A DNA stretch of 33,478 bases from Myxococcales bacterium. GTDB lineage: Bacteria > Myxococcota_A > Polyangia > Polyangiales > Houyiibacteriaceae. The translations under genes and the position numbers were made by a program. This document shows positions 1 through 33,478 of the stretch, piece by piece (positions within the stretch are counted from its first letter, which is position 1; every line of letters begins with the position of its first letter). The notes under the pieces were generated by a model. It saw only the letters and a list, made by a program, of their open reading frames with translations. It searched no databases and had not been told where the DNA came from. The stretch spans positions 1 through 33,478 of the forward strand of contig JAHBWH010000084.1 in the NCBI GenBank assembly GCA_019637115.1, given 5' to 3'.

Positions 1-230
1 GCGACGCGGGCGTCGCGACGCGCGACGCCGCCCTCGCCTTCGGGCTCCACTTCGTCCCGCTCTCGGAGGAGCGCTACGACCTCGTCATCCCGCGCGCGTC
101 TCTCGACGATCCGCGCGTCGAGCGCTGGCTCGACGCGCTCACCTCGCGCGCGGTCCGGATCGAGCTCGACGCGCTCGGCTACGACGTCACGCACGCCGGC
201 GATCGCGTCGCCGAGATCGGAGCGGCGTAG
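1..230 (+). CDS. C-terminal end of a regulator with a molybdate-type (PBP-like) binding domain, 5' end outside the window
   Basis: Seventy-five codons are readable from base 3 to the TAG at 228-230. The peptide starts DAGVATRDAALAFGLHFVPL, then has EERYDLVIPR and ends ELDALGYDV plus a short tail. This is the conserved end of the COG1910 periplasmic-binding-like domain (PF12727 type), usually joined to an N-terminal DNA-binding helix-turn-helix. In that family the domain is thought to sense molybdate or tungstate in the cytoplasm. The stop lies only 4 bases before modA, so this gene is probably the first of the molybdate operon and may regulate it. The DNA-binding part is not in the window, so its presence is inferred. 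A stand-alone binding domain is the alternative. Confidence 0.8.
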   Translation, partial: DAGVATRDAALAFGLHFVPLSEERYDLVIPRASLDDPRVERWLDALTSRAVRIELDALGYDVTHAGDRVAEIGAA

Positions 231-234
231 CGCC

Positions 235-1194
235 ATGTCTCGCCCCCGCGCTTCCCGCCTGCTCACGTGGCTCCTGCGCTCGTGGACGCCTCCAGCCGTG
301 CTCGCGCTCGGCCTCGCGCTGGGGTGCGGACGCGCCGCGCCACAAGCGCCGCCGCCGATTCGCGTCGCGGCCGCCGCCGACCTCGCGCTGGCGTTCGAAG
401 CGCTGGGCGCCGACTTCGAGCGACGGAGCGGGCGCCGGGTCACTTTCTCTTTCGGCTCGACGGGTCTGCTCGCGCGGCAGATCACCCAGGGCGCCCCCTT
501 CGATCTCTTCGCCGCCGCGAACGAGTCGTTCGTCGACGCCGCCGTCGCGTCTGGCGCGTGCGACGGCGCGACGAAGGCCGCCTACGCGCGCGGCCGCGTC
601 GTCGTCTGGACCCGCCGCGACGGCGTCCGCCCTCCGATGAGCGTCGAAGAGCTCGCCGACGCGCGTTTCGCTCGCGTCGCGATCGCGCATCCGGAGCACG
701 CGCCCTACGGGCAGGCGGCCAAGCAAGCGCTGATCACCGCCGGTATCTGGGACGCGCTCGAGCCACGCCTCGTCTACGGCGAGAACGTCCGCCAGACCCT
801 CCAGCTCGCCGAGAGCGGCAACGTCGAGGCGGCGATCGTGGCGCTCTCGCTCGTGACCGCCGACGCCACGCACCCGTGGCTGCTCGTCGACGACGCGCTG
901 CATCGGCCGATCGACCAAGCGCTCGTCGTCTGCACGCGGGGCGCGGACCGCGACGGCGGCGAGGCCTTCGCGCGCTTCGTGAGCTCACCGGAGGGTCGCG
1001 TCGTGATGCGGCGCCATGGCTTCCTCCTGCCGAACGAGACGCTGCCCGAGCGCGAGGCGAGCGCGGCCGTCCGAGGAGGCGACGGAGAAGGCACGAGTTG
1101 GGCCCAGCGGGGGGGAGCCGCTCGAGAAGCCACCGCCACCGAGGGTGCCTCGGCCACCCACGCGCGCGCTGACGAGCGACGAGGAGGCACATGA
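235..1194 (+). CDS. modA: ModA, molybdate ABC transporter substrate-binding lipoprotein
   Basis: Encodes 319 residues. The N-terminus is a lipoprotein signal: basic start, hydrophobic stretch, lipobox LALGC at about residue 31. The mature part opens IRVAAAADLALAFEALGADF and continues FSFGSTGLLARQITQGAPFD and FAAANESFVDAA, the typical ModA oxyanion-binding architecture. The family's normal end, RHGFLLP, is reached near base 1032. The protein then runs on for about 53 residues rich in Gly, Ala, Arg and Glu, where codons no longer favour G/C in third position (15 of 53 end in A or T). The true domain probably ends at about residue 266, and the tail looks like read-through. It should bind molybdate outside the inner membrane and deliver it to ModB. 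Its TGA overlaps the ATG of the next small ORF. Confidence 0.92.
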   Translation: MSRPRASRLLTWLLRSWTPPAVLALGLALGCGRAAPQAPPPIRVAAAADLALAFEALGADFERRSGRRVTFSFGSTGLLARQITQGAPFDLFAAANESFVDAAVASGACDGATKAAYARGRVVVWTRRDGVRPPMSVEELADARFARVAIAHPEHAPYGQAAKQALITAGIWDALEPRLVYGENVRQTLQLAESGNVEAAIVALSLVTADATHPWLLVDDALHRPIDQALVVCTRGADRDGGEAFARFVSSPEGRVVMRRHGFLLPNETLPEREASAAVRGGDGEGTSWAQRGGAAREATATEGASATHARADERRGGT

Positions 1195-1298
1195 GCCCGG
1201 GCTCGCTCCCCCGCGCACCCGTCGTCGCCGGACACACCAACATCGTCGGCTCGTGGGACGTCCACCCGCGGTCCGACGCGCCGCGAGAAGGCTCGTGA
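1191..1298 (+). CDS. Unrecognised 35-residue ORF translationally coupled between modA and modB
   Basis: A short ORF starts at ATG 1191 and stops at TGA 1296-1298. Its start overlaps the modA stop as ATGA, and its stop overlaps the modB GTG as GTGA. A strong Shine-Dalgarno, GAGGAGG, lies 3-4 bases before the ATG. About 31 of 35 codons end in G or C, as in real genes here and unlike the modA tail just before it. The peptide begins MSPGSLPRAPVVAGHTNIVG, contains GSWDVHPRSDAP, and is soluble-looking with no Cys and no membrane segment. No family is recognised. It could be a microprotein or simply a coupling ORF carrying ribosomes from modA to modB. Chance is possible at this length, but two 4-base overlaps plus a good ribosome site argue against it. 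Confidence 0.5.
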   Translation: MSPGSLPRAPVVAGHTNIVGSWDVHPRSDAPREGS

Positions 1299-1960
1299 GC
1301 TGGGATCCGCTCCTCCTCTCGTTCCAGGTCGCGGTCGCGTCGACCCTCATCGCCGGGACGCTCGGCGTCGCCCTCGCGGGCCTGACCGCGCGCGCCCACC
1401 GCGCGGGCTGGGACCTGCTCGAGGTGCTGATCACCGCGCCGATGATCCTCCCGCCGACCGTCCTCGGCTATTACCTGCTGCTCGCCGTCGGGCGCGACAG
1501 CGCGGTCGGCGGCGCGTACGAGGCGCTCACTGGCTCACCCATCGTCTTCACCAAGACCGCCGCCGTCCTCGCGGGCACCCTCGCGGCGCTGCCCTTCGTC
1601 GTGAAGTCGTCGCGCGCCGCGATGGAGGAGGTCGACCCGCGGCTCATCGGCGCCGCGGCGACGCTCGGGGCGTCTCCGCTCAGGGTCTTCTTCACGGTCG
1701 TGCTCCCCACGAGCAAGAGCGGCGTGCTCGCGGGGCTGACCCTCGGCTTCGCGCGCGCCCTCGGCGACTTCGGCGTGACGCTGATGATCGCGGGCAACAT
1801 CCCCGGGCTCACGCAGACGGGCGCGCTCGCCATCTACGACGCGATCCAAGCGAACCGCGACGCCGAGGCCGCGGGCATGGCCGCGGTGATGACGGCCTTC
1901 GGCGTCGCCGCGCTCTACCTCGGCACCCGCCTCACCCGCGCGAGGCGCCATGCGTGGTGA
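1295..1960 (+). CDS. modB: ModB, molybdate ABC transporter permease
   Basis: Encodes 221 residues from GTG 1295, preceded by GAGAAGG at 6 bases. The frame is open back to 1016, but the upstream part is charged and unlike the family, while 221 residues is the normal ModB length. Sequence from the start (SWDPLLLSFQVAVASTLIAG) is hydrophobic with about five membrane segments. The ABC permease EAA loop is clear: EEVDPRLIGAAATLGASPLR followed by VFFTVVLP. A further conserved block is GFARALGDFGVTLMIAGNIP. It forms the inner-membrane channel that passes molybdate from ModA, driven by ModC. The last 11 bases overlap modC. Sulfate or tungstate transport is possible but less likely given the context. 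Confidence 0.93.
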   Translation: MSWDPLLLSFQVAVASTLIAGTLGVALAGLTARAHRAGWDLLEVLITAPMILPPTVLGYYLLLAVGRDSAVGGAYEALTGSPIVFTKTAAVLAGTLAALPFVVKSSRAAMEEVDPRLIGAAATLGASPLRVFFTVVLPTSKSGVLAGLTLGFARALGDFGVTLMIAGNIPGLTQTGALAIYDAIQANRDAEAAGMAAVMTAFGVAALYLGTRLTRARRHAW

Positions 1961-2657
1961 GCCTCGCCTCCGCGTCCGCGCGCGCGTCGACGGGGCCGAC
2001 CATGAGCGCCCGCGCCTCGACGTCGACCTCGCGTTCCCGTCGGGGATCACCTCGATCGTCGGGCCCTCGGGCGCGGGCAAGACGACGCTGCTGGTGACGA
2101 TCGCGGGCCTCGCGACGCCGACGAGCGGCCGGATCACGCTCGACGACGCGCAACTCTACGACGCCTCGCGCGGCGCGCTCGTGCCCACGCACCGCCGCCA
2201 GATCGCGCTCGTCTTCCAGTCGCTCGCGCTCTTCCCGCACCTGCGCGTCTGGCAGAACGCGGCGTACGGCGCCCCCGGCGACAAGCGGGCGCGCCGCGAG
2301 CGCGCCCTCCACTGGCTCGAGCGTGTCCGCGCGAGCCACCTCGCGGACCGCGCCCCGGCGACGCTCTCCGGCGGCGAGGCGCAGCGCGTCGCCCTCGCGC
2401 GCGCGCTCGCCTCCGAGCCACGCGCGCTCCTCCTCGACGAGCCCTTCTCCGCGCTCGACGCGCCGCTACGGCGCGCGCTCGGCGAAGACCTCCGCGCGCT
2501 CGTCGACGAGCTCGACATCCCCACGCTGCTGGTCACCCACCACCGCGACGACGCGATGTCCCTCGGCGCGCGCGTGGTCACCCTCGAAGCCGGCCGCGTC
2601 GCCGCCGACACCACGGCCCCACGTCTCGACGCCGAGTCACGCCAGAAGCAAGGGTGA
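1950..2657 (+). CDS. modC: ModC, molybdate ABC transporter ATP-binding protein (short form)
   Basis: Encodes 235 residues. Walker A is GPSGAGKT (38-45), the Q-loop is in LVFQSLALFPHLRVWQN, the ABC signature is LSGGEAQRVALARAL (from 139), Walker B is ALLLDEPFSALD (D163, E164), and the H-loop is LLVTHH. This powers ModB in the cytoplasm. Typical ModC proteins have about 350 residues, with a C-terminal TOBE/Mop domain that binds molybdate for feedback inhibition. This one stops right after the ATPase core and has no such domain, so any feedback must come from elsewhere, perhaps from the regulator at the left edge. The start overlaps modB by 11 bases. The gene ends against an oppositely oriented lipoprotein remnant. 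Confidence 0.9.
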   Translation: MRGEPRLRVRARVDGADHERPRLDVDLAFPSGITSIVGPSGAGKTTLLVTIAGLATPTSGRITLDDAQLYDASRGALVPTHRRQIALVFQSLALFPHLRVWQNAAYGAPGDKRARRERALHWLERVRASHLADRAPATLSGGEAQRVALARALASEPRALLLDEPFSALDAPLRRALGEDLRALVDELDIPTLLVTHHRDDAMSLGARVVTLEAGRVAADTTAPRLDAESRQKQG

Positions 2658-3020
2658 TTGACGTCGTATTTGATCGAGCCCGGGCAGACGCCGATGGCGG
2701 GCGCCGTCTCGAGCAAGTCGAGGACCCTCCAGCGTCCCCCGACCGTCATCGGGCTCATGTGCGTGAAGGACTCGTCGAACCTTCCCACCGCGTAGACGTC
2801 CGTGAGGAGCACGCGGACCCCTTTCCCGTCAGCCGCGAAGACGATCTCGACGCGATCGGGCAACCGGATCACGAGCTGGCCGTCGGCGATGTACGCGTCG
2901 TCGTCGCTGATGCGCGGTCGCTCTCGGTCCTCCCTGAAGAACGCGTCGTTTCGCACCCAGAGCCAGTCTTCGCCGTCCCACGTGGCAGCTCGTCAGCATG
3001 AGCAGGGGAGCGACCACCAC
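2658..3020 (-). pseudogene. Remnant of a small lipoprotein gene behind ppk (frameshifted, 3' end lost or antisense to modC)
   Basis: Directly after the ppk stop (TGA 3046-3044) the minus strand reads WSWAAVVVAPLLMLTSC in one frame, a convincing lipoprotein signal with lipobox. Near base 2988 the protein-like sequence moves to another frame: WDGEDWLWVRNDAFFRED, then DDAYIADGQLVIRLPDRVEI, VLLTDVYAVGRFDESFTHMS and LETAPAIGVCPGSIKYDVNH. Removing one C in TGCCACG would join the two as LTSCTWDGEDWLWV. In the second frame the first start is GTG 2956, after an in-frame TGA. Past about base 2657 the frame runs antisense through modC and no longer looks like protein, so the 3' end is missing or ends inside modC. 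No family is recognised. A sequencing error at the CC run is an alternative for the frameshift. Confidence 0.55.
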
Positions 3021-3043
3021 CGCCGCCCAGGACCAGCCGGTCG

Positions 3044-5347
<2,304 letters not shown>

Positions 5348-5424
5348 CACGCCTTCGTTGTGTGCCGTTCGACACGAGCCGGTCAAGCATTGGTGGCGAA
5401 ACGTCACAAGTAGAGAGGTCAACA

Positions 5425-5497
5425 CCCCGTGCCCCTGCCCCTGCCCGTGCCCTTGCCCGACGCAGCCGACGCAGCCGACCCCCGACGCAAGCCCCGA
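5425..5497. repeat. GCCCNT hexamers and a CGACGCAGC repeat between ppk and the DUF1592 gene
   Basis: The divergent intergenic region 5348-5630 contains successive hexamers GCCCCT, GCCCCT, GCCCGT, GCCCTT, GCCCGA (5431-5460), then two copies of CGACGCAGC and further CGACGCAAGC-like pieces. No reading frame here looks like protein. It sits where the promoters of both flanking genes should be. The remaining sequence of the gap shows no clear -10/-35 pair. Confidence 0.7.
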
Positions 5498-5630
5498 CGA
5501 CGCTGGCCCCCCCACGCAAGCCCCCAAGCAAGCCCGCCGAAGAGTGAGCGCCGTTTGCGATCCATCAACGGGACGTGGTAATACCAATCGGCCGAGCGCG
5601 ACGTCGGGATCGCCGCGCGTTGGAGGTGTG

Positions 5631-7289
5631 ATGTCTTGGATTCTTCGCTGGGGAGCGGCGCTCATCCTCGGCGCGTCGCTGGGTCTCGTAGGGTGCGAGG
5701 GAGAGATCGAAGCTCCCACCGTCGCCACGCGTCCGCCGCCGCCCTTCGAGCCCGCGCCCGCTCAGCTCCGTCGCCTGACCCAGCCGCAATACCGCAACGC
5801 GATCACCGACCTCTTCGGTGAGGTGGTGCTCCCTGCGCGGCTCGAGCCCGACGAGCGCGTCGACGGCCTCTACCAGGTCGGCGCCCACCTCACGACCATC
5901 AGCGCGCGCGGCACCGAGCTCTACGAAGCCGCCGCGTACCAGATCGCCGGCCAAGCCGTCGACGAGGCGCACCGCGATCGCTGGATCCTCTGCGCGCCCT
6001 CGGGCGTCGTCGACCGCGCGTGCGCCGAGCAGAGCCTGCGGGTGCTCGGCCGCCGCACGTGGCGACGACCGCTGAGCGAGGTCGAGCTCGCGCAGCTCGT
6101 CGAGATCGGCGCGAACGCCGCTCGACGCCTCGGCGACTTCTACGCCGGCATGGAGTTCTCGGTCGCGACCCTCCTGCAGTCGCCGCACTTCCTCTTCCGT
6201 CGCGAGGTGGGGGCCGAGACGGACGGCCCGCGCCGCCACACGGGCTGGGAGATGGCCGAGCGCCTCTCCTTCTTCCTCTGGAACACCATCCCCGACGACG
6301 CCCTCCTCGACGCGGCCGCGCGGGGCGAGCTCGGCGACCACCCCCGCTACGCCGAGCACGTCGACCGGCTCCTCGCCGACCCGCGCGCCAAGCAGGGCGT
6401 GCGCGCCTTCTTCACGGAGATGCTCGAGCTCGACGAGCTCGACGAGCTCCGCAAGGACCCGACGATCTTCGAGCACTACACCCCCGAGCTCGGCGCGTCC
6501 GCCCGCGAAGAGACGCTGCGCCTCATCGAGCACCTCGTCTTCGAGCGCGACGCCGACTACCGCGAGCTCATGACGACGCGGACGACCTTCATCGACCGTC
6601 GGCTCGCGTCCCTCTACGGCGTGCCCGCGCCCGCGCGCGAGGGCTTCGGCCGCTACGACTTCCCCGAGAGCTCCGAGCGCGTCGGCCTGCTCGGCCACAT
6701 CTCGGTGCTCGCGCTGCAAGCGCACGCCTCGGTGAGCTCGCCGACCCTTCGCGGCATCTTCGTCCGCCGCAACCTGCTCTGTGGTGCGATCCCGCCGCCT
6801 CCCGCCAACGTCGACACGTCGATCCCCGAGCCCCTCCCCGGCTCCGTCACGCTGCGAGACCGCGTCGCCCGCCACCTGCAGGATCCGAGCTGCGCGGGCT
6901 GCCATCGCCTGATGGACCCGCTCGGCCTCGGGCTCGAGAACTTCGACGCCATCGGCCGCTGGCGCGACACCGAGAGCGGCGAGCCCATCGACGCGAGCGG
7001 CGACGTAAACGGGATCCCCTTCTCGACGCCGAGTGAGCTCGCCTACACGGTCGCGGCGACGCCCGACTTCACGCAATGCGTGATGCGCACGGCGTACCGC
7101 TACGCGACCGGCCACAAGGAGGTCCCTGGTGAGGCCGCGACCCTCCGGGACATCACCGGACGCTTCGAGCGCAGCGGCTTCCGCGTCCTCCCGCTCCTGC
7201 GCAGCATCGCGCTCTCGGACGGCTTCCGCCGCGTGGGCGCGCCCGTCATCACCGTCGACTCCACCCCCTCGGGCGAGGTGAGCCCATGA
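5631..7289 (+). CDS. DUF1592-family secreted lipoprotein with a c-type haem motif
   Basis: Encodes 552 residues from ATG 5631, with GGAGG just upstream and a lipoprotein signal (MSWILRWGAALILGASLGLV then GC, Cys about 22). Domain order matches planctomycete/myxobacterial surface proteins. A DUF1587-like start is LRRLTQPQYRNAITDLFG (about 47-110). A DUF1595-like block is RRTWRRPLSEVELAQLVEIG. The DUF1592 core covers about 205-330 (GWEMAERLSFFLWNTIPDDA). DUF1588 has LLGHISVLALQAHASVSSPT and LCGAIPPPP, and holds CAGCH at 421-425 within DPSCAGCHRLMDPLGLGLEN. DUF1585 is C-terminal (about 455-530). The CxxCH suggests covalent haem and a redox role outside the inner membrane, but the family's reaction is unknown. 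Its TGA overlaps the next gene's ATG, so the two are co-translated. Confidence 0.9.
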   Translation: MSWILRWGAALILGASLGLVGCEGEIEAPTVATRPPPPFEPAPAQLRRLTQPQYRNAITDLFGEVVLPARLEPDERVDGLYQVGAHLTTISARGTELYEAAAYQIAGQAVDEAHRDRWILCAPSGVVDRACAEQSLRVLGRRTWRRPLSEVELAQLVEIGANAARRLGDFYAGMEFSVATLLQSPHFLFRREVGAETDGPRRHTGWEMAERLSFFLWNTIPDDALLDAAARGELGDHPRYAEHVDRLLADPRAKQGVRAFFTEMLELDELDELRKDPTIFEHYTPELGASAREETLRLIEHLVFERDADYRELMTTRTTFIDRRLASLYGVPAPAREGFGRYDFPESSERVGLLGHISVLALQAHASVSSPTLRGIFVRRNLLCGAIPPPPANVDTSIPEPLPGSVTLRDRVARHLQDPSCAGCHRLMDPLGLGLENFDAIGRWRDTESGEPIDASGDVNGIPFSTPSELAYTVAATPDFTQCVMRTAYRYATGHKEVPGEAATLRDITGRFERSGFRVLPLLRSIALSDGFRRVGAPVITVDSTPSGEVSP

Positions 7290-8740
7290 TCATTCGTACG
7301 AAGAAGCCCGGCCGTTTCGGCCGCCGCTCGGTGCTCCGTGGCCTGCTCGGCGGCGCCGCGGTCGGCGTCAGCCTCCCGGCCTTGCAGATCTTCCTGAACG
7401 AGAGCGGCACGGCCTACGCCGACGGCGCCGCCTTCCCCAAGCGCTTCGGCGTCTTCTTCTGGGGCAACGGCGTCTTGCCGTGGCGCTGGGTGCCGCAGAT
7501 GACGGGCTCGTTCGCCGAGCGCGACGAGCTCACGGGCGAGTACGCTCTGCCGCTGAGCGAGCAGCTCGCCAGCCTCGAGTCGCTACGAGAAGACATGATC
7601 GTCGTCAGCGGCTTCGACGTGAAGACCGGCGGACGCATCCCGCACAACTCGGCGGTCTGCGGGATGCTCACGGGCGCGCCGCTCGTCGTCGAGGGCGAGC
7701 GCGAGATCTGGGAGCACCCGACGATCGACCAGATCGTCGCCCGCGAGCTCGGCAGCTACACGCGCTTCCGCTCGCTCGAGACCTCGGGTGTCCCGAGCAG
7801 CTACAGCGTGAGCTACAGCGGCAGCAACACCCGCAACCCGAGCGAGTCGTCGCCGTGGAACCTCTACCAGCGGCTCTTCGTCGACGGCTTCCGCCTCCCG
7901 GGCGAAGAGGCCTTCTCGGACCCGCGCCTCGCGCTGAGGCGCAGCGTGCTCGACGCGGTGATGGACCACTCGCGTGACCTCCGGCGCCACCTCGGCTCCG
8001 AGGACCAGCGGCGGGTGGACATGCACTTCACGCAGATCCGCGAGCTCGAGATGCGCATCGCGCGGCTCGAGGACGACCCGCCGAGCTTCGAGGCGTGCAT
8101 GCGCCCGAACGCGCCGCCGATGGAGCTCGCGTCGGACGAGCGCGGCCGCCCGCCGGTGGTCGAGCGCAACGCGCTGATGGCGGAGCTCTTGGCGATGGCC
8201 TTCGCCTGCGACCAGACGCGCGTCTTCTCGCACGCGCTCTCGCCCGCCGTCGGCGACGTGGTCTTCCCGGTCGACGGACTCGAGATCATGGAGTCGGGCC
8301 AGGGCGTGCTGAAGGGTCACCACGACCTCACGCACAACGAGCCGCCGCCCACGGCCGACGAGGTCCGCAACCTCGGCGTCGACGCCGACGTGCAGATGTG
8401 GCGCGTGAACGAGATCGTGAAGCACATCGTCGGCCGCATCGGCGACTTCGTGAGCGCGTTCAAGGCGATCCCCGAGGGCAGCGAGACGCTCCTCGACCAC
8501 ATGGCGATCCTCGGCACGACCGACAGCTCGAACCCGCGCCTGCACTCGCTCGAGGACTTCCCGATCCTCGTCTTCGGCGGCCTCTCGGGCGCGCTGCGGA
8601 CCGGACAGCACTACCGCTCCGACGGCGACAACGCCTCGCGCGTGAGCCTCTCGATCCTGCGCGGGCTCGGGCTCAACGCCGGGAGCTTCGGCCACGGGGA
8701 CGGCCGGACCACCGACGGAGTCAGCGCGATCGAGCGCTGA
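7286..8740 (+). CDS. DUF1552-family protein, Tat-exported
   Basis: Encodes 484 residues. The N-terminus RFGRRSVLRGLLGGAAVGVS is a twin-arginine signal (RR about 13-14), so the protein is probably folded, perhaps with a cofactor or metal, before export. The mature part has FPKRFGVFFWGNGVLPWRW, VVSGFDVKTGGRIPHNSAVC, TIDQIVARELGS, a block FACDQTRVFSHALSPAVGDV, HHDLTHNEPPPTADE and an end FGGLSGALRTGQHYRSDGDN. This is the DUF1552 family (PF07586), nearly always encoded next to DUF1592 proteins, and distantly like DUF1501/sulfatase-type exported proteins. It starts inside the stop of the upstream gene (ATGA overlap), which implies a matched pair. The function is unknown; only the pairing and the export route are supported by sequence. 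Confidence 0.9.
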   Translation: MIIRTKKPGRFGRRSVLRGLLGGAAVGVSLPALQIFLNESGTAYADGAAFPKRFGVFFWGNGVLPWRWVPQMTGSFAERDELTGEYALPLSEQLASLESLREDMIVVSGFDVKTGGRIPHNSAVCGMLTGAPLVVEGEREIWEHPTIDQIVARELGSYTRFRSLETSGVPSSYSVSYSGSNTRNPSESSPWNLYQRLFVDGFRLPGEEAFSDPRLALRRSVLDAVMDHSRDLRRHLGSEDQRRVDMHFTQIRELEMRIARLEDDPPSFEACMRPNAPPMELASDERGRPPVVERNALMAELLAMAFACDQTRVFSHALSPAVGDVVFPVDGLEIMESGQGVLKGHHDLTHNEPPPTADEVRNLGVDADVQMWRVNEIVKHIVGRIGDFVSAFKAIPEGSETLLDHMAILGTTDSSNPRLHSLEDFPILVFGGLSGALRTGQHYRSDGDNASRVSLSILRGLGLNAGSFGHGDGRTTDGVSAIER

Positions 8741-8750
8741 GGAGATGATC

Positions 8751-9635
8751 ATGAAGACGCTCCTCCAGACCGCCCTCACCCTGCGTGGCCTCGTCGCGCT
8801 CCCCGGTCTCGTCGTGCTGGCCGGGTGCGCGGCGGAGACGGGCGAGCACCGCGCCTTCGTCGCGTCCGAGATCGGCTTCGGCTCGCGGACGGGCGAGCAG
8901 ATCGACGGCCGCGACGTGGCCATCGGGCTGAACCTGGACGGCCGGGACTCGGACGCCCAGGACCTGCAGGGCTGTCGCCGTCGTGACTTCATCGCGCCCG
9001 ACGGGACGCGCGGGATCGACAACCAGTTCACGCACCTCTACGAGCTCGTCGAGGACGTCTTCCAAGAGGGCGTGGTCGAAGGGATCATCAAGAACAGCAT
9101 CAACGAGGGGCGCCTGCTCCTGATGTTCCAGATCTCCAAGGTGACCGACTGGAAGAACGACGACGACGTCGAGGTCGCGATCTTCCTCGGCGATGGGCGG
9201 CCGAACATCAACACCGAGAACGCGCTCGTCCGCGATCAGACCTTCGACATCCGCAGCGACGCGCCGGTCGCCCGCACGCGCGGGAGCATCCGCGATGGCG
9301 TCCTCCGCACGGAGCCCATCGACGTCGAGCTGCCGATGGCCTTCTTCAACGTCTTCTTCGACCTGCAGCTCCGTGGCGCGCAGATCCAGGCCGAGCTCGA
9401 CATGGACGGCAACCTCGTCGGCCTCATGGGCGGCGGCGTCGACAAAGAGCAGATCTTCGAGATCGGCCGGATGGCCGACGCGATGCAGGGCGAGCAGGTC
9501 TCGCCGCTCCTGAACCTGCTCATCCCGACGTGGACGGACCTCTACCCCGACGAGCGCGGGATCTGCTCGCACATCTCGGCCGCGCTCACCTTCCGGAGCG
9601 TCCCGGCGTTCGTCTTCGACGACGTCCGCCCCTGA
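8751..9635 (+). CDS. Unrecognised lipoprotein linked to the DUF1592/DUF1552 pair
   Basis: Encodes 294 residues from ATG 8751. An in-frame ATG at 8745 exists, but it touches the GGAG at 8741-8744, whereas 8751 has a proper 6-base spacing. The start MKTLLQTALTLRGLVALPGL followed by VVLAGC is a lipoprotein signal. The mature part has RRDFIAPDGTRGIDNQFTHL, a region of short acidic strands (DDDVEVAIFLGDGRPNI), VELPMAFFNVFFDLQLRGAQ, and ends AALTFRSVPAFVFDDVRP. No catalytic motif or repeat is seen; many alternating hydrophobic strands suggest a mostly beta fold. It lies 10 bases after the DUF1552 gene in the same direction and is likely in the same operon. Similar lipoproteins accompany this pair in myxobacteria as far as I recall, but no function is known. 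Confidence 0.8.
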   Translation: MKTLLQTALTLRGLVALPGLVVLAGCAAETGEHRAFVASEIGFGSRTGEQIDGRDVAIGLNLDGRDSDAQDLQGCRRRDFIAPDGTRGIDNQFTHLYELVEDVFQEGVVEGIIKNSINEGRLLLMFQISKVTDWKNDDDVEVAIFLGDGRPNINTENALVRDQTFDIRSDAPVARTRGSIRDGVLRTEPIDVELPMAFFNVFFDLQLRGAQIQAELDMDGNLVGLMGGGVDKEQIFEIGRMADAMQGEQVSPLLNLLIPTWTDLYPDERGICSHISAALTFRSVPAFVFDDVRP

Positions 9636-9741
9636 CCATCTGCCGCCCTCGACGTGCGCCCCCGACCATCGGCCCGACTCTCGGTGACCGTCGGCCACGC
9701 CCACCGTCGGCCACCCCGACCGTCGCGCCTGACCGTCGGTC
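9634..9741. repeat. Six degenerate copies of GACCRTCGGCC after the lipoprotein gene
   Basis: Copies begin at 9634, 9664, 9686, 9702, 9718 and 9731, all in the same orientation, with spacing shrinking from 30 to 13 bases. The first overlaps the upstream stop codon. The rest of the gap to 9966 has no gene; it holds a small GGCCTCCGGCC inverted repeat near 9793 and no convincing promoter, although the next gene has a ribosome site. Confidence 0.6.
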
Positions 9742-9966
9742 GCGCGCTGCTGACTCCCGCCGCCTTGCGCGCGCCCGACGGCGCTGCCCCGGCCTCCGGC
9801 CGGACTATGGCCGCCTGACCTTGGTCCGGCCCGCGCCGCCCTCCGCGCGGCCGAAGGGACATCGCGAACCGCATTCATTCCCTCTTGTGCGCCGGCTTGC
9901 GTCGTCGGATTCTTCGGTCTGGGTGTGTCGGGTGCGGCCGCGGGACGCGGCCAGGCGAGGTGTCAG

Positions 9967-12900
9967 ATGTTCGAACGCCAACGCGGGGTGTGGTTGTTGT
10001 GGGGGCTCGCGATCGCCGCTTGCGGCGGCGGAGGCCGGGCTGAACCAGACTCCGGTGGAGGATTCAGCGACGCCGCGCCCGACGCGCCGACGACGCGACC
10101 CGACGCGGGCCTCGACGCAGGCTACGACGCGGGTGGTCCGGTCGAGACGGTCGGCTTGTGCGAAGCCTGCGAGGTCGACGACCAATGCGGTCGCTTGGCG
10201 CGCTGCGGCCCGCTCGCCGACGGCGGCCGCGTCTGCTTGAAGCTCTGCAACCCGGAGTTCTTCGACTGCCCGCGCGGGTTCCAGTGTGCGGCCTACGCGC
10301 CGCTCGACTTCGAGGCGGTCTGTCTCCCGGTCGGCACGGTCTGCTGCATCGACGAGGACGGCGACGGCTACGGCGTCGGAGGTCAGTGCCAAGGCAGCGA
10401 CTGCGACGACGAGGACGCCGACCGCTACCCCGGCGCCCCAGAGCGCTGCGACGGCGTCGACCAAGACTGCGACGACGTGATCGACGAGGACGCGACGGAC
10501 TGCGCGACGCAGCGATGCGAGGCCGACGGCGAGGGCGGCTACGCCGAGCGCGCCGATGGCACCTGCGTCGAAGCCGCGTGTGTCGATCCGGAGCCGGCGC
10601 CATGCGGCCTCTACGCCTGCGAGGACGGCGAAGAGCGCGGCGACCGCTGCGCCACGACGTGTGACGCGCTCGGCACCTCCGACGACCGCCTCTGCGCATC
10701 GAGCGCGCACTGCGAGGGCGGGACGTGCATGCCGGACCGCCCCGACGGAGAGGCCTGCGGGCGCGACGCGCAGTGCGCCTCGGGGCACTGCGAGAACGGC
10801 TTCTGCTGCGCGGCTGGCGGCACCTGCTGCCAGACCTCGGCGAACTGTCCTGGCTACCCCGGAGAAGGCACGCTCTGTACGACGCCCTCCCAATGCCGCG
10901 GGACGCGGGGCACGGTGACGTGCAACCCGGAGCGCTTCCAGTGCGAGACGATGTCGGGCGTCCGCGACGACAGCGCGTGCACCGCGGCCATCGTGGCCGA
11001 CGATTGCGGGTTCTTCCGAGACGTTCGGTGCACGGGGGAGCCGCTGCAGACGGAGCCGATGTGCGGGCGCACGTGCACCGCGCACACCGAGTGCGATGAC
11101 GGCGCGCACTGCTTCTTCGGCGCGTGTGTACCCAACCGGCCCGACGGCGAGTCCTGCACCGCGGCGGCTCAATGCGAGAGCGGACACTGCCAGAACGGCT
11201 TCTGCTGCTCGGGCGGCGACTGCTGCGGCACGGCGGTGCACTGCCCCGCGAGCTACCGGGGCGCGCCGGTCTGCCTCGACTCGCGCGCCTGCCAGGGTAC
11301 GCGAGACGCGGCGACGTGCATCGACAGCCGGTGCGGCACCATGCCGGGGGTCCCCGACGACAGCGCGTGCACGAGCGCCATCGTCGCCGACGAGTGCGGC
11401 CTCTATCCCTCCGTGCGCTGCACGGGCGCCGTCGATCAGATGGCGCCCGTCTGCCGGACGAGCTGCCTCGGCCACGACGACTGCGATCCCGGCGCACACT
11501 GCCGCATGGGGATGTGCGTGCTCGACCAGCCCGACGGCGCCGCCTGCACGGACGGACGGCAGTGCACGAGCCGGCATTGCCAGAACGGCTTCTGCTGCGG
11601 CAGCGGCGACTGCTGCAGCCGCGCGACGGATTGCCCGGACGCCTACCGCCGCCCCTCGACCTGCCTCGCGGCGGCGACGTGCCAGGGCGTCCGCCGCGAC
11701 GCGGTCTGCGCCCCAAGCTCGCAGTGCATCCTCGGCGACCCCATCGACGACGATCGCGGCTGCACGGGGCTCGTCTCGAACACCTGCGGGCTCTACCCGA
11801 GCGTGGCCTGCACCTCCGAGCCGGACCAACCCTCGGACCAGATGAGCCGCTGCGCGACGAGCTGCACCGTCAACGGCGACTGCGACCCGGGCGCGTTCTG
11901 CAACGCGATGGGGCAATGCCAGTCCGAAGGGGGCCCCGGCGACGCTTGCACCTCCACGAGCCAATGCTCGGGCGCGCTGAGCTGCGTCGACGGCGTCTGC
12001 TGCACGTCGAGCTGCACGGGCACCTGCGTCGCGTGCAACGTTCCGGGGAACGAAGGGACGTGCAGCCCGATCCCCGCGGGGCAAGACCCCGCCGAGGAGT
12101 GTGGCGGCGTCGCGTGCGGCGGCTACTTCGCGGGCTGGTCGGCGAACGTCTGCTACGAGCGCGCCGACGCGCCGTCCTCGGCGGTCAGCTGCAACGGCGC
12201 GGGAGCCTGTCAGACGGCGGCGCAGGTCTGCCCCGCCCAAGGGCCCGGCAACATCCGCCAGACGTGCAACACGACCTGCCAGAGCCCGAACGGCGGCACG
12301 TGCGCGGGCACGACGGCCCCGATGTGCACCAACCTCGATCTCGGCAGCCAATCGTGCGGGACGGGCGCGTGCCGACGGACGGTGCCGGTCTGCGTCAGCG
12401 GGTCGCCGAACACCTGCACCCCCGGCTCGCCTTCGACGGAGATGTGCAACGGCATCGACGACGACTGTGACGGCGTCGCGGACAACAACATCGCCTCGGC
12501 GTTCGACGCGCACGAGCCCAACGGCTCGTGCGCGGAGCTCGCGACCTTGACCCGCGTCACCACCGACGGCGCCTCGGCGAGCCGCACCGCCTCCGCGAGC
12601 GGGACGGTCTACTACCAAGGCGACGTCGACTTCTATCGGATCCGCGTCGACGAGGACGGCGCCTCCGACTGCATCTTGAACTGTGGGCTCACGCGCGAAC
12701 GCAGCACCCTGCAGGTGACCTTCCGCGCGCCGAGCGGCTCGGGCAGCTACGAGATCTGCGGCGCAGCGACCTCCTGCCCGAGCAGCTGGACCAACTGCTT
12801 CAGCGTCGCGGCGGGGGCCACCCGCACCTTCACCCTGAACGGGCGCACCGCGTGCTGCAGCGGGATCGGCTGCAGCACCGACAACTCCGACTGGTTCTAC

Positions 12901-12987
12901 CTGCGAGTCCGCGGCCTCGGCGCGACGCCGTCGTGGTCCTGCCAACCCTACTCGCTCGAGTACACCGGCGACGAGGCGTGCGGCTGA
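9967..12987 (+). CDS. Large Cys-rich lipoprotein with MopE motif and three 130-residue repeats
   Basis: Encodes 1006 residues from ATG 9967 (GAGG 8 bases before); an in-frame start at 9925 would spoil the signal peptide. The signal ends LAIAAC. An Asp/Ala/Gly-rich spacer follows. A MopE-type metal-binding segment spans about 129-178 (DEDGDGYG, GSDCDDEDADRYPGAPERCD, GVDQDCDDVIDED), and a shorter one lies near 826-842 (CNGIDDDCDGVADN). Between them are three Cys-rich repeats starting at about 10687, 11077 and 11467, the first two spaced exactly 390 bases, plus a partial fourth. Each carries PDGxxC, GHCxNGFCC, CQGTR-like and DDSACTxAIVAD-like blocks. The C-terminal 170 residues look like a beta-rich domain of the pre-peptidase type (VYYQGDVDFYRIRVDEDG). 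It is probably a surface binding or adhesive protein; this is inferred from architecture only. Confidence 0.88.
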   Translation: MFERQRGVWLLWGLAIAACGGGGRAEPDSGGGFSDAAPDAPTTRPDAGLDAGYDAGGPVETVGLCEACEVDDQCGRLARCGPLADGGRVCLKLCNPEFFDCPRGFQCAAYAPLDFEAVCLPVGTVCCIDEDGDGYGVGGQCQGSDCDDEDADRYPGAPERCDGVDQDCDDVIDEDATDCATQRCEADGEGGYAERADGTCVEAACVDPEPAPCGLYACEDGEERGDRCATTCDALGTSDDRLCASSAHCEGGTCMPDRPDGEACGRDAQCASGHCENGFCCAAGGTCCQTSANCPGYPGEGTLCTTPSQCRGTRGTVTCNPERFQCETMSGVRDDSACTAAIVADDCGFFRDVRCTGEPLQTEPMCGRTCTAHTECDDGAHCFFGACVPNRPDGESCTAAAQCESGHCQNGFCCSGGDCCGTAVHCPASYRGAPVCLDSRACQGTRDAATCIDSRCGTMPGVPDDSACTSAIVADECGLYPSVRCTGAVDQMAPVCRTSCLGHDDCDPGAHCRMGMCVLDQPDGAACTDGRQCTSRHCQNGFCCGSGDCCSRATDCPDAYRRPSTCLAAATCQGVRRDAVCAPSSQCILGDPIDDDRGCTGLVSNTCGLYPSVACTSEPDQPSDQMSRCATSCTVNGDCDPGAFCNAMGQCQSEGGPGDACTSTSQCSGALSCVDGVCCTSSCTGTCVACNVPGNEGTCSPIPAGQDPAEECGGVACGGYFAGWSANVCYERADAPSSAVSCNGAGACQTAAQVCPAQGPGNIRQTCNTTCQSPNGGTCAGTTAPMCTNLDLGSQSCGTGACRRTVPVCVSGSPNTCTPGSPSTEMCNGIDDDCDGVADNNIASAFDAHEPNGSCAELATLTRVTTDGASASRTASASGTVYYQGDVDFYRIRVDEDGASDCILNCGLTRERSTLQVTFRAPSGSGSYEICGAATSCPSSWTNCFSVAAGATRTFTLNGRTACCSGIGCSTDNSDWFYLRVRGLGATPSWSCQPYSLEYTGDEACG

Positions 12988-13190
12988 CCCGAGGTCCGAG
13001 CGCGGGCGTCCCCCGCGCTCGGGGCAACATGGGGCTGACCTGAGGTCTGCGCGCGCGCCCACTCGCGCTCGGGGCGACGAGGCGTGGAGCTGACCTGAGG
13101 TCTGCAGACCCGCGCTCGAGGCGACGATGCAGCGGAGCTGAGGTCCGAACGCGGCGGCACGCGGCGACAGGCGCGCGGCCGACCGGAGTG
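12983..13190. repeat. Four imperfect copies of a ~50-base repeat containing GCTGACCTGAGGTC
   Basis: Copies start near 12983, 13032, 13084 and 13133. The core is GGCTGACCTGAGGTCTGC, followed by a variable GC stretch and CGCGCTCGGGGCGACGA. The first overlaps the stop of the Cys-rich gene. The CTGAGGTC core varies little while the rest drifts. The remaining gap to 13294 (320 bases in all) shows no gene. The repeat may be a mobile or structural intergenic element; nothing in it resembles a transposon end. Confidence 0.65.
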
Positions 13191-13294
13191 TCGCTCGTGA
13201 GAGGGCTCGTCGACCACGCGCGACCGGGGCCTGAACGACGACCGGCGTCGAGGGAGCCGTCCGGCCCGCCGATGCGCGCCGACGGGTCCGCGCG

Positions 13295-13300
13295 TATGCT
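13295..13300 (+). promoter_or_regulatory. Candidate -10 box TATGCT for the first Uma2 gene
   Basis: TATGCT ends 6 bases before ATG 13307 and no Shine-Dalgarno is present, so transcription could begin at or next to the start codon (leaderless mRNA). No -35 hexamer is evident at the expected distance. The same layout is seen before three other genes in the window. Confidence 0.4.
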
Positions 13301-13306
13301 GTGGCG

Positions 13307-13888
13307 ATGAACGACCCGGCCCAGCGCGTCGGCGCGACGATCGCGGACCTGCTCGCGATCCCCGACGAGGAGCGCCGCCACGAGATCATCGACGGCGTCC
13401 TCGTGCAGAAGGACGCGGCCTCGGGTCGACATGGACGCGCGCAGCTGCGCCTCTCCCGCCAGCTCGGGCCCTATGACCGTCGCCCAGGCGGGCGCTCTCC
13501 CGGGGGTTGGTGGTTCGCGACGGAAGTCGAGATCCAGTTCGAGGACCACCAGATCCTCAGGCCCGACGTCGCGGGGTGGCGGCGGGATCGCCTCCCTGGT
13601 CCACCCGACGAGATCCCGATCGTGCTGCGACCGGATTGGGTCTGCGAGATCCTCTCGCAGAACCGGCGCAACGACCTGGTCCGGAAGAAGCGCGTCTACC
13701 ATCGCCACGAGGTCGGCCACTATTGGATCGTCGATCCGGACGAGGAGACGCTCTCGGTCCTCCGCTGGCACGCCGACGGATACGTCGAGGTCCTCGTCGC
13801 CGATCGCAGCGAGCGTGTCCACGCCGAACCGTTCGACGAGATCGAGCTCTCGCTCGGGGTGCTCTTCGGCGACGACGAAGACGAGTGA
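13307..13888 (+). CDS. Uma2-family (DUF820) PD-(D/E)XK nuclease-fold protein
   Basis: Encodes 193 residues from ATG 13307; GTG 13301 is in frame but directly abuts the putative -10 box. Family marks are RRHEIIDGVLV at the N-terminus, then GGWWFATEVEIQFE, RPDVAGWRRDR, RPDWVCEILS, the K-containing helix DLVRKKRVYHRHEVGHYWIV, then DPDEETLSVLRW. The Asp of RPDVAGW, the Glu of WVCEIL and the downstream Lys match the acidic/Lys pattern of the PD-(D/E)XK fold. Uma2 proteins are abundant in cyanobacteria and some myxobacteria; their role is unproven. It lies alone, converging on rtcB. A paralogue with the same core is at 18074-18643. Confidence 0.88.
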   Translation: MNDPAQRVGATIADLLAIPDEERRHEIIDGVLVQKDAASGRHGRAQLRLSRQLGPYDRRPGGRSPGGWWFATEVEIQFEDHQILRPDVAGWRRDRLPGPPDEIPIVLRPDWVCEILSQNRRNDLVRKKRVYHRHEVGHYWIVDPDEETLSVLRWHADGYVEVLVADRSERVHAEPFDEIELSLGVLFGDDEDE

Positions 13889-13924
13889 GAGCTCACGGGT
13901 CCCGACTGCACCACGCACGACGAA

Positions 13925-13944
13925 GACTCGTTGGGTGACGAGTC
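13925..13944. terminator. Stem-loop between convergent Uma2 and rtcB genes
   Basis: GACTCGT, loop TGGGTG, ACGAGTC forms a perfect 7-bp stem 37 bases after the Uma2 stop and about 200 bases past the rtcB stop. There is no T-run on either strand, so it is at best a weak bidirectional terminator. The rest of 13889-14152 shows no gene. Confidence 0.35.
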
Positions 13945-14152
13945 GTCTCGACGACGCCGCACCGGGAGAGACGACGGATACTCGTGCCGAGCCGTAGAGT
14001 CCAAGCGCCCTTCTCGGCTTCGTCGTGGTCTTGACGCTTCGCCGCCGCGCGCGACGGACGCCGTGATCCAGGCCGCACGCATCGGACGATGGTAGAGCGT
14101 CCGCGCGCCTCGTGGATCGAGGCGGCGACCCGTGGGATCCGGCGGGGAGTGC

Positions 14153-15700
14153 TCAACCCTTCACGCAGCCGATCGGCCGGATGCGCGCCACCTTCGACGC
14201 GATGCCGCCGCGGGCGACGACGTCGACCACGTCCGCGACGTCCTTGTAGGCCTGCGGCATCTCTTCGACGATCGTCTCCTTCGACGCGCCGCGGACGATC
14301 ACGCCGCGGTCCTCGAGCGCCTTCGAGACGTCGCTCCGCTCGAAGCGTCGCTTCGCCTCGCCGCGGCTGAGCACGCGGCCCGCGCCGTGGCACGCGCTGC
14401 CGAAGGTCTCGGCGCTGCCCGCCTCGCCCTTGAGCACGAAGGAGTAGCGGCCCATGTCGCCGGGGATGATCACCGGCTGCCCCACCGCGCGATACGCCTC
14501 GGGGACGAGCGGGTGGTCCTTCGGGAGCGCGCGCGTCGCGCCCTTGCGGTGCACGAGGATCTCCTTCGGCGCGCCGTCGACGACGTGCTCTTCGATCTTC
14601 GCGATGTTGTGGCAGACGTCGTAGACGGTGCGGAGCTCCGCGCCGAGGCGCCGCTCGAAGACGTCGCGCGCCTTGTTGGTCATCAGCTGCCGGTTCGCGA
14701 ACGCGAAGTTCGCCGCCGCCGCCATCGCCTCGAGGTACTCGTGCCCCTCCACGCTGCGCACGGGCGCGCAGCAGAGCTGGCGATCGACGAGCGGAATGTC
14801 GTACTTCGCCGCCGCGCGGAGCATCTCCGTGATCGCGTCGACGCAGACCTGGTGCCCCAGACCGCGCGAGCCCGAGTGGATCATCAGCGTGATCTGGCCG
14901 AGGCGCAGGCCGAAGGCCTCCGCAGCCTCGGGGTCATAGACCTGGTCCACCACGCCGATCTCCGCGAAGTGGTTGCCGCTGCCGAGCGTGCCGAGCTGCG
15001 GGCCGCCGCGCATCCGCGCCCGCGACGAGATGGCGTCGGCGCGCGCGCCGCGGATCACGCCGTTCTCCTCGACGTGCGCGACGTCGTCGTCGGTCGCCCA
15101 GCCGAGGGTGCGCGCGAAGGGGAGCCCGCCCTCGAGGATGCCGCGCAGCACGTCGCCGCCGATGCGCTCGTCGCTCCGCTCGCCGACGCCGCTCGGGATC
15201 GCGGCGAAGAGGTCGTCGACGAGCTTGCGCGTCCGCTCGAGGCCCTTGCTGGTGCTCTCGAGGCGCGCGCCCTCGACGTCCACGTCGGACGCCAAGAGGC
15301 GGACGCCGCAGTTGATGTCGTAGCCAACCCCGCCCGGGCTGACGACGCCCTCATCGAGGTCGAACGCAGCGACGCCGCCGATCGGGAAGCCGTAGCCCCA
15401 GTGGATGTCGGGCATCGCCATCGAGGGGCCCACGATGCCCGGCAGCGTCGCGACGTTGGCGACCTGCTCGAGCGACGCGTCCTCCCGAAGGTCCGGCAGG
15501 AGCGACTCGTCGGCGTAGACCACGCCGTGGGTCCGCATCGCGCCGCGTTGCGGGATGCGCCAGCGGACTTCGTCGATGGGCTCGAGGGGCACGGGGCTGC
15601 GCCACGGGCGCTGCGCGTGGGGGACGTGCGCGCGGAGCGCGGCGCGCGCCTCTTCTTTGGCGAGCTTCTTCTGCTTCTTCTTGCGGTCTTGGCGAGACAT
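14153..15700 (-). CDS. rtcB: RtcB, RNA-splicing / RNA repair ligase
   Basis: Encodes 515 residues. RtcB joins 2',3'-cyclic phosphate or 3'-phosphate RNA ends to 5'-OH ends, using GTP and Mn(II). Family marks include AMPDIHWGYGFPIGGVAAFD, SPGGVGYDINCGVRLL with the metal-binding Cys about 131, LGTLGSGNHFAEI, MIHSGSRGLGHQV, and the guanylylated histidine in CHGAGRVLSR (about H438, counterpart of His404 in Pyrococcus RtcB). The first 25 or so residues are a Lys/Arg/Glu-rich extension (SRQDRKKKQKKLAKEEARAA) absent from short RtcBs and likely to be a floppy RNA-contacting tail. It follows the archease gene by 6 bases in the same direction, and archease is RtcB's activator. No rtcR or rtcA is adjacent. 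Confidence 0.96.
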   Translation of the reverse strand: MSRQDRKKKQKKLAKEEARAALRAHVPHAQRPWRSPVPLEPIDEVRWRIPQRGAMRTHGVVYADESLLPDLREDASLEQVANVATLPGIVGPSMAMPDIHWGYGFPIGGVAAFDLDEGVVSPGGVGYDINCGVRLLASDVDVEGARLESTSKGLERTRKLVDDLFAAIPSGVGERSDERIGGDVLRGILEGGLPFARTLGWATDDDVAHVEENGVIRGARADAISSRARMRGGPQLGTLGSGNHFAEIGVVDQVYDPEAAEAFGLRLGQITLMIHSGSRGLGHQVCVDAITEMLRAAAKYDIPLVDRQLCCAPVRSVEGHEYLEAMAAAANFAFANRQLMTNKARDVFERRLGAELRTVYDVCHNIAKIEEHVVDGAPKEILVHRKGATRALPKDHPLVPEAYRAVGQPVIIPGDMGRYSFVLKGEAGSAETFGSACHGAGRVLSRGEAKRRFERSDVSKALEDRGVIVRGASKETIVEEMPQAYKDVADVVDVVARGGIASKVARIRPIGCVKG

Positions 15701-15706
15701 GGCGCC

Positions 15707-16120
15707 TCAGAGATCGATGACGAGATGGACGAGGGTCTGGTCCGGGCGAACGTCGAAGGTGGCGTCGTGGTGGGTCACGGCTTTGGCGGGGCGAGCGAGG
15801 GGGAGATCACGAGGCACGCGCTCACCGAAGAGGCGGCCTTCGAAGGAGGCGTGGTCGGGGTCGAGGTGATCGACGACGAGGCGGGTGGGGAGGAAACGCT
15901 CGGTCTCGAAGAGGAAGAGCAGCTCGTTGCCGAGCGCGACGACGAGGTCTGCGCCGTCGAAGGCTTCGAGCGCAATGGGGCGCGTCTCGCGCTCCGCGAG
16001 CGGCGCTTCGCCCGCGACGAGCGCGACGAGCGCGCGCGCCGTCTCCTCGAGCGCGGCCTCGGGCGTCGCGCCCGTGACCTCGAGCGCGAAATCCCCGGTG
16101 TGGTCCAAGAATCGAAACAT
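15707..16120 (-). CDS. Archease, RtcB cofactor
   Basis: Encodes 137 residues from ATG 16120 (GGGGGG just upstream). The open frame continues further up, but that part crosses a repeat and is not protein-like, and 137 is the usual archease length. The N-terminus MFRFLDHTGDFALEVTGATP holds the conserved DHTGD acidic motif. Later come ETARALVALV, GNELLFLFETERFLPTRLVV and KAVTHHDATFDV, and the end is a terminal Asp-Leu. Archease binds metal and speeds guanylylation and turnover of RtcB in archaea and eukaryotes; bacterial archeases are inferred to do the same. The gene precedes rtcB by 6 bases, so the two probably form an operon transcribed leftward. Confidence 0.9.
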   Translation of the reverse strand: MFRFLDHTGDFALEVTGATPEAALEETARALVALVAGEAPLAERETRPIALEAFDGADLVVALGNELLFLFETERFLPTRLVVDHLDPDHASFEGRLFGERVPRDLPLARPAKAVTHHDATFDVRPDQTLVHLVIDL

Positions 16121-16159
16121 GCCCCCCGACGAGGCGCAGAAGGTGGGTCGCGTTCGGCG

Positions 16160-16390
16160 GACCGCAAGCGAGAAACGGCACGACGTCTCTCGAAGGGTGC
16201 GGTCGCTCGATACTCGATCGCAGCGGCGCGCGAAGGAGATCCCCTGACGCGCGTGCGGCACGAGGTCGCTCGTAGGATGCGGCCGCTCGACGCACGATCG
16301 CAGCGCACCGCGAAAGAACATCGGAGGCGCGACCCGACGCGCGTGCGCGGACGCGGCCCCGATCGCAGCGCACCGCGAGAGGCGTCCCGG
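16160..16390. repeat. Four imperfect tandem copies containing GATCGCAGCGCACCGCGA
   Basis: Similar blocks are centred at 16160, 16216, 16296 and 16361 (steps 56, 80, 65). Each holds a GATCGCAGCG-like core followed by GCGCGAA or CCGCGAGA; the longer copies also carry GCGCGTGC and GGTCGCTCG. This is the divergent spacer (16121-16464) between archease (minus) and the FAD protein (plus), so it lies in the promoter zone of both. No gene is seen in it. Confidence 0.6.
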
Positions 16391-16464
16391 AGAGGCGACG
16401 CACGATTGTCGTGCGACGTCCGCGCGTTGCCTGCTACGAAGCGGGCGTCCCGACGACGCGGCGT

Positions 16465-18036
16465 ATGAAGAAGTCACGCTCCACCGAGATCGAGCTCGCG
16501 GTGCACCCGGACGTCCTCCTCGACGAGGCCGCGCTCTTCGCCGCCGCCGTGCGCGCGGCGCGCGCGCGCCCCGGCGACGTGAAGCGCGTCCGGGTGCTGC
16601 GCCGCGCGATCGACGCGCGCCGGGGGCGCGTGCGGATGCAGCTCCGCGTCGCGCTCGACCACGACGACTCGGACGACCTCGAGGCGCCCGCCCCACCCGA
16701 CCTCGGTTCGCTCGGAGGCGCGCCGCCGGTGCTCGTCGTCGGCGCGGGCCCTGCGGGTCTCTTCTGCGCGTGGGAGCTCGCGCGCGCTGGCGTGCGCGCC
16801 GTGATCCTCGAGCGCGGCAAGAGCGTCCAGCCGCGGCGACGCGACCTCGCAGCCCTCACGCAGCGCGGCGTGCTCGATGCCGACAGCAATTACTGCTTCG
16901 GCGAGGGCGGCGCGGGCACCTTCAGTGACGGCAAGCTCTACACGCGCTCGAGCAAACGCGGCGACGTAGAGGAGGTGCTGCGCGCGCTGGTCGCCTACGG
17001 CGCGTCGCCCGAGATCCTCGTCGACGCGCGACCGCACATCGGCACGAACAAGCTGCCCGGCGTGATCACGCAGATGCGCGAGCACCTCGCCTCCGCAGGC
17101 GTGGAAGTGCTCTTCGGCGCGCGCGTGGTCGGCCTCGAGCGCGAGGGCGGCCGCGTTCGGGGTGTGCGCCTCGCCGACGGGAGCACGCTCGAGGGGCGCG
17201 CCGTCGTCGTCGCGCCGGGCCACTCCGCGCGCGACGTGCAGGCGTGGGTCGCGGAGGCGGGCGCGCAGGTCACCTTCAAGCCCTTCGCGCTCGGGGTCCG
17301 CGTCGAGCACCCGCAGCGCTTCGTCGACCGCATCCAGTTCGGGTCGCTCGCGGGCCACCCCGCGCTCGGCGCGGCGGCCTATCGCCTCGTCGAGCGCGCG
17401 CACGGCGCGGGCGTCTTCTCGTTCTGCATGTGCCCCGGCGGCTTCATCGCGCCCGCCGCGACGGAGCCCGGCGGCCAGGTCGTCAACGGCTGGAGCCCGT
17501 CCAAGCGCAACGGCCGCTTCGCCAACAGCGGCTTCGTCACGGAGGTGGGGCCCGCGCAGATCGCGGCGCTCGGCCTCGACCCGGACGATCCCTTCTGTGG
17601 CGTCGCCTTCCAGCGGCGGCTCGAGCGCGACGCCTACGACGCGGGCGGCGGCGACTACGTCGCGCCCGCGCAGCGCCTCGACGACTTCGTGAGCGGGCGG
17701 CTGTCGTCATCTCTGCCCGAGACGAGCTACCCGCGCCCCGTCGCGAGCGCGCGCCTCGACGAGCTGCTCGGCCCGCTCACCCCGGCGCTCCGCGACGCGA
17801 TGCGGCAGATCGACGGACGCATGCGTGGCTTCGCGAGCCAAGCTGGCGTCGCCCTCGGCGTCGAGTCGCGCACGAGCTCTCCCGTACGCTTCGAGCGCGA
17901 CCGTGAGAGCTTGCAGGCGCTCGGCCTCGCGGGCCTCTACCCGTCCGGCGAGGGCGCGGGCTTCGCGGGCGGCATCATGAGCGCGGCGCTCGATGGCATC
18001 CGCGTCGCCCGCGCCATCGCGCGCGACCTCGGCTAG
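16465..18036 (+). CDS. COG2509-type FAD-dependent oxidoreductase
   Basis: Encodes 523 residues from ATG 16465; the upstream in-frame start at 16411 adds a segment unlike the family. Residues 1-75 form the small N-terminal domain of this family (ELAVHPDVLLDEAALFAAAV, KRVRVLRRAIDARRGRVRMQ). The FAD-binding Rossmann motif is VLVVGAGPAGLFCAWELARA (GxGxxG 93-98), with the ribose-binding Glu in VILERGK. Further conserved blocks are NYCFGEGGAGTFSDGKLYTR, VFSFCMCPGGFIAPAATEPG, NGWSPSKRNGRFANSGFVTE and a C-terminal LYPSGEGAGFAGGIMSAALD. The family is widespread but its substrate is unknown. The gene stands alone between a repeat-rich spacer and a Uma2 gene 37 bases downstream. No Shine-Dalgarno is evident. 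Confidence 0.88.
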   Translation: MKKSRSTEIELAVHPDVLLDEAALFAAAVRAARARPGDVKRVRVLRRAIDARRGRVRMQLRVALDHDDSDDLEAPAPPDLGSLGGAPPVLVVGAGPAGLFCAWELARAGVRAVILERGKSVQPRRRDLAALTQRGVLDADSNYCFGEGGAGTFSDGKLYTRSSKRGDVEEVLRALVAYGASPEILVDARPHIGTNKLPGVITQMREHLASAGVEVLFGARVVGLEREGGRVRGVRLADGSTLEGRAVVVAPGHSARDVQAWVAEAGAQVTFKPFALGVRVEHPQRFVDRIQFGSLAGHPALGAAAYRLVERAHGAGVFSFCMCPGGFIAPAATEPGGQVVNGWSPSKRNGRFANSGFVTEVGPAQIAALGLDPDDPFCGVAFQRRLERDAYDAGGGDYVAPAQRLDDFVSGRLSSSLPETSYPRPVASARLDELLGPLTPALRDAMRQIDGRMRGFASQAGVALGVESRTSSPVRFERDRESLQALGLAGLYPSGEGAGFAGGIMSAALDGIRVARAIARDLG

Positions 18037-18061
18037 GAGCTCGTCATCGGGTCGCGCGTGG

Positions 18062-18067
18062 TACGAT
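18062..18067 (+). promoter_or_regulatory. Candidate -10 box TACGAT for the second Uma2 gene
   Basis: TACGAT ends 6 bases before ATG 18074, the same distance as at the first Uma2 gene, and no Shine-Dalgarno is present. This fits a leaderless transcript. No -35 box is evident. Confidence 0.4.
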
Positions 18068-18073
18068 GCGAGC

Positions 18074-18643
18074 ATGGCGGATGCGGCGCCCAAGCTGGCC
18101 ACGACGGCCGACCTCGCCGAGCTCGAAGGTCGCTTCGAGGTGCTGGGCGGCGCCCTCGTCGAGAAGGTCGCGCCCTCCTTCGAGCACTCCGACGCTCAAG
18201 CGGGCGGCGTCGCGTTCCTCCGCGCGAGCTTCCACCATGGCGGTGGCGGAGGTGGTCCGGGCGGTTGGTGGATCGTCTCGGAGTGCGAGATCGAGCTCGA
18301 GGCGCACGAGGTCTTCGTCCCCGACCTGGTCGGCTGGCGACGGCGTCACGTCCCCGCGCGGCCGACGGGGCGTCCCATCCGCGTGCGGCCAGATTGGGTC
18401 TGCGAGATCCTCGCGCCGAGCAACGCCCGCAACGACCTCGTCCACAAGCTCCGCGCCTACTTGCGCGCCGGCGTGCCCCACTATTGGCTCGTCGACCCCG
18501 ACGAAGAAGTGCTCACGGTCTATCGCCACGCAGGGAGCGGCTACGTGCTCGCCCTGACGGCGACGCGGGACGAGCTCGTGCGGGCCGAGCCTTTCGCGGA
18601 AGTCGAGCTCCCCGTGGGGGTATTCTTCGGCGCGGAGCTCTGA
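18074..18643 (+). CDS. Second Uma2-family (DUF820) nuclease-fold protein
   Basis: Encodes 189 residues from ATG 18074; the open frame upstream overlaps the FAD gene and is not family-like. It is a paralogue of 13307-13888: GGWWIVSECEIELE, VPDLVGWRRRH, RPDWVCEILAPSNARNDLVH, KLRAYLRAGVPHYWLVDPDE and a C-terminus VELPVGVFFGAEL align closely. By eye, about half the C-terminal residues are identical. A Gly/His-rich stretch (SFHHGGGGGGPGGWW) sits before the first strand. The catalytic-type Asp, Glu and Lys are kept. The biological role is unknown. The gene is single and followed by a hairpin. Confidence 0.88.
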   Translation: MADAAPKLATTADLAELEGRFEVLGGALVEKVAPSFEHSDAQAGGVAFLRASFHHGGGGGGPGGWWIVSECEIELEAHEVFVPDLVGWRRRHVPARPTGRPIRVRPDWVCEILAPSNARNDLVHKLRAYLRAGVPHYWLVDPDEEVLTVYRHAGSGYVLALTATRDELVRAEPFAEVELPVGVFFGAEL

Positions 18644-18644
18644 C

Positions 18645-18659
18645 ACCGTCGAGGACGGT
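18645..18659 (+). terminator. Short hairpin just after the second Uma2 gene
   Basis: ACCGTC, loop GAG, GACGGT begins one base after the stop codon. It is a perfect 6-bp GC-rich stem without a T-run, possibly a weak terminator or mRNA end protector. Confidence 0.35.
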
Positions 18660-18679
18660 CTGGAGTACGCGACCGGCGG

Positions 18680-18697
18680 GGGTCATTCGAACGACCC
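18680..18697. promoter_or_regulatory. Near-perfect 18-bp palindrome, operator-like
   Basis: GGGTCATTCGAACGACCC matches its own reverse complement at 16 of 18 positions and is centred on TTCGAA. It lies about 95 bases before the helical protein gene at 18791. It could be a repressor site or part of a hairpin; no regulator is identified. Confidence 0.35.
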
Positions 18698-18790
18698 GCG
18701 ATGGAGTGGGCGGTCAGCTCCATCAACGATCGCAGCTCGCGGAACGCGAGCCGGCTCGAAAGGCGTGGCCGGGTGTACTACGCCGCGCGC

Positions 18791-19708
18791 ATGAGACGCG
18801 AAGAGACCCTCCGCAGCGAAGACCTCCGCGACGCCCTCGACGAGGCGCTCCGGGGCACGTCCGAGCGCCTCGAGATGCTCCTCTCGCGCCACGGCGGTCT
18901 GCCCGCGCCGCGGCCCAACTCGCGCCTTGCCGCCGCCTTCGGGGAGGCGCTCGCCGCGCACGGCGCCGCGGGCGTCGCGCTCGCCCGGCGGCTCGCCGAG
19001 GTCGAGGCCGACGAAGAGGAGCGCGAGGCCTTCTTGGCAGTCGCCGCCGTCTTCGCCGTGTGCGCGCTCGAGCGGCGCGGCGATCTGCGCGCCCGCGACG
19101 CGCGCCTGCTCGACGACACCCTCGCGCGCCTCGCCGCCGACCCGCGGCGTGTGGTGCGCATCGGCGTGACCGAGGCGCTCACCGACGACGCGAGCCGGAA
19201 TCGCGCCGACCTGCTCGTCGCGCGCACGGCAGCGTGGATGGAGTCCGAGTGGGGCGAGGAGCGCTTCGCGCGTGAGCTGCGCTTCGGCGCCTGCGCCACG
19301 ACGCTCGAGGTGCTCACCGACCGCAACGTGCTCAGCGCGCTGCACGACCCCGCCCCGCTCTTTGCGCTCCTCGACCACGCGGTCGAAGCCCTGGAGACCG
19401 CCCCCCGCGCCGCCGAGCGCTCCGCCGCGCGCCGTCGTTTGCTCAACGCGCTTGCGCCCGCGCTCGAGGCGATCGTCCCCGCCGTCCGCGGCGCCGCGCC
19501 CTGGTTCGCGGGCCGCTGCGAGCGCCTCCAGCACCCGGACCTCCGCGAGGCCGTCGGGCGCGCGCTCGACCGGCTGCGCGGGGCGAAGCTGGGCGCGAGC
19601 GAGCTCGCCGCGCTCGAGTCCGCCCTCGCGGCGTCGCGGCCGCCCCCGCGCGACCCGACCCGCGCGAAGGATCCGCGCTCCCGCGGCCGCCGCGGCAAGC
19701 GCGGCTGA
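18791..19708 (+). CDS. Unrecognised all-helical protein, HEAT-like by appearance
   Basis: Encodes 305 residues from ATG 18791; the open frame back to 18701 has an unlikely Ser/Arg-rich lead. The sequence is a run of amphipathic helices such as LRSEDLRDALDEALRGTSER, REAFLAVAAVFAVCALERRG, LLDDTLARLAADPRRVVRIG, VTEALTDDASRNRADLLVAR, LFALLDHAVEALETA and HPDLREAVGRALDRLRG, with 30-40 residues between similar elements. This resembles alpha-solenoid proteins, but no repeat is strict enough to call. The end is a basic tail (SRGRRGKRG). No signal peptide, membrane segment or catalytic motif is seen, so it is probably a cytoplasmic scaffold. Codon use is normal for the window. It converges on the CBS gene. 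Confidence 0.7.
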   Translation: MRREETLRSEDLRDALDEALRGTSERLEMLLSRHGGLPAPRPNSRLAAAFGEALAAHGAAGVALARRLAEVEADEEEREAFLAVAAVFAVCALERRGDLRARDARLLDDTLARLAADPRRVVRIGVTEALTDDASRNRADLLVARTAAWMESEWGEERFARELRFGACATTLEVLTDRNVLSALHDPAPLFALLDHAVEALETAPRAAERSAARRRLLNALAPALEAIVPAVRGAAPWFAGRCERLQHPDLREAVGRALDRLRGAKLGASELAALESALAASRPPPRDPTRAKDPRSRGRRGKRG

Positions 19709-19740
19709 TGTATCCGCTTCTTGGGCCGGGTTGCACGCCG

Positions 19741-19757
19741 ACCGCCTCGCCGGCGGT
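19741..19757. terminator. Stem-loop between convergent helical-protein and CBS genes
   Basis: ACCGCC, loop TCGCC, GGCGGT is a perfect 6-bp stem 32 bases after the helical-protein stop; a competing GCCGG/CCGGC stem overlaps it. There is no T-run. Weak terminator candidate. Confidence 0.3.
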
Positions 19758-19916
19758 TACCGGCTGATTGCGCGCCAGACGGGGGAGGCCGTCGTCGACC
19801 CATCACCACTGTCCCACGAGCCTCCGCTCGCTGCGCGCCGTCCAGTAGGGCGGCTCGCGCGAAGACGGCTGAGCTTCTTTTCCGCGAGACGCCGATGACG
19901 TTCTGACGCGGCCGAC

Positions 19917-20336
19917 TCAGAGGCTTCGCGCGAGGTACTCGAGGAGGTCGTGCTCGGTCACGATCCCGACGAGCGTGCCGTCGGCCTCGACCACGGGGAA
20001 GCAGCCGAAGCGGTTGCGGACCAGCTTGGTGGCGGCCTCGCGAATGGTGGTGTCGGGCGAGATGGTCGCCACATCCCGCGTCATCACGCTCGCGACGAAC
20101 TTGTCCTGGAGGCGCTGCTCGATGCGCGCCTGGACCATCTTGGACGGGTCGATCTCGGCCGCGGAGAGGCGCAGCAGGTCGCGGTGGGTGATGAGGCCGA
20201 CGAGCTTGTCACCGTCCACCACCGGCAGGTGGCGGATGTGCCGGCTCTCCATGTCCTCCAGGATCGAGGCGAGGTTGTCCTCTTCCCGCAGGACCGCGAG
20301 CTTCGTGGTCATGATGTCACGGACCGTATCAGTCAT
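19917..20336 (-). CDS. CBS-domain pair protein
   Basis: Encodes 139 residues made of two CBS motifs and little else. The first covers about 4-60 (VRDIMTTKLAVLREEDNLAS, HIRHLPVVDGDKLVGLITHR). The second covers about 80-138 (VASVMTRDVATISPDTTIRE, RFGCFPVVEADGTLVGIVTE). Such stand-alone pairs bind adenine nucleotides (AMP, ATP, SAM) and act as small regulatory modules on partner proteins. The partner cannot be told from the context, since neighbours on both sides are unrelated. A GAGGAG ribosome site lies 7 bases before the ATG. Confidence 0.92.
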   Translation of the reverse strand: MTDTVRDIMTTKLAVLREEDNLASILEDMESRHIRHLPVVDGDKLVGLITHRDLLRLSAAEIDPSKMVQARIEQRLQDKFVASVMTRDVATISPDTTIREAATKLVRNRFGCFPVVEADGTLVGIVTEHDLLEYLARSL

Positions 20337-20416
20337 GGGGGCGCTCCTCGGGCGGAGCCTACCATCAACTCCGCGGCAGGTGCGACTCGCGCCCGACGTG
20401 TCGTACTCCTCCGACG

Positions 20417-20486
20417 GTCATCGGACTCGGCCACCCCCAGGACTCGGACTCGGACTGGACTCGGACCGGACTCGGACCGGAACCGG
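20417..20486. repeat. One GTCATCGGACTCG 13-mer followed by GGACTC/GGACC repeats
   Basis: The 13-mer at 20417-20429 is the exact reverse complement of the unit arrayed at 32803-32880. From 20440 a mixed array of GGACTC and GGACC units follows, ending GGAACCGG. It lies between the CBS gene and the stop of the lysozyme-like lipoprotein (both minus strand). Confidence 0.7.
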
Positions 20487-20501
20487 TCGCGAGCCGAACT
20501 C

Positions 20502-22025
20502 TCAGCGCCGCCGGCGGCGCAGCGCGAGCAGCGCCAGCATCGGCGCGAGCCCGAGCGGGCTCGCGCCCCCCGCCGCGCAGCCCCCGACCGCCATGCCGTC
20601 CACACTCGGCCGCTCGGTGCCCGCGTCGTCGCTCGGCGGGGCGGGCGTGAGCGTCTCGTCCGCGGGCGGGCAGACGGGGTCGACGCCGTCGCAGTCCTGG
20701 TCGATCCCATCTTCGCAGATGTCCTCGGCGCCCGGATGGATGAGCGGGTCGTCGTCGTCGCAATCGACGCTCGAGTTGTGGCCGTCACCATCGCGATCGG
20801 TCGGGCCGTCGACGCACTCGCCATCCGCACAGGTCTGCGGGCAGGCCTCGCGCTCGATGCGCCCGTCGACGCAGCGGTGTCGGTCGTCCCCCTCGCATGC
20901 CCAGGGGGCGCCGATGCCGGCCGGGCAGCTCGCGGCCAGCACCGTGACACGGACCTGAAGCTGCGCGTCGCCCGGCATCGAGAACCAGGTCACGCCCTCG
21001 CGGACGAGGTTGAAGAATTGCGCGTAGTCGCCGGCCGCCGCGGGGGCGCGCACGGTGAACGCGAAGCGCCCCGTCCCCCCGGGGGCGACGACCTGGTCGA
21101 CCGTCGCCGCGCGGCTGCTCGACACCCAATCCGGCCCCGCGAGCGGGCTCGCGACGTCGCGCGGCTCCGTGGTGCCGAGGAAGACCTCGCCCGGGCGCCA
21201 GGTCTCGGTGCCTGCGTTGCGCATCTCGATGAAGCCCGCGCGCTCCTCGCCGGGCATCAGCTCGAAGGGATCACGGGCGAGCGGGAAGCTCTGGCTCACA
21301 TAGGCGGCGGCGAAGCCCGCGCCCGGTCCGACGTTCCAGAAGTCCGCGCCCATCTCGCCGTGCACACCCACGGTGTTGTCGCGGTAGTGGTTGTAGCGCT
21401 GCGTCCAACACGAGTACGTCGGCCGGCAGCCGTTGTAGTAGTGGACGACGGTGCGCATCCACGGGTCCCAGCGGTCGTTGCCAATCCGGACGCCGTTCAT
21501 CCAAGCGATGGCCTGGGCGCGGTTGGTGACGCTCGGGACGTAGGTCGAGCGCACGAGCATGTTGGTCACGAAGTCGACCGCCGCCTCGACGTTGCCCGCG
21601 ATGCTGAGGATGCGCGTGCCCTCGCGCCGCAGCGTGTCGTCGTACGTGCCAGCGTCGAACTGGAACATCCCGAGCCCACCCTGGCGCAGGTGGCACGGAC
21701 CATCCCCCGCGCCCGCGACCACCGGCCCGCCCCCACAGTCCGCGCTGTTCGGTCCCTGGCAGGCCCACGTCAGCTCCGACCAGCAGTGGCTCATGCGGGT
21801 CTCGGCGTCGGCGATGCCCGCGAGGAGCCAGCCTTGGGTGATCCCGCTGGCCGCCGCGGCGTCTCGGATTTGCCCAGCGCGAACCCGGCGCTGCGCTGGG
21901 GTCAGCATCGAGTGGATGGCGCCGACGCCTTCGGGCGCGTCCTCCCACTCGATGGGCGGGGTGTCCGCCGCGCATCCCACGAGGGTCAGGGCGAGGGCAA
22001 GGAGGCGAAGACCGAGGGCGCGCAT
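20502..22025 (-). CDS. Lysozyme-like lipoprotein with NBR1-type Ig domain, MopE motif and MYXO-CTERM-like tail
   Basis: Encodes 507 residues from ATG 22025; the open frame upstream is not protein-like. The signal MRALGLRLLALALTLVGC has a lipobox. Residues about 45-230 look like a lysozyme/transglycosylase fold (GWLLAGIADAETRMSHCWSE with a candidate catalytic Glu, GGLGMFQFDAGTYDDTLRRE, NGVRIGNDRWDPWMRTVVHY). Residues about 255-375 match the Ig-like domain of NBR1 type (RAGFIEMRNAGTETWRPGEV, FAFTVRAPAAAGDYAQFFNL, VREGVTWFS). A Cys-rich link, then a MopE segment (DRDGDGHNSSVDCDDDDPLI, GIDQDCDGVDPVC), leads to the end GGCAAGGASPLGLAPMLALL plus ALRRRRR, which resembles the MYXO-CTERM sorting signal. 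Having both a lipobox and this tail is unusual. Cell-wall cutting is inferred from the fold only. Confidence 0.85.
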   Translation of the reverse strand: MRALGLRLLALALTLVGCAADTPPIEWEDAPEGVGAIHSMLTPAQRRVRAGQIRDAAAASGITQGWLLAGIADAETRMSHCWSELTWACQGPNSADCGGGPVVAGAGDGPCHLRQGGLGMFQFDAGTYDDTLRREGTRILSIAGNVEAAVDFVTNMLVRSTYVPSVTNRAQAIAWMNGVRIGNDRWDPWMRTVVHYYNGCRPTYSCWTQRYNHYRDNTVGVHGEMGADFWNVGPGAGFAAAYVSQSFPLARDPFELMPGEERAGFIEMRNAGTETWRPGEVFLGTTEPRDVASPLAGPDWVSSSRAATVDQVVAPGGTGRFAFTVRAPAAAGDYAQFFNLVREGVTWFSMPGDAQLQVRVTVLAASCPAGIGAPWACEGDDRHRCVDGRIEREACPQTCADGECVDGPTDRDGDGHNSSVDCDDDDPLIHPGAEDICEDGIDQDCDGVDPVCPPADETLTPAPPSDDAGTERPSVDGMAVGGCAAGGASPLGLAPMLALLALRRRRR

Positions 22026-22130
22026 GGAGCGCCGTTCACTGCAACCGCCGCACCAACCGAAAGGCGCGGATCTGCGGACCGCGATCGCGACACCATGGCA
22101 CGTTCTGGAGATATTGTTGGTCCGCGATCC

Positions 22131-22146
22131 AATGATCTCAATCATT
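22131..22146. promoter_or_regulatory. Inverted repeat AATGAT-CTCA-ATCATT
   Basis: A perfect 6-bp inverted repeat with a 4-base spacer sits in an unusually A/T-rich patch of the divergent gap 22026-22373, between the lysozyme-like lipoprotein (minus) and the PAS-GGDEF gene (plus). It is operator-like. The rest of the 348-base gap shows no gene. Confidence 0.4.
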
Positions 22147-22373
22147 TGCGAGTGCGCGAGCTCGTCCGCCGTCTTGTCGCGGACGTCCAAGTTCCGGTCG
22201 ACCGTGTGGGTCCCAGATGCCCAAATGGAAGGAGGTGAACGGGACAGCCGACCACGACCCGCGAGTCCCCTCCCGCGGAGGTTGCGAGCGAGCCGCGCAA
22301 TCTCCGCGCAGCCCCCCGTGAGCGCGCGCACATCGCGCAACGGCGTTCGCTGAGAGCGCAAGAAAACACGGTC

Positions 22374-23318
22374 ATGTCACGCAAAGCCCCCATGGCACGC
22401 GGCATGCTTGGCAACGAGAGCATGTGGGGATGCAGTGAAGATGAGCCCAAGGTTTCCCGGTCACTCCTCGAGGGGATCGTGGCGCACGCGCCAGACGCGA
22501 TCTTCGTGGTGGACGAGCAGGGTCTGATCGTTCTCGCCAACGCGGCGGCGGCGCGGCTCTTCCGCGCGTCCGAGGAGGAGCTGGTTGGCCTCTGCGTGGA
22601 CGAGCTCGTCCCGGAGGCCTACCGCGCGCAGCACTCGCTGCATCGCGCAGCGTTCATGCAGCGCCCGAAGGCGCGCTCCATGGGGTCGGACTCCCGGGTG
22701 CCGGCGCTACGTCGAGACGGCACCGAGGTGATCGTCGAGGCCGCGCTCAACAGCATCCGCACGCCGGGTCGCACCTACGTGGTCGCCATCCTCCGTGACG
22801 TCACCGCCCGCGTCCAAGAGGAGGAGCGGCTCCGCTGGCTGAGCGCCCACGATGGCCTGACCGGCCTCTACAACCGCGCGCACTTCGAGGCCGAGGTCTC
22901 GCGGCTGGCGGCTGGCCGTATCGAGCCAGTGAGCGTCGTCGTCATCGACATCGACGATCTCAAGACGACGAACGACACGCACGGCCACGCCGCTGGCGAC
23001 CAGCAACTCCGGCGGCTCGCCGCGGTCCTACGCACCGCCTTCCGGGCCGACGACATCGTCGCGCGCACGGGAGGCGACGAGTTCGTCGTGCTCCTCCCCG
23101 GCGTCGAGCCGAAGGAGCGCGATCAGGCAGTGCATCGCTTCCTCGAAGATCTCGATCGGCAGAACGAGGTCGCCGCCCGACCTCTCCGGGCCTCCATCGG
23201 GGTGGCCACCGCGAAGCGGGCGAAGGCGCTCTCCACCGCCATCCGCGCCGCGGACGAGCGGATGTACGCGGCCAAGCGCAAGCGCAAGACGATCTCGTCG
23301 TCCGAGATCGTCCTCTGA
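22374..23318 (+). CDS. PAS-GGDEF protein, probable diguanylate cyclase
   Basis: Encodes up to 314 residues. ATG 22374 gives the longest form but has no Shine-Dalgarno; ATG 22422 (MWGCSEDEPKV) is an alternative that keeps all domains. A PAS domain covers about 27-150 (LEGIVAHAPDAIFVVDEQGL, TYVVAILRDVTARVQEEERL). The GGDEF domain follows (RLRWLSAHDGLTGLYNRAHF, VVVIDIDDLKTTNDTHGHAA), with GGDEF at 233-237 and an intact inhibitory-site RxxD at 224-227, so it should make cyclic di-GMP and be feedback-inhibited by it. There is no EAL domain and no membrane segment; it is a cytoplasmic sensor whose PAS ligand is unknown. The C-terminus is basic. Confidence 0.93.
   Translation: MSRKAPMARGMLGNESMWGCSEDEPKVSRSLLEGIVAHAPDAIFVVDEQGLIVLANAAAARLFRASEEELVGLCVDELVPEAYRAQHSLHRAAFMQRPKARSMGSDSRVPALRRDGTEVIVEAALNSIRTPGRTYVVAILRDVTARVQEEERLRWLSAHDGLTGLYNRAHFEAEVSRLAAGRIEPVSVVVIDIDDLKTTNDTHGHAAGDQQLRRLAAVLRTAFRADDIVARTGGDEFVVLLPGVEPKERDQAVHRFLEDLDRQNEVAARPLRASIGVATAKRAKALSTAIRAADERMYAAKRKRKTISSSEIVL
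22393..22408 (+). promoter_or_regulatory. Possible sigma-54 type promoter
   Basis: TGGCAC, five bases, ATGCT matches the -24/-12 consensus TGGCAC-N5-TTGCW with one mismatch. It lies inside the 5' end of the longest PAS-GGDEF frame and would favour the later start at 22422, which would be almost leaderless. A chance match is quite possible. Confidence 0.25.
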
Positions 23319-23808
23319 GCGCTCGCCCCTCGCGGCTTCTGCGCCGCCGCGCCGGCCTCTCCGTGTGAACTTCGTGACAGCCTCATCGACGGGGAGGACA
23401 CGCCCCGCCACACGGGCGCGCTCGCGCTCCCGGTGCCACGAGGCTCGGACGACGGCGCTTCACTCCCGGATTCGTGCGAGCGACCTGGGACGGCGAAGCG
23501 CGCCCGGTGCCTTCTGACGTTCGATGGACATCACGCCAAGAAATTGAAAGTAGGGTCGGAGGCGAGCGCCGTCGTGAGCTGCGCGCACGACAGCGCTCGC
23601 AGGGTTCGACGTGCGCGAGGTGGCGACGTCCCGTGTCGAGGGTGCGGCGGTCTTCCGGAAGGGGGATGGGGGTTGCCCGTTCCGCGCTGAGGCGCTTCGC
23701 TCGGCAGACGGGTGACAGGACGCGAGCACGTAAAAGGACGCGGACTTGGTCCCGGCTTCGGTTCCGTCTCCGACTCCGCAACGCTGCAGGTACGCGCGCG
23801 TGCCCGTC

Positions 23809-23844
23809 CGCGTCCACGTGCGCGTGCGCGTCCACGTGCGCGTG
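23809..23844. repeat. Two perfect tandem copies of an 18-mer
   Basis: CGCGTCCACGTGCGCGTG occurs at 23809-23826 and again at 23827-23844, with partial versions on both sides. Being a multiple of 6, it resembles a further-evolved hexamer array. Confidence 0.85.
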
Positions 23845-23934
23845 CGCGACCACAAATGTCCGCAGGCGTTTCGCGAGGGGTAGAGGCGCGAGAGCCCTCA
23901 CCATGGAGAAACGCGGCTTCGTCTCGCGACTCGG

Positions 23935-24034
<100 letters not shown>

Positions 24035-24080
24035 CACGAGGCGCCGACGCGCCGACGCCGACGTGGCCGCCGACGCGACC

Positions 24081-24247
24081 CTATCGCCGCGGATGAAGCA
24101 GCCGGTACGTCGTCGCGCCCACCCGGTCGACCAGCTCGAGCGCTTGCTCGACCTGCGCGCCGTCCGCGTAGCCCCAGCGCCCGATGATGTGCAGCGCCGT
24201 CCGCGTCTCGTACGCCGACCCGAGCGCCGTCTCGAGCCGCAGCCGCC
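24081..24247 (-). pseudogene. 3' end of a four-helix-bundle (TIGR02436-type, S23-like) protein gene
   Basis: Read on the minus strand, about 54 codons before the TAG at 24083-24081 give RRLRLETALGSAYETRTALH, IIGRWGYADGAQVEQALELV and DRVGATTYRLLHPRR. This matches the C-terminal half of the four-helix-bundle family often seen in myxobacteria and planctomycetes and in rRNA intervening sequences (GSAYE, WGY and DRV marks). A stop codon lies in frame five codons upstream of the match, so the N-terminal helices and the start are gone. The break is at about 24247-24262, exactly where the neighbouring + strand fragment begins. Confidence 0.7.
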
Positions 24248-24381
24248 GATTGTCCGACGGCTACGCCGACTGCCGCTCCTGCGCCGCCAACGGGTTCTGT
24301 GGCTGGTGCGACGGCGTCTGCGTCAACGACACCACGACTTCGTGCGAGGGCATCATCCGCAGTCCGTCCGCCTGCATGTGA
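24247..24381 (+). pseudogene. 3' end of a Cys-rich (PSI/plexin-repeat-like) protein gene
   Basis: The frame ending at TGA 24379-24381 reads DCRSCAANGFCGWCDGVCVN then TTTSCEGIIRSPSACM. The spacing CxxC, five residues, CGWC, three residues, C is that of a PSI (plexin) repeat, found at the ends of some secreted myxobacterial proteins. Sequence before about 24250 in this frame is antisense to the four-helix remnant, so the 5' part is missing. A tiny real gene from ATG 24184 is possible but would have no signal peptide, which is unlikely for a Cys-rich protein. Confidence 0.6.
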
Positions 24382-24432
24382 CATCTCTCGTGTGTCCGGA
24401 ATTTTCTCCCATACATGCACCGCTGGTGCCGG

Positions 24433-24438
24433 TATGAT
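24433..24438 (+). promoter_or_regulatory. Candidate -10 box TATGAT for the ferredoxin-reductase-globin gene
   Basis: TATGAT ends 8 bases before ATG 24447, in a locally A/T-richer patch, with no Shine-Dalgarno and no clear -35. This suggests a very short or absent leader. Confidence 0.4.
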
Positions 24439-24446
24439 GGCTGGCG

Positions 24447-26006
24447 ATGGACGAAGGAACTGGCACGCGGATCACGTACGACGGCGCGGTCTACCGCGTT
24501 CAACCAGGCGAATCGGCGCTCGAGGCGCTGATTCGTGGCGGCGCGAACATCGCGTTCTCGTGCCGCAAGGGCTCTTGCCAGACGTGTCTGGTCAGGGCGG
24601 TCGAGGGCACGCCGCCGCCCGGCTCGCAGCGCGGGCTGCGCCAAGCGCTCGTCGACACGAAGCACTTCCTGCCCTGCGCCGCGCACCCCACCGAGCCCCT
24701 CGTCATCGGTCCCCCCGAGCGCTCGGTGCTCTTCTTGAACGCGCTCGTCGCCGAGAAGATCAGCCGCTCGCCGCGGGTGGTGCAGCTCTCGCTCGAGCCC
24801 GAGCTGACGCTCGACTGGCGGCCCGGGCAATACGTCAACCTGCGCGGCCCGAGCGGCCTCGTGCGCAGCTACTCGATCGCGAGCGTCGCGCACCACGACT
24901 ACTACGTGGAGCTCCACGTCGGCCTCGTTCCCGACGGGACGATGAGCCGGTGGATCCACGACGAGCTGAAGGCGGGTGATTACGTCGAGATCCAAGGACC
25001 CCTCGGCGACTGCACCTACCGCGACGAGCTGCGCGATCGCGAGCTGCTGATGCTGGCGACCGGCACGGGCATCGCGCCGATCATCGGCATCGTGCGCGAC
25101 GCGCTCGAGCGCGGGCATCGCGGCGCGATCCACGTGATCCACGCCGCGTCGGCGCCCGAGGAGGCGTACCTGCAGGGGGTCTTCGAGGGGCTCTGTCAGC
25201 GACACGAGAACCTGAGCTTCGAGCAGCTCGTCGGCGGCGGCGACGCGGTCGCGGCGTGCTTCGACGCGCGGCCGGACCTGAAGGGCACCGTGCTCTACCT
25301 CTGCGGCAACCCCGAGATGGTCTACGCGGCCCGCGTGCGGGCGGTCGAGAGCGGCGTCGACCGCCGCGAGGTCATCTCGGATCCCTTCGAGGACGCCTAC
25401 CCCTACTGGCCGCGCGACAAGCAGAAGCTCGAGGCGTGGCCGGTCGAGCCCGCGCTCTGGGAGGCGCTCGAGCGCGGCCCGAAGCTCCGCCGCATCCTCA
25501 CGGAGTTCTACGACCTCGCCTACGAGGATCCGCGGCTCGCGCCCTTCTTCCACAACGTCACGAAGGAGCGCGCGATCGCCAAGCAGTACGAGTTCCTCGC
25601 GGACGTCTTCGGCGGCGAGATCGAGTTCTTCGGGCTCAAGCCCTTCAACGCGCACCATTGGATGATCATCTCGGACGACCTCTTCGATCATCGCGAGGAG
25701 GTCTTCGAAGCCGTCGTGCGGCGCCACGGCCTCGAAGAGCAGCTGATCCGGCGCTGGATGGCCTTCCACGAGCTCTTCCGACGCGACCTCGTCAAGGGCG
25801 TCCAGCGCGGCATGATCATCAACGGCGTCGAGCACCTCCACGACGGCTACAGCGAGGAGGTCTTGCCCATGGACATGGTCTGCGACGGCTGCGGCGACGA
25901 GATGCTCGAGGGCAGCCGCGGCCGGATGCACCGGCGGACGGGCCAACTCTACTGCGGCCGATGCAGCGGCGCCCGCCTGAGCTCGTTCCCGTCCGCGATG
26001 ACCTGA
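24447..26006 (+). CDS. Fusion of 2Fe-2S ferredoxin, FAD/NAD reductase, truncated globin and zinc ribbon
   Basis: Encodes 519 residues. A plant-type ferredoxin domain covers about 5-90, with cluster ligands C39, C44, C47 and C77 (SCRKGSCQTC, FLPCAAHP). A ferredoxin-NADP reductase-like module covers about 95-320: FAD motif RSYS at 140-143, nucleotide motif GTGIAP at 206-211, C-terminal CGNPEMV from 286. A truncated-globin domain spans about 335-460 (LRRILTEFYDLAYEDPRLAP, then FFHN), with candidate haem-ligand histidines 403 and 404 in FNAHHWMIISDDLFDH. A four-Cys zinc-ribbon-like end follows (C479, C482, C503, C506). Electrons would pass from NAD(P)H through FAD and 2Fe-2S to haem, suggesting NO dioxygenation or O2/NO chemistry in the cytoplasm. 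The domain order is the reverse of flavohaemoglobin. The role is inferred. Confidence 0.9.
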   Translation: MDEGTGTRITYDGAVYRVQPGESALEALIRGGANIAFSCRKGSCQTCLVRAVEGTPPPGSQRGLRQALVDTKHFLPCAAHPTEPLVIGPPERSVLFLNALVAEKISRSPRVVQLSLEPELTLDWRPGQYVNLRGPSGLVRSYSIASVAHHDYYVELHVGLVPDGTMSRWIHDELKAGDYVEIQGPLGDCTYRDELRDRELLMLATGTGIAPIIGIVRDALERGHRGAIHVIHAASAPEEAYLQGVFEGLCQRHENLSFEQLVGGGDAVAACFDARPDLKGTVLYLCGNPEMVYAARVRAVESGVDRREVISDPFEDAYPYWPRDKQKLEAWPVEPALWEALERGPKLRRILTEFYDLAYEDPRLAPFFHNVTKERAIAKQYEFLADVFGGEIEFFGLKPFNAHHWMIISDDLFDHREEVFEAVVRRHGLEEQLIRRWMAFHELFRRDLVKGVQRGMIINGVEHLHDGYSEEVLPMDMVCDGCGDEMLEGSRGRMHRRTGQLYCGRCSGARLSSFPSAMT

Positions 26007-26009
26007 TGG

Positions 26010-26027
26010 CGAGACCTGATGGTCTCG
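26010..26027 (+). terminator. Hairpin after the globin-fusion gene
   Basis: CGAGACC, loop TGAT, GGTCTCG is a perfect 7-bp stem starting 4 bases after the stop. It overlaps a direct repeat of GACCTGATGG. There is no T-run after it, so strength as a terminator is doubtful. Confidence 0.45.
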
Positions 26028-26186
26028 TGGCCCCGAGGTGCGCCGTGCTCAGACCAAAAGCCGCGACCGCGGGTGCCCAGCTTCGCCGCGATCCGTCGTC
26101 GGCAGGTGTCGACGGTCGTCGCGCTGATCGACTGGGCGAGCTGACCGCGGGTTGGCGCGCGACCCGCGCCGTGCTTCAACTCCGAC

Positions 26187-27620
26187 GTGAACCCACTTCT
26201 CCTCGAGTCGGCGACCGCGCTCGCGGCCGCCATCCGCGGCGGCCGCGTGTCCTCGCGTGAGGTGGTGGAGGCGCACATCGCGCGTGCCCGCGAGGTCGGC
26301 TCCCTCAACGCGATCGTGCGCGACCGCTTCGAGGCGGCGCGTCGCGAAGCCGACGCCGCGGACGTCGCGCTCGAGCGCGCCGACGATCCCGAAGCGCTGC
26401 CCCCGCTCCACGGCGTCCCTTGCACCATCAAGGAGTGCTTCGCGCTCGAGGGTATGCCGCAGTCCTCGGGGCTCGTCGCGCGCAAGGACGTGATCGCGCG
26501 CGAGGACGCGACGACGGTGCGGCGCCTCCGCGACGCGGGGGCCATCCCGCTCGGGGTGACCAACGTCTCCGAGCTCTGCATGTGGATGGAGTCGAACAAC
26601 CGCGTCTACGGCCGGACCAACAACCCCTACGACCCGTCACGCATCGTCGGCGGCAGCTCGGGCGGCGAGGGCGCCATCGTCGGCGCGGGCGCGTCTCCCT
26701 TTGGCCTCGGCTCGGACATCGGCGGCTCGATCCGGATGCCCGCCTTCTTCAACGGCGTCTACGGCCACAAGCCCACGGGCGGGCTCGTGCCCGGGAGCGG
26801 CCAGTACCCGGTCTCGCACGGCGTCGCGCGCCGCTACCTCACGACCGGCCCCATCGCGCGGCGCGCGACGGACCTCTGGCCGCTCCTGAAGATCCTTGCG
26901 GGGCCCGACGGCGTCGACGACGGCTGCGAGGCGATGCCGCTCGGCGATCCGGGCTCGGTCTCGATGCGCGGGCTGCGCGTCGTCACCATCCCCGACGACG
27001 GCCGCGCGGCACCCTCCACGTCGCTGCAGCGCGCGCAGCGGCGGGTCGAGGACGCCCTCCGCGCCGAGGGCGCGATCGTGGTCGAGGCGCGCGTCGACGA
27101 GCTGGCCGAGGCGTTTCAGATCTGGTCCTCGATGCTCAGCGCGGCGGGCGGCCCAAGCTTCCGCGAGCTGCTCTTCCAAGGACGCCGGGTGAACGCGCTC
27201 GAGGAGCTCGCGCGTTGGTGCGCGGGTCGGTCGCCGCACACCCTCCCCGCGCTCGCGTTGGCCTTCGGCGAGTCGCTGCCCGCGCTCACCCCGAGGCTCG
27301 CGCAGCGCGCGCGCTCCCGCGGCGAGAAGCTTCGCGCGACGCTCGACGCGCTCATCGGAGACGGCGTCCTGCTCTACCCCTCGCACACGCGGACGGCGCC
27401 GAAGCACCACCGTCCCATCGTCTCGCGCTTCGACTGGGTGTACACGGCCGTCTTCAACGTGATGGAGCTGCCGGTCACGCAGATCCCGCTCGGGCTGGAT
27501 GACGACGGACTCCCGCTCGGCGTGCAGGTCGCCGCGCTACGCGGCCACGATCACCGCACCGTCGCGGTCGCAGAGTGGGCCGAGCGCGCGCTCGGCGGCT
27601 GGGTGCCGCCAGGTCGTTGA
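26187..27620 (+). CDS. Amidase-signature-family hydrolase
   Basis: Encodes 477 residues from GTG 26187; no earlier in-frame start and no clear Shine-Dalgarno. The catalytic triad of the family is complete: K82 in CTIKECF, cis-Ser S157 in VGGSSGGEGA, nucleophile S181 in GSDIGGSIRMPAFFNGVYGH. Other marks are LPPLHGVPCTIKE, GAIPLGVTNVSELCMWMESN and a C-terminus with NVMELPVTQIPLGLDDDGLP then GHDHRTVAVAEWAERALGGW. The family hydrolyses amide bonds; the closest resemblance is to fatty-acid-amide-hydrolase-like members, but substrate cannot be told. The GatA role is unlikely, since no gatB or gatC is adjacent. No signal peptide, so cytoplasmic. Confidence 0.92.
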   Translation: MNPLLLESATALAAAIRGGRVSSREVVEAHIARAREVGSLNAIVRDRFEAARREADAADVALERADDPEALPPLHGVPCTIKECFALEGMPQSSGLVARKDVIAREDATTVRRLRDAGAIPLGVTNVSELCMWMESNNRVYGRTNNPYDPSRIVGGSSGGEGAIVGAGASPFGLGSDIGGSIRMPAFFNGVYGHKPTGGLVPGSGQYPVSHGVARRYLTTGPIARRATDLWPLLKILAGPDGVDDGCEAMPLGDPGSVSMRGLRVVTIPDDGRAAPSTSLQRAQRRVEDALRAEGAIVVEARVDELAEAFQIWSSMLSAAGGPSFRELLFQGRRVNALEELARWCAGRSPHTLPALALAFGESLPALTPRLAQRARSRGEKLRATLDALIGDGVLLYPSHTRTAPKHHRPIVSRFDWVYTAVFNVMELPVTQIPLGLDDDGLPLGVQVAALRGHDHRTVAVAEWAERALGGWVPPGR

Positions 27621-27666
27621 GCTCGCTCGTCGAGCGCGGCCGTCGAACGCGGCCGTCGAACGCAGG

Positions 27667-27707
27667 CACGATCGCGGCGCCGTCGCGGTCGCTGAGTCGG
27701 CAGAGCG
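27667..27707 (+). pseudogene. Degraded duplicate of the amidase 3' end
   Basis: The 41 bases match 27546-27586 inside the amidase at 35 positions. Read in the same codon register they give HDRGAVAVAESAER against HDHRTVAVAEWAER. It lies 121 bases downstream of the original, after the amidase stop, and continues only to TGA/TAG stops. It is probably the last trace of a tandem amidase gene or a local duplication. The rest of 27621-27929 contains short GTCGAACGCGGCC direct repeats and no gene. Confidence 0.5.
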
Positions 27708-27929
27708 GCGTAACGGCTCTGCTCGATCGTCGAGCGCTCTCGCCGAAGCGAACGACTAGAGCGCCGTTCAAACACCGCGTGGTGTGCTCGTTGCTCGACG
27801 AAGAAATGACCATGTCGGACCTGCTGCCACGCCCCACCTCGCCGTCTCTCGGGCGCGTTCCTGGGTGCGATCGACGCTTGGCATCGTGGGCGCGACACGT
27901 CACTCTGTCCGGGGCTGAGAAGGGGGCGC

Positions 27930-29417
27930 ATGGATGAGCGAGATCTGCAGGCCAGCGAGGCCAAGTACCGGCTCCTCCTCGAGGCGGCGCCGGACGCGAT
28001 CGTCGTCGTCGACGAGGCGGGCCACATCCAGCTCTTGAACACGCAGACGGAGAAGCTCTTCGGCTACGCGCGCGAAGAGCTCCTCGGACAGCCCGTCGAG
28101 GTGCTCATCCCGAGCCGCTTCCGCGAGCGTCACCCCAGCCACCGCCAGCGCTTCTCGGCGGAGCCGCGAGTGCGCCCCATGGGCTCGAACCTCGAGCTCC
28201 ACGGCCTCCGAAAGGACGGCTCGGAGTTCCCCGTCGAGATCAGCCTCAGCCCCATCGAGGTCCACGGCGAGCGCCTGGTATCCACGGCCATTCGGGACAT
28301 CTCCGAGCGCAAGCGCGCGGAAGCCAAGTTCCGAGGGCTGCTCGAATCCGCGCCGGACGCGGTGGTGATCGTCGATCGGACTGGGCGCATCGTCCTCATC
28401 AACGCGCAGACCGAGAAGCTCTTCGGCTACGCGCGCGGGGAGCTGCTCGGCGAGCCCGTCGAGATCCTCGTCCCGGAGCGCTTCCGCGACGCCCACCCGG
28501 CGCATCGGCGCGACTACTTCGGTGAGCCTCGCGTCCGCGGCATGGGCTCGAACCTCGAGCTCTTCGGCCTGCGGAAGGACGGGACCGAGTTCCCCATCGA
28601 GATCAGCCTCAGCCCGCTCGAGACCGAGGACGGCGTGCTGGTGTCCAGCGCGATCCGCGATACGACCGAGCGCAAGCGGCTCGAGCAGCGGACGGTCGAG
28701 GCGAGCCGCAGCAAGAGCGAGTTCCTCGCAAACATGTCGCACGAGCTGCGCACGCCGCTGAACGCGATCATCGGCTTCGCCGATCTCATGCATCGGGAGA
28801 AGCTCGGCCCAGTCTCGGAGACTCATCGCGAGTACCTCGGCGACATCCTGACGAGCTCTCGACATCTCCTCGCGCTCATCAACGACATCTTGGATCTCGC
28901 GAAGGTCGAGTCCGGTCGCATCGAGCTTCGACCCGAGCACGTCGAGCTGCTCCCGCTCGTGTCGGAGGTGCGGGACATCGTCCGCGGGCTCGCGGCGAAC
29001 AAGGAGCTCGAGCTCGAGCTCGACGTCCCGCCCTCGCTGGACGCTTGGATCGATCCCAACCGGACGAAGCAGATCCTCTACAACTACGTCTCCAACGCGA
29101 TCAAGTTCACGCCGGAGCGCGGGCGCGTCGTCATCCGAGCGCGCGAGGTGGGCGCGGGAAAGCTCCGCATCGACGTGCAGGACAGCGGCATCGGCATCCC
29201 CGACGAGAGCCTCGAGAAGCTCTTTGTCGAGTTCCAGCAGCTCGACGCGAGCACCGCGAAGCGGTACCAGGGCACCGGCCTCGGCCTCGCGCTGACCAAG
29301 CGGATCGTCGAGGCGATGGGCGGTCACGTCGAGGTCCAGAGCGACCACGGGCGCGGCAGCACGTTCTCGGCGGTCCTCCCTCGGCGGTCCTCCGACGGAG
29401 GTTCGCATGGCGGGTGA
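27930..29417 (+). CDS. PAS-PAS sensor histidine kinase
   Basis: Encodes 495 residues, with AGAAGGGGG before ATG 27930. Two PAS domains (about 10-125 and 135-250) are close tandem copies: [20 protein letters not shown] / [40 protein letters not shown] / [40 protein letters not shown] / [20 protein letters not shown]. The kinase core follows: H-box [20 protein letters not shown] (H271), N-box [14 protein letters not shown]1 DSGIGIP, G2 [20 protein letters not shown]. No membrane segment, so a cytoplasmic sensor. PAS ligand is unknown. The gene's last 11 bases overlap the receiver gene, so the two are translated together and the kinase is the likely phosphodonor. Confidence 0.95.
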
Positions 29418-29790
29418 GATCATCCTGGTCGTGGACGACAACCCCCACAACCTCAAGCTCGCGCGGGTCCTCCTCCTGAGCGAGGGATACGACGTCCACA
29501 CCGCCGTGGACGCCGAGGACGCGCTCTTGGTGCTCGAGCGCGTCGAGCCCGCCCTCATCTTGATGGACCTTCAGCTCCCCGGCATGGATGGGCTCGCGCT
29601 GACCCGCCAGCTCAAGGCGACCCCCCGCCATCGAGACACGATCATCGTCGCGCTGACCGCCTACGCCATGAAGGGCGACGAGGAGCGCGCCCTCGAGGCC
29701 GGCTGCGACGGCTACATCACCAAGCCCATCGACACCCGCGCGCTCCCCGCGACGCTCGAGCGCCACCTGGCGGCCCGGAGACGGACATGA
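29407..29790 (+). CDS. Single-domain response regulator (DivK/CheY-like)
   Basis: Encodes 127 residues, only a receiver domain. Acidic pair in [20 protein letters not shown], phosphoacceptor D54 in [20 protein letters not shown], Thr in [20 protein letters not shown], Lys in [13 protein letters not shown]; all key residues are present. The NPHNLKL start is typical of DivK- and PleD-type receivers. With no output domain it would act by protein contact or as a phosphate shuttle between the kinase before it and the hybrid kinase after it. It overlaps both neighbours (11 bases upstream, 4 bases downstream). Confidence 0.94.
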
Positions 29791-32700
29791 CGGAGCGCCC
29801 GACCATCCTCGTCATCGAGGACAACCCGGTGACGCGGAAGATGCTGCGGGTGGTCCTCGAGACCGAGGGCTACGCGGTCACGGAGGCGGGTGACGCGCGC
29901 AACGCGCTCGCGCTCGTCGACCATCGACGCCCCGATCTGATCGTGCAGGATCTCATCCTCCCCGACATGGACGGCGTCGACCTCGTGCGGCGCCTGCGCG
30001 CGAAGCCCTCGCTCGCCGACGTCCCGATCCTCGCGCTCTCGGGCTTCCTCGCGCGCCTCGACGACCCCGCGACCGCCGAGGCGGGCTTCACCGCGCTCCT
30101 GGTCAAGCCGATCGAGCCGACGACGCTCGCGGACTCGATCCGCGCTTTCCTGCCGGGCCGCGCGACGCAGCCGCCGAGCCACACGGGCAAGACGGTGCTC
30201 CTCGTCGACGACGAGCCCGTCAGCCGCAAGCTGCTCCGCCTCCACCTCACCCAGCTCGGCTTCTCGGTCCACGCGGTCGACCCCCACGACGCGCTCGACG
30301 CCGCGCGTCGACACCCGCCGGACCTCGTGGTCTCCGACGTGCTGATGCCCGAGGTCGATGGCTTCGAGCTCTGCCTCGCGATCCGCCGCGATCCCGCGCT
30401 CGCGAAGATCCCGGTGGTCCTGATCTCGGCGTACTACCAAGCCGAAGGTGACGAGGAGCTGGCCCGCCGAGTCGGCGCGAGCGCGCTCGTGCCCCGCATG
30501 CCCGATCTCACCCCGATCTCGGACGCGGTGATCGCGGCGATCGGCGAGCCTCCGCCCGTCACCGCGCAGACCCCGAGCGACGGCGTGATGCTCGCCCACG
30601 CGCGGGCGGTCATCCGACAGTTCGAGCGGCAGCTCTCCGTCAACGCGGGTCTCACGCGACGCTGCACGATTCAGGCGGCCCAGCTCTCGCTGCTCGGCGG
30701 GATCGCGGACGCGCTCACTCGACGCGGGGACATCGAGGTCGCCCTCCGAGACGTGCTCGCGGGCGCGCTCGACGCCGCCGCGGTCTCGAAGGGCGCGCTC
30801 TTCTTGTCGGAGCCCGGCGAGGCGCCGACCTTGCGGCACGCCATCGGCTTCTGCGCGCGCGAGCGCGCGGCGCTCTCCGAGTTCTTCGGCCACCTCCCGT
30901 GGCTCGAGGAGGTCATCAGCGGCCGCGCGGCCACCTCGGTCCCCTCGAGCGCCGTGAGCCCGGCCGACGGCGAGGCGATCCTCGACGCCGCGGGGGTGAC
31001 GTCGCTCGAGATCGTCCCGCTGCTCTCGAACGGCGTCGGCATGGGGGCGCTCGTCTTCGGCGCCGAGAGCCAAGACGTCACGAGCGAGGATCTCATCTCG
31101 TTCGCGCGCGCGATCGGGCACCAGCTCGTCAAATCGCTGGAGCTCGAGCGCTCGTTCCGACGCGTCGCGGCCTCGCAGAAGCAGCTCCGCCTGCTGATGG
31201 AGAACGCGAACGACGCGATCCTGCTGCTCGACCGCGACGGCACGATCCGGGAGGCGAACCGCCGCATCGGCGAGCTCGTCGGGTCGCCGGCCCCCGCCGA
31301 CGCGCCACGTCGACCCACGACGAGGCGCGCCCCGAGCGACGGAACCCCGCGCGGTTTCACGCCACGCGGCGAGTCCGGGGACAGCCCCTCGAAGGCGCTC
31401 GTCGGACGCAGGCTCGCCGACCTCGGGAGGACGCGGGAAGCGCACGCGCGGCTCGAGGCGCTCGTGCGCGGCGACGCGCCGAGGGAGGAGTCCGAGCCCA
31501 CGTTCGAGCTCGCGCGCGCCAACGGCGAGCCGCTGCTCATGGAGCTCTCGCGCACCCCCGTCGACGTGAACGACGAGGTGCTCGTGCTCCTGATCGGCCG
31601 CGACGTCACCGAGCGCATGCGTGAGCACGCGCAGCGGATGGCCTCGGATCGCATGGCGACGATCGGCATGCTCGCCGCGGGCGTCGCGCACGAGATCAAC
31701 AACCCGCTCGCGGCGATCGCGGTGAACGTCGAGGCGACGCTCCTCGCGCTCGAAGACGTCGCCGAGCGCTTCGGCGGGATGGACGCGCTGAGCGAGGTCG
31801 TCGCCGGGCTCACCGACGCGCGAGAGGCGACCGATCGGGTGCGAGACATCGTCTCCGACCTCCGAGGGCTCTCACGCGCGGAGACCGAGGCGCACACTTC
31901 GCTCGACGTCCGGGACGTCCTCGAGTCGACCGCGCGCATGGCGTCGAACGCGATCCGCCACCGCGCGCGGCTCGTCCGCGACTACGATGCCGACCTCCCC
32001 CTCGTCCGCGGGAGCAGGTCGCGGCTCGGACAGGTCTTTCTGAACCTGATGATGAACGCGGCGCAGGCGATCGACGAAGGGCGCGCGGAGGTTCACGAGA
32101 TCCGGCTGCGCGCTCGCGGGGACGACGGCCGGGTGATCGTGGAGGTCGAGGACACGGGTCACGGGATCCCGGAGGAGCTCCTCGACGAGCTCTTCACGCC
32201 CTTCTTCACCACCAAGCCGCGTGGCGAAGGCACGGGGCTCGGGCTCGCGATCTGCCATCGCATCGTGACGGAGCTCGGCGGCGAGCTCGAGGTCGAGAGC
32301 GAGCTCGGCGAGGGGAGCCTCTTTCGCGTGATCCTGCCGGCCGCGCGCGAGGCCGAGGCGACCGAGGACACCGCGGACACCGTCGCCCGTTCTCCTGCGC
32401 CTTCGACCACCACGCGGGCGCGCGTGCTCGTGATCGACGACGACCCTCTCGTCGGCCGAGCCCTCTCGCGCACGCTCTCGAAGGCGCATGACGTGACGCT
32501 CGAGTCGAACGCGCGCGTCGCGCTTCGGGCGATCGAGTCGGGGGCGCGCTACGACGTCATCTTCTGCGACCTGATGATGCCCGCGATGACCGGCATGCAG
32601 CTCCACGCCGCGCTGATCGAGACGGCAGCGGACCAGGCGGATCGCATGATCTTCATCACGGGCGGCGCCTTCACCGCCGAGGCGCGAGCGTTCTTGGAGC

Positions 32701-32801
32701 GCATGGCCGACCGGCGCGTCGACAAACCCTTCGAGCTCGAGCACGTCCGCGCCCTCGTCGCAGAGGTCGCCAGGCGCGCGACGGCCCCGAAGACCGTGTG
32801 A
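29787..32801 (+). CDS. Hybrid histidine kinase: REC-REC-GAF-PAS-HisKA-HATPase-REC
   Basis: Encodes 1004 residues. REC1 has ILVIEDNP and D55 (LIVQDLILPDMDG). REC2 has VLLVDDEP and D184 (LVVSDVLMPEVDG), but where the conserved Lys-Pro is expected it reads ALVPRMPDL, so it may be altered in switching. A GAF-like domain lies about 295-455. A PAS domain (LLMENANDAILLLDRDGTIR) is split by about 50 Pro/Arg/Ser-rich residues. The kinase core has H635 in AAGVAHEINNPLAAIAVNVE, N-box NLMMNAAQAIDEG, G1 DTGHGIP, FTPFFTTKP and G2 GTGLGLAICHR. REC3 has D928 (VIFCDLMMPAMTG) and ends VDKPF. It starts by ATGA overlap with the receiver gene. It probably integrates phospho-input from the upstream genes; the output is not in the window. 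Confidence 0.94.
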   Translation: MTERPTILVIEDNPVTRKMLRVVLETEGYAVTEAGDARNALALVDHRRPDLIVQDLILPDMDGVDLVRRLRAKPSLADVPILALSGFLARLDDPATAEAGFTALLVKPIEPTTLADSIRAFLPGRATQPPSHTGKTVLLVDDEPVSRKLLRLHLTQLGFSVHAVDPHDALDAARRHPPDLVVSDVLMPEVDGFELCLAIRRDPALAKIPVVLISAYYQAEGDEELARRVGASALVPRMPDLTPISDAVIAAIGEPPPVTAQTPSDGVMLAHARAVIRQFERQLSVNAGLTRRCTIQAAQLSLLGGIADALTRRGDIEVALRDVLAGALDAAAVSKGALFLSEPGEAPTLRHAIGFCARERAALSEFFGHLPWLEEVISGRAATSVPSSAVSPADGEAILDAAGVTSLEIVPLLSNGVGMGALVFGAESQDVTSEDLISFARAIGHQLVKSLELERSFRRVAASQKQLRLLMENANDAILLLDRDGTIREANRRIGELVGSPAPADAPRRPTTRRAPSDGTPRGFTPRGESGDSPSKALVGRRLADLGRTREAHARLEALVRGDAPREESEPTFELARANGEPLLMELSRTPVDVNDEVLVLLIGRDVTERMREHAQRMASDRMATIGMLAAGVAHEINNPLAAIAVNVEATLLALEDVAERFGGMDALSEVVAGLTDAREATDRVRDIVSDLRGLSRAETEAHTSLDVRDVLESTARMASNAIRHRARLVRDYDADLPLVRGSRSRLGQVFLNLMMNAAQAIDEGRAEVHEIRLRARGDDGRVIVEVEDTGHGIPEELLDELFTPFFTTKPRGEGTGLGLAICHRIVTELGGELEVESELGEGSLFRVILPAAREAEATEDTADTVARSPAPSTTTRARVLVIDDDPLVGRALSRTLSKAHDVTLESNARVALRAIESGARYDVIFCDLMMPAMTGMQLHAALIETAADQADRMIFITGGAFTAEARAFLERMADRRVDKPFELEHVRALVAEVARRATAPKTV

Positions 32802-32802
32802 G

Positions 32803-32893
32803 CGAGTCCGACGACCGAGTCCGATGACCGAGTCCGATGACCGAGTCCGATGACCGAGTCCGATGACCGAGTCCGATGACCGCGTCTGATGAT
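32803..32893. repeat. Six tandem copies of the 13-mer CGAGTCCGATGAC
   Basis: Units start at 32803, 32816, 32829, 32842, 32855 and 32868; the first has one change (GACGAC) and a seventh (CGCGTCTGATGAT) is degenerate. The array starts one base after the hybrid kinase stop codon. The same 13-mer occurs once, inverted, at 20417-20429. Confidence 0.95.
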
Positions 32894-32904
32894 GATGACG
32901 ACCC

Positions 32905-33012
32905 GGACAGGGGCACGGACACGGACACGGGCACGGGCACGGACAGGGACACGGACACGGACACGGGCTCGGACTCGGACATGGACACGGACACGGACAC
33001 GGACATGGGCAC
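32905..33012. repeat. Eighteen in-phase hexamers, consensus GGRCWN
   Basis: GGACAC is the commonest unit (eight of eighteen), with GGGCAC, GGACAG, GGACAT, GGACTC and GGGCTC variants, and no insertions break the phase. It lies directly upstream of the last gene and 11 bases after the 13-mer array. Confidence 0.95.
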
Positions 33013-33067
33013 GGACGACCAACGATCGGGACCGTTCGAGGACCGGGTCTGGTGCCCGGGTCCGAGG

Positions 33068-33073
33068 TACTGT
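33068..33073 (+). promoter_or_regulatory. Candidate -10 box TACTGT for the last lipoprotein gene
   Basis: TACTGT ends 6 bases before GTG 33080 and 9 before ATG 33083, with no Shine-Dalgarno between. This is the same layout as at the two Uma2 genes and suggests a leaderless mRNA. Confidence 0.35.
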
Positions 33074-33082
33074 CAGCGCGTG

Positions 33083-33478
33083 ATGCGCTCCCTCCTCCTC
33101 GTCTCGCTCCTCGCGTGTGGCGCGTGTGGCGGTCCCGCCGAGTCCCCCGACATGCCGCCCGCCGTGGATCGGACGCCAGCCGCGGCGCCGTCGAGCATGG
33201 CCTGGGAGGCGCGGGTCGAGGGCGGACGCGCGACGCTCGCGGCGCTCGGGGAGGGCATCACCGAGCTCGAGGTCACGTCCCTCGCCGAGGCCCTCGGCCT
33301 CGAGCTGCCCACGCTCGTCGCCTCGCGCGTGCACCCGGACTCGGCGATCGAGGCGCTCGTGATCGACGGCCCGGATGGCGCCGCGAGCGCGCTCGCGCTG
33401 CCCCTGCGGGCTGGGGACGACGCGGCGCTCGGCCTCCGCGCGGGCGGCCCCCGCGGCGCGAGCTGGCTCGGCGCGGGC
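33083..33478 (+). CDS. Lipoprotein, 3' end outside the window
   Basis: An open frame of 132 codons runs from ATG 33083 to the window edge with no stop; GTG 33080 is an in-frame alternative start. The first residues MRSLLLVSLLACGACGGPAE are a lipoprotein signal with lipobox LLAC (Cys 12). After a Pro/Ala spacer the mature part reads SMAWEARVEGGRATLAALGE, LAEALGLELPTLVASRVHPD and SAIEALVIDGPDGAASALAL. Codon use is strongly G/C-ending, as in real genes here. No family is recognised from this fragment. Confidence 0.75.
   Translation, partial: MRSLLLVSLLACGACGGPAESPDMPPAVDRTPAAAPSSMAWEARVEGGRATLAALGEGITELEVTSLAEALGLELPTLVASRVHPDSAIEALVIDGPDGAASALALPLRAGDDAALGLRAGGPRGASWLGAG

Follow-up and report, generated by a model that had tools for sequence, protein, structure and literature searches.

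The gene considered here lies in the window, i.e., the whole 33,478-nucleotide stretch of DNA that was analysed, and consists of a single open frame whose product would carry, in this order, a plant-type ferredoxin domain, an FAD-binding and an NAD(P)-binding domain, a truncated globin domain and an end with four cysteines, hereafter C4 (Table 1). The Pfam matches (Fer2, FAD_binding_6, NAD_binding_1 and Bac_globin) all exceed their curated cut-offs and their succession, with the four-cysteine end after it, bears out the order reductase-globin-C4 that had been proposed in an earlier note on this DNA, an order kept in six public-genome loci. The gene is flanked on one side by a PAS-GGDEF protein and a repeat-rich stretch, and on the opposite side by genes for an amidase and for a PAS histidine kinase. 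The gene had also been credited with its own promoter, a claim that found no backing: no sigma-70-like site was detected between 23300 and 26400, a result that neither proves nor excludes a promoter, and no terminator was seen around the gene. Upstream, the segments 23792-24025 and 24172-24381 hold six-base tandem repeats (GCGCGT; 17 copies of GTCTCG), and a small open frame rich in Cys, the end of which is at 24381, is possibly a gene remnant.

Table 1. Features of the fusion gene, with positions in the window and residue numbers of its product
Feature	Position	Strand	Basis or remark
Ferredoxin-FAD-NAD(P)-truncated globin-C4 fusion gene	24447..26006	+	519 aa plus stop; ATG 24447, stop 26004-26006
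2Fe-2S plant-type ferredoxin domain, aa 15-82	24489..24692	+	Pfam Fer2 2.3e-10
FAD-binding domain, aa 102-191	24750..25019	+	FAD_binding_6 5.9e-15
NAD(P)-binding domain, aa 202-295	25050..25331	+	NAD_binding_1 1.6e-8
Reductase-globin linker, aa 315-334	25389..25448	+	Frame unbroken in all fusions
Truncated (2/2, group I) globin domain, aa 335-450	25449..25796	+	Bac_globin, trHb1 PDB matches, fold search
Tyr355, predicted B10 distal residue	25509..25511	+	Alignments
Lys379-Gln380, predicted E10-E11 distal residues	25581..25586	+	Alignment with THB1
His403, predicted F8 proximal haem ligand, with its neighbour His404	25653..25658	+	Alignment with operon trHb1 globins
C4 zinc-ribbon-like end, CDGC-x20-CGRC, aa 479-506	25881..25964	+	Conserved Cys spacing

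The cluster cysteines of the ferredoxin domain (C39, C44, C47 and C77) and the RSYS motif of the FAD domain (residues 140-143) are all invariant in the alignment of the fusions. For residues 15-314 the best models and structures are ferredoxin reductases of the PRK05713/BenC/GcoB type, the GcoB P450 reductase (5ogx) being the best solved relative. This part resembles the PRK05713, BenC and MmoC models and lies under every curated NCBIfam cut-off; with PRK05713 (NF004317) it scores 153 bits vis-à-vis an equivalog cut-off of 338 and is not a PRK05713 equivalog, while the score with the NO-inducible flavohemoprotein model is 64 bits against a cut-off of 432. The self-contained electron chain that the earlier note had envisaged is plausible.

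That the frame might be a two-gene read-through artefact is ruled out by the existence of full-length homologues in public genomes and by the codon-position pattern. Indeed, in the comparison with a homologue of 73% identity the reading frame is unbroken across both linkers and the differences at codon positions 1, 2 and 3 amount to 98, 69 and 199, respectively (509 codons), the third-position excess being seen in the main domains as well as across the first linker. The conservation of the frame, together with the third-position variation, indicates that the fusion is one selected protein and not the product of a chance read-through.

The globin domain, its haem pocket and the C4 end

The Bac_globin match covers residues 337-423 (1.4e-7; 32.2 bits vs. 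a cut-off of 21) and for the last 194 residues the matches are group-I truncated haemoglobins, Chlamydomonas THB1 and Tetrahymena trHb among them. When a model of the globin part was submitted to Foldseek, group-I truncated globins ranked top with a probability of 1.00, a TM of 0.78 by target length and E-values of 3.6e-3 and above; VIA-align superimposed the same model on 1dly with a Z of 13.7 (rmsd 2.6, 114 aligned), the rows for other globin groups beginning at about Z 11.8. The structure models are shallow, with a pLDDT of 75 for the full model and of 74 for the globin part, and in the full model the segment around the proximal His falls under 50. A globin fold of group I, C-terminal and truncated as the earlier note had it, is supported both by the sequence and by the predicted structure. 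Assignment to group II, prompted by a Trp in the G helix, was discarded, group I ranking first by sequence and by fold.

In group-I globins the bound ligand is stabilised by Tyr B10 and by polar residues at E7/E11 (PMC7082302). In the fusion family the alignment places a nearly invariant Gln at E11, whereas E10 is mostly Lys but also His or Gln. In THB1, THB2 and THB4 the haem has Lys E10 as its sixth ligand (PMC7082302); given that E10 varies in the fusions, hexacoordination of their haem is only possible. On the proximal side, the NAHH of the fusion aligns to the NAHK of operon-encoded trHb1 globins, which puts H403 in the F8 column, and all the homologues that were aligned have a His at F8. 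H403 and H404 are both invariant within the fusion family, H404 being family-specific. Thus, of the pair His403/404 to which attention had originally been drawn, the former is by alignment the F8 residue and the predicted proximal ligand, whereas the latter is only a family-specific neighbour; a gapped pairwise alignment with THB1 would permit H404 in the ligand position, but the family alignment places H403 in the invariant column.

The cysteines at positions 479, 482, 503 and 506 form the motif CxxC-x20-CxxC and all four are invariant in the aligned fusions, so that the zinc-ribbon-like character attributed to this end is upheld. The spacing of exactly 20 residues between the CxxC pairs recurs in 30 of the 31 tabulated rows (which include a few genes counted twice under two locus ids), the odd one being L099, which lacks the motif. 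Curated families gave only weak matches below cut-off, namely the DksA/TraR type (0.003, with the copy of locus L053) and FYVE (0.03, with the window copy). The suggestion that the metal end senses the redox state was a guess, as a zinc site of structural function would account just as well for the conserved CxxC pairs. Because C4 is kept also in the forms devoid of reductase, this end most likely holds a structural metal, presumably zinc, and would serve folding, oligomerisation or docking.

Fused, standalone and two-gene forms

When 84,980 species genomes were scanned, six relatives emerged with identities of 43-73% and the same domain order, five in Myxococcota/Deltaproteobacteria MAGs and one in a MAG labelled Rhodobacterales. 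The search for proteins of like layout, which had been suggested at the outset, was rewarding insofar as about twenty genes share it, mostly in Myxococcota with the addition of two Pseudomonadota genomes, one of which is G643; the bacteria concerned are scattered forms from soil and sediment. In one of the six relatives, L040, on a contig shared with L113, a frameshift at ~1300-1340 splits the reductase part, reflecting either an assembly error or decay. The globin-C4 module occurs in 17 of the 183 genomes of the order (two weak matches without C4 end excluded) and in 18 of the 377 genomes of the phylum (bits above 250), the two genome sets overlapping; this patchy distribution suggests loss or horizontal transfer. 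Carriage of the fusion by phages or plasmids was searched for and none was found.

About ten genes encode globin-C4 alone, mostly in frames 208-293 aa long; the stretches read around them, some of which are short contigs, were found to contain no reductase gene homologous to the fused one. In the globin tree these standalone genes constitute one group (96/95) drawn nested among the fusions, the nesting having moderate supports, and they may be fusions that have lost their reductase. Long open frames in L111 and L115 had the appearance of larger fusions and were rejected, their added parts looking like non-coding read-through.

Outside the fusions, the nearest relatives found of the fused reductase are those of Methylocystis and other Pseudomonadota. 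Among plasmids, the reductase half has its best match in two from Methylocystis, where the matching gene begins 4-5 bases after an annotated group 1 truncated hemoglobin gene. Inspection of the neighbours of 50 Pseudomonadota reductase loci revealed that two are themselves fusions (L156 and L158) and that one or two trHb1 genes adjoin the reductase in 11; trHb1 genes in tandem pairs, each pair with a single ferredoxin reductase after it, are present at L147, L150, L152, L153, L155, L162 and L175. In Legionella pneumophila NsrR has a single target, the pair glbN-lpg2536, which consists of a cyanoglobin and a hypothetical ferredoxin reductase and has been proposed by Rodionov et al. to function in NO oxidation (PMC1274295), the link being repeated by Gardner (PMC3820574). 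The likeness to the Legionella pair is drawn from the published description of glbN-lpg2536. The fusion shares with the Legionella and Methylocystis pairs the same two predicted activities and a group I globin, but differs from them in that it is a single chain with the reductase first, has a globin of another clade and an added C4 end.

The tree of the reductases gathers all the fused ones in a single group (91/91), beside an operon-reductase group that also holds PRK05713. In the globin tree, on the other hand, the fused and standalone globin-C4 sequences form a group of their own (98/97) outside the operon-trHb1 clade and nearer another group of single-domain truncated globins (94/85). A globin outside the operon clade joined to a related reductase argues that the fusion is analogous to the trHb1-reductase operon without simply being that operon welded together; since the fused globin falls outside the clade, functional kinship with the trHb1 operons would carry less weight in the case of the globin than in that of the reductase. 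The fusion is a one-chain variant of the known trHb1/reductase two-gene pair, and its architecture is apparently undescribed, no earlier description having been found in the open-access literature.

In the 2006 globin census the only chimeric globins were flavohaemoglobins and globin-coupled sensors (PMC1457004). The raphidophyte nitrate reductase and globin-NOS are later chimeras with different frameworks. Also in the flavohaemoglobin Hmp, a NO dioxygenase, the globin haem receives its electrons from a tethered FAD/NAD(P) reductase that belongs to the FNR superfamily, but the globin of Hmp is of the 3/3 type and stands at the N-terminus, before the FAD/NAD domains, and there is neither a 2Fe-2S domain nor a C4 end. 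By definition (globin type, order, 2Fe-2S) the fusion is no flavohaemoglobin, although it may work like one. In raphidophyte NR2-2/2HbN a truncated globin is likewise chained to an FNR-type reductase, but the framework is that of the eukaryotic nitrate reductase, the domain order differs and the enzyme is not known to have a 2Fe-2S ferredoxin domain. A NO-metabolising role has been reported for this enzyme (PMC3820574). Reductases of the PRK05713/BenC/GcoB type have the Fer2-FAD-NAD order seen here, but no globin occurs in those families. In CYP116B proteins a P450 stands in place of the globin and the haem domain comes first. These self-sufficient P450s unite a haem enzyme, an FNR-type reductase and a 2Fe-2S ferredoxin in one chain (PMC7260179). 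Finally, cyanobacterial SyNOS has, as here, a globin within the chain of a redox enzyme, which is however a NO synthase and not a ferredoxin reductase; its globin is thought to turn NO into nitrate (PMC7554344).

Proposed nitric oxide dioxygenation and the alternatives

Reductases of this type pass electrons from NAD(P)H to FAD and then to 2Fe-2S, and globins dioxygenate NO whenever their haem is re-reduced. We regard the fusion, with moderate confidence, as an NAD(P)H-driven NO dioxygenase, that is a one-chain, self-reducing truncated haemoglobin. NAD(P)H would hand a hydride to the FAD of the ferredoxin-reductase part, whence single electrons would travel by way of the 2Fe-2S cluster to the haem that His403 holds in the globin; the ferrous haem would bind O2, held by Tyr355 and Gln380, and would convert NO to nitrate, after which the ferric haem would be re-reduced inside the same chain. 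The overall scheme, for which we infer the cofactor loading, the direction of electron flow and NO as the substrate, would be that of a reversed flavohaemoglobin-like NO dioxygenase with an extra iron-sulphur step.

Both the residues of the haem pocket and the presence of reductase kin beside truncated globins are consistent with the NO- or O2-handling role predicted in the earlier note. Haemoglobins are NO dioxygenases in vitro whose activity in vivo is limited by reduction (PMC2323109), and NO dioxygenation is favoured here because a tethered reductase would lift this limitation. Furthermore, the reductases found beside trHb1 genes and the NsrR-controlled Legionella pair suggest that the fusion is the one-chain version of a known pair and most likely a NO dioxygenase. 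Counting against this reading, besides the separate clade of the fused globin and the shallow models, are the globin-C4 genes without a nearby reductase; moreover, neither the surroundings of the gene in the window nor such conserved neighbours as were inspected included a recognisable NO-related gene. Few truncated haemoglobins have a known electron donor. For judging their NO role, what is said to be wanting is the cognate reductases (PMC2323109). With the donor covalently attached, the NO question becomes addressable with one purified protein, and from the fusion taken together with the two-gene operons this type of reductase emerges as a natural partner of group-I truncated globins.

A second reading, which we entertain tentatively and hold to be doubtful, is that the fusion represents the haem-redox component of an undescribed signalling cassette that reports or controls the O2, NO or redox state: the reductase would set the state of the globin and the C4 end would relay it to an ABC-phosphatase, an orphan protein and an Arf-like GTPase. 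The orphan protein has 134 aa (consensus MSLD...VPECVA.GYVDMSTGMLLGVKTVDSHP...) and its lack of a Pfam match or of a credible PDB match does not help this reading. What speaks for it is primarily the genomic association, the orphan gene being located directly upstream of the globin gene, with the same orientation, at L037, L107, L108 and L118, all four of them fusion loci, and at L103, a standalone locus; in most of the loci read it also follows, and adjoins, an ABC-ATPase/dual-specificity-phosphatase fusion, often with an Arf-like GTPase near. In most loci, however, the cassette and the globin gene are non-adjacent, and in the source genome the cassette lies on a separate contig (C404).

The orphan protein also co-occurs with the module in Myxococcota: within the order it is present in 14 of the 17 genomes having globin-C4 vs. 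25 of 183 overall, and within the phylum in 15 of 18 vs. 28 of 377, the hypergeometric p values (8e-12 and 1e-16, respectively) being uncorrected for kinship, which the counts ignore. Taking the union of the two sets, it is found in 23 of the 28 Myxococcota genomes with the module. A copy 67% identical is present in the fusion-bearing Pseudomonadota genome G643, whereas in G489, which also has the fusion, the orphan protein was not detected, and about 20 genomes carry it without globin-C4. The association of globin and cassette may reflect a globin-using signalling or redox-regulated system or else shared ecology, and it constitutes an entry to an uncharacterised Myxococcota system.

It is unlikely, in our opinion, that the fusion is a haem enzyme whose substrate is not NO (an oxygenase, a peroxidase-like or a nitrite-reducing enzyme) and using its BenC/GcoB-type reductase as oxygenases do: although the reductase half is similar to the P450/dioxygenase reductases GcoB and BenC, and the group-I globins THB11 and THB1 reduce nitrite in vitro (PMC7082302), the nearest reductase relatives emerging from plasmid and genome searches often adjoin truncated globins. 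Hardly credible is an incidental reduction of the haem, with the ferredoxin reductase serving another acceptor and the globin acting as an O2/NO reservoir or regulator, a scheme that would suit the globin-C4 genes without nearby reductase but not the conservation of the single chain in about twenty genes nor the operon linkage of the homologous parts elsewhere.

Cassettes and distant relatives of the orphan protein

In the source genome the cassette comprises the ABC-phosphatase, the orphan and the Arf-like GTPase genes and spans about 7.0-9.6 kb of G000:C404 (L191 6998-9568, minus strand). Two further truncated globins are encoded in this genome (G000:C45:3356-3712 and G000:C404:24423-24755), the second on the same contig as the cassette and about 16 kb off. 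Cassettes of this type recur in Myxococcota, sometimes with a second orphan paralogue in tandem.

Three identifications were tried and abandoned. The conserved upstream neighbour is not NsrR, as the 134-aa gene matches no DNA-binding family; a Roadblock/LC7 fold, which the orphan protein seems to have when judged by eye, received no support from Pfam, PDB profile search or hhalign; and a known defence system was dismissed, since in PADLOC the ABC part matched nothing but ATPase-type models and the fusion had no match at all.

Distant relatives of the orphan protein adjoin small roadblock-like open frames at L188 and L189 (Pseudomonadota G490 and G701), with a Robl_LC7 match in L188, hinting at a roadblock-type array. 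Another distant relative, in Pseudomonadota G719, is convergent with a 297-aa frame (L190 1956-2846, minus strand) in which a 3/3 globin (PF00042) is followed by a truncated globin (PF01152), a further truncated-globin-like frame being located nearby.
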